NCBI RefSeq assembly: GCF_023078355.1
Contig: NZ_CP095552.1
Span: forward strand, 992,001 to 1,056,000
Origin: Gordonia hongkongensis
Lineage (GTDB): Bacteria; Actinomycetota; Actinomycetes; Mycobacteriales; Mycobacteriaceae
Reading direction: 5' to 3'
DNA length: 64,000 nucleotides
The position numbers were made by a program, and so were the translations under genes. The notes beneath the pieces were generated by a model. The model did not search any database. It worked only from the letters and a program-made list of their open reading frames with translations, and was not told where the DNA came from. Every line of letters begins with the position of its first letter. The first letter of the stretch is position 1. Positions 1 through 64,000 of the stretch are shown here, one piece after another.

Positions 1-1222
1 TCCTCGCGCTGGCGATGAAGTATCTGGTCAACCCGCGCTATGCGCGCGCGTACCTCACCACCCACATGGATCTGCTCGCCCTGTGGTTGTTCGTCTTCGG
101 CGCGGCGGTTCTGCTCTTCGGGCTGCGTCCGGTCGCCCGCTACCGGTGGGTGTGGCTGCTGTTGGTGCTCATCTTCCCGCCGCCGGTCCGCGCCGTCGTG
201 CTGATCATGGGTGGGACGTCGCTCGCCGCCGGTTTCGTGGTGGTGCTGATGGCCGTCGCCGCGACCGCGATCGCGGTGGGTCGGACGTGGCGGCGAAAAT
301 TGGTCGCGGCGTTGCTGGCCGGTGCGGTGGGCCTGGTCGCGCTGTTCGTGCTCGACGCGCTCGGCGCGCCCCGGAACATCGTCGTGCCCTATCCGGGCCT
401 GATCGCGGCCCTCGCGACGTCGGCCTACATGCTGGTCGACTATCGGCGGCGCGGCGGCCGGCAGTGGTCGCCGCCCGAGGCCGGCCGGATCAGTCCGCCG
501 AAAGTCCCGTTCGTGGGCCGGCCGGGTCTGGTGGTGCTGCTCGTGGCGGTCCTGCTGGCGCTGTGCCCCACCCCGCCGGTGGGTAGCAACTACCAGAGCA
601 ATCGCTATCCGCAGCTCGGTATCGGTGAGCCGCTCGTGGTCCCGGTCGGCTGGCGGCAGGAGTCCCTGGGTGTCTACGGGTGGGTGTCACGCCTCTACGG
701 GCCGGGGTCCGTGCTGATCCGCCAGGTCCTGGTGCAGACCCGCGGCAATCGCGCCTACGACAAGTTCGCGCGTCCCCGGCGGGTGGTCGTCGACAGCGTC
801 GACAGCAGGCGGCCACTCGTCCTCGACGTCTACCCGGACATCTTCCGCTACGACCTGTCCAGCGAACGCACGAGCCTTCCGATCGAGGTGGACCTGTCGA
901 ACGGGGTCCGGGGTCGGGTGTGGAGTGTCGTCGACGACGAGCGCTACCTCACCTACACGGTGTTGTCCTGGCGATGGAACAACGGCAACCGGACCCAGCA
1001 GGTCATGCTGTGGGCAGTCGACAACCACGAGCCCGAGGCCTACTTCCCGGAGCCGCGGATCACCATCCTCGCGAACATGAACTCGCTGATGACGATCCTG
1101 CTGCGGGGCAACTCGGTCCTGCTGGACACCGACCCGCAACTCAAGGACGAGGCCCTGCTCATCGGCTTGGCCGGGGAGCTCATCCGGGCCCAGCTCGGGG
1201 CCGCTCGGGGGCCGGTGCATGA
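1..1222 (+). CDS. Polytopic membrane protein of a polysaccharide cluster (5' partial, apparent frameshift)
   Basis: Not assigned to a named family. The frame is already open at the window edge (Leu-Ala-Leu-Ala before the first Met at 15), so the true start probably lies upstream. Several hydrophobic helices occupy roughly the first 190 residues. A soluble domain of about 200 residues follows and ends near IGLAGELIRAQLGA. The frame then runs into the next gene out of phase. One extra base in the G5 run at 1207-1211 would end it in TGA at 1220-1222, giving an ATGA overlap with the GT2 gene. Tight linkage to two glycosyltransferase-like genes suggests a role in making or exporting a surface glycan. 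That role is inference. Confidence 0.6.
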
Positions 1223-2778
1223 GCATCGACGAGGCCGGCCCCGGGCACGCCGCAGCCGCCGACAAGCCGGGGGTCGCGCGCAGCACCAGACCGACGCGTC
1301 CGGTGGCCGAACTGCTCGCCGACCCGGGCTACCGGGCGCAGGCCCTCGAAGACGCCGTGAACCGTCTCCGCAACGCCGACGAGGACATGTCGGCCTCGGT
1401 GGCCTTCAGCCGGATTCAGAAGATCATCGGGTTCACGCTGCTCGGCATCATCGCCGTCGCGATGGTGATCGAACCGGTCGGGACCTGCGCGACCCTGGTC
1501 TCGATCGCCACGATCGGATACGTGGTGACCCTCGCCGACCGCCTGGTGATCTTCCGGCGGGGACTGGTCAACGGTGCCATCCGCGTCTCCGACGAGGACG
1601 CCCGGTCCATCCCCGACGACGAGTTGCCCGCCTACACCGTGTTCGTCCCGGCCTACGGCGAGCCGGAGGTGGTGGGTCAACTGGTGGCCGCGATGGAGAC
1701 GATCGAGTACCCACGGGACAAGCTCCAAGTCCTGCTGCTGTTGGAAGAGGACGACGAGCCGACGATCGAGGCGGCGCGCGGGGTGGAGGAGAACGGGATC
1801 GTCACGGTCGTCCTGACACCCCCGGCGCAGCCGCGGACCAAACCGAAGGCCTGCAACTACGGCATGCACTTCGCCACCGGCGACATCGTCACCATCTTCG
1901 ACGCCGAGGACAAACCCGACCCGCTGCAGCTCCGTCGGGCGGTGTACGTGCTGAACAACTCCGGCGACGACTCGGTGGTCTGCGTGCAGGGCAAGCTCAG
2001 CTTCCACAACGTGCGCGACAACATGCTGACCGAGTGGTTCACGGCCGACTACGGCATCTGGTTCGGCTTCCTGCTGCCGGGCATGATGGTCAGCCGCGCG
2101 CCGATCCCGTTGGGCGGCACGTCGAATCACTTCCGGCGTGACGTGCTCGACACGATCGGCGCCTGGGACCCCTACAACGTGACCGAGGACGCCGACCTCG
2201 GGGTCCGCATCGCCGACCACGGATACCGCACCCTGGTGCTCGACTCGGTCACGATGGAGGAAGCCAATGTCGATGCCATCAACTGGGTCCGTCAGCGTTC
2301 CCGTTGGTACAAGGGCTACATGCAGACGTGGCTCGTCCACATGCGGCACCCGGTCAAGCTCTGGCACATCCTCGGGCCCGTCGCGTTCGTGCGCTTCACG
2401 CTGCTGATCGCCGGGACCCCGGTGATCGCCTGCCTGAACATGGTGTTCTGGCTGATCCTGGCGCTGTGGATCGGCGGACAGCCGCCGGTCGTCGCCGAAC
2501 TGTTCCCCGGACCCATCTACTACCTGTCGCTGATCTCGCTGCTGCTGGGCAACGGGGCGGCGCTGTACATGAACCTCATCGCGATCCGCGAGGACGATCG
2601 CAGCGAACTGCTCGTCTCGGCGCTCTTGATCCCGCTGTACTGGCTGATGATGAGTGTCGCCGCCATCAAGGGCATGTGGCAGATCCTGGTCAATCCGTCC
2701 TACTGGGAGAAGACCTTTCACGGTCTGTCCACGAGCAGTTCACCGGACACCGATCCCGACGGGCAGGAGACGACGTGA
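1219..2778 (+). CDS. Membrane-bound family 2 glycosyltransferase (cellulose-synthase-like)
   Basis: Probable processive GT2 enzyme that adds sugars from nucleotide sugars to a surface polysaccharide at the cytoplasmic membrane (519 aa). Two membrane segments lie near residues 70-115. The GT-A domain follows, with FVPAYGEPEVV at its start, the acidic cluster IFDAEDKPD, the acceptor-site EDADLG and the QRSRW motif (QxxRW) typical of cellulose or hyaluronan synthase-like enzymes. Several C-terminal membrane helices form the likely translocation channel. The start is the ATG that overlaps the restored stop of the upstream gene. Its stop overlaps the GTG of the next gene (GTGA), so the three genes are probably translationally coupled. 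The sugar specificity cannot be read from sequence. Confidence 0.85.
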   Translation: MSIDEAGPGHAAAADKPGVARSTRPTRPVAELLADPGYRAQALEDAVNRLRNADEDMSASVAFSRIQKIIGFTLLGIIAVAMVIEPVGTCATLVSIATIGYVVTLADRLVIFRRGLVNGAIRVSDEDARSIPDDELPAYTVFVPAYGEPEVVGQLVAAMETIEYPRDKLQVLLLLEEDDEPTIEAARGVEENGIVTVVLTPPAQPRTKPKACNYGMHFATGDIVTIFDAEDKPDPLQLRRAVYVLNNSGDDSVVCVQGKLSFHNVRDNMLTEWFTADYGIWFGFLLPGMMVSRAPIPLGGTSNHFRRDVLDTIGAWDPYNVTEDADLGVRIADHGYRTLVLDSVTMEEANVDAINWVRQRSRWYKGYMQTWLVHMRHPVKLWHILGPVAFVRFTLLIAGTPVIACLNMVFWLILALWIGGQPPVVAELFPGPIYYLSLISLLLGNGAALYMNLIAIREDDRSELLVSALLIPLYWLMMSVAAIKGMWQILVNPSYWEKTFHGLSTSSSPDTDPDGQETT

Positions 2779-4430
2779 CCCGCCGTGTCCCGGCCTCGGT
2801 GCTGATCTTCCTCGCGACGTGGATCCCGTACCTCGTCATCGGGGTCTACCTCGTCAGCGAGGTGCAGCTGTTCTTCGGCGACGCGCTGTCGAGGGTGCAG
2901 TCGGCACAGAGCGTGCTGTTCAGTCGGACACCGCATCTCGCGGCGATCGGATTCATCTTCACCCCGCTGACCGCCATCGTCCAGCTGCCGCTGACCGCGC
3001 TCACCCCGTGGTTCCCGGAGATGACGACGCAGGCGCTCTCGGCGGTGATCATGTCGTCGGCGTTCATGGCCGGATCGGTGGTGCAGGCGTCGGGGATCGC
3101 GCGCGACCAGGGCCTGCGTCCGCTCGTGGCGGGTACTTTCACGATCTTCTACGCGATCAATCCGATGATCGTCCTCTATGCCGCGAACGGGATGAGCGAG
3201 GCGCCGTACCTCTTCTTCTTGGCTTGGGCCACCCGTCGTCTGATCCGATGGGTCACCTCAGATGACGTCCACGAGCTCGTCGTGGCCGGTATCGCCCTCG
3301 GGTTGTCGTACCTGACCCGCTACGACGGCGGTGCCGCCGCATTGGCCGCGGCCTTCGTGGTCGGATGGGTGACCTACACACGTCACGACCGCCGAAAACG
3401 GTTGTCGCGCACGCTTCTCGACATCACCCTGGTGGTGGCGCCCAGCGCCCTGGCTTTTCTCGCCTGGGCAGCGGCGGGCTGGCTCATCACCGGCGACGCG
3501 TTCGCGCAGTTCACCTCTGAGTACGGCAATGCCGCGATCATCGCGCAGTCCGGTGGTAGCGGATCGGCCACCACCGGCGACGCGGTCGAGTTCTCGCTGA
3601 CCGAGATGTTCATCCTCGCACCGCTGCTGCCGATACTCATCCTCGGCGTCATCGGGGTCCGTGCCCGACGTCGTCGGCTTGCGGCGATGTTGCCCGCACT
3701 GCTGATCGTGGCCGTGCTGGCGTTTCAGGTCTTCGGTTACTCACGCGGTTCCACGTTCGGCTTTCTTCGGTTCTACATGACCGTGGTCCTGCTCGCCGCG
3801 ATCATCGCCCTGTTGTCCGTGCCCCTGCGGCAGCAGGTTCCGATGCGTCGCGAGGGCAGACATTCGGACATTCTGCCGCCCCGTCCCTATGCCTCGCGTT
3901 GGAGTAACAAGATCGCCGCGACGATCGTGATCGTCGTGGTCGCCACCGCGATCCCGGTCACCGCAGCCGGGATGACGTCACCCAAGTACGCGCCGCAGGA
4001 GTTCGCGCTCGGATCGGTCGTCGATCCGCGCCCGGACTCGGTGGACCAGAAGTACCTCGGCGAGCAGCGCATCGTGCGGTCGTTCTCCACCGAGCGGGCG
4101 CTGGCGCAGTATCTCGACGGTCTGGACCTGCCCGACGGCGCGGTGTTGTGCGACACCGTGTACGGCTTCGCGGTGGTGGTCCAGTCCGAGCGGCCGCGCC
4201 AGTTCGTCATCCCGTCGGATCGCGACTTCGCGCAGTTGCTCAACGACCCGGTCGGCGGCGGCGTGCGCTACTTCCTCACCGTCCCACCGGAAGGTCGGGG
4301 ACTCTCCGACGCGGTCAACCAGCGGTATCCGACCATCTACGAGAACGGCGCCCAGATCGGGGTTCTCGTCCTCGAGGCGCGCAACCAGGGCGCCGATCTT
4401 CCGGACTGGCGGCTGTATCAGCTGGTGTGA
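2775..4430 (+). CDS. GT-C-like polytopic membrane protein (putative polyprenyl-phosphate-sugar transferase)
   Basis: A 551-aa protein with about ten hydrophobic segments and a C-terminal soluble part. Helix pairs and the signature NGMSEAPYLFF, then LSYLTRYDG, resemble membrane mannosyl- or arabinosyltransferases of the ArnT/GT39/GT87 type, which use polyprenyl-phosphate sugars on the outer membrane face. The match is to overall architecture, not to a recognised family member. The start is the GTG at 2775, because the upstream part of this open frame is antisense-like shadow of the GT2 gene. The GTGA overlap couples it to the GT2 enzyme. It meets the GH5-like gene tail to tail after 24 bases. 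Confidence 0.65.
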   Translation: MTRRVPASVLIFLATWIPYLVIGVYLVSEVQLFFGDALSRVQSAQSVLFSRTPHLAAIGFIFTPLTAIVQLPLTALTPWFPEMTTQALSAVIMSSAFMAGSVVQASGIARDQGLRPLVAGTFTIFYAINPMIVLYAANGMSEAPYLFFLAWATRRLIRWVTSDDVHELVVAGIALGLSYLTRYDGGAAALAAAFVVGWVTYTRHDRRKRLSRTLLDITLVVAPSALAFLAWAAAGWLITGDAFAQFTSEYGNAAIIAQSGGSGSATTGDAVEFSLTEMFILAPLLPILILGVIGVRARRRRLAAMLPALLIVAVLAFQVFGYSRGSTFGFLRFYMTVVLLAAIIALLSVPLRQQVPMRREGRHSDILPPRPYASRWSNKIAATIVIVVVATAIPVTAAGMTSPKYAPQEFALGSVVDPRPDSVDQKYLGEQRIVRSFSTERALAQYLDGLDLPDGAVLCDTVYGFAVVVQSERPRQFVIPSDRDFAQLLNDPVGGGVRYFLTVPPEGRGLSDAVNQRYPTIYENGAQIGVLVLEARNQGADLPDWRLYQLV

Positions 4431-4454
4431 GCCCGAGCGGATCGTCGCACGCGT

Positions 4455-5603
4455 TCAGGAGACGTACTCGCGCACCACATTCCAGGCCGGGTCATGCAAC
4501 CCGATGTCGTACGTGCACTGCGCGCCGCGCGGGTCCGGGACGAAGGACCTCAGCAGCGCGCCGGCGACCCCGGCGTCGCGGTGGCGCGCGATGATGGTCT
4601 CGAACTGTTCGGCCCGGTTCGCGATCGAGCCACATGAGCCGGCGTGTATCCCGATCTCGTTGACCACGAGCGGTTTTCCGAGCTCGCGAGCCTGCGCCAG
4701 TCGTGCGCGCAGATTGCTGCCCGCGGGCCCCGATTCGGGATCGACATCGGAGCGGTAGTCGTGGAAGTCGAGCACGTCGACGCCGGCCGAGCCCAGGACC
4801 TCGGCATAACCCGCGCCTGCGAGGCCGCACTGGTCGCCGCCCACCACTCCCGAGAAGATCGGCCGGTCGGCGTCGTAGGCCCGGAGATGGGCGCCGGCGC
4901 GGTCGAAGAACGCGCGCAACACGGCCGTGGCATCGTCGGGACACGTTCGCGCGTCCCAGTCGCACGAGGCCGGACCGCATTTGCTCGCCTCGGGCTCCCC
5001 GACGAGTTCCCAGCCGGCGATCGACGGCTCGTCGTGCCAGCGGGTCACCGCGATCTCGACCCACTCCGCGTACGTCAGCCCGCCGACGATCTCCTGGCTC
5101 TGCCAACCGTCGACGTAGAAGTCGCGTTCCTTGAACCGCTCGTCCTCACAGTCGCCCGAGCCTCCGGTGAGGACCGGCAGGACCATCTGGTGATGCCGGG
5201 CCGCGGCCTGGAAGACCCGGTCGATCGGCCCGAAATCGATGAGCCCGCTGCGCTTGTCGACGGCGAACACCGAGTACAGGTTGAATCGGGTCAGCCCGCG
5301 GGGCGGGAGTCTGTCGAAGTACTCGTCGGCGTTGACCTGGGCGCCGCAGCCGCGGTTCACCGACCAGTCGGTGCTGAGCTGATACGCGTTGAACCCCGCT
5401 GGCCACCAGGGTTTTCCGTCGAGCACCAGGCCGGTGGGAGTGGTCGAGGCCCGATGCGACTGGGTGGTCTGGGGAGGTCCCGGATCGGGGGTGCGCGCAC
5501 ACCCCGCGAGGCACAGCACGACGACGGCGATCGCGGTGACGAACAACCCGACCGCCCGCTTGTGCGTGCGCCGGCGGACCACAAGGTGCAGGCTACCCGT
5601 CAC
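4455..5603 (-). CDS. Secreted lipoprotein, GH5-like glycoside hydrolase (mannanase/cellulase fold)
   Basis: A 382-aa exported lipoprotein. A basic N-terminus and hydrophobic stretch end in the lipobox CLAGC, with Cys near residue 35. The mature part reads as a TIM-barrel hydrolase of the GH5 type, starting with LVLDGKPWWPAGFNAYQL. WELVGEPE carries the probable acid/base Glu and VVNEIGIHAG the probable nucleophile Glu. Several cysteines suggest disulfides. It may trim the glycan made by the neighbouring genes or degrade an external glucan or mannan. The start is a GTG only 13 bases from the divergent start at 5617, so a downstream GTG (5582) is possible. Confidence 0.7.
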   Translation of the reverse strand: MTGSLHLVVRRRTHKRAVGLFVTAIAVVVLCLAGCARTPDPGPPQTTQSHRASTTPTGLVLDGKPWWPAGFNAYQLSTDWSVNRGCGAQVNADEYFDRLPPRGLTRFNLYSVFAVDKRSGLIDFGPIDRVFQAAARHHQMVLPVLTGGSGDCEDERFKERDFYVDGWQSQEIVGGLTYAEWVEIAVTRWHDEPSIAGWELVGEPEASKCGPASCDWDARTCPDDATAVLRAFFDRAGAHLRAYDADRPIFSGVVGGDQCGLAGAGYAEVLGSAGVDVLDFHDYRSDVDPESGPAGSNLRARLAQARELGKPLVVNEIGIHAGSCGSIANRAEQFETIIARHRDAGVAGALLRSFVPDPRGAQCTYDIGLHDPAWNVVREYVS

Positions 5604-5616
5604 CTAGGGTGTCGGT

Positions 5617-6161
5617 ATGTCGACGGGGTTGCGCAGGGCGGGTGCGGGAGTGACAGACGGAGGGCGGAGGCGGTGGCGCGCCGCAGCAGGCGCGCTGGCC
5701 GTCGCCGCGGTCCTGTCCGCATGCGGGACAGACGCGGTCGACCCCGCAGCACCGGGCCCGAGCACGGCCGGCTCGAGCACGACGAGCCCGTCACCCACCC
5801 CGTATTCATCGGGTCCGTACTCGCCCACCGAGAGCGCGCCGACGATCGTCTACCGCCCGCCGTACATCGAGCGGACCGAGTGGACCGACACCGCGGTCGG
5901 TCCGAGCCTCTCGGTGTTCCCCACGAATTCCGGGCGCTACACCACCGACCCCGGCGCGATGGCCGCCGCGTGGGCGGAGGTCGTCGCTCTCGACCCCACC
6001 GCCGACACCCCCGGGATGCAGGCCCAGTTCGATTGCCACTGGCGGTTCGCCCGCATCGTCGAACCCGAGAAGCCCACCTGGAACCTCGAACCCGGCCGGC
6101 CGGTCGTCGCCGAGGAGGACATGGTCGGCGCAGGCTGCAACCCGGCTTCGCCGAGGAATGA
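5617..6161 (+). CDS. DUF2599-like lipoprotein (apparent frameshift near the C-terminus)
   Basis: A small secreted lipoprotein of about 181 aa once the frame is restored. It has an Arg-rich N-terminus, a hydrophobic core and the lipobox LSAC, then a Ser/Thr/Pro linker. The C-terminal domain contains FDCHWRFAR and TWNLEPGRPVV and resembles the DUF2599 family of mycobacteria, which normally ends in a GCNPG-type motif. Here the frame slips inside that motif. One extra G in the GG at 6144-6145 gives GCNPGFAEE and the stop at 6159-6161. Without it, translation would run antisense through the ABC transporter gene. The function is unknown. A GTG at 5650 is an alternative start. Confidence 0.65.
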
Positions 6162-6213
6162 AAGGTACTGCGGTGCGAGCGAGGCGGCCCGGCAGTGGTT
6201 GTGTTCTGTCGGA

Positions 6214-7083
6214 TCAGCGCGTGCGATGCACGCGGCGGTTGCCGATGATCCGGCACACGACGTAGATCGCGAACGAGATGATCGTGACGAAGACCGACAC
6301 GGGCAGCTTGGGAGCGAGCGACATCAGCAGCCCGCCGACCGCCGCGACCTCGGCGAACACGACCGACAACACCAGCGTGCGCGTCGGATTCGACGTGACG
6401 CGGGCGGCGGCGGCGCCCGGGGTGATCATCAGCGACATCACCAGCAGCGCGCCGATGATCTGCACGCCCTGCGCGGCCGCCAGGCCCATGATGATCGCGA
6501 ACACCACCGACAGGGTCCGGATGGGTACCCCCCGCGCCTGCGCGACGCGGGGATCGGTGGAGGCGAACAGCAGTGGCCGGTAGATGACGGCCAGCACGAC
6601 GACGACGATGCCCGTGGTGATGGCGATCGCGACCAGGCCGTTGATGCCCACGCTCACGACCTGACCGGTCAGCAACGCGAAGCCGGTCCCGATCCGGCCG
6701 TACAGGGCCAGGAACAGGACGCCGATGCCGAGGCCGAACGCCATCACGACGCCGATCACCGAGTCGCGCTCCCGCGCCTTGTTGCCGAGGAAACCGAAGA
6801 CCGCCGCGGCGATGACCGCGCCGATGACGCCGCCGAGGTTCACGCTGAACCCGATCAGCAGGGCCGCCGCGGCACCGGTCACCGACAGTTCGCTGGCGCC
6901 GTGCACCGCGAAGGACATCTGCCGGGCGACGATGAGCGGGCCCAGCAGGCCGCCCAGGAGACCGAGCAGCACCATCGCGAGCAGTGCCTGCTGCATGAAG
7001 TCGTAACCCAGCAGGTCGATGGTGGTGGAGAAATCCCAGAGGTCGCTCAACGAGCGGTCGACGGAGAGGTGGGTGACGCTCAC
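6214..7083 (-). CDS. Zinc/manganese-type ABC transporter permease (ABC-3 family)
   Basis: The 289-aa integral membrane subunit of a metal ABC importer. It has about eight hydrophobic helices and the conserved family segments FMQQALLAMVLLG, the central stretch before ATDPR-type residues (here ASTDPRVAQARGVP), and IGALLVMSLMITPGAAA. It is the last gene of a three-gene operon read right to left: binding protein, ATPase, permease. Its ATG overlaps the ATPase stop (ATGA at 7080-7083). Zinc is the likely substrate, judged from the His-rich loop of the partner binding protein. That assignment is inference. Confidence 0.88.
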   Translation of the reverse strand: MSVTHLSVDRSLSDLWDFSTTIDLLGYDFMQQALLAMVLLGLLGGLLGPLIVARQMSFAVHGASELSVTGAAAALLIGFSVNLGGVIGAVIAAAVFGFLGNKARERDSVIGVVMAFGLGIGVLFLALYGRIGTGFALLTGQVVSVGINGLVAIAITTGIVVVVLAVIYRPLLFASTDPRVAQARGVPIRTLSVVFAIIMGLAAAQGVQIIGALLVMSLMITPGAAAARVTSNPTRTLVLSVVFAEVAAVGGLLMSLAPKLPVSVFVTIISFAIYVVCRIIGNRRVHRTR

Positions 7084-7874
7084 GCCGGACCGCCTCGCCT
7101 CGCGACACCCGGTTCGCTGTCGGCGGCGCAGTGGTGGGCGTCCTCGCCGCCGATCACGACCAGGCGGCCGTTGACGCGCAACACCTCGACGTCACTGCCG
7201 TACAGCTCGCTCAGCGTCTCCGTCGTCATCACCTCATGCGGCTCGCCGATGCGGAACCGGCCGTCGACGAGGTACAGGACGCGGTCGACAAAGGGCAGGA
7301 TCGGGTTGATCTCGTGGGTCACGAACACGACGGCCGTCCCGGCGTCCCGGCGCCGGCGATCGATGAGGTCCACGACCACCTGCTGGTTGGTCGGATCGAG
7401 ACTGGCGAGCGGCTCGTCGCAGAGCAGCAGCGCGGGATCGCTCACCACCGCCTGGGCGACGCGTAGCCGTTGCTGCTCGCCGCCGGACAGGACGCCCAGC
7501 GGGGCGTCGGCGTACGGCAGGGCGTCCACCGAACCGAGCGCGGTGTCGACGAGTGCGCGGCGTCGTGCCCGGCCCCGGAGTCCGACACCCCAGCGGCCGC
7601 CGTCGACACCGAACCCGACGAGGTCCCGGCCGCGGATGGCCATCGGGTCGGCGTCGTCCTCGGCGTGCTGCTGGGGGATGTAGCCCACCGCGTCGGTGGT
7701 GGTCACGGTGCCGCGGTCGAGCGCGTACTGGTGCAACAGAACCCGCAGGAACGACGTCTTGCCGGAGCCGTTGGGCCCCAGGACCGCGACGAACTCACCC
7801 GGTTCGATCGTCAGGTCGAGGTCGTCCCAGAGAACCCGGTCGCCGAACGCTAGCCGGGCGCCGGTGAAGTCCAC
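7080..7874 (-). CDS. Zinc/manganese-type ABC transporter ATP-binding protein
   Basis: The cytoplasmic ATPase of the metal importer, about 264 aa. The Walker A motif is GPNGSGKTS, the signature LSGGEQQRLRVAQA, the Walker B LLLCDEPLASLD, and the H-loop VFVTHE. The frame stays open to an ATG at 7976. That start would overlap the binding-protein gene by 58 bases and has no visible ribosome site. I prefer the GTG at 7874, which puts the conserved beta strand VDFTGARLAFGDRVLW at the N-terminus. The stop overlaps the permease start by 4 bases. Confidence 0.88.
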   Translation of the reverse strand: MDFTGARLAFGDRVLWDDLDLTIEPGEFVAVLGPNGSGKTSFLRVLLHQYALDRGTVTTTDAVGYIPQQHAEDDADPMAIRGRDLVGFGVDGGRWGVGLRGRARRRALVDTALGSVDALPYADAPLGVLSGGEQQRLRVAQAVVSDPALLLCDEPLASLDPTNQQVVVDLIDRRRRDAGTAVVFVTHEINPILPFVDRVLYLVDGRFRIGEPHEVMTTETLSELYGSDVEVLRVNGRLVVIGGEDAHHCAADSEPGVARRGGPA

Positions 7875-7918
7875 GACCGGCCTGCCCTTGCCTACCCCGG
7901 TCGAGTCGCCTGCCCCGG

Positions 7919-8911
7919 TCAATTGGAGCCGGAACCCAGCGCCGCGGTCAGGGCGTCGATCTGGGCGCCCTGCCACACGACGTAGTCGGTGACGCCGTCG
8001 GGCAGGGTCTCGGTGAACTCCACGACCGGGACGCCCGCGGAGCGCGCGACGTCGAGCATGGCCTGTGTCACCGGGTCCACGGCCTGGGTGTTGTAGATCA
8101 GCACCTTCGTCCGACGGTCGGCCAGGATGTCCTGCAGTGCCGCACGGTCGGCGGCCGCGGGTGACTGGCCCTCCTCGACGGCCTGGGTGAAACCGGCCGG
8201 CGCGATGTCGACGAGCCCGGCCTCGGTCAGCATGTAGCCCGCGAGCGGCTCGGTCTGGGCGACCTCGGTGTCGGCGTGCTGTTCCCGGATGGTGGTGAGC
8301 TTCGAGCGCAGACCGTCGATGCCGGTGGTGAAGGTCTCGGCGTTGGCGCGGTAGGACTCCGCGTTGTCCGGGTCCTTCTCGGCCAGCGCGTCGGCGACCT
8401 TGTCGGCCACCTGGGCGACGACGGGGAGGTCGTAGAAGACGTGCTCGTTCTGGTCGCCGTGCGCGTGGTCGTGGGCCCCGTCGGAGTGATCACCGTCGGA
8501 GTGATCGCCGGACGCGTGCTCGTCGCCGTGATCGCCACCGGCCTCGTCGGCATGCTCGTCGCTCCCGAGCAGGGCGTAGGCGTCGACCGCCGTCGCGTCC
8601 GAGTTGGCCGCCGCCTCCTCCATGTAGGAGTCGTAGTGGCCGCCGTTGAAGACGAGGATGTCGGCATCGGCGATCGTCGCGGTGTCCGCTGCCGAGGGCT
8701 CGAACTCGTGCGGATCACCGTCGGCGTTGGTGTACAGCGCGGTCACCTCGGCGTTGTCGCCGGCGACCGCGGCCGCCACCGCACCCCAGACGTTCGTGGA
8801 CGCGACCACGGTCGGGGGGCCGTCGGTCCCGCCGGAGTCGCTGGAGCAGGCGGACAACACCAGGGCGGCGGCGGACAGCACACCGGCTGTGGCCAGCAGG
8901 GATTTCTTCAT
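7919..8911 (-). CDS. Zinc-binding lipoprotein of metal ABC importer (ZnuA/AztC type)
   Basis: A 330-aa substrate-binding lipoprotein of cluster A-I. The signal peptide ends in the lipobox LSAC. The cluster-9 fold has metal ligands expected at GDPHEFEPS and in the later VFYDLP region. Between them lies a loop of about 40 residues crowded with His and acidic residues (about residues 120-160), a hallmark of zinc-specific ZnuA-type proteins. The start is the ATG at 8911, which has GAAGG six bases upstream; a TTG at 8917 abuts that site and fits less well. It is first in the operon and lies behind a possible Zur site. Confidence 0.9.
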   Translation of the reverse strand: MKKSLLATAGVLSAAALVLSACSSDSGGTDGPPTVVASTNVWGAVAAAVAGDNAEVTALYTNADGDPHEFEPSAADTATIADADILVFNGGHYDSYMEEAAANSDATAVDAYALLGSDEHADEAGGDHGDEHASGDHSDGDHSDGAHDHAHGDQNEHVFYDLPVVAQVADKVADALAEKDPDNAESYRANAETFTTGIDGLRSKLTTIREQHADTEVAQTEPLAGYMLTEAGLVDIAPAGFTQAVEEGQSPAAADRAALQDILADRRTKVLIYNTQAVDPVTQAMLDVARSAGVPVVEFTETLPDGVTDYVVWQGAQIDALTAALGSGSN

Positions 8912-8927
8912 CGACAACCTTCACGCA

Positions 8928-8946
8928 AATGACAATCGTTACCGAA
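8928..8946. promoter_or_regulatory. Possible Zur operator upstream of the zinc importer
   Basis: This AT-richer stretch sits 17-35 bases ahead of the binding-protein start. It contains ATGACAAT, which matches one half of the actinobacterial Zur box. The other half (around GTTACC) is degenerate, so the palindrome is incomplete. Position and operon function support zinc repression; the sequence match alone is weak. Confidence 0.35.
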
Positions 8947-9038
8947 AGCAGTCTAGGTGATCGCGGCGACGGGCGTGCAGGGTGTCCGCAGGCCGGGGGA
9001 CTCCTCGCCCGACACGGCGTTTCTCTATGGTGGAGACC

Positions 9039-10394
9039 ATGACCTCGAGCCCGTCCCCGCGGCGTGTCGCGCTGATCTCCGTGCACACCTCGCCGCTGGC
9101 GCAACCGGGCACCGGCGACGCCGGCGGGATGAACGTCTACGTCTGGCAGACCGCGACGCGGCTGGCCCGTCGGGGAGTCGAGGTCGAGATCTTCACCCGC
9201 GCGACGTCGTCGGCCGACCCGGCGTCGGTCGCCGCAGCGCCGGGGGTGACGGTGCGCAACGTCGTCGCCGGCCCGTTCGAGGGCCTCGACAAGCGCGAAC
9301 TGCCCGCCCAGCTGTGTGCGTTCACGGCCGGGGTCCTGCGGGCCGAGGCCGCGCAGGCGCCCGGTCACTACGACGTCATCCACTCGCACTACTGGCTCTC
9401 CGGCCAGGTGGGGTGGCTCGCCCGCGACCGGTGGGGTGTCCCCCTGGTGCACACCGCGCACACCCTGGCCGCGGTCAAGAACGCATCGCTGGCCGAGGGC
9501 GACACCGCCGAGCCGCAGCTACGGGTCATCGGGGAGCAGCAGGTGGTCGGGGAGGCCGATCGCCTGGTCGCGAACACCCAGACCGAGGCGACCGAATTGC
9601 TCTCGATGTACGGTGCCGCCGCCGACCGTATCGACGTGGTGACCCCTGGTGCCGATCTCGACTGTTACACACCGGGTTCCGCCGCGGCCGCCCGCGCGGA
9701 GCTCGGCCTGGACCCCGACGAGATGATCGTGACGTTCGTCGGGCGCATCCAACCGCTGAAGGCCCCGGACCTCCTCGTCGACGCGGTCGCGCCGCTCATC
9801 GGTGAGTCCGCCGCGACCGGGCGGAAGCTGCGGGTGCTCATCGTCGGCGGGCCGTCGGGGTCGGGGCTGCAACGGCCCACCGCGCTGATGGATCAGGTCG
9901 CCGAACTCGGGATCGCCGATTCGGTCACCTTCCTGCCGCCCCAGCCGTCGAACCGTCTGGTGCAGGTCTACCGGGCATCGGATGTGGTTGCCGTGCCCAG
10001 TCATTCGGAGAGTTTCGGACTGGTCGCGATCGAGGCGCAGGCCTGCGGGACGCCCGTCATCGCCGCGAATGTGGGTGGCCTCGGGGTGGCGGTCGACGAC
10101 GGCCGGACCGGAGTGCTGGTCAACGGGCATCGGGTCGGGGACTGGACGAATGCGCTGGAAAAGCTTCTCGCGCAACCCGATCGACTCGTCGAGCTCGGAC
10201 AGCACGCCCGCGCCCACGCCGAGCAGTTCTCCTGGGAACACACGGTCGATCAGCTTCTCGAGAGTTACGGCCGGGCGATGCGGTCGTTCGCCGCGCACCA
10301 GCGCCCGGCGTCGCCCGAGGTGTCCGCTACGGCCGCGGCCTCGGCGCGCCTCCGACGCCGCTGGCGTCGTCGGCGCAACCGGGTCACCGTCTGA
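9039..10394 (+). CDS. mshA: D-inositol-3-phosphate glycosyltransferase (mycothiol synthesis)
   Basis: A GT4-family enzyme (451 aa) that transfers GlcNAc from UDP-GlcNAc to 1L-myo-inositol-1-phosphate, the first step of mycothiol synthesis. Clear MshA signatures are [20 protein letters not shown] near the N-terminus, [22 protein letters not shown] and the EX7E motif in [11 protein letters not shown]. The C-terminus is a basic tail. I chose the ATG at 9039, where [19 protein letters not shown] fits the family; an ATG at 9027 is an in-frame alternative. Mycothiol restricts the organism to Actinobacteria. The gene is followed by ybjN and then gpm, as in M. tuberculosis. Confidence 0.95.
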
Positions 10395-10454
10395 CGCTGC
10401 GCCGAAATCGCCCGCTGCGCAAGGGGTTCCCGATATCACCGACGAGAGGATGCC

Positions 10455-11075
10455 GTGAGTCGCAACGAGGTCGTCGACCTGCTGGAGAAGACGCTGGGCG
10501 AGAACGAGATCGCCTTCGCACGCAAGAGCGGCGGCGGGGCCGACGTCGATCACGTGGTCGTCGAGCTGCCCGGCGAACGCAAACTGAAGACCACCGTGCT
10601 GCTGACGGCGAGCGAGCACGGCGTCCGGGTGGAGGCCTTCGTGTGCCGCCGGCCCGACGAGAACCACGCCGGCGTGTACAAGTACCTGCTGAAGCGCAAC
10701 CGCCGGCTGTACGGCGTCGCCTACACCATCGACAACACCGGTGACATCTACCTCGTCGGCCGGATCTCCGCCGACGGGTTGAGTTCCGGCGAGGTCGACC
10801 GGATCCTGGGGCAGGTCCTCGAGGCCGCGGACGGGGATTTCAACACCCTGCTCGAACTCGGGTTCCTGACCTCGATCCAGCGGGAGTGGGCGTGGCGGGT
10901 GTCCCGCGGCGAATCGCTGCGCAACCTGCTCGCCTTCGAGCACCTCATCGACAAGGAGTCCCTGCCGGAGGCGGGGAAGCCGCTCGAAGGCCGCTACGTA
11001 CCGGGTGAGTCGGTCGTCGACGGTGCGCAGAGCGTCACCGAGGATCCGTCGACCGCCGAATCGGACGAATCGTAG
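10455..11075 (+). CDS. YbjN-domain protein (type III secretion chaperone-like fold)
   Basis: A 206-aa cytoplasmic protein with the YbjN domain, including AFVCRRPDENHAGVYKYLL and LGFLTSIQREWAWR. It corresponds to the gene next to mshA in mycobacteria (Rv0487 by synteny). YbjN proteins share a fold with type III secretion chaperones and are linked to stress responses; the exact role is unknown. The start is a GTG with GAGAGG just upstream. The last 40 residues are acidic and low in complexity. Confidence 0.85.
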   Translation: MSRNEVVDLLEKTLGENEIAFARKSGGGADVDHVVVELPGERKLKTTVLLTASEHGVRVEAFVCRRPDENHAGVYKYLLKRNRRLYGVAYTIDNTGDIYLVGRISADGLSSGEVDRILGQVLEAADGDFNTLLELGFLTSIQREWAWRVSRGESLRNLLAFEHLIDKESLPEAGKPLEGRYVPGESVVDGAQSVTEDPSTAESDES

Positions 11076-11098
11076 ACTCTCTCGAGAGAGGTCCACGT

Positions 11099-11130
11099 CA
11101 CATCGTATCAACGTGCGTTGATACGATGTG
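11099..11130. promoter_or_regulatory. Perfect 32-bp palindrome, probable operator of the acyl-CoA synthetase gene
   Basis: Two 15-base arms (CACATCGTATCAACG and its exact reverse complement) are separated by TG. The palindrome ends 27 bases before the ATG of the next gene. No T run follows it, and it lies just ahead of the ribosome site GGAGGTG. It therefore looks like a repressor operator, TetR or MarR type, more than a terminator for the ybjN gene. Confidence 0.6.
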
Positions 11131-11157
11131 GTCGAGAAATTCCCCAATGGAGGTGTC

Positions 11158-12765
11158 ATGAGCTTCACGAGTCCGTTCCCCGACGTCGAGATCCCGGACG
11201 TGAGTGTGTTCGAGTTCCTGTTCGGCGCGGTGGCCGAGGAGGACCTCGCCCGTACCGCGCTGGTGGACCCGAAGTCGGGGGCGACGACCACCTATGCGCA
11301 GCTGATCTCGCAGATCGAGGCGGCGGCGGGCGCGTTGGCGTCGCGGGGGATCGGCGTGGGCGACGTGGTGGGCATCCTGTCGCCCAACATCCCGGCGTTC
11401 GCGACGGTGTTCCACGGGATTCTGCGGGCCGGCGGCACCGCGACGACGATCAACGCACTCTTCACCGGGCCCGAGATCGCCAAGCAGCTGCGGGATTCCG
11501 GCGCCAAGATGCTGGTGACCATCTCGCCGATGCTGGAGCAGGCCAAGGCCGCCGCCGACGAGGTCGGGCTGGCGGATGCCGACCTGATCGTCCTCGACGG
11601 CGAGGGCCAGGACGCCTCCGGCCACCCGAATGCGGCGGACCTCCTGGGCGCCGGACTGGCCGCACCGGAGGTGTCGTTCGATCCGGCCACGCACGTCGCG
11701 GTCCTGCCGTATTCCTCCGGTACCACCGGGAATCCGAAGGGCGTCGCGCTCTCGCATCGCAACCTGGTCGCCAATGTCGCGCAGATCCGACCGTTGCAGG
11801 GCATGGGCGCCGACGACGTGGTGATCGCGGTGCTGCCCTTCTTCCACATCTACGGGATGACGGTGCTGCTGAACGCGGCGCTGTACAACCGGGCGTCGCT
11901 GGTCGTGATGCCGCGGTTCGACCTCGTCGAGTTCCTCGAGAACATCCAGAACCACAAGGTCACCATGGCCTACATCGCACCGCCGGTGGCCGTGGCGCTG
12001 GCCAAGCACCCGATCATCGACAACTACGACCTGTCCTCGCTGCACACGATGATGTCGGGCGCGGCGCCGCTGGACGACGAGCTGGGCCAGGCCGTCGCCA
12101 AACGTCTCGACCTGCACATGCTGCAGGGCTACGGCATGAGTGAGCTGTCGCCGGTGAGTCACATCATCCCGGCCGACACACCCGGCCTGCTGGGTCAGCA
12201 GGACCCCCCGCTGTCCTCGACCGGGTGGGCGGTGCCGAACTCCGAGAACAAGATCGTCGACCCCGCATCGGGGGCGGAGATCGAGCTGCCGAGCGAGGGA
12301 CTGTCCGAGCCGGGCGAGCTGTGGGTCAAGGGGCCGAACGTGATGCTGGGCTACCTCAACAACGATCAGGCGACCGCCGACACCATCGACGCCGACGGCT
12401 ACCTGCACACCGGCGACATGGCGCAGGTCGATCCGACCGGCTGCGTCTACATCGTCGACCGGCTCAAGGAGCTCATCAAGTACAAGGGCTACCAGGTGCC
12501 GCCCGCCGAGCTCGAGGCGCTGCTGCTCACCAACGACAAGATCGCCGACGCCGCGGTCATCGGCGTGATCGAGGCGGAGTCGGGCGAGGAGATCCCCAAG
12601 GCCTTCGTCGTGCGCCAGCCCGATGCGGAGATCACCGCCGACGAGGTCATCGAGTTCGTGGCGTCGAAGGTGGCCCCGCACAAGAAGGTCCGGGCCGTCG
12701 AGTTCATCGAGACGATCCCCAAGTCGGCCTCGGGCAAGATCCTGCGCAAGGACCTCCGCAAGTAG
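11158..12765 (+). CDS. 4-coumarate-CoA ligase-like acyl-CoA synthetase (AMP-forming)
   Basis: A 535-aa member of the ANL superfamily that activates a carboxylic acid with ATP to an acyl-adenylate and then to the CoA thioester. The P-loop is YSSGTTGNPKGVALSH, the A5 motif QGYGMSELSP, the hinge and A8 segment VDRLKELIKYKGYQVPP, and the catalytic-lysine motif PKSASGKILRKDL. This layout is closest to 4-coumarate/aryl-CoA ligases; the substrate cannot be read off. The ATG has a strong GGAGGTG three bases upstream. The gene breaks the conserved mshA-ybjN-gpm order, stands alone and has its own operator-like palindrome and terminator, which suggests an inserted, separately regulated unit. Confidence 0.9.
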   Translation: MSFTSPFPDVEIPDVSVFEFLFGAVAEEDLARTALVDPKSGATTTYAQLISQIEAAAGALASRGIGVGDVVGILSPNIPAFATVFHGILRAGGTATTINALFTGPEIAKQLRDSGAKMLVTISPMLEQAKAAADEVGLADADLIVLDGEGQDASGHPNAADLLGAGLAAPEVSFDPATHVAVLPYSSGTTGNPKGVALSHRNLVANVAQIRPLQGMGADDVVIAVLPFFHIYGMTVLLNAALYNRASLVVMPRFDLVEFLENIQNHKVTMAYIAPPVAVALAKHPIIDNYDLSSLHTMMSGAAPLDDELGQAVAKRLDLHMLQGYGMSELSPVSHIIPADTPGLLGQQDPPLSSTGWAVPNSENKIVDPASGAEIELPSEGLSEPGELWVKGPNVMLGYLNNDQATADTIDADGYLHTGDMAQVDPTGCVYIVDRLKELIKYKGYQVPPAELEALLLTNDKIADAAVIGVIEAESGEEIPKAFVVRQPDAEITADEVIEFVASKVAPHKKVRAVEFIETIPKSASGKILRKDLRK

Positions 12766-12775
12766 TCTCTGCGGC

Positions 12776-12826
12776 ATCCGTATGACGTTGTGCCCGGAAA
12801 CCGGGCACAACGTCATACGGATTTTT
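12776..12826. terminator. Strong hairpin terminator between convergent genes
   Basis: A perfect 22-bp stem (arms 12776-12797 and 12801-12822) has a three-base AAA loop and is followed by TTTTT. It lies between the acyl-CoA synthetase (plus) and the permease (minus). The T run favours plus-strand termination. Confidence 0.85.
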
Positions 12827-12831
12827 GTGCG

Positions 12832-14280
12832 TCACGGGATCTCGTGGGGCGGGATGTCGTCGTAGGAGGCCGCTTCGGCGCCGGTTCGCTTCTGATGCCA
12901 GTAGGTGAACGCCCACAGCACGACGCCGAGCAGGAGTAGCCAGGCCGCGATCACGTACTGCTGGTTGTCGGCGCGGGCAAACGGGAGGGTGAGCGCCCCG
13001 GAGGTCACGGCGCCGAGCACCGCAACCGGCGTATAGGTGCGGAAGTGGTTGTGTCCCACGTGATCCTTGCGCAGCACCAGGACGGAGACGTTGACGACGG
13101 TGAACACCGCGAGCAGCAGCAGTGCGGTGGTGCCGCCGAGCAGTCCGACGATGGAACCCTTCGGGTCGGCGCTGACGTAGACCAGTAGGCACAGCGCGAT
13201 GACGGTGGTGAACACGATCGCGGCGAACGGGGTACGGCGTCCGGGATGGACGTAGGCCAGGAACTTGGGCAGGACCCCCTGCTTGGCCATGCCGTACAGC
13301 AGCCGGCTGGCCATCATCATGTTGATCAGGGCCGTGTTGGCCACCGCGAACATCGAGATCCACGGCAACAGCTCGGTCATCGGGAAGTCCGGGGCGGCGG
13401 TCTGCACGACGTCGACGAGCGGCGTCTCGCTCTCGGCGAGCACCCCCACGGGCACGATCGCGACCGCGAGGATCGCGATGAGCACGTACACCACCGCGGT
13501 GATCCCCAGACCACTGAGCATGACCTTGGGGAAGATCCTGGTCGGTTCCTTGCACTCCTCGGCCATGTTGACCGAATCCTCGAAGCCGACCAGTGCGAAG
13601 AACGCCAGCGCCGTCGCCGCCGACACCGCGATGAGGATGTTCCTCTCCTCCGGCGATTCGAAAACCACCACCGCATCCCAGTGATCGGCGTTGCCACCGA
13701 ACACGAAGAACAAGGCGATGAAGATGACCAGCAGGAGACCCGTCAGCTCGACAAGGGTCAGGACCACGTTGGTGCCCACACCTTCGGCGACGCCGCGGAA
13801 GTTGATGAACATGACCAGCAGCAGGAAGCCGATCGCGATGAACAGCAGAGCGGGGTGCGTCGCATCCGGGGACTCGCCGCCGTTGATGCCGGTCAGCATG
13901 TTCACCGCGAACGCGCGCGACGCGGTGGTCGCCGAGGTGATACCCGAGCACATGACGGTGAACAGCACGATGAACGTGATGAAGTGGACCCCGAAAGCCT
14001 TGTGTACGTACAGCGCAGCGCCGGCGGCCTGGGGATACTTCGTCACCAGTTCCAGATAGGAGAACGCCGTCAGCGTCGCCACCGCGAACGCGATCAGGAA
14101 CGGCAGCCACGCCGCGCCGCCGACCTCGCCGGCGACCTGGCCGGTGAGTGCGTAGACGCCGGTGCCCAGGATGTCGCCGATGATAAAGAGCAACAACAGC
14201 TTCCAGCCCAACACGCGTTTGAGCTCGGGCTGCTTCTCCGCATTCTGGCCGGTCGCGCCGGCGTCTGTACTGGCTGTCAT
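12832..14280 (-). CDS. APC-family amino acid permease
   Basis: A 482-aa proton-coupled amino-acid transporter of the inner membrane, with about 12 hydrophobic helices. The first helix has IIGDILGTGVYALTG, the substrate-binding GTG turn of APC transporters. FFALVGFEDSVNMAEECKEP and the following intracellular loop are also typical. The soluble ends are short and charged. Substrate unknown. The gene faces the acyl-CoA synthetase across the terminator and is divergent from gpmA. Confidence 0.88.
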   Translation of the reverse strand: MTASTDAGATGQNAEKQPELKRVLGWKLLLLFIIGDILGTGVYALTGQVAGEVGGAAWLPFLIAFAVATLTAFSYLELVTKYPQAAGAALYVHKAFGVHFITFIVLFTVMCSGITSATTASRAFAVNMLTGINGGESPDATHPALLFIAIGFLLLVMFINFRGVAEGVGTNVVLTLVELTGLLLVIFIALFFVFGGNADHWDAVVVFESPEERNILIAVSAATALAFFALVGFEDSVNMAEECKEPTRIFPKVMLSGLGITAVVYVLIAILAVAIVPVGVLAESETPLVDVVQTAAPDFPMTELLPWISMFAVANTALINMMMASRLLYGMAKQGVLPKFLAYVHPGRRTPFAAIVFTTVIALCLLVYVSADPKGSIVGLLGGTTALLLLAVFTVVNVSVLVLRKDHVGHNHFRTYTPVAVLGAVTSGALTLPFARADNQQYVIAAWLLLLGVVLWAFTYWHQKRTGAEAASYDDIPPHEIP

Positions 14281-14431
14281 GCGCTAACGCTAGACCCGCC
14301 CATGGCCGTTCGCGCGGCGAATCGACCGGTTCATTACCATTTCGTCGTCGCCAGGTGCGCGCCGGGGTCCGGCCGGGGGTTCCGGCGCCGGTGAGGAGAG
14401 GGTGCGCACCGACTGTGGAAAACTATCGGCC

Positions 14432-15178
14432 ATGAGCAACGGCACCCTGATCCTGATGCGGCACGGCGAGAGCGAATGGAATGCGTCCAACCAGTTCACC
14501 GGCTGGGTCGATGTGGCGCTCACCGACAAGGGCAGGGCCGAGGCCGAACGCGGGGGCGAGCTCCTCGTCGAGCACGACCTGCTGCCCGACGTCGTCTACA
14601 CGTCGCTGCTGCGCCGCGCGATCACGACCGCGCACATCGCCCTCGACCGGGCCGACCGGCTCTGGATCCCGGTGATCCGCGACTGGCGCCTCAACGAGCG
14701 CCACTACGGCGCGCTGCAGGGCCTGAACAAGGCCGAGACCAAGGAGAAGTTCGGCGACGAGCAGTTCATGCTGTGGCGTCGCAGTTACGACACCCCGCCG
14801 CCGGCGATCGAACCCGATGCCGAATACAGCCAGGTGGGCGACGCGCGGTACGCCGATCTCCCCGAGGTGCCGCTGACCGAGTGCCTCAAGGACGTCGTCG
14901 AGCGGTTCATCCCGTACTACCTCGAGACGATCGTCGCCGACGTCCGGGCGGGGAAGAACGTGCTGCTCGCGGCACACGGCAACTCGCTGCGCGCGCTCGT
15001 CAAGCACCTCGACGGCATCTCCGACGACGACATCGCCGGACTGAACATCCCCACCGGCAACCCGCTTCGTTACGACCTCGACGACGACCTGAAACCGCTC
15101 AACCCGGGTGGTACCTACCTCGACCCCGAGGCGGCCGCCGCGGGTGCCGCCGCGGTGGCGGCCCAAGGGCAGAAGTAG
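14432..15178 (+). CDS. gpmA: 2,3-bisphosphoglycerate-dependent phosphoglycerate mutase
   Basis: A glycolytic enzyme (248 aa) that interconverts 3- and 2-phosphoglycerate through a phosphohistidine. The catalytic motif is [10 protein letters not shown] near residue 10, followed by the active-site segments [24 protein letters not shown] and [14 protein letters not shown] (second catalytic His). The length matches the family. The start is the ATG at 14432; a GTG 30 bases upstream lies outside the conserved protein. It precedes senX3-regX3 as in mycobacteria. Confidence 0.95.
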
Positions 15179-15259
15179 TCGGCGGGGTCCGTTCGGACAT
15201 CCAGACGTGACACGTTTCGCCATGGCGTCGACGGTGTGGCGCGCGCTACATTAGACGGC

Positions 15260-15580
15260 ATGGCGGACATGGGCACCCTGCGAATCGAGCACTCACCTGC
15301 CCAGGAGCGGTACGAGGCGATCCTCGTCGCCGATTCCCAGGGCGACGACGAGATCGTCGGTTATCTCGACTACGTCTCCGAGCCCTACCAGGTGGTCATC
15401 ACGCACACCGTTATCCGCGAGCAGTTCAGTGGTCACGGGTACGCGGGCCAATTGGTCCAGGCGGTCCTCGAGGACATCCGGCGCGGCGGCAAGCAGGTCG
15501 TGCCGGTCTGCTCGTACGTGCAGCGCTTCATCGAACGTCACCCCGAGTTCGCGGACATGGCGGTTCCGGTTCCGCAATGA
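15260..15580 (+). CDS. Small GNAT-like N-acetyltransferase (YidJ/COG2388 type)
   Basis: A 106-aa protein of the short GNAT subfamily. It has GYLDYVSEPYQVVITHTVI, the acetyl-CoA-binding region FSGHGYAGQLVQAVLED, and VPVCSYVQRFIERHPEF, which is highly typical of this family. These proteins probably acetylate a small amine or protein; the substrate is unknown. I chose the ATG at 15260 (a GTG at 15236 and an ATG at 15269 are alternatives). It sits between gpmA and senX3, where M. tuberculosis has only a short spacer as I recall it. Confidence 0.8.
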   Translation: MADMGTLRIEHSPAQERYEAILVADSQGDDEIVGYLDYVSEPYQVVITHTVIREQFSGHGYAGQLVQAVLEDIRRGGKQVVPVCSYVQRFIERHPEFADMAVPVPQ

Positions 15581-15652
15581 CCGGTCCGGACACGGCCGCC
15601 CCGGTACCGGGGAAGCGCGCCGCCGCGTCGGCAAGGACTCCGGCCAACTCCG

Positions 15653-15670
15653 CGTGAACAACTGTCGAAC
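15653..15670 (-). promoter_or_regulatory. PHO-box-like direct repeat upstream of senX3
   Basis: Read on the minus strand, two heptamers, GTTCGAC and GTTCACG, are spaced by four bases. This is the 11-bp periodic layout of actinobacterial PhoP/RegX3 boxes (GTTCACC type). It lies about 50 bases before the senX3 start, so self-regulation by RegX3 is plausible. Confidence 0.5.
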
Positions 15671-15719
15671 ACCTTTGTCAGATGTGCGTTCGGTGTTGGT
15701 CGAGCCGTAAGCTGCCCCT

Positions 15720-17132
15720 GTGACCGCCGCAATCTTCGCCGCGACGATCGCGTTCGTACTCGCGCTCTGCCTCGGTGTCGTGATCGGTCGACGCACCCGG
15801 GACCGGGACCGGTCCCGAGGGTTCGCGTTCCTCGATCGCATCCCGCGTCGTTCCGCATCCACCGCCGCCGAATTCGTTCCCGAGGCGACCCTCGGTCCCC
15901 GTGAGGTGCCGGCCTCGGCCGAGGTCCGTGACTCCGACGTGCAGGCGACCACCGACGACGGCCGCATGACCAAGGCCGGTCTGTTGAGCATGGTCGTGCG
16001 TAACACCGAGACCGCCATCGCCGTGGTCGACGAGTTCCGCGACGTCGTGCTGTACAACCAGCGGGCCGTCGAACTCGGGCTCGTACGCGAGATGCTGCTG
16101 GCCGACCCGGTGTGGGAGGCCGTGAAGGAAGTGCTCGACACCGGCGTCGAACGGCGCTTCGAGTTCAGCCCGCCGATGTCGAGTCTCGGTTTCGTCTCTA
16201 CCGGCCGGACGCCCCGGCCCAGTGTCGAGCACGTGCGCTGTCACGCGCGGATCGTCGCGCAGGACGAGGAACGCTATGTCGTCGCGTACGGACTCGACGA
16301 CACCGAACACAAACGCGTGGAGGCCACCCGGCGCGACTTCGTCGCCAACGTCTCGCACGAGCTCAAGACCCCCGTCGGCGCGATCGGGCTGCTCGCCGAG
16401 GCGTTGCTCGAGTCGGCCGACGACACCGATTCGGTGCAGCACTTCGGTCGCCGCGTCGTCGGCGAGACCAAGCGCATGGGCAACATGGTGAGCGAGCTGC
16501 TGGCGTTGTCCCGACTCCAGGACGGCGTCACACCGGAGTTCACCTGCATCGATGTCGACTCGCTCATCGACGACGCGCTGACCGCGGCGACGCTCGCCGC
16601 CGAGGCGGCGGCCATCGAACTGCGCGCCGACGGTCCGATCGGCGTCATCATCCGCGGCGACCGTCCGCTGCTGCTCACCGCACTGAACAACCTCATCTCG
16701 AACGCCATCTCGTACTCGGCGTCGGACACCGTGGTGTCGATCAGCCGCCGCGTGATCAAGATCGACGGGCGGCCGATGGTCGCCATCGCGGTGACCGACC
16801 GGGGGATCGGGATCGAGCCGGAGGATCAACAGCGGGTCTTCGAGCGGTTCTTCCGGGTCGACAAGGCCCGGTCCCGGATGACCGGCGGCACGGGACTCGG
16901 ACTGGCCATCGTCAAGCACGTGGCCGCCAATCACGGCGGGACCATCAACCTGTGGAGCAAACCCGGCACCGGCTCGACCTTCACGCTGTGCATCCCGGAG
17001 GACCTGTCCGACGCCGGCTGGCCGCCGGCCGCCCAGCAGGCGCTGTCGGATCCCGATGCGCCGCCCCGCGCACTTCCCTCCGCGGAGGGTGACGACCCAT
17101 CTGCCCGACCCACCGAAGGAAACAAGAGTTGA
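15720..17132 (+). CDS. senX3: Sensor histidine kinase of phosphate-responsive two-component system
   Basis: A 470-aa sensor kinase. A single N-terminal membrane helix (residues 3-22) is followed by a basic stretch, a PAS-like region around residues 85-185, and the HisKA domain with the phosphorylation site FVANVSHELKTPVGA. The HATPase domain has ALNNLISNAISYS (N box), DRGIGI (G1) and GGTGLGLAIVKHVA (G2). Its lack of an extensive outer domain and its linkage to regX3 and gpm match SenX3 of mycobacteria, which responds to phosphate limitation through the Pst system. The start is a GTG. The stop overlaps the TTG start of regX3. Confidence 0.93.
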   Translation: MTAAIFAATIAFVLALCLGVVIGRRTRDRDRSRGFAFLDRIPRRSASTAAEFVPEATLGPREVPASAEVRDSDVQATTDDGRMTKAGLLSMVVRNTETAIAVVDEFRDVVLYNQRAVELGLVREMLLADPVWEAVKEVLDTGVERRFEFSPPMSSLGFVSTGRTPRPSVEHVRCHARIVAQDEERYVVAYGLDDTEHKRVEATRRDFVANVSHELKTPVGAIGLLAEALLESADDTDSVQHFGRRVVGETKRMGNMVSELLALSRLQDGVTPEFTCIDVDSLIDDALTAATLAAEAAAIELRADGPIGVIIRGDRPLLLTALNNLISNAISYSASDTVVSISRRVIKIDGRPMVAIAVTDRGIGIEPEDQQRVFERFFRVDKARSRMTGGTGLGLAIVKHVAANHGGTINLWSKPGTGSTFTLCIPEDLSDAGWPPAAQQALSDPDAPPRALPSAEGDDPSARPTEGNKS

Positions 17133-17815
17133 CCCACGTTCTGATCGTCGAGGACGAGGAATCGCTGGCGGATCCGCTGGCCTTCCTGCTGCGCAAAGAG
17201 GGCTTCGAGGCCAGCGTCATCACCGATGGCGCGCAGGCGTTGCCGACCTTCGATCGCGTCAGTCCCGACATCGTGCTCCTCGACCTCATGCTGCCCGGGA
17301 TGTCCGGAACCGAGATCTGCAAGGCCCTGCGCACCCGGTCGAACGTCCCGGTGATCATGGTGACCGCGCGCGACAGTGAGATCGACAAGGTCGTCGGCCT
17401 CGAACTCGGCGCGGACGACTATGTGACGAAGCCGTATTCGGCGCGCGAGCTGATCGCCCGCATCCGCGCGGTGCTGCGGCGCGGCGGGGAGGTACCCGAC
17501 GACGGTCTGGAGATCGGGATCCTGGAGGCCGGGCCGGTCCGGATGGACGTCGAGCGACACACCGTGTCGGTCAACGGAACGTCGATCACGCTGCCGCTCA
17601 AGGAGTTCGACCTCCTCGAGTATCTGCTGCGCAACTCCGGCCGCGTCCTGACCCGGGGTCAGCTCATCGACCGGGTGTGGGGCGTCGACTACGTCGGCGA
17701 CACCAAGACGCTCGACGTGCACGTCAAGCGACTGCGCTCGAAGATCGAGCCCGACCCGGCGAATCCGAAGCACCTCATCACCGTCCGCGGCCTCGGGTAC
17801 AAGCTCGAGGCGTGA
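17129..17815 (+). CDS. regX3: OmpR-family response regulator, phosphate response
   Basis: A 228-aa DNA-binding response regulator. The receiver domain has acidic residues VEDEE, the phospho-acceptor Asp in LLDLMLPG, Thr in VTARDSE and Lys in VTKPYSARELIARI. The C-terminal winged helix ends in TKTLDVHVKRLRSKIE and VRGLGYKLEA. It starts at a TTG that overlaps the senX3 stop (TTGA), which implies coupled translation. In mycobacteria RegX3 activates phosphate-scavenging genes. A PHO-box-like site stands ahead of this operon. Confidence 0.95.
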   Translation: MTHVLIVEDEESLADPLAFLLRKEGFEASVITDGAQALPTFDRVSPDIVLLDLMLPGMSGTEICKALRTRSNVPVIMVTARDSEIDKVVGLELGADDYVTKPYSARELIARIRAVLRRGGEVPDDGLEIGILEAGPVRMDVERHTVSVNGTSITLPLKEFDLLEYLLRNSGRVLTRGQLIDRVWGVDYVGDTKTLDVHVKRLRSKIEPDPANPKHLITVRGLGYKLEA

Positions 17816-17842
17816 GCCGGCCGGGCCGCGGCGCCCCGGGGA

Positions 17843-18745
17843 CTACTCCGGGGGCTGCAGCTCGTATTTGACGTCGGTCTCGCGGCGCTCGGTCGCGGCC
17901 TGCGTCGCCGGGTGGATCGCGATGAGCCCCAGCCCGTTCCGGCGCCGGCAGGCCGCTGCCAGCGCCGCATAGGCGGCCTCGCCGAGCAGCGCGGTGAGCT
18001 CGGGTGCGTACGACTCCCACACCTGCTTGGACCCGATGTGGACGTCGGGGGAACCCGAGCAGTACCACTTCAGATCGTGGCCACCCTCGCCCCAGCCACG
18101 CCGGTCGAATTCGGTGATCGTCGTCTGGAGCACCTGGGTGCCGTCGGGGCGTTCGATCCAGTCCTGCTCACGACGGATGGGCAGCTGCCAGCACACGTCG
18201 GGTTTGACCGTGAGCGGTTCGAGTCCCTTGCGCAGCGCCATCGAGTGCAGCGCGCATCCGACGCCGCCGGAGAAACCGGGTCGGTTCAGAAAGATGCACG
18301 CGCCCTTGTGGAGTCGCGTCTTCAAGGCGGGCTCGTCGTCGAGGTCGCTCTCCTCGAGGTACCCCTTCGGGCCGACCGGGTCCTTGCCGGAGCCCTTCTT
18401 GTAGAACTGCCAGTCCTCGGGCGTCAGCATCGCGACGCCGCGGGCGAGGGTCTTGCGATCGTCCTTGTCGGACAGATACGCGCCGTGACTGCAGCACCCG
18501 TCGGTCTCCCGGCCCGGGAGGATGCCCTGACATGCGGGTGTGCCGAACACACACGTCCAGTGCGAGAGCAGCCAGGTGAGATCGGCCCGGATGACGTGCT
18601 CGGGGTCGGCGGGATCGGCGAATTCGTACCATTCGCGCGGAAAGTCGAGTTCGACCTCCGGCGCGGGATCGATGCGAGGCGCGGACGGCGAAATGGCGGT
18701 CACCTTTACACGGTAGCCGGGATCGGGCGGTGCAGGCGGCTGCAC
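17843..18745 (-). CDS. Conserved actinobacterial protein with clustered cysteines (Rv0495c-like)
   Basis: A 300-aa soluble protein, recognised mainly by position between regX3 and the Ppx/GppA gene, where M. tuberculosis has Rv0495c. The N-terminal half holds a cysteine cluster ([11 protein letters not shown] then [11 protein letters not shown]), followed by [10 protein letters not shown] and [14 protein letters not shown]. This spacing resembles YkgJ/DUF3109-type proteins that may bind zinc or an iron-sulfur cluster. Function unknown. It is convergent with regX3 and divergent from the phosphatase gene, with only 12 bases between the starts. Confidence 0.75.
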
Positions 18746-18757
18746 TACCGTTGACCC

Positions 18758-19735
18758 GTGCGCTTAGGAGTCCTCGACGTGGGCAGCAACACAGTCCACC
18801 TCCTGGTGGTCGACGCCCATCGTGGCGGTCACCCCACCCCGATGAGTTCGACCAAGGCGGTCCTGCGCCTGGCCGAACAGATTGACGCCGACGGCCGGAT
18901 GAGTGACCGCGCCGTCGCCAAGCTCATCGAGTCGATCGACGAGTTCACCCACATCGCCCGGACGTCCGGTTGCGAGCAGATGATGGCGTTCGCGACGTCG
19001 GCCGTGCGCGATGCGACGAACTCCGACGACCTGCTCGACGAGATCGAGCAGCGGACCGGGGTGCGCGTGCTCGTCCTGTCGGGGCGCGACGAGGCCCGGT
19101 TGACGTCGCTGGCGGTGCGCCGCTGGCGTGGCTGGAGCGCCGGCCGCATCCTCGCTCTCGACATCGGCGGCGGCTCCCTGGAGATGTCCAACGGCGTCGA
19201 CGAGGAACCCGACGTCGCGCTGTCACTGCCGCTGGGGGCCGGACGTCTCACCCGCGAGTGGCTGCCCGACGATCCGCCGGATCGGCGGCGGGTCGGCGTG
19301 CTGCGCGACTGGCTCGACGCCGAGCTCCGCGCACCCGCGTCCCAGCTGCTCGCACCCGGTGCGCCGGATCTGTGCGTCGGGACGTCGAAGACCTTCCGGA
19401 GCCTGGCCCGACTGACCGGCGCGGCGCCGTCGAGCGCCGGACCGCGGGTGCGCCGCGAACTGACGACGAGCGGGCTTCGTCAGCTCATCTCCTTCATCTC
19501 CCGCATGACCAAGGCCGATCGCGCCGAACTCGAGGGCGTCAGCTCGGACCGGGCCGGCCAGCTGGTCGCCGGAGCGCTGGTCGCCGAGGCGGCGATGCGC
19601 GCGTTGCAAGTCGATACACTGGAAATCTGTCCGTGGGCACTCCGGGAAGGTGTGATCCTGCGCCGACTCGACGCGGAGCAGGCCGACGCGCTGGAGCCGA
19701 CACCGGTGCAGGGCGTTCGCGAGGGCGTCGGCTGA
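18758..19735 (+). CDS. Ppx/GppA-family phosphatase (exopolyphosphatase-like)
   Basis: A 325-aa member of the sugar kinase/Hsp70/actin fold that hydrolyses polyphosphate or pppGpp. Signatures are [14 protein letters not shown] at the N-terminus (phosphate 1 loop), [23 protein letters not shown] with the catalytic-type Glu, and [13 protein letters not shown] (phosphate 2 loop). It corresponds by position to the short exopolyphosphatase Rv0496 (Ppx1) and, like it, has only the two actin-like domains. The start is a GTG. Whether it prefers polyphosphate or pppGpp cannot be decided from sequence. Confidence 0.88.
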
Positions 19736-19789
19736 CACCCTGGTAGACCCGGACCCAAACGTTCGAGAACGAGGACGGAGAGCCACTAC

Positions 19790-21562
19790 ATGCCGAAGGA
19801 TTCGGAGCCCGAATCCCGACCCATCTCGGTGTCGGAACTTCTCGCCCGCTCGCAGGGGTCCCAGGGGGACTCGCCGGCACGTACCCGTGACGGCCGCGGC
19901 CACCGACGCGCCGGCCGGGACGGATCGTTCTCGGTGTCCGAGCTGACCGGCGAGATCCCGAAGGTCGCCGACGCGGGAGAGGGTTCCGCGGCGCCCGCGG
20001 CCCGGCCCGAGCCGGCAACCCGGCCCGAACCCGCAACCCGGCCCGAGCCGGCTGCCCCGCCAGCGAGCACCGCGCCTGCAAAGACGGCGGCCCCGGAGAC
20101 GGCGGCCCCGGAGAAGGCAGCTCCGGAGAAGACTGCTGCGGAGAACGGTGCCCCGGAGCGGGACACGACCCCGCGGAACCGTCCGGCCGCGGCCGCCGCG
20201 CCGTTCCCGCGTTCGACGAACCCGGTCCCACGCCGCCCGGCCGACGATCAGCCCGTCGTCGACCGGCCGCGCGCCGACCAGCAACACCAGGCACGGCCGG
20301 GTAACCGCACCGCCAGCGGGATGCCCGGTTACGGCCAGGGAGCCGTCCCGCCGATGTCGACGCGCGACTTCAGCTCCGAGGCGGTGGCACGTCGGCTCGG
20401 GCAGACGCCGCCGCGAGATTCCGCTCCCGTCGACCAGGAGTCGGCGAACGCCGTCACCGGCATCATCCCGGTGGTGGGTGAGAACGGGTCGGATCTGTCG
20501 GTCGTCGACTCCGACGACGTGGTCACCTACGACCTGACCGAGGTCGATGCGGGCACCGACGGCCCCCGCGAGCGCGGCGACGGCGGGTTCTCCGAGGTCA
20601 TGGACTTCGACGCCTATCGCAACTTCGCCGACGTGGAGAGCGGGAACGACGGGCCCGGGGGCAAGGGCCGGTCCGGGGGCCCGGCCCGCAAGACCGGGAC
20701 GTCGAAGAAGACAGGGCCGTCGGGTGTCGTCGGGTTCGCGCGAAAGCTCTTCGGCGGCAAGAACCGGGACCGGAACGACCCCGATCGCCACACCGACGAC
20801 CACCCGGACGCACACACCGACGGCGACGAGTCGACGCACGACTGGGCAGCCACCGCGGCCGCCGCCGCGACCGCGGGTGGGACGACGGCGGCGATCGCCG
20901 CGGCGCACCCCGAGACCCATGACGCCGACGGTCGGTGGACCGGCTCGGACGAGACCGAGAGTCTCCAGACCGCCGACCGCCCCACCGACGACCACCCGAC
21001 CGAGGCCATCGAACCGATCGAGTCCACTTCCGAGGGCGACGAGGACCGGGTCGACCTGGTGAAGGAGCGCGAGCCGGAGGGGCCCGCCGAGCCCGAGGGC
21101 CCGGCAGAGTTCGATGCCCTGAACGACACCACGGACATCGACGAGACCTCCGATGACGACGCCGATCCCGACTCGGCAGCCGCCACGGCGGAGCACGCCG
21201 GCCAGGACGTCGTGCATTCGGCCGCGGACGCGGAGTCCGCCGAGCGGACCGGCACCGTCGACACACCGGCACCGGACGGTCGGGCGACCGACGACGCCGA
21301 GGAGTCGCCGGTGAAGGCCTGGCTGGTGTTGTTCGGACAGGCGATCGTCGGCCTCGCGGTCGGCGTCGGCCTGTTCTGGGGTTTCACCGAACTGTGGCGA
21401 TGGAATCCGTACTTCGCGCTGGTGCTCGCGGTCCTGGTGATCTTCGGCATCGTGACGCTGTCGCATGTGGTCCGGCGCACCAAGGACCTGCCGACGACGC
21501 TGCTCGCGCTCGGCGTGGGTCTGCTGGTCACCATCGGGCCGCTGGTGTTGTTGGCCGCGTGA
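19790..21562 (+). CDS. Low-complexity acidic protein with C-terminal membrane anchor (Rv0497-like position)
   Basis: A 590-aa protein. The N-terminal two thirds are disordered and rich in Pro, Ala, Glu, Asp and Thr, including short RPEPAT-type repeats around residues 72-90. A basic patch lies near residues 295-325. Two or three hydrophobic helices occupy the last 85 residues (AWLVLFGQAIVGLAVGVGLFW onward). Short motifs SVSELL and SVSELTGEIP occur near the N-terminus. By position it matches the conserved membrane protein Rv0497, but it is much longer. Function unknown; the layout suggests a cytoplasmic tail anchored at the membrane. Confidence 0.75.
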   Translation: MPKDSEPESRPISVSELLARSQGSQGDSPARTRDGRGHRRAGRDGSFSVSELTGEIPKVADAGEGSAAPAARPEPATRPEPATRPEPAAPPASTAPAKTAAPETAAPEKAAPEKTAAENGAPERDTTPRNRPAAAAAPFPRSTNPVPRRPADDQPVVDRPRADQQHQARPGNRTASGMPGYGQGAVPPMSTRDFSSEAVARRLGQTPPRDSAPVDQESANAVTGIIPVVGENGSDLSVVDSDDVVTYDLTEVDAGTDGPRERGDGGFSEVMDFDAYRNFADVESGNDGPGGKGRSGGPARKTGTSKKTGPSGVVGFARKLFGGKNRDRNDPDRHTDDHPDAHTDGDESTHDWAATAAAAATAGGTTAAIAAAHPETHDADGRWTGSDETESLQTADRPTDDHPTEAIEPIESTSEGDEDRVDLVKEREPEGPAEPEGPAEFDALNDTTDIDETSDDDADPDSAAATAEHAGQDVVHSAADAESAERTGTVDTPAPDGRATDDAEESPVKAWLVLFGQAIVGLAVGVGLFWGFTELWRWNPYFALVLAVLVIFGIVTLSHVVRRTKDLPTTLLALGVGLLVTIGPLVLLAA

Positions 21563-21614
21563 GCCGGTGTGAACCGATGAACCCGTCGGGAGCGGAGCGA
21601 AGCGGGCGGACCGG

Positions 21615-22516
21615 ATGAGACCCGACCCCCGCGTCCGTCCGCCGAGATCCCGATCGGTCTGTCGACGGCGTCGGTCTATCCCCAGAACACCGAGGCGGCC
21701 TTCGCCTACGCCGCCGAGCTGGGCTTCGACGGCGTCGAGTTGATGGTGTGGGGTGACGCTCTCAGCCAGGACATCCGGCGGGTCGAGTACCTGTCGGACC
21801 ATTACCAGGTTCCGGTGCTGTCGATCCACGCCCCGTGTCTGCTCATCACCCAGCGGGTGTGGGGACGCGACCCGGTCGTGAAGCTGGCCCGTGCGGTGGA
21901 GGCGGCCGAGGATCTCGGTGCGTCGACCGTCGTCGTGCATCCGCCGTTCCGGTGGCAGCGTGGCTACGTCGCCGCCTTCGACGATCTCGTCGACGAACTC
22001 GAGGCGGACAGCGGGGTCGCGGTCGCCGTGGAGAACATGTTCCCCATGCGCGCCGACCGGCTGTTCGGCGCAGGGGAGCCCTCGGTCCGGCGACTCAGCA
22101 AGCGCGGCGGTGGTCCCGGTCTGGCGGCATCGGCGTTCGGCAAGTCGATCGATCCGACCGATGACGGCTACGCGCACTACACGCTCGATCTCTCGCACAC
22201 CGCGACCGCCGGCGTCGACGCCCTCGCTCTTCTCGACCGGATGGGCTCGCGCCTCAACCACCTGCATCTCGCCGACGGCAACGGTGCCGCCACCGACGAG
22301 CACCTGATCCCCGGTGACGGGGCGCAGCCCTGCGCCGAGGTGTGCCGGCGCATCGCGGCGAGCGACTTCGCCGGGGCGGTTGTGCTCGAGGTCACCACGG
22401 GGAGCGCGCGCACCAAACCCGAGCGCAGCGCGCTGCTGGCCCGTTCGCTAGATTTTGCGCGGCGGCATCTCAAACGGGAGCTGCACCCCGAGCCCACCGG
22501 CCAGTTGAGCAGCTGA
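21615..22516 (+). CDS. Sugar phosphate isomerase/epimerase-like TIM-barrel protein (Rv0498-like, apparent frameshift)
   Basis: About 300 aa in the xylose-isomerase-like TIM-barrel superfamily, with LGFDGVELMVWG, VLSIHAPCLL, VVVHPPFRWQRGY, VAVENMFPMRADR and TLDLSHTATAG. These supply the His and Glu residues expected to bind a metal. The conserved N-terminus (IPIGLSTASVYPQNTEAAF) has no start codon in its own frame back to a stop at 21577. An ATG at 21615 becomes in frame if the C5 run at 21626-21630 has one more C, giving MRPDPPRPSAEIPIGL. Without that base only an internal TTG or ATG near 21740 is available, losing about 40 conserved residues. The substrate is unknown. Confidence 0.8.
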
Positions 22517-22554
22517 TTCGTCGGGGGACGGGTCTCCTCGACGAAGGCGGGACG

Positions 22555-23412
22555 ATGACCAGCGAGATCACCCAGGTGCAGGAGCTGACCGAGGTCGACC
22601 GTGGCGGTCCGGACTCGATCACCCTGCGGGCGCACATCGACGAGACGTTCACGATCGGCCCCAAGGTGCACGGCGGCACGCTGCAGATGGTGGTCGCGAA
22701 GGCGGCCCGGACCGCGCTGACCGCGCTCACGCCGGACGGCGACCGGCTCGCCGAGTCGGCGGCCGCGATGATCCCGGTGGCGATCTCCAGCGACTACCTC
22801 ACCGCTCCCGATGCCGCGGACGTCGACCTGGTGATCAGTGTGCGCAAGCGCGGGCGCACCGTCACGGTCCTGTCGGTCGACGCCGTGCAACTCGGTCGGA
22901 CCGTGGTGTCCTCGTCGGTGACGATGGCGCGTCCCGACAGCGGCCGGCCGCACCACTCCGGCCCCACGGTCCTCGACTCCGTGCCCGTGGAACCGTCGTC
23001 GACCGGCATCCCGCTCGACGGTTCGCCCATCGCCGAGGTCAACCACCTCGGCGCCGCCATCGACCTGGTCCTCGACTCGGAGACGTTCCCCGTCGTCCGC
23101 GGCGAGACCGGCGAGCCGCTCGTCCGTGGGTGGATCCGGCCGAAGGGCGTCGAACCCGACGAGTACTTCACGGTCCTGGTCGGTGACATCTCGCCCCCGG
23201 TCGTCATGAACCTGGCGCTGTTCGGGTGGGCGCCCACGGTGCAGCTGACCACCTACGTCCGGCGCCATCCCGCACCCGGCTGGCTGCGTTTCGCCGCGAC
23301 GAGTTCCGAGGTCGGCCCCGGGATGTTCGAGGAGGACCACCTCGTGGTGGACTCGATCGGGACCGTCGTCGCACAGTCCCGTCAGCTCGCCCTCATCCCC
23401 GCAGGAAGGTAG
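22555..23412 (+). CDS. Acyl-CoA thioesterase-like double hotdog protein (Rv0499-like)
   Basis: A 285-aa protein that reads as two hotdog halves of the TesB/acyl-CoA thioesterase type. The first has GPKVHGGTLQMVVAKAA and the later LVISVRKRGRTVTVLSVDAVQ. The second half has EYFTVLVGDISPPVVMNL and WLRFAATSSEVGPGMFEEDH. It probably hydrolyses a CoA thioester, but its catalytic residues are not certain. The ATG has GAAGGCGGG just upstream. It lies between the isomerase-like gene and proC, as in mycobacteria. Confidence 0.75.
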   Translation: MTSEITQVQELTEVDRGGPDSITLRAHIDETFTIGPKVHGGTLQMVVAKAARTALTALTPDGDRLAESAAAMIPVAISSDYLTAPDAADVDLVISVRKRGRTVTVLSVDAVQLGRTVVSSSVTMARPDSGRPHHSGPTVLDSVPVEPSSTGIPLDGSPIAEVNHLGAAIDLVLDSETFPVVRGETGEPLVRGWIRPKGVEPDEYFTVLVGDISPPVVMNLALFGWAPTVQLTTYVRRHPAPGWLRFAATSSEVGPGMFEEDHLVVDSIGTVVAQSRQLALIPAGR

Positions 23413-23418
23413 ACATCC

Positions 23419-24279
23419 GTGTCCGAACGCATCGCCATCATCGGCGGAGGCAAGATCGGTGAGGCACTGCTCGCCGGTCTGATCGGTGCAGGCACCCCCA
23501 CCAAGGACCTCGTCGTCGCCGAGCGGGTGGAGAGCCGCGCCGCCGAGATCGCCGAGGAGTACGGCGTGCTGGTCACCGACGTCAAGAGCGCGGCCGAGTC
23601 GGCGCAGTATGTGTTCCTGGCGATCAAGCCCGACGACGTCGACTCGATCCTGCGCATCCTCGCCTCGGCGGAGGACAACGCGGAATCCGAGCGAGTGACC
23701 GTGACCCTGGTGGCCGGCCTGCCCCTGTCGCGCTACGAGAGCGCGCTGCAGGCCGGGTCGCCCGTCATCCGGGTCATGCCCAACACCCCGATGCTCGTCA
23801 ACGAGGCGATGTCGGCGCTCTCGGCCGGCCGGTACGTCGGCGACGAACAGCTGCAGGCGGTGGTCAAGATCCTGCAGACGGTCGGCCGGGTGACGGTTGT
23901 GCCGGAGAAGCAGATGGACGCGGTCACCGCGGTGTCCGGTTCTGGTCCGGCCTACGTCTTCCTGCTCGCCGAGGCGATGATCGACGCCGGCGTCGGCCTG
24001 GGGCTCACCCGTGCCCAGGCCTCGGAGATGGCGGTGCAGACCATTCGCGGCGCGGGCATCCTGCTGAGCGACTCGGGGCTGTCCGCGGTCGACCTGCGTG
24101 CGGCCGTCACCTCGCCCGGCGGCACCACCGCCGAGGCGATCCGGGAGTTCGAGGCCAACGGTCTGCGGCACGCGGTCTACCAGGCGACTCGTGCCTGCGC
24201 GGCCGCCAGCGCCCGCGGCGGACGTCGAGTGGAAGTCGAGGGTTTGGCGCAGGGACACGCCGTCACGGACACCCCATGA
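23419..24279 (+). CDS. proC: Pyrroline-5-carboxylate reductase (proline synthesis)
   Basis: A 286-aa enzyme that reduces 1-pyrroline-5-carboxylate to proline with NAD(P)H. The Rossmann loop is IIGGGKIGEALLAGLI near residue 8. The family signature PGGTTAEAIREFEANGL, the VMPNTPMLVNEAMSAL segment and SGSGPAYVFLLAEAM complete the active site. The start is a GTG six bases after the thioesterase stop, so the two genes are probably cotranscribed. Confidence 0.95.
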   Translation: MSERIAIIGGGKIGEALLAGLIGAGTPTKDLVVAERVESRAAEIAEEYGVLVTDVKSAAESAQYVFLAIKPDDVDSILRILASAEDNAESERVTVTLVAGLPLSRYESALQAGSPVIRVMPNTPMLVNEAMSALSAGRYVGDEQLQAVVKILQTVGRVTVVPEKQMDAVTAVSGSGPAYVFLLAEAMIDAGVGLGLTRAQASEMAVQTIRGAGILLSDSGLSAVDLRAAVTSPGGTTAEAIREFEANGLRHAVYQATRACAAASARGGRRVEVEGLAQGHAVTDTP

Positions 24280-24467
24280 ATTGTGGTCGAACGGCCGACA
24301 AACCCCAGCATGTTGGGGTCGAGTCACAGGAATCTCAGAAATACCGGTCTCTCACGTCGCTTTTTTCACATCTGCCACGCTAAGCTTCTTTAAGCACGTG
24401 CGTGTCTGATGTCCGCAGGAGGGGAAGCCTGCGGCCGCGACGCGTGCACCGGAGGTATGAGTGATTC

Positions 24468-24701
24468 ATGGCACCTGCAGACACTCCTGGTGACAGGACA
24501 GGCGCAGTGAGCAACGCGGCTTCGGCGTCGCAGTTCCTCACCGTCGCCGAGGTTGCATCGTTGATGCGCGTTTCGAAGATGACCGTCTACCGTCTCGTCC
24601 ACAACGGCGAACTGCCCGCGGTTCGGGTCGGACGCTCGTTCCGTGTGCACGCGAAAGCGGTCCACGACTACCTGGAGACGTCGTACTTCGACGCCGGCTG
24701 A
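24468..24701 (+). CDS. Excisionase-family helix-turn-helix protein (BldC-like, Rv0500A-like)
   Basis: A 77-aa DNA-binding protein with one MerR/excisionase winged-helix motif: FLTVAEVASLMRVSKMTVYRLVH, then NGELPAVRVGRSFRVH. This is a chromosomal regulator of the BldC type, not a phage excisionase. It follows proC in the same order as Rv0500A in M. tuberculosis. A GGAGG at 24451-24455 is rather far (12 bases) from the ATG; a GTG at 24507 is an alternative. Targets are unknown. Confidence 0.85.
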   Translation: MAPADTPGDRTGAVSNAASASQFLTVAEVASLMRVSKMTVYRLVHNGELPAVRVGRSFRVHAKAVHDYLETSYFDAG

Positions 24702-24747
24702 TCCGGCTTTCGCACCACGCCTGAACAGCAGTTTCTTCGAAAGGTCT

Positions 24748-24781
24748 CCGTGACCGGCCCACGCCGGTCACGGGGCCTTTT
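24748..24781 (+). terminator. Rho-independent terminator after the HTH gene
   Basis: A perfect 11-bp GC-rich stem (CCGTGACCGGC and its complement) with a four-base loop, followed by GGCC and TTTT, 46 bases after the HTH stop. Confidence 0.85.
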
Positions 24782-24994
24782 GCGTGTGGGCGTCCCCCGC
24801 CGCCGCTCGTTGGCCATCGCGATTTCCCGATCCGGCGTGCCGCCCGGTAGGCTCGGTGGTCGCGTACCTGGATGCGCCGGTGAGCCCTACGTGACACACC
24901 GCCGCTCGTCGCTTCGCTCCCGGCGCCGTACCCGGCTGAAGTGCAGACCAGGGCCGAACAAGTACATCAGTGTCAATCGTGAGGAAGCGCCCCG

Positions 24995-25096
24995 ATGGGT
25001 TCAGTGATCAAGAAGCGCCGCAAGCGCATGTCGAAGAAGAAGCACCGCAAGTTGCTGCGTCGGACCCGGGTGCAGCGTCGCAAACTCGGTAAATAG
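24995..25096 (+). CDS. 33-aa highly basic AURKAIP1/COX24-domain protein (bS22-like)
   Basis: A tiny protein: [19 protein letters not shown], then [14 protein letters not shown]. More than half its residues are Lys or Arg. It matches the actinobacterial AURKAIP1/COX24-domain family (Rv0500B by position), known from mycobacterial ribosome structures as a small extra ribosomal protein (bS22). GAGGAAG lies about ten bases before the ATG. Its own terminator follows directly. It is easy to miss because of its length. Confidence 0.9.
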
Positions 25097-25113
25097 GCTT
25101 TTCTTCGGCATCA

Positions 25114-25137
25114 GGACCCGCCACGGCGGGTCCTTTT
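25114..25137 (+). terminator. Terminator after the 33-aa protein gene
   Basis: An eight-bp stem (GGACCCGC and GCGGGTCC) with a four-base loop CACG, followed by TTTT, 17 bases after the stop codon. Confidence 0.85.
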
Positions 25138-25193
25138 GTCGTTCCGGGATTCCTCGGTGCGCCGGAACGCCCGACTGGCGATAGCCTCGGGGC

Positions 25194-26246
25194 ATGGCCG
25201 AATCCACCTCCGCACCCCCCAGGGTGGTCCTGGTCACCGGGGCGTCGACCTTCCTCGGCGGCTACCTGGTGGCCCGTCTCGCGGCCAATCCGGACATCGA
25301 GAAGGTGCTCGCCGTGGACTCGCGGGTGCCGCGCAAGGATCTTCTCCGCCGGATGGGGCGAGCGGAGTTCCTCCGGGTGGACATCCGGCGTCCCGCCATC
25401 GCGAAGGCGCTCGCCGCCTATGACGTGGACACGGTCGTCCACGCCGCGACGTCGATCGCCGACACCGCCCCGCACTCCGCTGCGATCAAGGAGTTCAACC
25501 TCGTCGGGGCGATGCAGGTGTGCGCGGCCTGCCAGCGCACACCATCGGTGAAGCGCCTCGTGCTGCGTTCCACCGCCATGGTGTACGGCGCGGGCAGTAG
25601 GGACCCGTCGCACTTCGCCGAGGAGACGCGCGCTACCCGGGAGCCGAAGCGGGGATACGGTCGAGATTTACTCGACGTCGAGGGTTACGTCCGCGGTCTC
25701 GGCCGTCGTCGTCAGGACATCGACATCACCATCGTCCGCCCGCAGGCCATGTTGGGTCCGCGCATCACCACCCGGATGAGTTCGTACCTCTCCCTGCCGG
25801 TCGTGCCGACGGTGATCGGATTCCAGCCGCGACTGCAGTTCCTGCACGAGGAGGATGCGCTCGCGGCGATGGAGCACGTCACCCTCGCCGGGAAGGTCGG
25901 CACCTACAACATCTCGGGCGAGGGCGTGGTGACGCTCACGCAGGCGATCCGACGCGTCGGGCACATCGAACTGCCTGTTCCGAGCAGTCTGCTGGCGCCG
26001 ATCGCGGGGGTGTTCCAGGACCTGCGGTCGGCGAAGCTGCGGTCGTCGCAGACGGAGTTCCTCACCTACGGCCGGGTGCTCGACACGACCCGCATGCGGA
26101 CCGAACTCGGCTTCGTCCCGCGGTACACGACGCTGGAGACGTTGGACGACTTCATCGAACGCAGCGGGGTGACGCCGGTGATCGGGTCCGATTCGTGGAG
26201 ATCGTTCGAGCGACGGGTCGTGTCGGCCGCCCACCAGTTGCAGTGA
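25194..26246 (+). CDS. NAD-dependent epimerase/dehydratase-like extended SDR (Rv0501-like)
   Basis: A 350-aa extended SDR. The dinucleotide loop is VTGASTFLGGYL near residue 15. DTVVHAATSIAD and RLVLRSTAMVYGAGS are typical of sugar-nucleotide epimerases. The expected catalytic YxxxK appears as YGRDL (about residue 160), so the usual Lys is missing. It may be a non-catalytic NAD-binding protein or use another residue. By position it is the gene called galE2 in M. tuberculosis, but I would not infer UDP-galactose epimerase activity. Good start context at the ATG. Confidence 0.78.
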   Translation: MAESTSAPPRVVLVTGASTFLGGYLVARLAANPDIEKVLAVDSRVPRKDLLRRMGRAEFLRVDIRRPAIAKALAAYDVDTVVHAATSIADTAPHSAAIKEFNLVGAMQVCAACQRTPSVKRLVLRSTAMVYGAGSRDPSHFAEETRATREPKRGYGRDLLDVEGYVRGLGRRRQDIDITIVRPQAMLGPRITTRMSSYLSLPVVPTVIGFQPRLQFLHEEDALAAMEHVTLAGKVGTYNISGEGVVTLTQAIRRVGHIELPVPSSLLAPIAGVFQDLRSAKLRSSQTEFLTYGRVLDTTRMRTELGFVPRYTTLETLDDFIERSGVTPVIGSDSWRSFERRVVSAAHQLQ

Positions 26247-26438
26247 AATTCAGGGTCATGATGGCGGCGAAGTCGCCGTGAGCATGCGCAACGTGGGTGC
26301 AACCTCTAGACTTGGACGCCAGACCCACATCGCGCCCAGCGCTCCTACGCCGCGACTCGTTCGCCTCGGCGGTCCGAGTGCCGGCAGCAACCCGAGCCCA
26401 GACCCGGCCCGGATTTCGAACCCAGGACTCAGCTAGGG

Positions 26439-27614
26439 GTGAGCACTTTGGCAGGTGGCGGAGCGACAGATGCACGTACCGCGAAAGTCATTCAGCTCTA
26501 CACTTCGCCGACGGGTCCCGATGCCCGGGGTGTCCGGGAGTCGGGTCGCCGACGCCATCCGAGTCAGCAGGTCGGTCGTGAACGATCGAAAAGCGCAGCG
26601 GCGCAACGGGGATCGTCGACGCTCGGACACCCCAACACCGATGGGTTCGGCCGCGCGCCCGCGCAGGTGACCCCGATCAGCGACGAGATCACCCTTCCCG
26701 ACGAGGCGCTGGGCGTCGAACATCGCGGTCCGTCGAAATCGAGTCCGCTGTTCAGCCTGGGCGGTCTGCGCGGCGCGGTCGCCGACACCCTCACCTCGAC
26801 CGCCGGGTTCATCCGGGAACGGATGGCGGGGGAGTACGAGGTCGACGAGTTCGGATTCGATCCCCACTTCACCGAATCGGTGTGGTTCCCGGCGATCCGG
26901 CAGGTCTACGAGAAGTGGTTCCGCGTCGAGGTCACCGGTGTGGAGAACCTGCCGCGCGAGGGTGGGGCGCTCCTGGTCGCCAACCACGCGGGCACGATCC
27001 CGGTCGACGCCGTGATCACCTCGCTGGCCGTGCGCGACAACCACCCGGAGGGCCGGTACCTGCGGGTCCTGGCCGCCGACATGGCCTTTGACACGCCGGG
27101 CGTCAGTGAGGTCGCGCGGCGGATCGGTGCGACGCTGGCGTGCAACTCCGACGCCGACCGTCTGCTGCGCGCGGGTGAGCTGACCGCGGTCTGGCCCGAG
27201 GGGTACAAGGGCATCGGCAAGCTGTACAAGGACCGCTACAAGCTCCAGCGGTTCGGCCGCGGCGGGTTCGTGACGACCGCGCTGCGCAACGCCGCGCCGA
27301 TCATCCCGGTGTCGATCGTCGGCTCCGAGGAGATCTACCCGATGCTCGCCGACCTCAAGCCGCTCGCCAAGATCCTCGGCCTGCCGTACTTCCCGGTGAC
27401 CCCGCTGTTCCCGTGGCTCGGGCCGCTGGGCATGGTGCCGTTGCCGTCGAAGTGGCACATCCACTTCGGCCGGCCCATCGAGACCGGCTCCTACGACGAG
27501 GCGTCCGCCGACGACCCGATGGTGGTCTTCGATCTCACCGACCACGTGCGCGAAGAGATCCAGCAGACCCTCTTCCGGATGCTGAGCCGGCGCGGAAGCG
27601 TCTACTTCGGCTGA
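26439..27614 (+). CDS. Lysophospholipid acyltransferase-like protein (PlsC/MGAT-type, Rv0502-like)
   Basis: A 391-aa membrane-associated acyltransferase. A basic, disordered N-terminal region of about 90 residues precedes the LPLAT domain. The acceptor motif is ANHAGTIPVDAVI, in place of the usual HX4D, and it is followed by FPEG-type WPEGYKGIGKLYKDRY and PIIPVSIVGSEEIYP. These features match the LPLAT_MGAT-like subfamily. It probably acylates a glycerolipid or glycolipid; the acceptor is unknown. The start is a GTG after TAGGG. It follows the SDR gene as in mycobacteria. Confidence 0.82.
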   Translation: MSTLAGGGATDARTAKVIQLYTSPTGPDARGVRESGRRRHPSQQVGRERSKSAAAQRGSSTLGHPNTDGFGRAPAQVTPISDEITLPDEALGVEHRGPSKSSPLFSLGGLRGAVADTLTSTAGFIRERMAGEYEVDEFGFDPHFTESVWFPAIRQVYEKWFRVEVTGVENLPREGGALLVANHAGTIPVDAVITSLAVRDNHPEGRYLRVLAADMAFDTPGVSEVARRIGATLACNSDADRLLRAGELTAVWPEGYKGIGKLYKDRYKLQRFGRGGFVTTALRNAAPIIPVSIVGSEEIYPMLADLKPLAKILGLPYFPVTPLFPWLGPLGMVPLPSKWHIHFGRPIETGSYDEASADDPMVVFDLTDHVREEIQQTLFRMLSRRGSVYFG

Positions 27615-27691
27615 GCTCGGCCGCCGTTCTCCCGCCCGGTCGGTCCCCGGTTCGGCGCCCGCACGGGGCCGGTAGCTGATACCCATGATGC

Positions 27692-28855
27692 ATGCGTGCA
27701 GTCGTGTGCCGGCAGGGCGAACTGACGGTCGAGGAGATCCCCACCCCCGAGCCCGGGAAGGGTCAGGTCCTGCTCCGCGTACTGCGCGCGGGCATCTGTG
27801 GCTCGGACCTGCACGCCCGGGTGCACTCCGACGCCACGGCCCAGGTGTCCGCCGAGGTCGGCTACGACGCGTTCATGCGGTCCGAGCAGTCGGTGGTCAT
27901 GGGACACGAGTTCGCGGGTGAGGTGGTCTCGTACGGGCCCGGTTGCCGTAAACGCTGGGCTCCCGGCACCCCGGTGGTGTCGGTCCCGATGATCCGGCAC
28001 GGCGCGGACGCCCACCTGACCGGACTGTCGGAGTCCGCGCCCGGCGGGTACGCGCAGTTCGTGCTGGTGTCAGAGGACATGACCTTCGAGATCCCGGAGA
28101 ACCTGCCGGCCGAGCACGCCGCGCTGACCGAGCCGATGGCCGTCGCCCATCACGCGGTCCGGCGCGGGGAGGTGGGGCGGCGGGACGTCGCGGTCGTCGT
28201 CGGATGCGGCCCGATCGGACTCGCGGTGATCACGATGCTCAAAGCCGACGGCGTCCGTACGGTCATCGCGAGCGACCCGTCGCCCGGCCGCCGGGTGCTG
28301 GCGCATCGTGTCGGGGCCGACATCGTCGTCAACCCGTCGGTGTCGTCGCCGTTCGAGCGGTGTGCCGAGGTCGGCAAGTACATCACCCGCGCGCAGGATC
28401 TGCTCGGCGCGGCGTTCGACGCGATGCGAACCCTGCGTCGAATCCCGCTGGCCCCGTGGTCACCGGTGTTCCGCATGGCCGACCGGCTGGGTGCGACACC
28501 CAAGGGGCCCGTCGTCTTCGAATGCGTGGGGACGCCCGGGATGATCGAGCACATCGTGACCGAGGCGCCGTTCCGGTCGCGGATCGTCGTGGTCGGGGTG
28601 TGCATGGAACCCGACACCTTCCGCCCCGCCATGGCGCTCAACAAGGAACACGAATTGCGGTTCGTGTTCGCCTACGACCCCGCCGAGTTCCACGACACGC
28701 TGCACATGATGGCCGACGGGAAGGTCGACGTCGCACCGCTGATCACCGCGACGGTCGGGCTCGACGGCGTGGGCGCGGCGTTCGATGCCCTCGGGGGCGC
28801 CGAACACCACGCCAAGGTCCTCATCGACCCGATGAGTGAAGTGAACTCGCTGTAG
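27692..28855 (+). CDS. Zinc-dependent MDR alcohol dehydrogenase-like protein
   Basis: A 387-aa medium-chain dehydrogenase. The catalytic zinc ligands are Cys in GICGSDLH (about residue 36) and His in VMGHEFAGEV. The NAD site is VVVGCGPIGLAVI. The four cysteines of the structural zinc lobe, normally near residues 95-115, are absent; that stretch instead reads VPMIRHGADAHLTG. The substrate is unknown. The gene runs tail to tail with the P450 gene and overlaps it by 35 bases. In M. tuberculosis as I recall it a mycolic-acid cyclopropane synthase region lies here, so this is a local replacement. Confidence 0.85.
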   Translation: MRAVVCRQGELTVEEIPTPEPGKGQVLLRVLRAGICGSDLHARVHSDATAQVSAEVGYDAFMRSEQSVVMGHEFAGEVVSYGPGCRKRWAPGTPVVSVPMIRHGADAHLTGLSESAPGGYAQFVLVSEDMTFEIPENLPAEHAALTEPMAVAHHAVRRGEVGRRDVAVVVGCGPIGLAVITMLKADGVRTVIASDPSPGRRVLAHRVGADIVVNPSVSSPFERCAEVGKYITRAQDLLGAAFDAMRTLRRIPLAPWSPVFRMADRLGATPKGPVVFECVGTPGMIEHIVTEAPFRSRIVVVGVCMEPDTFRPAMALNKEHELRFVFAYDPAEFHDTLHMMADGKVDVAPLITATVGLDGVGAAFDALGGAEHHAKVLIDPMSEVNSL

Positions 28856-30239
28856 GGGATGACGACGACCCGGCGCGGCGCACCGGGGTCAGCCGGAGAC
28901 CCCGGGGCATCGACGTGAGGCGTTCGGTGGTCCGTAGGCGGTAGCCGGGGGTCGGTGCCAGATCGTAGCGACGGAGGATGGACGCCAGGACGAGCACCGC
29001 CTCGTGGATCGCGAACTGACGTCCGATGCATGACCGCAGACCGGTGCCGAACGGCTTGTACAGCTGTGCCGGCCGCGCCCGGACCCGTTCGGGGAGAAAT
29101 CGATCGGGGTCGAGTGTGTCGGGGTCGTCGCCCCACCGCGGGTCGCGGTGGAGACCGCCCACGAGGACGAGGAACCACTCGCCCGCCCGCACCGGGTGGC
29201 CGTCGGCGACGGTGGTGTCCTCGCGCGCGACGCGGAAGTATCCGGGCACCGTCGGATGCAACCGCAGCGTCTCGTCGACGATGCGCCGGACGAATCGCAG
29301 CTTGCCGACCTGCTCGAAGTCCGGCGTCGGGTCATCACCCCACACCTCGTCGATCTCCGCGCGCGCTGCGTCGACGAGGTCGGGCCGGGTGGACAGGTGG
29401 TGCAGGGCGAACGACATTGCCCCGGAGGTGGTCTCGTGCCCGGCGATAAGGAACGTGATCATCTGGTACCGGATGTTGTCCTCGTCGAGGATCGGGCTGC
29501 CGTCGTCGCCCGGGGTCAGCATCAGCGACAACAGGTCGTCGGGCCACTGGGCTCGTGTCGACCTCCGTCGGGTGGCCACGATGTCGTCGACGATCCGCGC
29601 CATCGCGTCGCCGTGGTGGCGGACCCACCGCTCGCCCAGATCCGCCGTCCATGCGGGCAGCCAGGACCGGCGGATGAACGACTCGTAGTAGCTGCCGCGC
29701 AGTGCGCCGACCATGTGCCGGATGAACGGGTCGGTGCGCCCACGTCCGCCGAAACCGCCGAATCCGTGACCGGCGGTGGCTCGCCCGATGGTCTCGAGCG
29801 CGGTGCGGGTCATGTCGGCGGTGACGTCCACCGGCGTGCCCGTCTGCCGGTCCCAGTGGGCGAGGAGTTCACCGACGACCTCCGTCATCACCCGATGGTG
29901 CCGACGCATCGCCTTCTGGCTGAAGGCCGGCACCAGCAGCTGGTGGGCAGCGGCCCACTGCGGGTCGTCGTTGTCCGCGGTGAAGAGCCCGTTTCCGACG
30001 GCCGGCTGGAGACCGATCAGCTCGGGTCCGAGATGCTTGGCGAAACGGCTCTCGTCGTTGAGCTCCGCGACAACGTCGGCCCCGGCGGCGATCGTGTAGG
30101 CGGCGCCCATGGTCGTCGTCTCGAACAGCGGGCCGGTTCGCGACGCGACCTCGACCAGTGACTCCATCGGTGTCCGGATGTCCATCCCGATCAGATCGCC
30201 GATCACCGGCAGTCGGCGCGGTGGGTGTGGCAGCGACAT
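28821..30239 (-). CDS. Cytochrome P450, BM3/CYP102-heme-domain-like
   Basis: A 472-aa haem monooxygenase. The I-helix has FLIAGHETTSGAMSF with the conserved Thr, the K-helix ETLRLHP (ExxR) and the haem loop PFGTGLRSCIGRQFA with the Cys ligand. The N-terminus (PPRRLPVIGDLIGMD) resembles the CYP102 type of bacterial P450 that acts on fatty acids. No reductase domain is fused, so a separate ferredoxin system is needed. The start is the ATG at 30239 after GGGGG. The divergent TetR gene is 58 bases away across an operator-like palindrome, so local repression is likely. Confidence 0.9.
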   Translation of the reverse strand: MSLPHPPRRLPVIGDLIGMDIRTPMESLVEVASRTGPLFETTTMGAAYTIAAGADVVAELNDESRFAKHLGPELIGLQPAVGNGLFTADNDDPQWAAAHQLLVPAFSQKAMRRHHRVMTEVVGELLAHWDRQTGTPVDVTADMTRTALETIGRATAGHGFGGFGGRGRTDPFIRHMVGALRGSYYESFIRRSWLPAWTADLGERWVRHHGDAMARIVDDIVATRRRSTRAQWPDDLLSLMLTPGDDGSPILDEDNIRYQMITFLIAGHETTSGAMSFALHHLSTRPDLVDAARAEIDEVWGDDPTPDFEQVGKLRFVRRIVDETLRLHPTVPGYFRVAREDTTVADGHPVRAGEWFLVLVGGLHRDPRWGDDPDTLDPDRFLPERVRARPAQLYKPFGTGLRSCIGRQFAIHEAVLVLASILRRYDLAPTPGYRLRTTERLTSMPRGLRLTPVRRAGSSSSPTASSLHSSGR

Positions 30240-30249
30240 CGGAACCCCC

Positions 30250-30273
30250 GTTAGTAGACGTCTGTGTACTAAC
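30250..30273. promoter_or_regulatory. TetR-type operator between the P450 and its regulator
   Basis: Seven-base arms GTTAGTA and TACTAAC form a perfect inverted repeat with ten bases between them. The spacer itself contains the palindrome AGACGTCT. The site lies in the 57-base gap between divergent starts, where one repressor dimer pair could control both genes. Confidence 0.65.
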
Positions 30274-30296
30274 GATGATGGGCTACTATTCAACAC

Positions 30297-30946
30297 GTGT
30301 CAACCAACGCTGAGGGAGGGGTCCGCCGACGCCTCAGCCCCCAGGCGCGTCGTGCGGAGCTGATCGGTGCGGGCGAGCGGCTCTTCGGCGAGGCCCCCTA
30401 CGACGAGGTTCGGATAGACGATGTCGCTGCCGAGGCCGGGGTGTCACGGGCGCTCATGTACCGCTACTTCCCCGACAAGCGCTCGCTGTTCGTCGCCTCG
30501 TCGACGCCCTGTCGGACCGGATGATCGAGCGGACCGTCGTCGAGATCGACCCCGCTGCAACGCCTTTCCAGAGAATCCGGACCGCGGTCCTGGGTTACCT
30601 GGACCAGTACGCGAAGCATCCGCATGCGGCGGATTCCATCGTCCTGGGTGTCGGCGCCACCGATCCGCGGATCGCCGATCGGGACCAGGCCGACCGGGCC
30701 CGGTTACGAGATCTCGTCGTCGAGCAGTTCCGGCAGGAGTTCGCCACGCCGCTGCCCGCCGAGACCGACGATCTGTTCCGGGCCGTCGTCGGTGCCTGGC
30801 TTGCCTACACCCAGGAACTCATCCGGCACTGGGTGAGCAATCGCGAACTCGACCGCGATCAGATCGCCGACCTCTGCGCGCATTCGCTGCTCGACGTCGC
30901 GGCCCGGGTGCCCGGCGTCCCGGTCGACGAGTTGCGGCGCGAGTAG
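30297..30946 (+). CDS. TetR-family repressor of the P450 gene (apparent frameshift)
   Basis: About 216 aa after frame repair. The HTH domain has RIDDVAAEAGVSRALMYRYFPDKRSLF, standard for TetR. The ligand-binding part continues in another frame from MIERTVVEIDPAATPFQRI to VPGVPVDELRRE. The break is at about 30495-30500. One extra base there (for example GCC to GCCC) joins the halves as an alanine-rich FVA, then VDALSDRMIE, a usual TetR sequence. As written, the first frame stops at 30524. The start is a GTG. It is divergent from the P450 and probably represses it. Confidence 0.75.
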
Positions 30947-31401
30947 TACGCAGTCACCCGGTGGGTGAATCCGGTTGTCGCAGTGCTTCGTCGACCGTGC
31001 GCCACATCCCGTTGGTTGTGCACCCGATCCCGTCGACTGTGCGGCCCCTGCCCGCTGCTGAGCCGGCCTTTTCCTTCGCTGGTTGAGCCGACCTTTTCAT
31101 CCGCTGGTTGAGCCGGCTTTTTCCCCCGTTGGTTGAGCCGGCCTTTCCCTCCGTTGGTTGAGCCGGCGCTTCCCTCCGTTGGTTGAGCCGGCCTTTTCTC
31201 CCGCTCATTGAGCCGGCCCTGCCCGCTGGTTGAGCCGGCAACGAGCCGCTGGGCGAGTCGCCGTGTCGAAACCACTTGGCGACCAGACGAACCGAGCCCA
31301 CTCGATCCGAAGCCCGCGAATCAGGCTGCACGCCAATACTTCTGACTATCATCCCGCCCAGCGAACCGACCGTCCGGTTTTGTCGGCGTCGAAGACGACG
31401 G
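30947..31401. other. Gene-free stretch containing a tandem repeat
   Basis: No credible gene lies between the TetR stop and the HAD hydrolase stop. The middle is a 25-bp tandem repeat, entered separately. The flanks show no hairpin terminator with a T run that I could support. Confidence 0.6.
31056..31250. repeat. 25-bp tandem repeat, about seven degenerate units
   Basis: The core GGTTGAGCCGGC recurs with an exact 25-base step at 31081, 31106, 31131, 31156, 31181 and 31206 (the last as CATTGAGCCGG), then after 22 bases at 31228. A partial unit starts at 31056. Units differ mainly in the pyrimidine-rich half (TTTTCCCTCCG types). The period is not a multiple of three, so it is not coding. A sequence ending in GTGTCGAAACCAC follows at 31262, a motif I associate with dispersed repeats of Gordonia and Rhodococcus. 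Confidence 0.85.
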
Positions 31402-32529
31402 TCAGCGCTGCCGGAGGAACCGGGCCGCGGCTGCGGCGCCGCCGCCCGCGGCGCCGAGCACGATGGCGGTGCCGGCGCCGTACTTGGCGGCCTTGCGCGC
31501 CGTGCGGAAGTCGTACATCTCCCAGCCGCGCACCTTGGCGACATCGCGAAGGTCGGTGTCGGGGTTGATCGCCACCGCGCGGCCGACGAGCGACAGCATC
31601 GGCACGTCGTTGTGCGAATCCGAGTACGCCGTACAACGTTTCAGGTTGAGCCCCTCCCGGATCGCGAGCGCGCGCACGGCATGGGCCTTACCGGGACCGT
31701 GCAGGATGTCGCCGACGAGTCGTCCGGTGAAGACCCCGTCGACGCTCTCGGCGACGGTGCCCAGTGCGCCGGTGAGGCCGAGACGGTCGGCGATGGTCTG
31801 CGCGAGTTCGACGGGCGTCGCGGTCACCAGCCAGACCTGCTGCCCGGCGTCGAGGTGACGTTGGGCCAACGCCCGCGTGCCCGGCCAGATCTTGTCGGCG
31901 ATGTAGTCGTCGAAGATCTCCTCGCCGAGCTCGACGAGTTCGGAGGTCGGCTTGCCCGCGATGAACGACAGCGCCTTCTCCCGGCCCTCCGCGACGTCGC
32001 GCGCATTCTCCTTGCCGGTGATCCGGAACTTCGCCTGCGTCCACGCGAAATCCATGATGTCGCCGTAGGTGAAGTACTTTCGCGCGGCCAGACCGCGAGC
32101 GAAGTGCACGATCGACGCGCCCTGGACCAGGGTGTTGTCGACGTCGAAGAAGGCGGCGGCGGTGAGGTCGCGCCGGGGTTCACCGGGAATCTCGGCCGTC
32201 GGGCGCGATCGCAGCGAGTCGACGGCGGCCTTGGCGCTCGCCTCACCGGCGAGGGTCTGGCGCAGCTCGTGGGCGGTCTGGCGGAAGCGGCCGGTTGCGG
32301 CGGTCGCGCGCTGGGAGATCCAGGTGGTGACCCGGTTGGTCTCGTCGTCGACGAGCTCGTGCAGTTCGGCGTCCTCGTCGAAGTCGTCGGTGAACTCCAC
32401 GCTCGCCGCGTGGGCCTCCCAGTCGTCGCCCGTCAGGCCGTCGCCCTGCATCGGATTCGGCGGGAGAAGTGCGGCGTCGTCGGGCGTCTCGTCGTCCTGC
32501 CGGTCTTCCGGGCCCGGGGTCTCGCCCAC
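31402..32529 (-). CDS. HAD-family hydrolase, SerB1-like
   Basis: A 375-aa HAD-IB phosphatase related to phosphoserine phosphatase. After an acidic N-terminal region of about 110 residues come [13 protein letters not shown] (nucleophile Asp), LVTATP (motif II), GKAHAVRAL (motif III Lys) and [12 protein letters not shown] (motif IV). A hydrophobic Ala/Gly segment near the C-terminus may anchor it to the membrane. By position it is the Rv0505c (serB1) homologue. Such proteins may dephosphorylate lipids or other substrates, so serine synthesis is not assured. The start is a GTG behind GGGAGG. Confidence 0.85.
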
Positions 32530-32711
32530 TGCCCACCTCCCACGCGTAGCGCCAGCACTGCTTGCCGGGTACAGCCTAGTGGTGCGCCTCGGAACCGGGC
32601 GACCGGTCTCCGGCGTCCGATCACCGCCTCACGGTGACTGACCGCACACCCGGCGCACGGGGAGTGTCACCCGGCGGATCCCGCGCGCGCCGCGCTGGGA
32701 GGATGGTCGCC

Positions 32712-32966
32712 ATGACGGTGGAACTGTTGACCCGGGCGGGGTGCGCGGCGTGCGCGGCGGCCCGCTCCGACCTGACCCGGATCTGCGCCGACCTGGGCGT
32801 CGAGTTCACCGAGGTCGATGTCGACGAGGCGGCCGACCAGGGCCGGCCGGATGTGCGTGCCGAGTTCGGCGACCGGCTTCCGGTGGTCCTCCTGGACGGC
32901 GACGAGCACAGCTACTGGGAGGTCGACGAACCGCGACTGCGGGCCGATCTCGCGGCCCGGCGGTGA
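32712..32966 (+). CDS. Glutaredoxin-like thioredoxin-fold protein
   Basis: An 84-aa protein of the glutaredoxin-like (DUF836) type. The active site is GCAACAAA (CxxC) near residue 11, followed by VEFTEVDVDE and the cis-Pro segment LPVVLLDG. It corresponds by position to Rv0508, upstream of hemA. It probably reduces disulfides or mycothiol mixed disulfides. The ATG at 32712 fits the fold; an upstream ATG would add a low-complexity extension. Confidence 0.87.
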   Translation: MTVELLTRAGCAACAAARSDLTRICADLGVEFTEVDVDEAADQGRPDVRAEFGDRLPVVLLDGDEHSYWEVDEPRLRADLAARR

Positions 32967-33022
32967 TTCGCGCACACGCTCGACGCGACGCCTAACACAG
33001 CGCGGCCGATCCCGAGGGGCCG

Positions 33023-33038
33023 TGTGAACAGATTCACA
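33023..33038. promoter_or_regulatory. Rex operator (ROP site) overlapping the rex-hem promoter
   Basis: TGTGAACAGATTCACA matches the ROP consensus TGTGAACGCGTTCACA at every position except the central three. A -10-like TTATAT follows at 33045-33050, which places the operator on the -35 region. Rex released by NADH would then derepress its own operon and the haem genes. A GTG inside the site also opens the rex frame but is unlikely to be its start. Confidence 0.85.
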
Positions 33039-33116
33039 GGGAAGTTATATCCTCGCTTGGTCGGGAGAAGTCGGGGCCCGGTGTCTGGTGACGCCGGCGG
33101 ACGTGTGGGAGTGCGA

Positions 33117-33923
33117 GTGGGCGCGGAGAGTGCGAAGTCGGCCGACGCCGACCCTCCTGCGTCGCCCGTCCGACCCGTCGCCGACGCGGCGAGCGCCGAC
33201 ACACCGCCCGCCGACATACCCGGTCCCACGGTCGCCCGGCTGGCCACCTACCTGCACGTACTGCGCTCGTTCAGCCGCCGGGGCATCCTGCTGGCGTCCA
33301 GCGGCGAACTCGCGACGGCAGCCGGGGTCAACCCGGCCATCCTCCGCAAGGACCTCTCCTACGTCGGCGCCAACGGCGTGCGCGGCGTCGGATACGACGT
33401 GGGCAGGCTCACCGCCCGGATCTCGATGACCCTGCACACCGACAGCATCCACACCGTCGCGCTTGCGGGCGCCGGGGCGCTCGGACGTGCGCTCCTGTCG
33501 CACGCGGGTTTCGGACGCGGGTTCCGCGTCGCCGCGATGTTCGACGCCGATCCGGCCCTGACCGGCGCGGTTCTCGAACCGGGCGGCCCGCAGGTCGCCC
33601 CGCTGACCGACATCGCGACCGTCTGCGCGCGGGTGGTCCCGGCCGTCGAGATCGCGGTGATCGCCACCGCCGACGACGACGCCCGGCGCGTCTTCGACGA
33701 CTTCGTCGCCGCCGGTGTCCGGCAGGTGCTCAACGTCACGCCCGTGTCGCTTCCGGCGGAGTCGGATGTTGTCGTCAGACAAGTTGATCTAGCCTTGGAA
33801 CTACAGGTGTTGGCTTTCCAGGCCTCTCGCGGGTCGCGCGATGACGTCAAGGAACCGCGCGGAACGAAGCCGGCGCGCGGGCATCAGGGAAACGTGATGG
33901 GTGAAGAAACGGTGACAGCGTGA
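33117..33923 (+). CDS. rex: Redox-sensing transcriptional repressor Rex
   Basis: A repressor that senses the NADH/NAD+ ratio, about 268 aa. The N-terminal winged helix runs [15 protein letters not shown] to [18 protein letters not shown], including the typical RKDLS motif. The Rossmann domain has [16 protein letters not shown], where the usual GxGxxG is GAGALG. The C-terminal helix has [16 protein letters not shown], used for domain swapping. The frame is open from a GTG in the operator. I chose the GTG at 33117 because GGGAG precedes it by five bases; 33081 is an alternative. Its stop overlaps the hemA GTG. The rex-hemA-hemC-hemD order is known in Streptomyces. Confidence 0.92.
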
Positions 33924-35338
33924 GTGTTCTGTTGTTCGGGGTATCGCACCGCAGTGCTCCGGTCGAGGTGCTCGAGCGGTTGGCGGTCTCCGACCACGAC
34001 CGCCCGAAACTGATCGACGAACTGCTCTCCTCGCGGGCGATCTCCGAGGCCATGCTCGTCTCCACCTGCAACCGCGTGGAGATCTACGCCGTCGTCGACG
34101 CCTTCCACCCGGCGCTCGAGGCGGTCGGCTCGGTCCTCGGCGACCACTCCGGTATGACCGTCAACGAGATGACCCGCCACGCCTACGTCCGGTACTCCGA
34201 AGCCGCCGTCGAGCATCTCTTCACCGTCGCGGCGGGCCTCGACTCGCTCGTCGTCGGCGAGCAGCAGATCCTCGGCCAGATCCGCAATGCCTACCTCAGC
34301 GCCGACGCCAACGACTCCGCCGGACGTGTCCTGCACGAGCTCGCCCAGCAGGCGCTGCGGGTCGGCAAGCGCGTGCACACCGAGACCGGGATCGACCGTG
34401 CGGGCGCCTCGGTGGTCTCCGTCGCGCTGCACCGTGCCAAGTCGCTGCTCACCGATCCCGCGACGGGCGCGCATCGCCTGCGCCGCGCGGTCGTCGTCGG
34501 TGCCGGCGCCATGGGCGGTCTGGCCACCGCGCAGCTGGCCCGCGAGGGCGTGACCGAGATGGTCGTCGTGAACCGGACCGTCGACAAGGCCGACCACCTC
34601 GCGGGCAACATCGCCGCCAACCACGGCATCAGCGTCCGCGGCGTCGGGCTCGACGACCTGCCGGAGGCGATGGCCACGGCGGACGTCGTCGTCACGTGTA
34701 CGGGCGCGATCGGCGCGGTCGTCGGCGTCGGGGCGGTGCACTCGGCGCTCGCCGCCCGTACCCGCGCCGGGAACGGAGTGAGCGGGCGGAATCAGGGCGG
34801 CAATGCCGCCGCCCCGCTCGTCATCTGCGACCTCGGGCTCCCGCGCAACGTCGACCCCGCCGCGGCCCGCCTGCCCGGCGTGCACATCGTCGACATCGAG
34901 GGACTGCGCGGTGACTCCGAGACCCAGGCCGCCGAGAACGACACCCTCGCGGCCCGGTCGATCGTCGCCGCCGAGCTGGCCGACTACCTCACCCACCAGC
35001 GCCAGGCCGAGGTCACCCCGACCGTCGCGGCCCTGCGCCAGCGCGCGGCTGACGTCGTCGAGGCCGAGATCCTGCGCCTCGAGACCCGCCTGCCCGACCT
35101 CGAGGGCGCGCAGCGCGACGAGGTCGCCAAGACCGTCCGCCGCGTCGTCGACAAGCTGCTGCACGCACCGACCGTGCGGGTCAAGCAGCTCGCCTCCACC
35201 CCCAACGGGGACCACTACGCCGAGGCGCTGCGCGAGCTGTTCGAACTCAAACCCGGTGCAGCCGAGGCGGTTTCGGCTCCCGATCATCTCGGTGGCCTGC
35301 CTTCGGGGGACGCGGCCGGCGATCTGGGTGACCGATGA
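33920..35338 (+). CDS. hemA: Glutamyl-tRNA reductase
   Basis: The first committed enzyme of C5-pathway haem synthesis (472 aa). It reduces glutamyl-tRNA(Glu) to glutamate-1-semialdehyde with NADPH. The catalytic Cys lies in STCNRVEIY near residue 50. [16 protein letters not shown] opens the protein, [14 protein letters not shown] follows, the NADP loop is [12 protein letters not shown], and the C-terminal dimerisation helices end it. The GTG start overlaps the rex stop (GTGA) and the stop overlaps the hemC ATG (ATGA), so rex, hemA and hemC are probably translated together. Confidence 0.96.
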
Positions 35339-36279
35339 GCGAAACCCCTTCCGCGCCGATCCGGATCGGTACGCGGGGCTCGTTGCTGGCCCGGACCCAG
35401 TCGCAGACCATCGCCGACGCCCTGACCGCGGCCGGGCATCCCGCCGAACTGGTCATCATCAAGACCGCCGGTGACGCCTCGGCCGCGCCCGTCGCCGAGA
35501 TCGGTGTCGGTGTGTTCACGACGGCGATCCGCGTCGCCCTGCGGAACAACGAGGTCGACGTCGCGGTGCACTCGTACAAAGACCTCCCGACCGCCCCCGA
35601 GGACGACCTCACGATCGCGGCCATCCCGCCGCGCGTCGATCCCCGGGACGCGCTGGTCGCACGAGACGGACTCGTGCTCGGCGAGCTCCCGCCCGGCTCG
35701 GTCATCGGCACCTCCGCCCCGCGGCGGGCCGCGCAGCTTAGAGCACTGGGTCTCGGTTTGGAAATCCGCCCCCTACGAGGCAACCTAGACTCTCGGTTGG
35801 GCAAAGTCGCCAGCGGCGAACTCGACGCAGTCGTGGTCGCCCGCGCCGGACTCGTGCGGATCGGACGGACCGATGTGGTCTCCGAAGCGCTCGAACCGGT
35901 GGTCATGCTGCCGGCTCCGGCGCAGGGTGCACTCGCTGTGGAGTGCCGCTCAGACGATGCCGAACTGGTGAGAATTCTCGCCGAGTTGGACGACCAGTCC
36001 ACCCGCGCGGCCATCGAGGCCGAACGGGCGGTACTCGCGGCTCTCGAAGCCGGATGTACCGCACCGATCGGTGCGATTGCCGAGGTGGTCGAGTCGATCG
36101 ACGAGGACGGGCGCATCTTCGCCGAACTGTCGTTGCGTGCGGCGGTGGCGGCCGAGGACGGGTCGGACGTGATCCGCGCTTCGGTGGTGGGTCCGGTCGA
36201 TCGTGCCGTTCAGCTGGGCAAGGACCTCGCCGCCGAACTGCTGGAGCTGGGAGCGGGCGACCTCGTCAACTCTCCCTAG
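35335..36279 (+). CDS. hemC: Hydroxymethylbilane synthase (porphobilinogen deaminase)
   Basis: Condenses four porphobilinogens into hydroxymethylbilane (314 aa). [15 protein letters not shown] opens domain 1. [11 protein letters not shown] carries the catalytic-site residues, [14 protein letters not shown] and [11 protein letters not shown] bind the chain, and Cys in [11 protein letters not shown] holds the dipyrromethane cofactor. The ATGA overlap with hemA couples translation. Confidence 0.96.
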
Positions 36280-36328
36280 CAGAGAACGAACTGCAGCCCT
36301 CGCCGAGAGGGCAGGAGAGTGCGAACCC

Positions 36329-38011
36329 ATGAGCCGTACGAAGAAGGCAAATCCCGGACGGATCCTGTTCGTGGGGTCGGGTCCAGGAGACCCAGACCTG
36401 CTCACCGTGCGGGCACGCACCGTGATCACCAACGCGACCACCGCCTACATCGACCCCGATGTGCCGGCGCCGGTGGTGTCGCTGATCGGCAGCGCGCATC
36501 GCGACGAACCCGCCGCCGACACTCGCCGATCCACCAAGAAGGCCGAGAAACCCGCTGACGACGCCGCGTCGACGCCGACCGACGACCCACAGGCCGACGG
36601 TGACGAGGCCGGCACGGCCGATGCCGGACAGACCGACGAGGAGTCGGTGGTCCGACCGGCGCTCGGCGACCCGGCCGAGGTCGCCAAGACCCTCGTGGCC
36701 GCGGCCCGCAACGGCGACGACGTGGTGCGCGTGGTCGCCGGCGATCCGCTGACCACCGATTCGGTCCTCGCCGAGGTCAACGCCGTCGCCCGCACGACCG
36801 TCACCTTCGAGGTGCTGCCGGGTCTGCCCGCCGCGTCCGTGGTCCCGAGCTACGCCGGCATGCCGCTCGGTTCCACCCACACCGAGGCCGACGTGCGCGG
36901 CGAGGTCGACTGGGCGGCGCTGGCCGCCGCCCCGGGCCCGCTGGTGCTGCACGCGACGTCGGGTCACCTGGCCGAGACCGCCAGCGCGCTCACCGAGCAC
37001 GGCATGGCGCCCCAGACCCCGGCCGCCATCACCATCAACGGCACCACCTGTGCGCAGCGCACCATCGAGGCCACACTCGCGACCCTCAACGAGCAGGGCA
37101 ACGCGCTCACCGGTCCGCTGATCGTCACGGTCGGCAAGGTCGTGGGTGCGCGCGGCAAGCTGTCGTGGTGGGAATCGCGCGCCCTGTACGGCTGGACCGT
37201 CCTGGTGCCGCGGACCAAGGACCAGGCCGGCGACATGAGCGAACGGCTCGTCAGCCACGGGGCTATGCCCAAGGAGGTGCCGACCATCGCGGTCGAGCCA
37301 CCGCGGAGTCCCGCGCAGATGGAACGCGCCGTCAAGGGTCTCGTCGACGGGCGCTACCAGTGGGTGGTGTTCACCTCGACCAACGCGGTCCGCGCGGTGT
37401 GGGAGAAGTTCGCCGAGTTCGGGCTCGACGCCCGGGCGTTCTCCGGCGTCAAGATCGCCTGCGTCGGTGAGGCCACCGCCGAGAAGGTGCGGTCCTTCGG
37501 TATCAACCCCGAACTCGTGCCGTCGGGTGAGCAGAGCTCGCTCGGTCTCCTCGAGGACTTCCCGCCCTACGACGACGTCTTCGACCCGGTGAACCGAGTC
37601 CTGTTGCCGCGCGCCGACATTGCCACCGAGACCCTGTCCGAGGGGCTGCGTGACCGTGGCTGGGAGATCGACGACGTCACCGCGTACCGCACCGTGCGCG
37701 CCGCACCGCCGCCCGCCGAGACGCGCGAGATGATCAAGACCGGCGGTTTCGACGCGGTCTGTTTCACCTCCAGCTCGACCGTCCGCAATCTCGTCGGCAT
37801 CGCCGGAAAGCCGCACGCGCGCACCATCGTCGCGTGCATCGGACCCAAGACTGCCGAGACCGCAACGGAATTCGGCCTCCGGGTGGACGTGCAGCCGGAG
37901 AACGCCTCGGTACTCGAACTCGTCGACGCACTCGCCGAGCACGCCGCCCGACTGCGGGCCGAGGGCGCACTTCCGCCCCCGCGCAAGAAGTCTCGCCGCT
38001 CGCGTTCCTGA
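36329..38011 (+). CDS. hemD: Fused uroporphyrinogen-III methyltransferase-like/uroporphyrinogen-III synthase
   Basis: A 560-aa two-domain protein. The N-terminal half resembles SUMT/CobA methyltransferases (LFVGSGPGDPDLLTVRA, VVRVVAGDPL, EVLPGLPAASVVPSYAGMPL). An acidic Ala/Asp-rich insert of about 50 residues lies at about residues 65-110, inside the region that should hold the first substrate loop. The C-terminal half from about residue 285 is the HemD synthase (GWTVLVPRTKDQAG, WVVFTSTNAVRAVWEKF, ACVGEATAEKVRSFG, FDAVCFTSSSTVRNLVG). The synthase cyclises hydroxymethylbilane to uroporphyrinogen III. Methyltransferase activity is doubtful given the insert. The ATG at 36329 has GCAGGAGAG upstream. 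Confidence 0.93.
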   Translation: MSRTKKANPGRILFVGSGPGDPDLLTVRARTVITNATTAYIDPDVPAPVVSLIGSAHRDEPAADTRRSTKKAEKPADDAASTPTDDPQADGDEAGTADAGQTDEESVVRPALGDPAEVAKTLVAAARNGDDVVRVVAGDPLTTDSVLAEVNAVARTTVTFEVLPGLPAASVVPSYAGMPLGSTHTEADVRGEVDWAALAAAPGPLVLHATSGHLAETASALTEHGMAPQTPAAITINGTTCAQRTIEATLATLNEQGNALTGPLIVTVGKVVGARGKLSWWESRALYGWTVLVPRTKDQAGDMSERLVSHGAMPKEVPTIAVEPPRSPAQMERAVKGLVDGRYQWVVFTSTNAVRAVWEKFAEFGLDARAFSGVKIACVGEATAEKVRSFGINPELVPSGEQSSLGLLEDFPPYDDVFDPVNRVLLPRADIATETLSEGLRDRGWEIDDVTAYRTVRAAPPPAETREMIKTGGFDAVCFTSSSTVRNLVGIAGKPHARTIVACIGPKTAETATEFGLRVDVQPENASVLELVDALAEHAARLRAEGALPPPRKKSRRSRS

Positions 38012-38027
38012 GGTCGAAGGAGACCCC

Positions 38028-39004
38028 ATGCCACCCGTGATCCGGCCCCGGCGACTGCGGACCACCCCGGGGTGCGCCGGCTGGTCGCCGAGACCTCGCT
38101 GGAGCCGCGTCATCTGGTGCTGCCGATGTTCGTCGCCGACGGCATCGACGACCCGGCACCGATCTCGTCGATGCCGGGCGTCGTGCAGCACACGATGGAC
38201 TCGCTGCGGTCCGCCGCGGCCGAGGCCGTCGAAGCCGGTGTCGGCGGGCTGATGCTGTTCGGGGTGCCGCGTGCCGAGGACAAGGACGCCACCGGGTCGG
38301 GCGCGGATGCCGACGACGGGATCCTCAACCGGGCCCTGCGCACTCTCGCCGACGACCTCGGGGACGCCACGGTCCTGATGGCCGACACCTGCCTCGACGA
38401 GTTCACCGATCACGGGCACTGCGGCGTCGTCGACGCCCGGGGCCGCGTCGACAACGACGAGACCCTCGAGCGCTATGTGTCGATGTCCCTGGCCCAGGCG
38501 CGAGCGGGTGCGCATCTTCTCGGGCCCAGCGGGATGATGGACGGCCAGGTCGCCACGATCCGGGCCGCCCTCGACGCCGCGGGCTTCACCGACACCGGAA
38601 TCCTGGCCTACGCCGCGAAATACGCCTCGGCGTTCTACGGCCCGTTCCGAGAGGCGGTCGGTTCGTCGCTGCAGGGCGACCGGCGTACATATCAGCAGGA
38701 CGCGGCTAACCGGGTCGAGGCGCTGCGCGAGGTCCGCCTCGACCTCGAGGAGGGCGCCGACATCGTGATGGTGAAACCCGCGATGAGTTACCTCGACATC
38801 GTGCGCGACGTCGCCGACATGAGTGACGTTCCGGTCGCGGCGTACCAGATCAGTGGCGAGTACTCGATGATCTCGGCCGCCGCCGAACGCGGGTGGATCG
38901 ACCGCGATGCGGCGATCCTGGAATCGCTGACCTCCATCCGACGGGCCGGCGCGTCGATCGTCCTGACCTATTGGGCGGCCGAGGTGGCGCAGCGCCTGTC
39001 CTGA
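38028..39004 (+). CDS. hemB: Delta-aminolevulinic acid dehydratase (porphobilinogen synthase), apparent frameshift at the N-terminus
   Basis: Condenses two 5-aminolevulinates to porphobilinogen (about 325 aa after repair). The protein opens MPPVIRPRRLRTTPG and continues as VRRLVAETSLEPRHLVLPMF in the next frame. One extra G in the G4 run at 38069-38072 joins them exactly. The rest is intact: MADTCLDEFTDHGHCG (metal-site region), AAKYASAFYGPFREA with the first Schiff-base Lys, and MVKPAMSYLDIVRD with the second. As written, a start at GTG 38072 would drop 14 conserved residues. It closes the haem operon 16 bases after hemD. Confidence 0.93.
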
Positions 39005-39052
39005 CCTGAGCGCACAGCGCTCGTCGTGCTGCCCGTTCACTAGGCTGGTCCC

Positions 39053-39772
39053 ATGTCCGCACCGTACGACCCCGCGTCCGATCCCGGCGCGCCGTCGCGA
39101 CCGAAGATCCCCGACTCCGTCTCCATCGCCGTCGAGCTGTGGGTGGTGGTGATCGTCGGCCAGATCGTGGCCATGTTCGCGCAGACCGGCACCTTCGTCG
39201 ACATGATCCGCGAGCAGGTGGATTCCACGTCGCAGGAAGGGATCCCGCCCGAGCAGATCGACTTCATGACCTCCTCGGGATTCGTGGTGGGTGTACTCGT
39301 CGTGACGTCGCTGTTCCTCACCGCGATCACCGCGCTGGTCGTCTGGTTCACCCGGAAGGGCTACAACTGGGCCCGCATCGTGCTGTCGGCGATGGGTGTC
39401 TACGTCGTGGTCAGCCTGCTCTTCTCGCTGTTCGGCGACACGTCGCCGGCGTGGGCGATGATCCCGCAGGTAATCAGTGGAGTCGCGGCACTCGGTGCGA
39501 CCGTGCTTCTCATGCGCGGCGACTCGGAGCGGTACTGCCGGGAGATGGCCGCCGCGCGGAAGCCGCAGCCGATCCACCCGCCGGCGCCCCCGTACCCGTA
39601 CGGCCACAGTCCGTATGGTCAGAATCCGTACGGCCACAATCCGTACGGCCAGAATCCGTACGGCCAGAACCCGTACGGCCAGAACCCGGATCAGCAGAAC
39701 CCGTACGGCGAGAACAGGCCGTATGGTGACAGCGAACATCGCGGCGAGAACGAAGGACCGAAGAACCAGTGA
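39053..39772 (+). CDS. Small membrane protein with C-terminal NPYGQ repeats
   Basis: A 239-aa protein with about four hydrophobic helices (WVVVIVGQIVAMFAQT, VVGVLVVTSLFLTAITALVV, IVLSAMGVYVVVSLLFSLF, VISGVAALGATVLLM) followed by a hydrophilic tail. The tail holds about eight PYG-containing units, mostly NPYGQ and NPYGH. No family recognised. It resembles DUF-type actinobacterial membrane proteins downstream of hem genes. GTGA overlap with the next gene makes a three-gene operon with the two that follow. Confidence 0.78.
   Translation: MSAPYDPASDPGAPSRPKIPDSVSIAVELWVVVIVGQIVAMFAQTGTFVDMIREQVDSTSQEGIPPEQIDFMTSSGFVVGVLVVTSLFLTAITALVVWFTRKGYNWARIVLSAMGVYVVVSLLFSLFGDTSPAWAMIPQVISGVAALGATVLLMRGDSERYCREMAAARKPQPIHPPAPPYPYGHSPYGQNPYGHNPYGQNPYGQNPYGQNPDQQNPYGENRPYGDSEHRGENEGPKNQ
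39597..39722 (+). repeat. 15-bp coding repeat (NPYGQ units)
   Basis: Tandem units of the type AAT/C-CCG-TAC-GGC-CAG encode NPYGQ or NPYGH about seven times in a row in the tail of the membrane protein. Codon variation between units is low, which suggests recent expansion or slippage. Confidence 0.85.
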
Positions 39773-40203
39773 CAAGTCCCGATCCGGCGTTGCGTCCGAC
39801 ACTCGTCGTCTGGGCCTACCGATGCTGGCTGGTTTCCGGCGTACTACTGGTCGCGCTCGGTGCCCTGGTCATCGTCGTCTCGGCGGTCAGCGACACCGGG
39901 ACCGTCACCTCCGGGGTGCTCGGCGCCATGGTCGCCGTCGTGGGTGTGGGGTACATCCTGCTGGGCAGCAAGGCCTATACCGGGGATGTGCGCTGGCGGT
40001 CGTCGCTGGCGGCGCTGACCCTGGTCGTCGTGGCCATGCTCCTGTTCCTGAGCCTGGGGATGAACTTCTTCGCGTTCCCGTTGCTCGCGGGTCTCGTGGG
40101 TCTGTTCGGGTCGTTGCTCGCGTACCGGCCGCCGGCCGAGGCCTGGTACACCGGCAAGGAGCCGGAGCCCAAGACGCCACGGTCGCGCAAGAAGGGCACA
40201 TGA
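39769..40203 (+). CDS. Small polytopic membrane protein
   Basis: A 144-aa protein of about four hydrophobic helices with a short charged C-terminus (EPEPKTPRSRKKGT). Not assigned to a named family. It starts at a GTG that overlaps the preceding stop and ends in an ATGA overlap with the next gene, so it works in the same operon. Confidence 0.75.
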   Translation: MTSPDPALRPTLVVWAYRCWLVSGVLLVALGALVIVVSAVSDTGTVTSGVLGAMVAVVGVGYILLGSKAYTGDVRWRSSLAALTLVVVAMLLFLSLGMNFFAFPLLAGLVGLFGSLLAYRPPAEAWYTGKEPEPKTPRSRKKGT

Positions 40204-40766
40204 CGGACGACGATCCGGCCGGTTCCGGCTCCGATCCCGTCGAGCCGGCGGGGGAGGTGCTGTTCGCCGAGTCCGGCGGCAGCTGGTGGGTGATCCTGAT
40301 CGGCCCGATCCTCGTGGGCGCGGTCCTCGTGATGGAGATTGCGGGACCCGGTCAGGTGCACTGGCCGGTGCTGGCGATCTTCTTCGTGCTGCTGCTCGGG
40401 TTCTCGCTCGTGCAGGTGTCCGCGGCCCGCCGGCATGTCAGCGTCGAACTGACCGAGACCACCCTCCGGCAGGGCACCGTCACGACGCCGCTCGCCGACA
40501 TCGAGACGATCCTCCCGCCCAATCACAGCCACACACCGGAGGACTGGGAGAGTGCGCCCGCGCTGGGCGAACTCCACGGTGTACCCCGGCGCCGCCGCGG
40601 GATCGGGGTGCAGCTGACCTCCGGGAAACTCGCCCAGGCCTGGGCCCGCGACGTCGAGCGGTTGCGCAGCGAACTCACGCAGGCGCACGAGGCCGTCCGG
40701 CTCGGGCTGCCGCCCAAGGGAACTCCGACATCGCGGGACCCGGGGGATCAGGACTCGACGGAGTGA
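40200..40766 (+). CDS. Membrane-anchored PH-like/DUF3093-type protein
   Basis: A 188-aa protein. An acidic N-terminus leads to two hydrophobic helices (WWVILIGPILVGAVLVMEI and WPVLAIFFVLLLGFSLVQV). A beta-rich soluble domain follows (HVSVELTETTLRQGTVTTPLADIETILPP), consistent with the DUF3093 type of actinobacterial membrane proteins. That family call is tentative. ATGA overlap with the gene before. Its last 19 bases overlap the convergent gene at 40748. Confidence 0.65.
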   Translation: MTDDDPAGSGSDPVEPAGEVLFAESGGSWWVILIGPILVGAVLVMEIAGPGQVHWPVLAIFFVLLLGFSLVQVSAARRHVSVELTETTLRQGTVTTPLADIETILPPNHSHTPEDWESAPALGELHGVPRRRRGIGVQLTSGKLAQAWARDVERLRSELTQAHEAVRLGLPPKGTPTSRDPGDQDSTE

Positions 40767-41451
40767 CGCCCGGCCCGGCTGTCGCGGTAGGCGCGGCGTC
40801 GTAGATCCCCGAGCCACGACGGAGCGAATTCGACGCCCTCGGGCCGGTGCAGGATCGGGTCGAAGTCCACGTCGAGTCCGGTGAGGACGTGGTCGAGTTC
40901 GATCCGGACGACCGGCACGAACCGTCCGGCACCGGCCTCCAGGACGATGACGATCGGCTGGTTGCGGCGCAGACGGGCGGCCAGGTCCTCGATCGACAAC
41001 CCCGACGAGTCCGACGGTTCGAGGATGCGGGCCCGTATCCAGTACAGGTCACCGTCGTACCGGTACGGCGTCAGGCTCGACACCGCGGTGGCCCAGTGCG
41101 TCGTCGGCAACGGGACAGGTAGGCGGCCGTCCAACGGGCCGGCCCGGCGAGCAGGAGATCCCACGCGCCGGTGGCATTGGTCGACGGCGACACCCCGCCG
41201 CCGCCGACGGTGCCTGGATCGGTCGACGGGAACCGGATGGCCAGCCCGACGATGTCCGGTAGTCCGCCGGGTGTGCCGATGCCCTTGGACACCCGCACCG
41301 AGACCGGACCGCTGTGGAAGGGGAGTGGGTGGTCTGCGGACAGTGCGGCCTTGCCCCCGCACAGCAGACCGTCGGGGTGGAAGACCCGGGCGTGTCTGAG
41401 GGCGGCCAGCCAGCGGAACGGGGTCGTGATGAGGTCGGGTAGTGCGCTCAT
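40748..41451 (-). CDS. Phosphodiesterase-like/catalase-related protein (apparent frameshift)
   Basis: About 234 aa after repair. The first part (RHARVFHPDGLLCGGKAAL, SVRVSKGIGTPGGLPDIVGL) and the second (LPTTHWATAVSSLTPYRYDG, GRFVPVVRIELDHVLTGLDV) together match a protein family often labelled phosphodiesterase in actinobacteria, whose fold may relate to haem catalases. I do not infer activity from the label. The frames change near 41136-41138. One more G in that plus-strand GGG gives a continuous LAGPAPLDGRLPVPLPTTHW. The start is the ATG at 41451 after CCGGAG. It lies downstream of the manganese catalase on the same strand. Confidence 0.65.
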
Positions 41452-41547
41452 GAGAACTCCGGTTGTCGGGTGGACGCACGCGTGCCCGGAGGCGTCCGGC
41501 GAAGCCGGGTCCACCGCCGGGCAGCGTGCACTGCACATGCTGTCGGT

Positions 41548-42462
41548 CTAGCCGGACGGGTCCGGATCGACGACGTCCTTGATCTTGCCCATGACACCCT
41601 TCTCGGTGCCGAACTGCGGCTTCTGCGGGGTGCCCATCGCGCCGTCGTAGGTCGCGTAGAGCTTCGGGTCCGGCGGCGGCCCCGACTGCCGATCGCCCAG
41701 CGGCTGCGGATCGGCCAGGAACTTGAACTCGTGCGCGCCGTCGGGGGTGGGTCCGCTGGCCCAGCCACCCTTGTTGGAGTCCTCGCCGTCGGACAGATGC
41801 CAGAGGGTGCTCGCGTGCTCGCTGAACTCCTCGTCGAACAGGTCGTCGGGTGCGATGGTGCCCTCCAGGCCGTCCTCCTTGAGCTCCTCGATGCCCTTCA
41901 GCCAGAGGTTCTGGTGGAAGGTGTCGCGGGCGAGGTTGAACCGCAGCATCGCCTTGACCCCGGGGTCGTCGGTCATGTGCCACAGGCGGGCCGTCTGTAC
42001 GCGCCCCTGCGCCTCGGCGGTCACGTTGGCGTGGAAGTCGGCGAGCAGGTTGCCGCTGTGCGTGATGTATCCGCTGTTCCAGGGCACCCCGTTGCTGTCG
42101 GCGAGACGGGGACCGCCGCCGGAGAAGATGGCCTGGGTGGGGTCGGTGCCGCCGAGGACGGCGGCGACGACCGGGTCGCCGAGGGCGTTCTCGGTCGAGT
42201 TGGTGACCGGCGCGCCCTCGAGCAGACGGGCGACCATGGTGGCGATCATCTCCACGTGACCGATCTCCTCGGTCGCGATGTCCATGATCATGTCCTTGTA
42301 CTTGCCCTTCATGCGGCAGTTCCAGCCCTGCATGAGGTACTGCATCGTCACCGTCATCTCGCCGTAGGCGCCGCCGAGCAGCTCCTGGAGCTTGCGTGCG
42401 TAGATGGGGTCGGGCTTCTCGGGCTTGACGTCGAATTGCATGTAATCGGTGTGGCGGAACAT
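41548..42462 (-). CDS. Manganese (non-haem) catalase
   Basis: A 304-aa ferritin-like dimanganese catalase that breaks hydrogen peroxide into water and oxygen. The helix bundle supplies GGAYGEMTVTMQYLMQGW (first Glu ligand), ATEEIGHVEMIATMVARLLE (Glu and His), a second Glu in NVTAEAQGRVQTARL, and RDTFHQNLWLKGIEEL (His and Glu). The length fits the family. The ATG at 42462 has AAGGGG just upstream. It is probably cotranscribed with the phosphodiesterase-like gene 96 bases downstream, suggesting an oxidative-stress pair. Confidence 0.9.
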   Translation of the reverse strand: MFRHTDYMQFDVKPEKPDPIYARKLQELLGGAYGEMTVTMQYLMQGWNCRMKGKYKDMIMDIATEEIGHVEMIATMVARLLEGAPVTNSTENALGDPVVAAVLGGTDPTQAIFSGGGPRLADSNGVPWNSGYITHSGNLLADFHANVTAEAQGRVQTARLWHMTDDPGVKAMLRFNLARDTFHQNLWLKGIEELKEDGLEGTIAPDDLFDEEFSEHASTLWHLSDGEDSNKGGWASGPTPDGAHEFKFLADPQPLGDRQSGPPPDPKLYATYDGAMGTPQKPQFGTEKGVMGKIKDVVDPDPSG

Positions 42463-42641
42463 GATTCCCCTTCCGAATTCGGCAGGTGGCACGCTGTGGC
42501 AGCGCGAGTGGGACAAGTCGGGGCGCGGGCGGTGGACGCGAGCCCGCGCGCTCTCGTCGGTGCGTCGCGGCGTGGTCTCCACAGCGGCGTCGGCGGCAGT
42601 ATGCCCGTCGTGCGCACGCCCAAACACGGGCGCCGAAACGA

Positions 42642-42676
42642 AACGCGGCCACCGTCTCCTCGACGGTGGCCGCGTT
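42642..42676 (-). terminator. Hairpin terminator after the acyl-CoA dehydrogenase
   Basis: A perfect 15-bp stem (arms 42642-42656 and 42662-42676) with a five-base loop. Read on the minus strand it is followed by TTTCGTTTCG. It sits 16 bases after the stop of the gene at 42692. Confidence 0.75.
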
Positions 42677-42691
42677 GGTGGGGAGCGGGGG

Positions 42692-44785
42692 TCAGCCGTT
42701 CTGCAGCATGGGTGCGCGCAGCAGCTCCTCGGGGACGCCGAAGGCGTCGACAAGCGACCGGGCGTGCGGCCGCAGTTCCTGGCACAACTCGTTCACCCCG
42801 CGGCGGATCGCCTTGGCGCGCTCCACCGAGATGTGCCGGTGCATCAGGAACCAGGACAGGTCGTCTTTCAGGGCCGAGTAGACGAACAGGTCGCACACCT
42901 TGCCCAGAAGCTCGGCAGCCGAACGAGAATCGCAGTTGTCGATCGCCTCGACGAAGGCCTCGAGCACCACGCGCTCGATGTGCGCGTGCCCGACCTTCAG
43001 CAGGTGGTCCTGCGCATTGTTGAACACCTCGAAGGCGTCGTTGTCGTCGTCGAGTGCCCGACGCAGACGTTGCGCGCACGTGCGGACGAGGTGGTCCTCC
43101 CGGTTGCGGAACAGCCGGATCTGGGTGCTGCGATCGGTGAGCGCCGACTTCTCGGTGTCCTCGTCGGAACCATCCAGCAGGGTCTGCACGACCTGGCGGA
43201 CCGCGGTCTTCTCGGCCACCACGTCGCGGGCCATGCCCGCGATGAAGCGCACCCAGCCACCCGCCGACAGACCCTGGACGTCTTCGGAGTACGCCGACAG
43301 CAGTTCCTTCGCGATCAGCTGCGTCATGATCGTGTTGTCGCCCTCGAAGGTGGTGAACACGTCGATGTCGCCGCGCATGATCGACAGCTGGTTCTCGTCC
43401 AGATAGCCTGCGCCGCCGCACGCTTCGCGGCTGACGTTGATGGCGTGAGAGGCGTGCCAGGTCGCGTAGGCCTTGAGGCCGGCGGCCTGCCCCTCGAGCT
43501 GGCGCTGGCGTCCGGCATCGGAGTCGTCCGGTGCGACCGACTGGACCTCGTGCAGTTCGTCGACGATCTCGTTCTGCGCGAAACCGATCGCGTACGACTT
43601 GGCGATGAGCGGCAACAGCTTTCGCTGATGGCCGAGGTAGTCCATCACGGTGATCTCGTCGGTGCCCTCGGGCGCCTCGAACTGCTTGCGGATCAGGCCG
43701 TAGCGGGTCGACAGTGCCAGCGCCTTGCGGCCGGCGGCACCCGCGGTCGCCGCCACGCTGACGCGGCCGCGGATGAGGGTGCCGAGCATGGTGAAGAAGC
43801 GGCGGTTGGTGTTCTCGATCGGCGAGCTGTAACTGCCGTCCTCGGCGACGTCGGCGTAGCGGTTGAGGAGGTTCTCCGCGGGAATGCGCACGTTGTCGAA
43901 CATGATCCGGCCGTTGTCGACGCCGGCGAGTCCGCCCTTGTACCCGCAGTCGCTGGTGGTGACGCCGGGCAGGTCGGCGCCGTCCTCGCCGCGGATCGGC
44001 ACCACGAAACAGTGCACGCCACGGCCTTCGGGCTCCTCGTCGGGTCCGCCGGTGACGAGCTGAGCGAACACCGCGGCGTAGCGGGCGTGCGCGGCGGCGC
44101 CGCCGATGTAGTCCTTGCGGGACGACGGGGTCGGGGAGTTGATGACGAACTCGCGGGCCTCGCGGTCGTAGGTCGCCGTGGTCTCGATGGCCTGCACGTT
44201 CGAACCGTGCCCGGTCTCGGTCATCGCGAAGCACCCGAGGACGCTCAGGTCGATGATGCCGGGCACGTACTTCTCGTGATGCCGTGCGGTACCGAGGTTT
44301 TCGACGGCGCCGCCGAAGAGACCCCATTGCACGCCCGCCTTGACCATGAGGGACAGGTCCGCGTAGCCGAGCATCTCGATGGCGGTGATCGACGCGCCGA
44401 TGTCGCCGCTGCCGCCGTGGTCCTCGGCGAAACCGGCGGCCGCGAAACCCTGCGAGGCGAGCTCGCGCATCACCTCGAGGGTGTGGGCGCGCGCCTCGTC
44501 GAGCGTCCGGGACGGGTCGGGCAGGAGGTCGGCGCGGTTCGAGTTCTCCCGCACCGTCTCCCTCGTCGCGCGCCAGCGACCGTCGAGGACGAACCGCAGA
44601 TTGTCGACGAGCAGGGCACGCTCGTCCGCGGACAGTTCGTCGTCGGCGGAGACGTCGGTCGGGGCGACCGGGTCGTCGACGGTCGGTTCGGTCGCGATGG
44701 GTGTCGGACTCGTCGTCGACGGGGTCTTCTCCGTCGAGCTCTTCTCAGCCGGGGTCTTCTCGGTGGGAGCGGTGGGGGTTGCCAT
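42692..44785 (-). CDS. Large acyl-CoA dehydrogenase/oxidase-like flavoprotein
   Basis: A 697-aa FAD protein of the acyl-CoA dehydrogenase superfamily. It is longer than usual (about 390) and nearer acyl-CoA oxidases in layout. Residues 1-60 are low-complexity Thr/Pro/Glu. Then come FAAAGFAEDHGGSGD, CFAMTETGHGSNVQAIETTAT (FAD and substrate loop), GVDNGRIMFDNVRIPAENLLNR, SREACGGAGYLDENQ and FEGDNTIMTQLIAKELL, the usual catalytic-Glu region. A C-terminal extension of about 150 residues follows. It probably oxidises fatty acyl-CoA. The ATG at 44785 is preferred over 44809. A divergent TetR gene may regulate it. Confidence 0.87.
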   Translation of the reverse strand: MATPTAPTEKTPAEKSSTEKTPSTTSPTPIATEPTVDDPVAPTDVSADDELSADERALLVDNLRFVLDGRWRATRETVRENSNRADLLPDPSRTLDEARAHTLEVMRELASQGFAAAGFAEDHGGSGDIGASITAIEMLGYADLSLMVKAGVQWGLFGGAVENLGTARHHEKYVPGIIDLSVLGCFAMTETGHGSNVQAIETTATYDREAREFVINSPTPSSRKDYIGGAAAHARYAAVFAQLVTGGPDEEPEGRGVHCFVVPIRGEDGADLPGVTTSDCGYKGGLAGVDNGRIMFDNVRIPAENLLNRYADVAEDGSYSSPIENTNRRFFTMLGTLIRGRVSVAATAGAAGRKALALSTRYGLIRKQFEAPEGTDEITVMDYLGHQRKLLPLIAKSYAIGFAQNEIVDELHEVQSVAPDDSDAGRQRQLEGQAAGLKAYATWHASHAINVSREACGGAGYLDENQLSIMRGDIDVFTTFEGDNTIMTQLIAKELLSAYSEDVQGLSAGGWVRFIAGMARDVVAEKTAVRQVVQTLLDGSDEDTEKSALTDRSTQIRLFRNREDHLVRTCAQRLRRALDDDNDAFEVFNNAQDHLLKVGHAHIERVVLEAFVEAIDNCDSRSAAELLGKVCDLFVYSALKDDLSWFLMHRHISVERAKAIRRGVNELCQELRPHARSLVDAFGVPEELLRAPMLQNG

Positions 44786-44838
44786 GGCTCCACCGTACGT
44801 AGTGACCACGCGTCGGACCCAGCTTTTGTGGCGGCCGC

Positions 44839-44850
44839 TACTGACGAGTA
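44839..44850. promoter_or_regulatory. Possible operator between the acyl-CoA dehydrogenase and TetR genes
   Basis: TACTGACGAGTA is a perfect four-base inverted repeat (TACT and AGTA) around GACG, in the 158-base gap between divergent starts. The arms are short, so chance occurrence is not excluded. Confidence 0.4.
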
Positions 44851-44943
44851 ATGCGTGCCGATCCGCTACACCGGTCGGCGCCGAACTCCTCCTTCGGGAA
44901 CGGCCCGGGGGCCTCGTCGCCTCGATGTGGTGATACTTGACCC

Positions 44944-45639
44944 ATGTCAGTCGCGGACACCGATCCGGCCGCCTTCCGGACGCGCGTCGTCGCCGAGTCC
45001 ATCCGGTTGTTCAGCGAACACGGGTACGAGTCGACGACCGTCGACCAGCTCGCGGCCGCCGCCGGGATGTCCCGCCGTACGTTCTTCCGGCAGTTCGGGT
45101 CGAAGGAAGACGTGATCTTCGCCGATCACGAGTCGCTGCTCGCGCAGGTCGGCGACCGGCTCGCGGCCTCCGACGAGGATCCGTGGCTGGCGGTATGTGC
45201 GGCGGCCGAGCTGGTCTTCGCCCACTTCGTCCGGGATCGCGAACTCGCGGTGCGGCGCGCACAGGTGGTGCAGGAGGTGCCCGCGCTGCGGGATCGGGAG
45301 CTGGTGACGACGTACCGCTACCAGGGTGCGTTCGAGGAGTTCCTGCGCGCACGGTTGCCCGGCGAGTCGCCGGTGCGGGTGGTTGCCTACGTCGCGGCGG
45401 TCACGGGCACCCACAACTTCCTGCTGCGGCAGATGATCCGCGGCGACGCCGAAGCCACCCCCGAACGACTGCGGGACGAGCTGCACCGAGTGGCGATGGC
45501 ACTCGGTGCCGGCGGCGCCGGCGGCGCATCGGTCCCGGGCGGCGGGTCGCGCGGACAGGTCACCGTGGTTGCCTATCCGGCCGGGATGTCTCGCTCGGAA
45601 GTCGCACGTCGGGTGGCCGAAGAGCTGGGGGAGGACTGA
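44944..45639 (+). CDS. TetR-family transcriptional regulator
   Basis: A 231-aa one-component regulator. The HTH is STTVDQLAAAAGMSRRTFFRQFGSKEDVIF near residues 30-60. The C-terminal half is a helical ligand domain, and the tail past residue 190 is Gly-rich and then basic. It is divergent from the large acyl-CoA dehydrogenase and upstream of a second acyl-CoA dehydrogenase, so a fatty-acid-responsive repressor is plausible. Confidence 0.87.
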   Translation: MSVADTDPAAFRTRVVAESIRLFSEHGYESTTVDQLAAAAGMSRRTFFRQFGSKEDVIFADHESLLAQVGDRLAASDEDPWLAVCAAAELVFAHFVRDRELAVRRAQVVQEVPALRDRELVTTYRYQGAFEEFLRARLPGESPVRVVAYVAAVTGTHNFLLRQMIRGDAEATPERLRDELHRVAMALGAGGAGGASVPGGGSRGQVTVVAYPAGMSRSEVARRVAEELGED

Positions 45640-45809
45640 CCCGGCGGAGGGCTGCGGGACATCGGCGCCGGTTTCGGGGACAATCGGCGGGGACGGGGAC
45701 TGCATCGATTGACATGGCACTCAGTGCCGTGCTGAACTGGTTGTCAACATCTGCCGGCACCCCGTGTGCCGGGAACGAACAGGCACTCGCTGTGCCGTGA
45801 GGAGTTGTC

Positions 45810-46973
45810 ATGGGCTACGGAAATCCCGACTTCAACGTCTTCGAGCTCCCGGAAGAGCACATCGCGCTGCGCGAGGCGATCCGTGCGCTCTCGGAGAAGG
45901 AGATCGAGCCGCACGCCGCCGACGTCGACGAGAACTCGCGGTTCCCGCAAGAGGCGCTCGACGCCCTCGTCGCATCGGGTTTCAACGCCATCCACGTGCC
46001 CGAGGAATACGGCGGCCAGGGTGGCGACTCCATCGCCGCCTGCATCGTCATCGAAGAGGTCGCCCGCGTCGACGCATCGTCGTCGCTCATTCCCGCGGTC
46101 AACAAGCTCGGCACCATGGGCCTGATCCTCAACGGCTCCGACGAGCTCAAGCAGCAGGTGCTACCCGGCATCGCCGCCGGTGAGGACATGGCGTCGTACG
46201 CCCTGAGCGAGCGCGAGGCCGGTTCGGATGCCGCGGGCATGAAGACCCGCGCCCGTAAGGACGGCAACAACTGGGTCCTCAACGGCTCCAAGTGCTGGAT
46301 CACCAACGGCGGCAAGTCGAGCTGGTACACCGTGATGGCCGTGACGGACCCGGAGAAGAAGGCCAACGGCATCTCCGCGTTCATGGTCCACAAGGACGAC
46401 CCCGGCTTCACCGTCGGACCGCTGGAGAAGAAGCTCGGCATCAAGGGTTCGCCGACCGCGGAGCTGTACTTCGAGGACTGCACCATCCCGCTCGACCGCA
46501 TCATCGGCGACGAGGGCACGGGCTTCAAGACCGCCCTGCAGACCCTCGACCACACCCGCCCGACCATCGGCGCGCAGGCCGTCGGCATCGCGCAGGGCGC
46601 GCTCGACCAGGCCATCGCATATGTCAAGGACCGCAAGCAGTTCGGCAAGCCGATCAGCTCGTTCCAGGGTGTCGAGTTCATGATCGCCGACATGGCGATG
46701 AAGGTCGAGGCCGCTCGCCTCATGGTCTACACCTCGGCCGCTCGCGCCGAGCGCGGCGAGAAGAATCTGGGCTTCATCTCCTCGGCGTCGAAGTGCTTCG
46801 CCTCCGACGTCGCCATGGAGGTCACCACCGACGCCGTCCAGCTCTTCGGCGGTGCCGGTTACACCCGCGACTTCCCGGTCGAGCGCATGATGCGCGACGC
46901 CAAGATCACCCAGATCTACGAGGGCACCAACCAGATCCAGCGCGTCGTCATGAGCCGCGCGCTCCTGCGCTGA
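45810..46973 (+). CDS. fadE25: Acyl-CoA dehydrogenase, FadE25-like
   Basis: A 387-aa flavoprotein for the first dehydrogenation of beta-oxidation. VPEEYGGQGGDSIA, YALSEREAGSDAAGMKTRA (FAD/acyl loop), VLNGSKCWITNGG, GIKGSPTAELYFEDC, FGGAGYTRDFPVERMMRDAK and IYEGTNQIQR with the catalytic-type Glu are all present. The composition and order closely recall mycobacterial FadE25, which sits near acetyl-CoA carboxylase genes elsewhere; those neighbours are not in this window. The ATG has GAGGAG just upstream. A terminator follows. Confidence 0.87.
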   Translation: MGYGNPDFNVFELPEEHIALREAIRALSEKEIEPHAADVDENSRFPQEALDALVASGFNAIHVPEEYGGQGGDSIAACIVIEEVARVDASSSLIPAVNKLGTMGLILNGSDELKQQVLPGIAAGEDMASYALSEREAGSDAAGMKTRARKDGNNWVLNGSKCWITNGGKSSWYTVMAVTDPEKKANGISAFMVHKDDPGFTVGPLEKKLGIKGSPTAELYFEDCTIPLDRIIGDEGTGFKTALQTLDHTRPTIGAQAVGIAQGALDQAIAYVKDRKQFGKPISSFQGVEFMIADMAMKVEAARLMVYTSAARAERGEKNLGFISSASKCFASDVAMEVTTDAVQLFGGAGYTRDFPVERMMRDAKITQIYEGTNQIQRVVMSRALLR

Positions 46974-46995
46974 TCGCCTCACCTCTCACAGGAAT

Positions 46996-47027
46996 CGCCC
47001 CGTCGGCTTCGGCCGCCGGGGCGTTTT
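46996..47027 (+). terminator. Rho-independent terminator after fadE25-like gene
   Basis: A stem of about 12 bp (CGCCCCGTCGGC and GCCGCCGGGGCG, one mismatch) with a TTCG tetraloop, followed by TTTT. Confidence 0.85.
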
Positions 47028-47151
47028 CATTCCCGCGGGACCGTTTCCCTCGCGCGGGTGCAAACCGGCGAGCGGGAAGGAAACGGACACCGCGGGAGCG
47101 GTGAGGCTGCGGTGCCTCTCGGCCTCATGCGGGTGTCGGGCCTGGGACGGG

Positions 47152-47778
47152 TCAGCGTCCGCGCGTTTGGCGAAGGCCGCCGCGTGCCACCTTGATGAGC
47201 CCGACGCGTCCGCCTCCGCTGGACGATGCGGATGCTTTCCGAGAAGGACTGTTGTCGACGATGAACTTCTTCGGTTTCGCCTTCTTTGCCGGCGGTGACT
47301 CTAGCTGGTGCATCAACGATTCCAGGTTGCGCAATCGGCCTTGTTGGCCCGCGGTCAGGCCGACCCGAATCTTAGCTGCCTGCAGAAGCTTGATTTCGCG
47401 ATGCACTTCCTCACGCAGGCGGGCTCTGTGTTCCTTGGTTGCTTTCGTGGATGCAGCGGAGTCGGCTTCGGATCTCTTCGTTGAGGCAACTGATCTCTTG
47501 CTCGCCTGGGCTTTCGGTTTGGCGGGGCGCGCCTTATCCGCCGGTTTCGGCCGGGGCGTCTCTGCGTTCGCGTCGCGAATCCGGATGGTGCGCTTCGGCT
47601 GCTCGCGACCGAACGCGACGTCGGGGAACTGCACGCGCAACTGGACGCGCTCCTTCTCCCACCGGTCGACCTGTGACACTTCTGAAGGAGTCAGGGTGCG
47701 TGTCAGGCCTTCTCGACGCGTCGCGAGAAGCAGTTGGCTGAGCTGCTCGAAGCGGGCAAGAGCGTGGTCGCGACTCAC
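47152..47778 (-). CDS. Uncharacterised basic protein
   Basis: A 208-aa protein with no family recognised. It is rich in Lys, Arg, Ala and Ser, especially around residues 65-115. A helical, charged segment (RARLREEVHREIKLLQAAKI) lies near residue 120. The tail (SSSGGGRVGLIKVARGGLRQ) is Gly-rich. There are no membrane segments. The start is a GTG with GGAG upstream. It follows the acidic 111-aa gene on the same strand, 66 bases downstream. The opposite charge of the two products is notable, but no toxin or immunity motif is visible. Confidence 0.55.
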   Translation of the reverse strand: MSRDHALARFEQLSQLLLATRREGLTRTLTPSEVSQVDRWEKERVQLRVQFPDVAFGREQPKRTIRIRDANAETPRPKPADKARPAKPKAQASKRSVASTKRSEADSAASTKATKEHRARLREEVHREIKLLQAAKIRVGLTAGQQGRLRNLESLMHQLESPPAKKAKPKKFIVDNSPSRKASASSSGGGRVGLIKVARGGLRQTRGR

Positions 47779-47844
47779 GCGGCGTCTCCTCTATCGACGT
47801 ACTTCACCAGGATGTCGGTGAACCATCGGGCTGATGGCGTAATC

Positions 47845-48180
47845 TCACGGCCTCGGTGTGAACTCGATCGTGCTCTCGTTGGGAGCGAATCCGTAAACGT
47901 TGACACCGGACCAGTCGGTGTCCACGCGTAAGACGATGCCGCCGTCGATGGTGAGGCATTCCTCGAGGTCCTCCGGTTCGAGCTCCAACTCGTCCTCGTC
48001 GGCTCCCAGAGTTTCTGCCAGCTTCGGGCTGATGTATCCCCAATGGGTGGCATCGCCGTAGAAGATGAAGAGGAGGGTCGGATCCGCGTTGTTCGGGCCG
48101 TCCTCATTCTCCGCCGGAAGACCGCTGAACGGTGAGTGGACGGCGCCCAAATAGTGCAAAGCGGTGCTCGGTAACGGCAA
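47845..48180 (-). CDS. Uncharacterised acidic small protein
   Basis: A 111-aa soluble protein, not recognised. It has an acidic stretch (ADEDELELEPEDLEECL) and aromatic-rich LLFIFYGDATHWGYISPKL. Such composition is common in immunity or inhibitor proteins, but this is only an analogy. The start is TTG at 48180, supported by GGAGG eight bases upstream, a better site than any later codon. Probably in one operon with the basic protein downstream. Confidence 0.55.
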   Translation of the reverse strand: MPLPSTALHYLGAVHSPFSGLPAENEDGPNNADPTLLFIFYGDATHWGYISPKLAETLGADEDELELEPEDLEECLTIDGGIVLRVDTDWSGVNVYGFAPNESTIEFTPRP

Positions 48181-48636
48181 TTCAGATTCCTCCAGGATGC
48201 GTCGTGACTACTCGATGTCTCGGATCACCGTAGTCTTACAGACGCTCCCGACAACCCAAGGACTGGTCGGAGGTTGAACGAGATCGCACGCTGCCGAGTG
48301 CAGGAATCCTCATCAGCAAACCCGCCGCGGCCGATACCTCCTCCACTGCGTTCGCGACTTCGCCCCACCAAGTGATCTTTGAACGATCCTCTGCTGGGCG
48401 AGGCGATGATCTATCAACGGCGCCCGATCCTGTGAACGTCGGTTGGCAAGACGTGCCGCTACGAGCGCTCGTGCTGGCCGGATCGAGAATCTGGCAGGGT
48501 GGCCGCTCCGGCAGGTCGTATACCTCCTCGAAGGCGACGGCCGCCCCGACGGTTCATTCCATCCCGCCGCTTGACGACGCCACCTCTACTTACCCGATAC
48601 ATTCACACTCAACCGAGTGAAAGAGTCACCTGACGT
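48181..48636. other. Gene-free stretch at the border of accessory DNA
   Basis: It separates the divergent small gene pair and hsdM. One short plus-strand frame (48372-48620) has no family features or ribosome site and is not called. Base composition is a little lower in GC than the backbone. I see no tRNA, hairpin terminator or repeat here. Confidence 0.5.
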
Positions 48637-49494
48637 ATGAGCACGACCAACGCCAACCTCATCTGGAGCATCGCCGAGAAGCTGCGTGGACCGTTTCAGC
48701 CGAACCAGTACGGCGATGTCATCCTCCCGTTCGCCATCCTGCGACGTCTGGACTGCATCTTGAAGCCGACCAAGGACGAGGTTCTCGCCGAGTACAAGAA
48801 ACTTGCGAAGACCAAGGTTGATCCCGACATCGTTCTGAAGACCAAGTTCAAGCTGCCGTTCTACAACACGTCGCGATGGGACTTCCGCGCTCTGACCTCG
48901 GACGCTGAGGACGTCGCCGACAACCTGCTCAATTACATCGCACGTTTCTCTCCGAACATCCGTGACGTGTTCGACGGGTTCGGCATGGAAGACCTCATCG
49001 AGCGACTCAGCAAGTCCGATCGGCTATACCTGATCGTCAAGGAGTTCGCAGCCGTCGACCTGCACCCCAAGGCAGTCAGTGGGTACGAGATGGGTCTGAT
49101 CTTCGAAGAGCTCATCCGCAAGTTCGCCGAGTCCAACAATGCCGCCGCCGGTGACCACTTCACGCCGCGTGAGGTCATTGCCCTGATGGTCGACGTCCTG
49201 TTCGCGACCGCCGACGACGCGCTCACAAAGCCGGGGACCGTCCGGACGATCTACGATCCCGCAGCAGGTACCGGCGGCATGCTTTCCACCGCCTATGACC
49301 ATCTGCTGCAGATGAACCACAAGGCCCGACCGGTGCTGTATGGGCAGGAGATCAACTCCCGCTCGTACGCCATGTGCAAGTCCGACATGATCATCAAAGG
49401 TCAGGACGTCGACAACATCTATCTCGGCGACACCCTCACCGACGACAACTTCCGCGGCCGCCACTTCGACTACCTGCTGTCCAACCCGCCGTTC
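48637..49494 (+). pseudogene. hsdM: Type I restriction system methylase, N-terminal half (hsdM, interrupted at NPPF)
   Basis: Codes for 286 recognisable residues of an adenine-N6 methyltransferase, against about 500 or more in intact HsdM. The helical HsdM N-terminal domain (IAEKLRGPFQPNQYGDVILP) leads into the catalytic domain with GDHFTPREVIALMVDVL, the SAM-binding DPAAGTGGMLSTAYDHLL and finally DYLLSNPPF. The frame then runs on as unrelated sequence to a stop at 49584. The cut lies at the catalytic motif IV, so the stump cannot methylate. No hsdS or hsdR and no C-terminal half of hsdM are in the window. Confidence 0.88.
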
Positions 49495-49564
49495 CGTAAA
49501 ATGTCGGCGTGTTGTGGCAGTGTGTGTTGCTGTGGAGCAACGCGCAGGGACACGCGGATGGCGG

Positions 49565-51028
49565 ATGTCCTATGCGCGGCCTAGCCGCCGGCAACTGACC
49601 TCCACGGTGGCGCTCGAGTACGCGCCAACGATCGATGCGCGAGAAGCTGCTGTCGGTATCCGGCCGGGGCAACCGTTCCTGCTGCCGCCTATCGGCCGAC
49701 CGGACATCGACGTCTCGCTGTTCTTCGCTTCCGACACGTTCAAGCGCCTGGCCGCCGACTCCCAGGTCTCGTATGCGATGGACCTCAAGGTGTTCCTGTC
49801 GTTCCTCGCCGTCCAAGAAGTGGATTGGCGGGATGCCACCCGCGATGACCTCGTCGACTTCGAGTTCTGGCGCCGGCGCGACGACCGCAACCCCCGGCGG
49901 GTGAGCGCGGCCAAGTTCTCGCGGGAGCTCGCTGCAATCTCCAAGTTCTACAGCTGGCAGCAGTACCGGGGCACAGTGAGTCGATCGCCTGTGGTGATGG
50001 TCGACCAGCGAAAGCATTCGGGGCCGCCGAGCCTGCGTCCAGAGCTGCTGCCGAAAAGCGTGCGTTCGACCCGGGTGAAATGGTTGACCCCACGCGCATA
50101 CATTCGGTGGCGCGACATCGGACTCGGCGGGTACCTCCCGGACGGCACGCGAGACGAGAGATGGCGCGGCCGCAACGACGGCCGAAACCTCGCCCTCGCA
50201 GAAGCCCTGTGGTCCAGTGGATTACGACTCCGCGAAGGCGGATCCCTGGTCCTCGACGAACTCCCATCATTCACCTCGGAACTGCAGTACGTCAGAGGCC
50301 GTGTCGGCGAATCGGTGGCCAAGGGCGGCCGAGGACGGGACTTCTGGATCTCGGGCCGCACCCTGAAACTGATCGACAACTACCGCGAGTCGACCCGACG
50401 CGAGGCCGTCCACCGTGCCCAGCGCGAAGGCCGCTACACGGCGATCACCACGAAAAAGGTGGTGGACCGGGTCGACAACCGCCGGATCGTCCACTACCGA
50501 GATGGTGACGGCCGGCCGGGCACCGTGCCGCTGGACAACCTCGACTGGAAGGACCGGCTCGACTTCTTCGTCGGGGGTGAGAGCGGCCTCGAGCCGTGGA
50601 TGCTGTGGCTGTCGGAAGCCGGGCTGCCTCTGCCGTACCGCACCTGGGAGGCCGTGTTCTCCACGGCCAACGCACGCTGCCACGGACTCGGAGTCGACAT
50701 CCGGTGCCACCCGCACATGCTGCGGCACTCGTTTGCGCTGCGAATGCTGGTGTCGTTGATCTACGCCCACGACAGGCGGATGGGGATCACCGCGGAGGAA
50801 CGCCGCGAGTTCCGGCATCTGTTCGGTGATCCGTGGGTGCTCGTCCAAACGATGCTCGGACACGCGAATCTGGCGACGACCCGGAACTGTTATCTCGAGC
50901 CGGTATCCGGGCTGCAGGTCGAGTTGTTCCTCAACTCCGATCCGGCCGACGGGTCGCTGATCGACGACCTCGTCTCCCGGGTCGCCCAACTCTCGCCCCG
51001 AATCCAGGACGGCGAGGGGCAGCGATGA
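49565..51028 (+). CDS. Tyrosine recombinase, first of three (TnpA-like)
   Basis: About 487 aa. The N-terminal SAM-like core-binding domain (QVSYAMDLKVFLSFLAVQEV) is followed by the catalytic domain. Catalytic residues appear as Arg in SSGLRLREGGSL, HxxR in HMLRHSFALRM, His in MLGHANLATT and the nucleophile Tyr in TRNCYLEP, a complete active site. The frame opens at GTG 49514. I chose the ATG at 49565, with GGATGGCGG ahead, as the likelier start. The stop overlaps the ATG of the second gene. Confidence 0.85.
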   Translation: MSYARPSRRQLTSTVALEYAPTIDAREAAVGIRPGQPFLLPPIGRPDIDVSLFFASDTFKRLAADSQVSYAMDLKVFLSFLAVQEVDWRDATRDDLVDFEFWRRRDDRNPRRVSAAKFSRELAAISKFYSWQQYRGTVSRSPVVMVDQRKHSGPPSLRPELLPKSVRSTRVKWLTPRAYIRWRDIGLGGYLPDGTRDERWRGRNDGRNLALAEALWSSGLRLREGGSLVLDELPSFTSELQYVRGRVGESVAKGGRGRDFWISGRTLKLIDNYRESTRREAVHRAQREGRYTAITTKKVVDRVDNRRIVHYRDGDGRPGTVPLDNLDWKDRLDFFVGGESGLEPWMLWLSEAGLPLPYRTWEAVFSTANARCHGLGVDIRCHPHMLRHSFALRMLVSLIYAHDRRMGITAEERREFRHLFGDPWVLVQTMLGHANLATTRNCYLEPVSGLQVELFLNSDPADGSLIDDLVSRVAQLSPRIQDGEGQR

Positions 51029-52827
51029 GCCCGTCGACGTCGGCCGCGTTGCCGCCCGCAAGGTACGCCCGGCCGTCGCTGGTCGACGGCTCCCTGCGAC
51101 GTGTGAACTTCGTCGATCCCGACGGCCGTAGCAAGGCCTTCGACTTCACCGATGCCCCTGCAACACCGACACTTCTCGACGACCTCGTCCGCGCATTCGC
51201 CAGCGGTGTCGCACCGGGAGGACGCTGGCAGACGGTTACGACGGCAGAGGCGGCGGCCGGCACGGTCAGACACCTGGCGCGCTACCTGACCGAGTTCCAT
51301 CCGCACGTCGTCTCCCTGGCCGATCTCGATGCCGAAGTGTGGTGGGCGTGGCGGTCGGAGAAGGACAAGAACACTCGCTGGCCCGGGCAGGTAACGATGA
51401 TGCGGGCACTGCTGGCGGAGGCGACAACGCTGCCGCAGTCGACCCGTCGAGCGATGCGCGCAAAGGCCGTGAAACCACGCAAGCGCCTCCCCGCGAATGA
51501 CGCCTACACCCGGGACGAGTTCACCGCCATCCGCAATGCGGCGAATCACCGCGTGAACCAAGCCCTTCGGCGACTCGAGGCGAACACTGCGGTGCTGCAG
51601 TGTTACCTCGACGGAGACGAACCCGCCGATGCCCCGTCGTTCCAGGTGCAGGGCACACGCTGGACGGTCGGTTCCCTGCTGGCCCACCTATCCCGCACAG
51701 GGACGATGCCGTCGCAGTACCTGTCCTGGGCGGTGAGCCGAAAAGACTGCTTCGACCTTCGCGGTGTCACCAACCCTGCGCAAGCACTGTTCCCGAGCAT
51801 CGACGAGGTGCTCAACCTGATGGTCCTCCTCGTCTGTGAGCGAGGATTCAACCTGTCGGTGATGAACGCACTGACTGTCGACTCGTTCCCGGCATCGGAC
51901 CCGGACATCGAGGGCCCCGTCCATACCGTAGGGGTGGACAAACCGCGACGAGGAACCCGGCGATACTCCAACGAAATCCTCGCCGGCGAGGCCGGGAAAC
52001 TCTGGGAACGCGCGGTCACCCTGACGCAGCCGTGCCGCGACGCACTGCACGGGATGGGCTGTCCGACCGACAGACTGCTGGTCGCCCACCGGAACAAGAA
52101 CCTCACATCAGACGGCCCATTCCGCACAGAGTGGACGACCGCATGCCTCGGCACCTCCAGTGAAAGCCAGACCGCTGACGGTCCGACGTGGACGTTTCGG
52201 CGTCTCCGGTTGACCGAGCAGGTCTTGAACCAGACGGCACGACAGAACTCCGAAACCGAGAGTGAGGACATCTACCGACGGCCGGACCCGCTCACCGCAG
52301 AGGCAGCCTCCGAGACGATCACCGCCGGGTTGAACGATGCCGTAGCACACGCACACGCCTCAATCCACGTCCGCGCGATGAACACTCGTGAGGTCGAGCA
52401 GGCGCGGCAGAACCCGGAAGCTGCGGCCGCGACCCTCGATGTCCCGGTCCACACACTCAAACTGCTCCTGGCCGGACGTCTGGACACACCGACGGCGGCC
52501 TGCACGGACTTCTTCGGCAGCCCGTTCGCCGACGAGGCCGGCCAACCGTGCCCGGCCTCGTTCTTCGCATGCTTCGCATGCGACAACGCAATAATCACCC
52601 CGCGGCATCTGCCACGTCTGGTCGTCCTCCTCGACGCACTCGACGACATCGCGACCGTGGTGGCCACTTCCCGGTGGGATCGGGACTTCGCCGAACACTA
52701 CGCACGGCTGCGCACAATCCTCACGACCAACGCCACGACCGCCGAGATCGTCCAAGCACGCAGTGCTGCCCACGACGAGGATCGAGAGATGGTCCGTCGA
52801 CTGCTGAATCGGAGGCTCGACGGATGA
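51025..52827 (+). CDS. Recombinase-family protein, second of three (TnpB-like, degenerate active site)
   Basis: A 600-aa protein. The layout resembles a tyrosine recombinase: an arm/core region (VRHLARYLTEFHPHVV), a middle catalytic-like region (LVCERGFNLSVMNALTVD, WTFRRLRLTEQVLNQ, SEDIYRRPDP) and a C-terminal segment with clustered cysteines (CPASFFACFACDNAIITPRHL) typical of these three-gene sets. The first catalytic Arg position looks replaced (GFNLS for the usual GLRxS) and no LGH motif is visible. It may therefore be a structural partner. ATG and stop both lie in ATGA overlaps. Confidence 0.75.
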   Translation: MSPSTSAALPPARYARPSLVDGSLRRVNFVDPDGRSKAFDFTDAPATPTLLDDLVRAFASGVAPGGRWQTVTTAEAAAGTVRHLARYLTEFHPHVVSLADLDAEVWWAWRSEKDKNTRWPGQVTMMRALLAEATTLPQSTRRAMRAKAVKPRKRLPANDAYTRDEFTAIRNAANHRVNQALRRLEANTAVLQCYLDGDEPADAPSFQVQGTRWTVGSLLAHLSRTGTMPSQYLSWAVSRKDCFDLRGVTNPAQALFPSIDEVLNLMVLLVCERGFNLSVMNALTVDSFPASDPDIEGPVHTVGVDKPRRGTRRYSNEILAGEAGKLWERAVTLTQPCRDALHGMGCPTDRLLVAHRNKNLTSDGPFRTEWTTACLGTSSESQTADGPTWTFRRLRLTEQVLNQTARQNSETESEDIYRRPDPLTAEAASETITAGLNDAVAHAHASIHVRAMNTREVEQARQNPEAAAATLDVPVHTLKLLLAGRLDTPTAACTDFFGSPFADEAGQPCPASFFACFACDNAIITPRHLPRLVVLLDALDDIATVVATSRWDRDFAEHYARLRTILTTNATTAEIVQARSAAHDEDREMVRRLLNRRLDG

Positions 52828-54958
52828 CGGCACGTGTCTCCGCCGCCGCAGCGGTCCCCACCGCGGTGGCCATGTCGGACTCCGATCCGATCATCCTCGA
52901 CAAGACCCGCATCGCACCCGCCCACACCGAGCCGATCTCGCGGGTCGGAGACACCCGCTGGGATCTGGCCCCGCTGCTGCACAAACCCACCATCGTGGGC
53001 TCCCGGTCCATCAACTTCGACACCTTCCCGCCGTGTTTCCGTGCGGCAGCGAAGAGCTCATCTGGCTCTGCGTGAACGTGCCCACTCCCATGGAGGACCT
53101 GGAGCGACCGACTGCGACGCGTTCCCAGCTGTCGGTCGGCTCCATCATCGTCTACGCCGGTTTCCTACGACTGTGGATGACATGGCTTGATGGACAAGGC
53201 ATCCACCGGTTCGACGGTGTGACCGACGACGTGTATCGACGCTACTGTTCCGAGGTCGCCGTCAGCGGGCTCGGGCGTGAGAGCCAGGCCAACCGACTCT
53301 TTGCTATCACTCGGTGCTGGCTGTACGGGCCGTACCTGCCTGACTCCGACACCTTGACCCGCCCCTACTGGGAAGACACCCTCGCCAGAGCCGATGTCCT
53401 CGGTGACGCCAAGTGGTCCGCGGAGAACCGCACCCCTCCGATCCATCCGCAGACCATGTCGGCGCTGCTCGTCTGGGCGATCCGGTTCTGCACCGACTTC
53501 AGCGCGGACATCATCGCAGCGGCACGCACGAAATCGAACCCACCACGTCGTCCGCGCCTCGACGGCCTGACCCCCAGCGAGCGTTTCGGCAACTACGCAC
53601 AGCACCAGAGGACGTCATCCAAGAGAATCCCGGGGTTCTACCCGGCCAATCGCCCAGGCCAACGCTGCGTCGCAAAGCAGTTCATCGGCTGGCAGCTGGG
53701 CCTGGGCACGGACGACGTCGTTCACCTCGGTTCGATGGATCGGATCTTCGGCGACCTCGATCCGATTGACGAGGCAGTGCTGCCGGTACCGATCACCGGC
53801 ACCATTGATACCCGGCCCTGGACCGGCGGCATCAACTTCTACGACGTCGACAATCTGTGCCGATTGTTGGCTACCGCGGCATTCATCGTGGTCGCGTACC
53901 TGACCGGTATGCGCGGCGAGGAATGCCGAGCGTTGCGACGTGGCTGCTGCCGCACGGCCATCGACGAGAAGACTGGGCAAACCCGGCACCTGGTCTACGG
54001 TCAAGTATTCAAGGGCGCACTCGACGAGTCCGGCAACGCCCCTCCGGCCGGCAGCGAGCGCGACCAGCCGTGGCAGGCAATCGTGCCGGTCGCCAAGGCA
54101 GTCGAGGTGATGGAAGCGCTGTATCCCGACAGTGACCTGCTGTTCCCGCTCCGGGCGTTCACGCCATTCCAGAACGCCGACGCCGACAAGGCTGTGCATC
54201 CACGGATGATTCGTGACCGCACAGCGGACCTGATTGCCTGGTGCAACGCCAAGGCTGAGGAGTTCGGGCGCACAAACGAATCGATTCCCGCCGACCCTGA
54301 GGGCCCGGTTGTCGTCAAACGATTCCGCCGCACCCTTGCCTGGTTCATCTACCGCCAACCGGGGGGACGGATCGCCCTGGGGATCCAGTACGGGCACCTT
54401 CGGGGGCACAGTACCGACGGCTACGGCTCCCGAGTCGCTAGCGGCCTACGGGACGTGTTCCCCATGGAAGAGGCCCTGGCCACTGCCGAGTACCTCGAGG
54501 CCGCCGCTACCCGCCTCGACGACGGCGAATCCGTCACCGGGCCGGCCGCTCAGCGATATCAGGACGGTGTCCGCCTCTACCACCGGCAGTTCGGTGGCAG
54601 GTATCTGACCAACCGTCAGGCCGCAGCCCTGAACGCGAACCCGCGGCTGCGGATTTACGACAACAGCGAGCAGTTCGTGACCTGCTGCTACGACCAGTCC
54701 AAGGCCCTGTGTCACCCCGATCGGGACAGAACAGCGAGGGTCGAGGCATCACCAGATGTCACCAACTGCCAACCGAACTGCGGCAACATCGCCCGGACCG
54801 ACCGCAACATCACAGACGTCGAGGCTGCAATCGAGCAGACCCGCGACGAGATCGCGAGCCCCACTATCCCGCTACCGCTGAAAGTGCGCCTGGAACAGCG
54901 AATCAGCAGCCTTCAGCAGATCATCGACCATCACCGCAACCCTGAAGGATGCCGATGA
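52824..54958 (+). CDS. Tyrosine recombinase, third of three (apparent frameshift)
   Basis: About 711 aa after repair. The N-terminal frame (52824 onward, MTARVSAAAAVPTAV) is open to a stop at 53075. The rest continues in another frame. One extra G at 53054 joins FRAAAK to ELIWLCVNVPTPMEDLERP. The catalytic domain has Arg in LTGMRGEECRAL, RFRRTLAWFIYRQ, and GHLRGHSTDGYGS, which holds the His and likely nucleophile Tyr. A cysteine-rich tail (CCYDQSKALCHPD, NCQPNCGNIARTDRNI) may bind zinc. Both ends are ATGA overlaps, so the gene belongs to the coupled set. Confidence 0.82.
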
Positions 54959-55371
54959 TGGCGGCAACAACGGACGACGACGCGCGGCGGGCGATCCGAG
55001 ACGCGATGGACCGCCTCATCGCAGGCGAACCCCTGTACTCCGATGGCAAGCTCACCATCAAATCGCTCGCCGAGGAAGCGCGGATCAAACGCTGGTTGCT
55101 AACTCACCGCCACACCGACCTGCAATCAGAGTTCCGAGCACGGATTGCGAACACGGACGCGCCACCCGCTCTGGTGGCACTGCGCGATGAGCGGGACGGC
55201 GCCCAGCGACGCATCGACGAACTGACCGCAGACGTCACTGCCCTTCAGGAAACCGTCCATCAACTCGAACGGATCATCCAGGTGTTAGCGCTGGAGAACG
55301 ATCAGCTGCGCGAAGGTCAGCGCTCCGGACGAGTCGTGCCGATCGGGCCGCGTCAGGGAAACCAACAGTGA
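54955..55371 (+). CDS. Small coiled-coil DNA-binding-like protein (DUF6262/TnpC-like)
   Basis: A 138-aa protein. The N-terminal helical part has TIKSLAEEARIKRWLLTHRH, which looks like an HTH. A coiled coil follows (DERDGAQRRIDELTADVTAL and on to about residue 120). This is the usual fourth partner of three-recombinase modules and matches TnpC of Tn554 in size and place. It may direct orientation or assembly of the recombinases. ATG at 54955 is in the ATGA overlap with GAAGGA five bases ahead. Confidence 0.8.
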   Translation: MMAATTDDDARRAIRDAMDRLIAGEPLYSDGKLTIKSLAEEARIKRWLLTHRHTDLQSEFRARIANTDAPPALVALRDERDGAQRRIDELTADVTALQETVHQLERIIQVLALENDQLREGQRSGRVVPIGPRQGNQQ

Positions 55372-55542
55372 GCACAAACCGCACCATCGTGACCACGTCA
55401 AGCCACTCGGGGGGGGCGTGACCGAACCCAACGGGGTAGAGCAGGTCGATGCTGCCACTTGATCGTGCAGCAGCCCCGCCTGAAGCCGACTATATTCGGA
55501 TAGATCCTTCCTAACAGGGTTAAACCGGGTAGAGTTCCGAGA

Positions 55543-55561
55543 GACCGATACACGATCGGTC
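55543..55561. promoter_or_regulatory. Inverted repeat upstream of the defence operon
   Basis: Arms GACCGAT and ATCGGTC form a perfect seven-base inverted repeat with five bases between, 20 bases before the GTG of the HTH gene and directly ahead of its GGAGGGG ribosome site. A -10-like TATATT lies about 60 bases upstream. The HTH protein is the obvious candidate ligand, by inference. Confidence 0.5.
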
Positions 55562-55581
55562 GATGATTCGGAGGGGTAGCA

Positions 55582-55779
55582 GTGACGGAGCCGTGGCTGT
55601 CCGCTGATGACATCGCTGCCCATCTCGGCGTCACCAAGGACACCGTGTACAGCTGGATCGCCGAGAAGGCCATGCCTGCCCACAAGATCGGCCGCCTGTG
55701 GAAGTTCCAGGTCAGCGAGGTCGATTCTTGGGTGCGGGGCGGCGGGGCCGCCGCGATCCCTGATACGGCGGAGGGCTGA
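55582..55779 (+). CDS. Excisionase-family helix-turn-helix protein
   Basis: A 65-aa DNA-binding protein: WLSADDIAAHLGVTKDTVYS, then WIAEKAMPAHKIGRLWKF and a short tail. The fold is the same MerR/excisionase type as the chromosomal gene at 24468. It is preceded by GGAGGGG, starts at GTG and is followed by the helicase one base after its stop, so it is part of the operon. It could be the operon regulator or an element excisionase. The sequence does not decide. Confidence 0.85.
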   Translation: MTEPWLSADDIAAHLGVTKDTVYSWIAEKAMPAHKIGRLWKFQVSEVDSWVRGGGAAAIPDTAEG

Positions 55780-55780
55780 C

Positions 55781-58700
55781 GTGCGGAGCATCGACAACGT
55801 CAACGATCTACTCGGGGACGACCTCAAAACGGTGATCACGCCGGGTTCGAAGGTGCGCATCGCGGCGTCGACCTTTTCGATCTTCGCGTTCGAGGCGCTA
55901 CGCAAGGAACTCGAGCAGGTCTCCGAGCTGGAGTTCATCTTCACCTCGCCCTCCTTCGTGACGGAGAAGGTGACCGACCGGCTACGCAAGGAGCGCCGCG
56001 AGTTCTTCATCCCGGCCGGTCACGCGGAGTCGAGCCTGTACGGCTCCGAGTTCGAGATCAGACTGCGCAACCAGCTGACCCAGCGTGCGATCGCGAAGGA
56101 ATGCGCCGACTGGGTACGCCGCAAGGTGACGTTCCGGTCCAACTCGACCGGGAACCCGATGCAGCAGTTGGCAGTGGTCGACGATGCCGCCGCCTACTTC
56201 CCGATCCAGGGATTCACGACCACCGACCTCGGCTACGAGCGTGGGCCAGCGGTATCGAACATGAGCACCAAGTTCGAGGGCGCACCCGAGACACGGCATC
56301 TCCTCGACATCTTCGACCAGATCTGGAACAACCCGGACCAGCTCGACGACGTCACCCAGGCAGTCCACGACCACATCGCCAGCGTGTACGCCGAGAACTC
56401 CCCGGCCCGCATCTACTTCCTGATCCTCTACAACCTGTTCGCCGAGTTCCTCGACGACATCAACGAGGACGTGCTGCCCAACGACCGCACCGGCTACCAG
56501 GACACACAAGTCTGGAATGCGCTCTACAACTTCCAGAAGGATGCGGCGACCGGGATCATCAACAAGCTCGAGACCTACAACGGCTGCATTCTCGCCGACA
56601 GCGTCGGTCTCGGTAAGACGTTCACTGCGCTCGCAGTCATCAAGTACTACGAGCTGCGCAACAAGTCGGTACTCGTGCTGTGCCCGAAGAAGCTCGCCGA
56701 GAACTGGACGAACTACAACGCGAACCTGACCACGAACATCTTCGCCGGCGACCGGTTCAACTACGACGTGCTCGCCCACACCGACTTGTCCCGCACCCGG
56801 GGCGAGTCGATGGGGCTACGGCTCGATCGCGTGAACTGGGGCAACTACGACCTGGTCGTGATCGACGAGTCGCACAACTTCCGCAACGCAGACTTCTCCG
56901 AGGAGAAGGAGTCCCGCTACCAGCGGCTGATGCGGCAGGTGATCCGCGAGGGTGTGAAGACGAAGGTCCTCATGCTCTCGGCGACCCCGGTGAACAACAA
57001 GTTCAGCGACCTGAAGAACCAACTCCAGCTCGCGTACGAGGGCGAGTCGGACAACCTTGCCAAGCACCTCAACATTTCGACGACCGTCGAGAAGGTGTTC
57101 AAGGACGCGCAGATGGTGTTCAACGCCTGGTCGAAGCTCGATGCCGAGGATCGCACGACGGACCGCATCCTGAAGGATCTCGACTTCGACTTCTTTGAGT
57201 TGCTCGACGCCGTCACTATCGCCCGATCCCGCAAACACATTCAGGCGTTCTACGACACCACCGAGATCGGTGTGTTCCCGAAACGGCTGCCGCCCGCCTC
57301 GATCCGCCGGCCACTCACGGACGTCGACGGCATCCCGACGTTCAACGAGATCTTCGAGCAGCTGCAACAGCTCACGCTCGCCGTGTACACGCCATTGGCG
57401 TACGTGTTCCCCAGCCGCCTCCAGAAGTACGAGGACCTCTACAACGTCGGCACGGCCGGCGGCAAGGCGAATCTCGGGCAGCGAGGGCGTGAGCAGGGCC
57501 TGAAGAAGCTCATGACGGTCAACCTCCTCAAGCGTCTCGAGAGCTCCGTCGACGCGTTCCGGCTGACCCTGACGAAGATCGAGGGAACCGTCGATCGGAC
57601 ACTTGGCCGACTCGACGCACGCCACGGCACGCTCACCGACATGGACATCGATCTGGACGATCTCGAGGTCGACGACGAGGACGCGGCAGACGCCGAGGCA
57701 CTCGTGTTCGGCAACAAAATCAAGATCGACCTCGAGGACATCGACGTCGACTCCTGGCAGCGGGACCTGTGGAACGACCGCGAGACGCTGCACCGCCTGG
57801 TCACCGAGATGCACAGGATCACGCCCGCACACGATCTGAAACTGCGTGCCCTGAAAGATTTGATCACCGACAAGGCGGCGAACCCGATCAACGCCGGAAA
57901 CCGCAAGGTGCTGATCTTCTCCGCGTTCGCCGACACCGCCAACTACCTCTACCGCGAGCTCGGCCCCGCACTGAGCCCCGCCGGTATGGAACTCGGGCTC
58001 GTCACCGGCGGCGGGAACGGGGCGAAGACGACGATCGGCACCGGATACGACTTCCAGTCAGTCCTCACCCTGTTCTCGCCGCGGTCGAAGCAGCGGCACC
58101 TGACCATGCCGAAGGCAACGATCGAGATCGACATCCTGATCGGTACCGATGTGATCAGCGAGGGCCAGAACCTGCAGGACTGCGACTACCTGGTCAACTA
58201 CGACATTCATTGGAATCCGGTGCGGATCATCCAGCGTTTCGGCCGGGTCGACCGCATCGGCTCGACGAACACCCATATCCAGCTGGTGAACTTCTGGCCT
58301 GATATCTCGCTTGACGAGTACATCAACCTCAAGGAGCGGGTCGAGAACCGGATGGTCATCGCCGACCTCGCCGGCACCGCCGACGACAACGTCCTCACCC
58401 TCGAAGACTCCGACGCCACGTTCCGTAAACAGCAGCTCCGCAAGCTCCAGGACGAGGTCATCGAACTCGAAGACGTCCGCACCGGAGTCTCCATCACTGA
58501 CCTGGGGCTCAACGACTTCCGCATGGATCTACTCGGTTACCTCAAGGAGTACGGCGACCTCGCGTCCGCACCGAAGGGCCTGCATGCCGTGGTGCCCGCC
58601 GACCGGATCAAGGGGCTCACGCCTGGAGTGATCTTTGTGCTGCGGAACGTCGACGCCGACGAGAACATCAACCGCGGAAACCGGCTTCACCCGCACTACC

Positions 58701-59050
58701 TCGTCTACCTCGACAACAACGGCACCGTCATCGCCGACCACACCGAGGCCAAGCGTCTGCTGGATCTCATCCGGACCGGATGCCGCCCCCACGATCAGCC
58801 CGTCGCCGACGTTGTCCGCACCTTCAACACCGCTACCGGTGAGGGCGCGAATATGGAGCGGTACTCACAGCTGCTCACCGACGCGATCTACTCGATGATC
58901 GACGTCACCGAGGAACGCGACATCGACAGCCTGTTCACCAGCGGCCACACCACCGCCCTCACCCAGACCATCGCCGGCCTCGACGACTTCGAACTCATCG
59001 CATTCATCGCCGTAGTCGACCCCGATGGTGAGGCGCCGACGGATGGGTGA
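55781..59050 (+). CDS. SNF2-type helicase with PLD-like N-terminal domain
   Basis: A 1089-aa ATP-dependent motor. Residues 1-190 look like a phospholipase-D-like domain of restriction-associated helicases, but no clear HKD motif remains. The helicase core has Walker A ILADSVGLGKTFTALAVI, the DEAH-type box VVIDESHNFRN, motif III MLSATPVNNKFSDL, and motifs V-VI GTDVISEGQNLQDCDYLVNY and IIQRFGRVDRIGS. An acidic stretch (DIDLDDLEVDDEDAADAEAL) splits the core. This class is found in DNA-defence operons. It starts at GTG and overlaps the next gene by 8 bases. Confidence 0.88.
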   Translation: MRSIDNVNDLLGDDLKTVITPGSKVRIAASTFSIFAFEALRKELEQVSELEFIFTSPSFVTEKVTDRLRKERREFFIPAGHAESSLYGSEFEIRLRNQLTQRAIAKECADWVRRKVTFRSNSTGNPMQQLAVVDDAAAYFPIQGFTTTDLGYERGPAVSNMSTKFEGAPETRHLLDIFDQIWNNPDQLDDVTQAVHDHIASVYAENSPARIYFLILYNLFAEFLDDINEDVLPNDRTGYQDTQVWNALYNFQKDAATGIINKLETYNGCILADSVGLGKTFTALAVIKYYELRNKSVLVLCPKKLAENWTNYNANLTTNIFAGDRFNYDVLAHTDLSRTRGESMGLRLDRVNWGNYDLVVIDESHNFRNADFSEEKESRYQRLMRQVIREGVKTKVLMLSATPVNNKFSDLKNQLQLAYEGESDNLAKHLNISTTVEKVFKDAQMVFNAWSKLDAEDRTTDRILKDLDFDFFELLDAVTIARSRKHIQAFYDTTEIGVFPKRLPPASIRRPLTDVDGIPTFNEIFEQLQQLTLAVYTPLAYVFPSRLQKYEDLYNVGTAGGKANLGQRGREQGLKKLMTVNLLKRLESSVDAFRLTLTKIEGTVDRTLGRLDARHGTLTDMDIDLDDLEVDDEDAADAEALVFGNKIKIDLEDIDVDSWQRDLWNDRETLHRLVTEMHRITPAHDLKLRALKDLITDKAANPINAGNRKVLIFSAFADTANYLYRELGPALSPAGMELGLVTGGGNGAKTTIGTGYDFQSVLTLFSPRSKQRHLTMPKATIEIDILIGTDVISEGQNLQDCDYLVNYDIHWNPVRIIQRFGRVDRIGSTNTHIQLVNFWPDISLDEYINLKERVENRMVIADLAGTADDNVLTLEDSDATFRKQQLRKLQDEVIELEDVRTGVSITDLGLNDFRMDLLGYLKEYGDLASAPKGLHAVVPADRIKGLTPGVIFVLRNVDADENINRGNRLHPHYLVYLDNNGTVIADHTEAKRLLDLIRTGCRPHDQPVADVVRTFNTATGEGANMERYSQLLTDAIYSMIDVTEERDIDSLFTSGHTTALTQTIAGLDDFELIAFIAVVDPDGEAPTDG

Positions 59051-59720
59051 CCCCGGCGTGAACCTGCTCTACCGCTGGCCCGAGGCCGCACAGTTCGGCC
59101 GCCGCATCCCGAAAGAGAAGTTCTACGAGCACGGCACCGTCCCCGCCGCGGTGCGGGAGAAGTTCGTCGCCGAGGTGCGCCGCATCACCTGGGCCTACAA
59201 ACTCGCCGAGGCCACCGTCAACCTGCCCGGCAGCGACACGGTCCCCGAGATCCAGGTGTTCCGGATCGACGCGAAGGGCGCCGACGTCACCGAGTCGGTG
59301 CTGACCGCGATCGACAAGGCGATCCCGTTCCCGATCGTCTTCGAGATCAACCGCGTTCAGGGCGGGGCCGAGCACACCCGGATGGTGGCCGCGCACAAAC
59401 AACTCGTCTCCGGCACACCGAAACTCAGCGCCTACTACTCGACCGGCTGGCAGCCCGCCGACACCGGACGCCAACCGCTGCCGACCGCGATCACCCTGCC
59501 CGTCCTCTACACCGCGCTCCTGGAACCGTTGACGCCAGTGACGGTGCGGCCCGGCGAGGACATGTCGGAGGTCGCAGGCAGACTGCACGCGGCAGGAAAG
59601 CTCGAACGCGAAATCGCCGCACTGGAGCGCAAGCTCCGCACCGAGCCGCAGTTCAACCGCAAGGTGGAGCTGCGCCGGATCCTGAAAACGAAGCAAGCAG
59701 AGTTGGACTCATTGAGATGA
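59043..59720 (+). CDS. DUF4391-like protein of the defence operon
   Basis: A 225-aa protein that resembles the DUF4391 family: NLLYRWPEAAQFGRRIPKEKFYEHG, KIPVF-like PFPIVFEINR, then YSTGW, and a C-terminal helix (LEREIAALERKLRTEPQFNR). Such proteins occur between a helicase and a type III-like Mod gene. Their role is unknown; a link between helicase and methyltransferase is a guess. The ATG at 59043 (GTG 59058 is alternative) overlaps the helicase. ATGA overlap with the methylase. Confidence 0.75.
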   Translation: MGDPGVNLLYRWPEAAQFGRRIPKEKFYEHGTVPAAVREKFVAEVRRITWAYKLAEATVNLPGSDTVPEIQVFRIDAKGADVTESVLTAIDKAIPFPIVFEINRVQGGAEHTRMVAAHKQLVSGTPKLSAYYSTGWQPADTGRQPLPTAITLPVLYTALLEPLTPVTVRPGEDMSEVAGRLHAAGKLEREIAALERKLRTEPQFNRKVELRRILKTKQAELDSLR

Positions 59721-61612
59721 AGAGGCAGAACTGGCCCGTGGAGAAGCTGCGCATGACGTCCCCAGACTTGACCGACGCGAACGTCGGACAGCTCGCCGCA
59801 CTGTTCCCCAGCGTCGTCACCGAGACCGTTGACGCCGACGGTAATCCGAAGCGGGCCATCGACTTCGACCTGCTACGTCAGGAGCTGTCCGACCATGTGG
59901 TCGAGGGGCCGCAGGAGCGTTACCAGCTCGACTGGCCAGGCAAACGCGCCGCCGCGTTCGCCGCTAACGCGCCCATCGCCAAGACGCTCCGGCCCGTGCG
60001 CGAGGAATCCGTCGACTTCGACACCACCAAGAACCTCTTTATCGAAGGCGACAACCTCGACGCACTGAAGCTGCTTCAGGAGTCCTACCTGGGCAAGGTC
60101 AAGCTGATCTACATCGATCCGCCGTACAACACGGGGAACGACTTCGTCTATGCGGACGATTTTGCTGAGAGCACGCCGGAATACCTCGCCCGTTCCGGGC
60201 AGGTGGATGACTCGGGCGCGAAACTTGTGGCGAACCCCGAATCCAACGGACGGTTCCACTCGGACTGGTTGAGCATGATGTACCCGCGACTTAAGCTCGC
60301 GCGCAATCTGCTAACAAGCGACGGCGTCCTCTTCGTATCTGCCGACGATCACGAGTTGGCGAATTTACGTCGCCTCTGCGATGAGATTTTTGGAGAGGCG
60401 AACTTCCAAGCAGATATATCGTGGCAGAAGCGATACACACGCAGTAACAACACCCAAGACTTCACAACCGTTGTCGAGCACATCCTCGTTTACAGTCGCT
60501 CAAGCGAGTTCGAGGTAAACCTGCTTCCCCGCACGGATGAGGCTGATGGTCGGTACTCGAACCCTGACAACGATCCCCGCGGCCCGTGGAAGGGCGCCTC
60601 GTTCCTGAATCCCGCAACGCCTGAACAGCGGCCAAACCTGTGTTACCCGATTGCAAACCCCAATACAGGCAAAGTCACTTCGCCAACTACGAACGCTTGG
60701 CGTCGATCCAAGGAAGAGTTCGATCGACTTTGCGAAGAAGGGCTGCTCTATTGGGGAGCAGGCGGAACCTCGGCCGTGCCGTCCATAAAAATGTTCCTCT
60801 CGGAAGCACGCGGCTTGACGCCAGTCAACTTCTGGGAACACACGTATGCGGGAAATACTGACGACGGCACCCGCAATGTTGCTTCCCTATTCAATGCCAA
60901 ATTGTTCGACAATCCGAAGCCGGTCAAGCTGTTAATAAGAATTCTTGAGCACGCGACAGGGCAAGATTCGCTGATCCTCGACTTTTTCGGGGGCTCCGGC
61001 ACAACAGCCGAGGCAATTTTTGCTAAGAATGCTGAAGACGGGGGAGAGCGCCGATTTATTTTGGTCCAGCTCGATGAGATTCCACACCCCAAGTCTGAAG
61101 CCGCCAAGGCTGGCTACCAGACCATCGCTGCCGTCGCTCGCGAGCGCATCCGGCGTGCCGGGCACAAGGTACTTGAGGATGGGGGCGTAATGTCCGGTGA
61201 CCTGGACGTGGGCTTCCGAGCTCTGCGCATTGACACGACCAACATGACTGACGTGCTGCGGTCACCCGACGAGACGGATCAGTTGGCTCTCGATGAGCTG
61301 GAGAGCAGCATCAAACCCCACCGCTCGGGCGAGGACCTGTTGTTCCAGGTCCTGCTCGATTGGGGTCTCGAGCTGACGATGCCGATCAGTGTCGAACAGA
61401 TCGATGGGCGCGAGGTGTTCGTAGTCGAGGAGGGGGCGCTGATCGCGTGTTTCGACTTGGAGGTCAGCCCTCAGCTCGTGCGTCTCATCGCCGAGCGTGA
61501 ACCTCTGCGCGCAGTGTTCCGAGATTCCGCTTTCGCCTCGGACGACGCCCGTATCAATGCAGAGCAAGTCTTCCGCGAGGTGTCGCCCGCTACGGATGTG
61601 AAGGCGATCTGA
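59717..61612 (+). CDS. Type III-like site-specific adenine methyltransferase (Mod)
   Basis: A 631-aa beta-class DNA methyltransferase. Motif IV, IYIDPPYNTGNDFVYADDF, precedes the SAM-binding motif I, ILDFFGGSGTTAEAIF, which is the order of type III Mod proteins. Between them, roughly 60360-60960, lies the presumed target recognition domain. It is clearly richer in A+T and in rarer codons (TTT, AAA, ATA) than the flanks, as expected of a swapped domain. It should methylate an adenine in an asymmetric site and supply recognition to the Res partner. Starts in an ATGA overlap with the DUF4391-like gene. Confidence 0.9.
   Translation: MKRQNWPVEKLRMTSPDLTDANVGQLAALFPSVVTETVDADGNPKRAIDFDLLRQELSDHVVEGPQERYQLDWPGKRAAAFAANAPIAKTLRPVREESVDFDTTKNLFIEGDNLDALKLLQESYLGKVKLIYIDPPYNTGNDFVYADDFAESTPEYLARSGQVDDSGAKLVANPESNGRFHSDWLSMMYPRLKLARNLLTSDGVLFVSADDHELANLRRLCDEIFGEANFQADISWQKRYTRSNNTQDFTTVVEHILVYSRSSEFEVNLLPRTDEADGRYSNPDNDPRGPWKGASFLNPATPEQRPNLCYPIANPNTGKVTSPTTNAWRRSKEEFDRLCEEGLLYWGAGGTSAVPSIKMFLSEARGLTPVNFWEHTYAGNTDDGTRNVASLFNAKLFDNPKPVKLLIRILEHATGQDSLILDFFGGSGTTAEAIFAKNAEDGGERRFILVQLDEIPHPKSEAAKAGYQTIAAVARERIRRAGHKVLEDGGVMSGDLDVGFRALRIDTTNMTDVLRSPDETDQLALDELESSIKPHRSGEDLLFQVLLDWGLELTMPISVEQIDGREVFVVEEGALIACFDLEVSPQLVRLIAEREPLRAVFRDSAFASDDARINAEQVFREVSPATDVKAI
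60360..60960 (+). other. AT-richer target recognition domain within mod
   Basis: The section between the DPPY and FGGSG motifs uses many A/T-ending codons (ATTTTTGGAGAG, AGCAGATATATCG, AATGCCAAATTG) against a GC-rich background. The limits are approximate, by eye. It indicates separate ancestry of the specificity part. Confidence 0.6.
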
Positions 61613-61617
61613 CAGAG

Positions 61618-64000
61618 ATGAAGCTTCAGTTCAAGTTTCAGCAGTACCAGACCGATGCGGTCGACTCCGTTGTCGACGTGTTCGCCGGTCAACCCAAGCA
61701 CGATGGCATCTCGTATCGAGTCGACCCCGGACGTCGGCGGCGAACCGGTGAGGAGTCGTTGTACTCCGATTCGGGCCTGCGGAACGCAGAGATCGCATTG
61801 ACCGGTGCCCAGCTGCTGGAGAACGTCCATAAGGTGCAGCGTTCCCGAAACCTTCCGCTGTCGGCCAAGGTGGAGGACAGCAAGGCGGCACCGGGGGCAC
61901 CCAATCTGGATGTCGAGATGGAGACTGGTACCGGCAAGACCTACGTCTACATCAAGACGATCATGGAACTGAACAAGCGGTACGGCTGGTCGAAGTTCAT
62001 CATCGTCGTACCGTCGGTGGCGATCCGTGAGGGCGTGCAGAAATCGTTCGATGTCACCGCCGAGCACTTTCAGCAGCTCTATGGAACGAAGCCGCGGTCG
62101 TTCATCTACAACTCGTCGCAACTGCACGAGCTGGAGCGGTTCAGCTCCGATGCCGGTGTGCAGGTGATGATCATCAACATCCAGGCGTTCAACTCGTCCG
62201 GCAAGGACAACCGCCGCATCTACGACGTGCTCGACGATTTCCAGTCTCGACGGCCGATCGACGTGATCAAGGCCAACCGGCCGATCGTGATCATCGACGA
62301 GCCACAGAAGATCGGCGCGGACAAGTCACTCGTATCTCTGGCCGAGTTCAACGCGCTGATGGTGTTGCGCTACTCGGCCACCCACAAGGTCGAGCACACC
62401 AAGGTTCACCGCCTGGACGCCCTCGACGCGTACAACCAGAAGCTGGTCAAGAAGATCGCCGTCCGCGGCATCACCGTCAAGGGACTCGCTGGCTCGACCG
62501 CGTACCTGTACGTCGATGCCATCGAGATCGGCAAGGGCGCCAATCCTCGTGCCCGGGTCGAGATTGAAGTTCAGACGAAGACTGGCATCAAGCGCCAGGT
62601 CAAGCGTCTCGACAAGGGTGACAACCTGCACGACATCTCCGGCGGCATCGAGGCATACAAGGGCCTGTTCATCACCAACATCGACGCCAACCGTGACGCG
62701 CTCGAACTGAGCAACGGTGACGTTGTCATCGCCGGTCAGCTCGCCGACCGGGACGTGACCGAGGAAACCAAGCGGCGCATCCAGATTCGCGAGGTGATCC
62801 GGGCTCACCTCGACAAGGAGCGGGAGCTGTTCAGTCGGGGTATCAAGATACTCTCGCTGTTCTTCATCGACGAGGTCGCCAAGTACCGCGACTATGACCG
62901 CGAGGACACACTCGGCGACTACGCACGGATCTTCGAGGAAGAGTACGTCGCGATCCGCGACGACGTGCTCGGTGAACTCGCCCTTGACGACTCGACCGCC
63001 GCGCACCAGGAGTATCTGCTCCGCGACGACGTCCGTGCCGTGCACGAGGGCTACTTCTCCATTGACAAGAAGACTAAGCGGCAGGTCGACGGCAAGGTCA
63101 GTGGACGCGGCGATGACAAGGGCCAGTCCACCGACACCGACGCCTACGATCTGATCCTCAAGAACAAGGAACGACTGCTGTCGTTCGAGGAACCGGTGCG
63201 GTTCATCTTCTCGCACTCCGCACTGCGCGAGGGCTGGGACAACCCTAACGTGTTCGTCATGGGGATGCTCAAGAAGAGCGACAACACCGTCTCGCGCCGG
63301 CAGGAGATCGGTCGCGGTCTGCGGTTGGCGGTCGACCAGCACGGCGAACGCATGGACAACCCGGTCGTCGTGCACGACATCAACGAACTGACCGTCGTCA
63401 CCGACGAGTCCTACACCGACTTCGTGACCGGACTCCAGAAGGAGATCGCCGACTCGTTGGCGTCGCGGCCACGCAAGGCGAGTGTCAAGTTCTTCACCGG
63501 CAAGACCATCCAGACTCCCAGTGGCGAATCCGTCGTGGAGGAGGCGCTTGCGCAGGCGCTGTACAAATACCTGATCAAGAACGACTACCTCAACGACGAC
63601 GACACGGTTTCCGAGACGTACAAGCAGGCCAAGGAAACTGGCACCCTCGCCGAACCCACTTCGGAGGTGCTGCGGTCGGTCATCGATTCCGTGTGGCCGC
63701 TCGTGGATGCGCTGTATCTCGATGTGAAGGTGATCGGTGAGGACGGCCGCAAGCCGAAGAAGATCCCGCTCAACGAGGCCAACTTCGCTAAGAAGGAGTT
63801 CCAGGCACTCTGGCGTCGAATCAACCACAAGGCGGTCTACCAGGTCGAGTTCGACTCGAACGAGTTGATCCGCAAGTGCATTCAGACGCTCGACAGCCAT
63901 CTCAACGTGGCTGCGATGCAGTATGTCCTCATCGAAGGACTGCAGAAGGACGCCCTCGACGCCGAGGATCTGACCAACACGGCCGGATTCGACCAAACGC
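61618..64000 (+). CDS. Type III-like restriction helicase subunit (Res), 3' truncated by the window
   Basis: At least 794 residues, still open at the end of the window. MKLQFKFQQYQTDAVDSVV begins the N-terminal motif. Then come Walker A VEMETGTGKTYVYIK, the DExx box IVIIDEPQKIG, motif III-like LRYSATHKVEH and motif VI NTVSRRQEIGRGLRLAVDQ. These are the helicase motifs of type III Res and related DEAD/DEAH restriction enzymes. The endonuclease domain expected at the C-terminus lies beyond the window. It starts five bases after the mod stop. Together with Mod it should cut unmethylated DNA by ATP-driven translocation. Confidence 0.88.
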   Translation, partial: MKLQFKFQQYQTDAVDSVVDVFAGQPKHDGISYRVDPGRRRRTGEESLYSDSGLRNAEIALTGAQLLENVHKVQRSRNLPLSAKVEDSKAAPGAPNLDVEMETGTGKTYVYIKTIMELNKRYGWSKFIIVVPSVAIREGVQKSFDVTAEHFQQLYGTKPRSFIYNSSQLHELERFSSDAGVQVMIINIQAFNSSGKDNRRIYDVLDDFQSRRPIDVIKANRPIVIIDEPQKIGADKSLVSLAEFNALMVLRYSATHKVEHTKVHRLDALDAYNQKLVKKIAVRGITVKGLAGSTAYLYVDAIEIGKGANPRARVEIEVQTKTGIKRQVKRLDKGDNLHDISGGIEAYKGLFITNIDANRDALELSNGDVVIAGQLADRDVTEETKRRIQIREVIRAHLDKERELFSRGIKILSLFFIDEVAKYRDYDREDTLGDYARIFEEEYVAIRDDVLGELALDDSTAAHQEYLLRDDVRAVHEGYFSIDKKTKRQVDGKVSGRGDDKGQSTDTDAYDLILKNKERLLSFEEPVRFIFSHSALREGWDNPNVFVMGMLKKSDNTVSRRQEIGRGLRLAVDQHGERMDNPVVVHDINELTVVTDESYTDFVTGLQKEIADSLASRPRKASVKFFTGKTIQTPSGESVVEEALAQALYKYLIKNDYLNDDDTVSETYKQAKETGTLAEPTSEVLRSVIDSVWPLVDALYLDVKVIGEDGRKPKKIPLNEANFAKKEFQALWRRINHKAVYQVEFDSNELIRKCIQTLDSHLNVAAMQYVLIEGLQKDALDAEDLTNTAGFDQT

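Follow-up and report, generated by a model that had tools for sequence, protein, structure and literature searches.

A tyrosine-recombinase element carrying restriction genes at the motif IV codons of hsdM in Gordonia hongkongensis, and its relatives in other methylase genes

In the genome of Gordonia hongkongensis (GCF_023078355.1), a 15.3 kb element separates the two halves of hsdM, a type I DNA methylase gene, and the halves join at the codons of catalytic motif IV of N6-adenine methylases. It is very probable that this is a tyrosine-recombinase element which enters the motif IV codons shared by several methylase classes and thereby swaps immune systems.

The split hsdM gene and the element

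The window (i.e. the whole stretch of DNA analysed, 64,000 nt; NZ_CP095552.1, positions 992,001-1,056,000, forward strand) contains the following features:

48637..49490, + strand: 5' part of hsdM, type I DNA methylase (HsdM_N and N6_Mtase matches)
49483..49494, + strand: left junction AACCCGCC/GTTC, placed as in 15 of 16 clade members, this copy counted
49491..64000, continuing to G000:C1:1056810, + strand: integrated GInt/SE-like element (both junctions read)
49565..51028, + strand: ORF1, GinA-like tyrosine recombinase, 487 aa (Phage_integrase and Phage_int_SAM_1; large family)
51025..52827, + strand: ORF2, 600 aa, tyrosine-recombinase fold (fold search)
52824..54958, + strand: ORF3, probable large tyrosine recombinase (weak Phage_int_SAM_1, conserved residues)
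54949..55371, + strand: ORF4, 140 aa, GinD/TnpC-like small protein (position, conservation in relatives)
55607..59050, + strand: cargo gene 1, SNF2-type helicase of the PADLOC class 'HKD+Snf2' (PADLOC C3a139, 399 bits)
59025..59720, + strand: cargo gene 2, DUF4391 protein (PF14335, 165 bits)
59717..61612, + strand: cargo gene 3, type III methylase Mod (PADLOC MTase_III, 750 bits)
61618..64000, stop at G000:C1:1056683, + strand: cargo gene 4, type III restriction subunit Res, 1021 aa (PADLOC REase_III, 862 bits)

The hsdM frame departs at the motif IV codons (NPPF), N-P-P being the last motif codons kept, and a profile search showed that its 5' part covers positions 6-137 of the N6_Mtase profile. 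The 3' half (G000:C1:1056799-1057356; profile positions 131-293) lies approximately 0.8 kb past the end of the window, where it resumes at the same codons and is followed by hsdS and then by a decayed hsdR in pieces, with two frame changes. An earlier note on this DNA had placed the break at NPPF and proposed to look beyond position 64000 for the C-terminal half of hsdM, hsdS and hsdR; the break is confirmed, and all three lie there, hsdR in decayed form. Uninterrupted hsdM genes are present in relatives. The frame of the 5' part continues into the element as a short tail.

The left junction, starting at position 49483, reads AACCCGCC/GTTCCGTAAAATG and the right one ...CTGTACGGAA/CCGCCGTTCGGTGTGGAG (the slash marks the point of joining). 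They have in common the core CCGCC (49486-49490 on the left) and a direct repeat of 9 nt, CCGCCGTTC; counted from the first base after the core (49491), the element is 15,320 bp long. The 5.4 Mb genome contains 13 occurrences of the site string RAYCCGCCSTTC (against 9 for a reversed-pattern control); 3 of these strict sites lie within methylases and 10 elsewhere. The string alone is thus unremarkable, while its recurrence at motif IV of methylases in relatives is remarkable, and with 3 of 13 sites in methylases the core alone would not suffice for target choice, so either a wider recognition or survivor bias is required.

The element consists of a four-gene recombination module (three tyrosine-recombinase-type proteins and one small protein) and a four-gene cargo. 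The fold search with the module proteins settled the assignment of ORF2, which apparently lacks the first catalytic arginine, and did not settle that of ORF3; a profile comparison of both proteins with ORF1 gave no significant match. Relatives of ORF3 showed a weak Phage_int_SAM_1 match in 3 of 10 cases and the invariant columns R..RFRR..GH..Y. ORF4 yielded weak Pfam matches to coiled-coil-type profiles, and its family assignment rests on position. In comparison with the Rhodococcus pyridinivorans copy, the reading frame of ORF3 changes close to the 5' end, and this change, together with the two in hsdR, suggests that the Gordonia copy may no longer move; the frame changes may also be assembly errors.

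The earlier note had also described a mobile-type element that sits in a type I methylase gene and has its recombinases at one end, followed by a type III-like restriction operon. This description holds, apart from the cargo size: profile searches gave four genes (HKD-Snf2 helicase, DUF4391, Mod and Res) instead of five. Judged by its predicted Mod and Res subunits, the latter with an RE_endonuc domain in its C-terminal part, the cargo would encode a type III restriction-modification (RM) system. An hsdM 3' half directly after position 55371 in relatives had been named as evidence against such an element; in R. coprophilus this half follows the cargo and not the recombinases. The 'defence competition' suggested in the same note would be one possible description of the locus. 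The centre of Mod (60301-61200) diverges strongly among relatives in an identity profile.

According to the annotation, the same four-gene order is found on the Escherichia coli plasmid pRHB17-C02_4 and, with one extra gene, on the Phaeobacter plasmid pP97_c, with no gin genes in either stretch seen. On these two proteobacterial plasmids the type III RM genes with HKD-Snf2 helicase and DUF4391 stand alone, whereas in Gordonia they are carried by a methylase-targeting element; in M. vanbaalenii the same four-gene set travels with a distant gin lineage. No paper on DUF4391 together with restriction was found in the literature searched, outside whose scope lay preprints and most subscription papers.

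Targets and cargo of related elements

The GinA proteins around that of the Gordonia element (54-95% identity) form a single clade with a tree support of 100/99. The left flank could be read in 16 copies, our own counted and one copy whose contig begins within ginA (G1129) left out, and in 15 of them it lies at methylase motif IV codons. The interrupted genes are: hsdM (6 copies), ISP (6), HmaB (1), a Mod-like gene (1) and another N6-methylase gene (1); the exception, G1211, is not in a methylase gene. The 15 include an Ornithinimicrobium copy, with altered junction codons and a target gene in pieces. Six right junctions were read, and in every one the methylase continues from the PP codons (with CCTCC instead of CCGCC in the outer G1070 copy); for the other 10 of the 16 copies none was found. 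Across 15 of the 16 flanks (Ornithinimicrobium omitted, G1211 included) the junctions follow the trend nTS nTS nnS RAY CCGCC, the T positions being kept in 12 of the 15.

In R. coprophilus, the element and both hsdM halves are present, and the cut falls at the same codons although this hsdM is only 53-55% identical. GinA is near-identical on two R. pyridinivorans plasmids (a 413-residue piece on one of them), yet the target differs: an ISP gene in one and hsdM in the other. An empty site is provided by M. vanbaalenii, whose ISP gene is intact at the place where its M. poriferae counterpart is split; the flanks are identical at 299/300 and 596/600 positions, which fixes the ends of one copy base-exactly, with an element-derived NTTC at the left junction and the target bases retained at the right. 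The same ISP allele as in M. poriferae is split in G1160, and some insertions may have a common history.

Methylase-bearing defence systems, BREX and Hma among them, were found in 13/13 clade copies with visible cargo, i.e. excluding PE41, G1160 and G1145, in which an IS insertion or a contig end intervenes. One case is nested: a BREX element lies within HmaB of an Hma element, which is itself within hsdM. Among distant relatives with other targets, a methylase was detected in 1/19, a contrast that is tilted towards homing to methylase motifs with defence cargo, since locus L053 was omitted, the reference proteins came mostly from the cargo of the clade itself and the stretch covered was only some 11 kb beyond ginD. 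We found no support for an avoidance of the element's site by cargo methylases, as CCG is the first Pro codon in 7 of 11.

A second, distant gin lineage (clade II) is inserted at methylase motif I in 3/3 cases examined, a small and partly selected sample, as the lineage was detected through the likeness of its cargo to ours and, of 204 plasmid records with a match to its GinA, only the best 3 were taken.

The element is rare. Its left-end string occurs in 4 of 401 genomes of the family, all four being known copies; in a sample of the phylum, 2 of 396 genomes passed the search threshold (our own and one distant), and in the genus Gordonia 2 of 59 gave a match (our own and G. sihwensis). Searches of viral contigs revealed no close relative, one of them yielding three matches of about 30%, and phage records contained no match to the element.

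Immune-system swapping and its alternatives

We propose that ORF1-ORF4 would work together as a GInt/SE-like tyrosine-recombinase machinery, excising the element as a circle whose site, ...TGTACGGAA-CCGCC-NTTCCGTAAAATG..., would recombine with a chromosomal site of the core RAYCCGCC. A hydrophobic strand that leads into (N/D)PP(F/Y) is common to N6-methylases of various classes; in GC-rich actinobacteria this should give similar DNA at that place, and a single recombinase could therefore enter methylase genes of several classes, among them HsdM, ISP, HmaB and Mod-like ones. Insertion would be expected to abolish the modification by the target methylase. Restriction by type I, ISP and type III systems likewise needs the methylase or the recognition part, so that no unprotected nuclease would be left in the cell. 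Simultaneously, the element would bring along a new defence system, of the restriction type or otherwise built on a methylase, and the outcome would be the replacement of one immune system by another, repeatable by nesting. Since close relatives interrupt several kinds of methylases, the element looks like a natural vehicle for immune-system swapping.

It is possible, if not quite probable, that the element is an ordinary site-specific island residing in defence islands, whose cargo was captured through imprecise right ends and not selected as a replacement. Right ends adjoin the rest of the methylase gene, behind which hsdS/hsdR or a helicase gene follows; the cargo is of many types and has been exchanged independently of GinA (as in M. 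vanbaalenii and the E. coli and Phaeobacter plasmids); and distant relatives with other targets seldom showed a methylase. Against this, several cargos are entire multi-gene systems (BREX, Hma, type I) and no fragments. Such capture is compatible with homing to the motif, and the two may both apply.

We consider it unlikely that a short core, approximately RAYCCGCC, allows wide insertion and that the copies we see are those surviving in dispensable type I, ISP or type III methylase genes. The common core is just CCGCC and a few bases, most strict sites of the Gordonia genome lie outside methylases, and so does the G1211 copy. Such survivor bias is countered by the 15/16 copies at methylases (p ~3.5e-9 with 3/13 as chance, or p = 0.003 with 3/5, a hand count on the 13 own-genome sites demanding also the wider consensus; the events are not fully independent) and by the confinement of the left-end string to known copies.

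The Tn554 plan put forward in the earlier note gave way to another assignment: the module appears, from its gene content, to be GInt/SE-like rather than Tn554 proper, which is very improbable. Like our element, Tn554 inserts site-specifically, encodes a small TnpC-like protein and has its cargo behind a terminal set of recombinases. As described, it has three genes (tnpA, tnpB and tnpC) and no ORF2 counterpart, whereas our module has four, with a further recombinase-fold protein; its usual target is radC, not a methylase gene, and the small protein here has no clear family match. A chance junction of degenerate genes or an assembly artefact, as the frame changes in ORF3 and hsdR might suggest, is practically negligible, since the junction recurs with precise ends in independent assemblies and species, and the empty site provides a control at 99% identity.

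Motif homing with immune-system swapping would provide a concrete mechanism for the rapid turnover of restriction systems: a recombinase that locates defence genes through the DNA of their catalytic motif, and a swap in one step. It predicts that such islands lie at the methylase codons for motif IV and motif I, which would make genome-wide detection possible; it would explain nested defence loci by elements inserting into methylases of other elements, and it points to a potential source of recombinases reading sites encoded by protein motifs. We lean slightly towards a still broader reading, in which methylase catalytic-motif codons are general homing sites for immune-system-replacing elements: motif IV in the GinA clade (five methylase classes), motif I in antisense in the distant clade and, possibly by convergence, Pro-Pro codons in the case of serine-integrase ICEs. 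Resident systems would be knocked out where this is not suicidal, the element's own system installed, and the elements themselves later targeted (BREX in HmaB in hsdM).

Comparison with GInt, SE and Tn1806-like elements

GInt elements have at their 5' end an operon of four genes, encoding three tyrosine-recombinase-like proteins and a small TnpC-like protein, behind it variable cargo (restriction systems included) and a short 3' end, and they insert site-specifically within genes, with imperfect direct repeats of 10-17 nt (PMC5385486). Their excision as a circle depends on all four genes (GinABCD in Pseudomonas). The Gordonia element shares this plan: three tyrosine-recombinase-type proteins and a small fourth one, a module at the 5' end, cargo behind and a short 3' end. 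The stretch shared by both junctions of this copy measures 9 nt. A difference, judging by alignment columns, lies in the protein lacking the first arginine, which is the third recombinase in GInt and seemingly the second here. Among the GInt targets named by Bardaji et al. (2017, PMC5385486) are ssb and genes for an ABC transporter and a ribonucleotide reductase, and a term search of the main text of that paper returned neither 'methyl' nor 'Actinobacteria'. Strand-biased circularizing elements (SE), described from Gammaproteobacteria, leave a 6-bp footprint (PMC10214605). Their gene order, in which an active, a degenerate and a large active recombinase precede a small protein, is also that of our module, where alignment columns suggest the degeneracy of ORF2.

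Tn1806-like streptococcal ICEs split several methylase genes, among them hsdM and an SNF2-methyltransferase gene, occur nested in another element, and carry triple serine integrases, conjugation modules and, in the two 2026 papers among those cited, resistance cargo; their sites are 4-bp TGGG/GGGA(T) or GGGG repeats (PMC4701971, PMC12942858, PMC13006639). GGGG would fit the complement of the Pro-Pro codons CCCC, and a term search of PMC12942858 found no mention of NPP or motif. Both kinds of elements thus enter several methylase genes and occur nested; ours differs in that ORF1 is a tyrosine recombinase and no serine integrase or conjugation family was found among the scanned element proteins. 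Since the entry of these ICEs into methylase genes is known, methylase targeting as such is not new. A search for NPPY/NPPF with attB gave nothing relevant among the literature matches listed, and the motif-codon site, tyrosine-recombinase module and defence-cargo coupling were not found in the literature searched, which left preprints and most subscription papers outside its scope. Within these searches, what is new here is the placement at motif IV codons across a whole clade, by a tyrosine-recombinase module, and its coupling to defence cargo.

The split hsdM gene and the ends of the element

The earlier note placed the break of hsdM at the NPPF motif, and the frame is indeed lost at SNPPF. 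It also proposed looking beyond the end of the window for the C-terminal half, hsdS and hsdR; these were found there, as the 3' part of hsdM followed by hsdS and pieces of hsdR. The window, C1:992001-1056000 of the source genome (G000, 5.41 Mb, two contigs), and the sequence behind it show the following:

48637 of the window: start of hsdM; HsdM_N and the first 137 N6_Mtase positions matched in a profile search
52824-53168 of the window: frame change near the 5' end of ORF3 (compared with the R. pyridinivorans copy)
C1:1056799-1057356, just past the window end: remainder of hsdM, N6_Mtase profile positions 131-293
C1:1059157-1062292 (locus L005:4157-7292): hsdR behind the split hsdM, in three reading frames with two frame changes, judged against the open hsdR genes behind the insertions in genomes G1070 and G1192
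L005:7343-14843: GmrSD_N protein behind hsdR, together with a dynamin-like or GTPase protein pair

The element that splits hsdM is 15,320 bp long. Its left junction reads ...CTGTCCAACCCGCC followed by GTTCCGTAAAATGTCGGCGTGTTG, its right junction ...CAACACGTTGAAACCCTGTACGGAA followed by CCGCCGTTCGGTGTGGAG, and an imperfectly inverted CGTGTTGT is common to both ends. With its ORF3 frame change this copy may be immobile. The frame changes in hsdR represent either decay or an assembly error, and the genes behind hsdR suggest a wider defence island.

Right junctions were read in six copies (the present one, R. coprophilus, M. poriferae, both G1070 copies and G1192). In all six the methylase resumes at Pro-Pro codons after ...TG(T/C)AC(G/A)GAA, with CCGCC in five and CCTCC in the outer G1070 copy; for the other ten copies no right junction was found (contig end, IS or loss). 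The cleanest proof of the ends is the comparison of M. poriferae with M. vanbaalenii JOB5, whose nearly identical ISP allele has the empty site GGGAATCCGCCTTACAAG. The M. poriferae junctions read GGGAATCCGCC followed by GTTCCGTAGAATG (left) and TACAGAA followed by CCGCCTTACAAG (right), and the flanks agree at 299/300 and 596/600 positions. The R. coprophilus-type hsdM has TTC at the left junction and TAC at the right, while two intact relatives (L125 and L126) have NPPY with TAC; the left-junction bases therefore come with the element. Of 20 loci retrieved from the family with the 3' half of hsdM, 18 have no interruption at this site, and CCGCC is present in 15 of the 18, including a Gordonia gene 86% identical to that of the window.

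Target genes and cargo of the clade

Searches with GinA, the ORF1 tyrosine recombinase, matched 39/301 genomes of the family (1e-10), 15/397 of the order (1e-50), 2/396 of the phylum (1e-70), 2/59 of Gordonia, 18/248 of the genus of G147 (1e-100) and 1/18 of the genus of G111, as well as 208 of 72,556 plasmids (the best 30 inspected, six opened). Relatives with 54-95% identity form a clade with tree support of 100/99. Of the 16 members whose left flank is readable, 15 have it ending within a DNA methylase gene, at the codons for motif IV, and a methylase-bearing defence system was present in all 13 copies with visible cargo.

Methylase genes split by clade members (G-numbers are genomes) and, for the 13 copies with visible cargo, the cargo
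Copy; target; cargo
Window copy; hsdM; type III-like set
R. coprophilus; hsdM; type III-like set
Rhodococcus MAG; hsdM, only 46 residues before contig end; set similar to the Y6 MmeI-type cargo, judged from its translation
R. pyridinivorans PE41; hsdM
G1192; hsdM, 5' part itself interrupted a second time; type IIG-like methylase and HKD-Snf2 helicase
G1070, outer; hsdM; Hma
G1070, inner; HmaB; BREX and SIR2-like gene
G. sihwensis; type ISP; type III-like set
R. pyridinivorans Y6; type ISP; MmeI-type enzyme, DEAD helicase and GIY-YIG protein
M. poriferae; type ISP; type I RM, then SprT, SIR2 and DUF87 genes
G1160; type ISP
G1145; type ISP, 130 residues
Ornithinimicrobium; type ISP, in pieces, junction codons altered; helicase and MmeI-annotated gene
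G. terrae; Mod-like with IDPPF, no Pfam match, annotated 'restriction endonuclease subunit M'; NgoFVII-type nuclease and MmeI-type methylase
G1193; other N6_Mtase; as G. terrae
G1211; left end without methylase frame (sole exception); as G. terrae
G1129; without left flank

Survivor bias is a live rival explanation of the methylase sites. The strict core string occurs 13 times in the window's genome, three times in hsdM genes; two of these three are perfect, vacant AAYCCGCCGTTC sites in other hsdM genes (C1:39329 and C1:1964848). In a binomial test, 15/16 gives p = 3.5e-9 with a chance of 3/13 and 0.003 with 3/5, the events not being fully independent. Three more truncated HsdM proteins with the element's tail were found in a protein database search; because that search was built on hsdM, they show recurrence, not specificity. 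A further host genus is hinted at by two proteins, a truncated HsdM with the element's tail (P0003) and an ORF2 protein assigned by name to Williamsia muralis (P0134).

Another live rival is that the defence cargo consists of captured neighbouring genes. Among distant relatives with other targets, a methylase of the cargo kind lay within ~11 kb in 1/19, judged by a reference set that favours the clade. The elements also nest: in G1070 the outer one splits hsdM and carries HmaA-HmaB, and the inner one, with BREX, splits this HmaB at its DPPY codons. HmaB picks up again after ...CATGTACGGAA with CCGCCGTACTAC; the outer hsdM likewise continues, ahead of hsdS and an open hsdR. About 6 kb from the GinA-clade module, the plasmid of R. 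pyridinivorans Y6 carries a further recombinase module consisting of two integrases and DUF6262 (L078:7988-11750).

Sites of other gin lineages

M. vanbaalenii JOB5 carries the four-gene cargo type of the window (59-83% identical) with a GinA only 29% identical to that of the window. This element is inserted in reverse orientation at motif I (between LDP and FTGTGTF) of the ISP gene compared above with that of M. poriferae, with the ISP N-terminal half on the far side of the insertion. In two plasmids from Microbacterium, with a GinA 44-46% identical to the JOB5 protein, the insertions are antisense at methylase motif I (L172:12237-13901 and L173:12158-13825): one at TCGSGAFL of an Eco57I-type enzyme, the other at ACGCGNFL of an MmeI-type one (read on the C-terminal sides only). 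One of the two plasmids carries helicase and DUF1156 cargo. Some of the distant gin relatives with other targets, inspected by eye, apparently lie in conserved-motif codons of pstA, dprA and nrdH-like genes (L043, L049, L134, L135, L140-L142, L144 and L147), and targeting of motif codons may therefore be a general habit of gin elements.

Relation to known elements

The anatomy, ends, targets, cargo and nesting of the clade elements were observed directly. ORF1-4 would carry out the recombination reaction, because all four genes are needed for it in GInts (according to the part of PMC5385486 consulted). Site specificity would reside in the motif-encoded DNA, and the selected benefit may be the replacement of one defence system by another. 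In the literature searched, we found neither an insertion site formed by the codons for catalytic motif IV or I, nor a tyrosine-recombinase lineage specialised on motif codons across methylase classes, nor regular carriage of a replacement system by such elements.

The recombination module is of the same kind as those of GInts (PMC5385486) and SEs (PMC10214605), as far as the consulted parts of these papers describe them, and the former names restriction systems among GInt cargo. Methylase targeting in itself is already known: according to the consulted parts of PMC12942858, PMC13006639 and PMC4701971, Tn1806-like ICEs of streptococci, which use triple serine integrases, insert into hsdM, into an SNF2-methyltransferase gene and into one of the Eco57I type, and also nest in another ICE.
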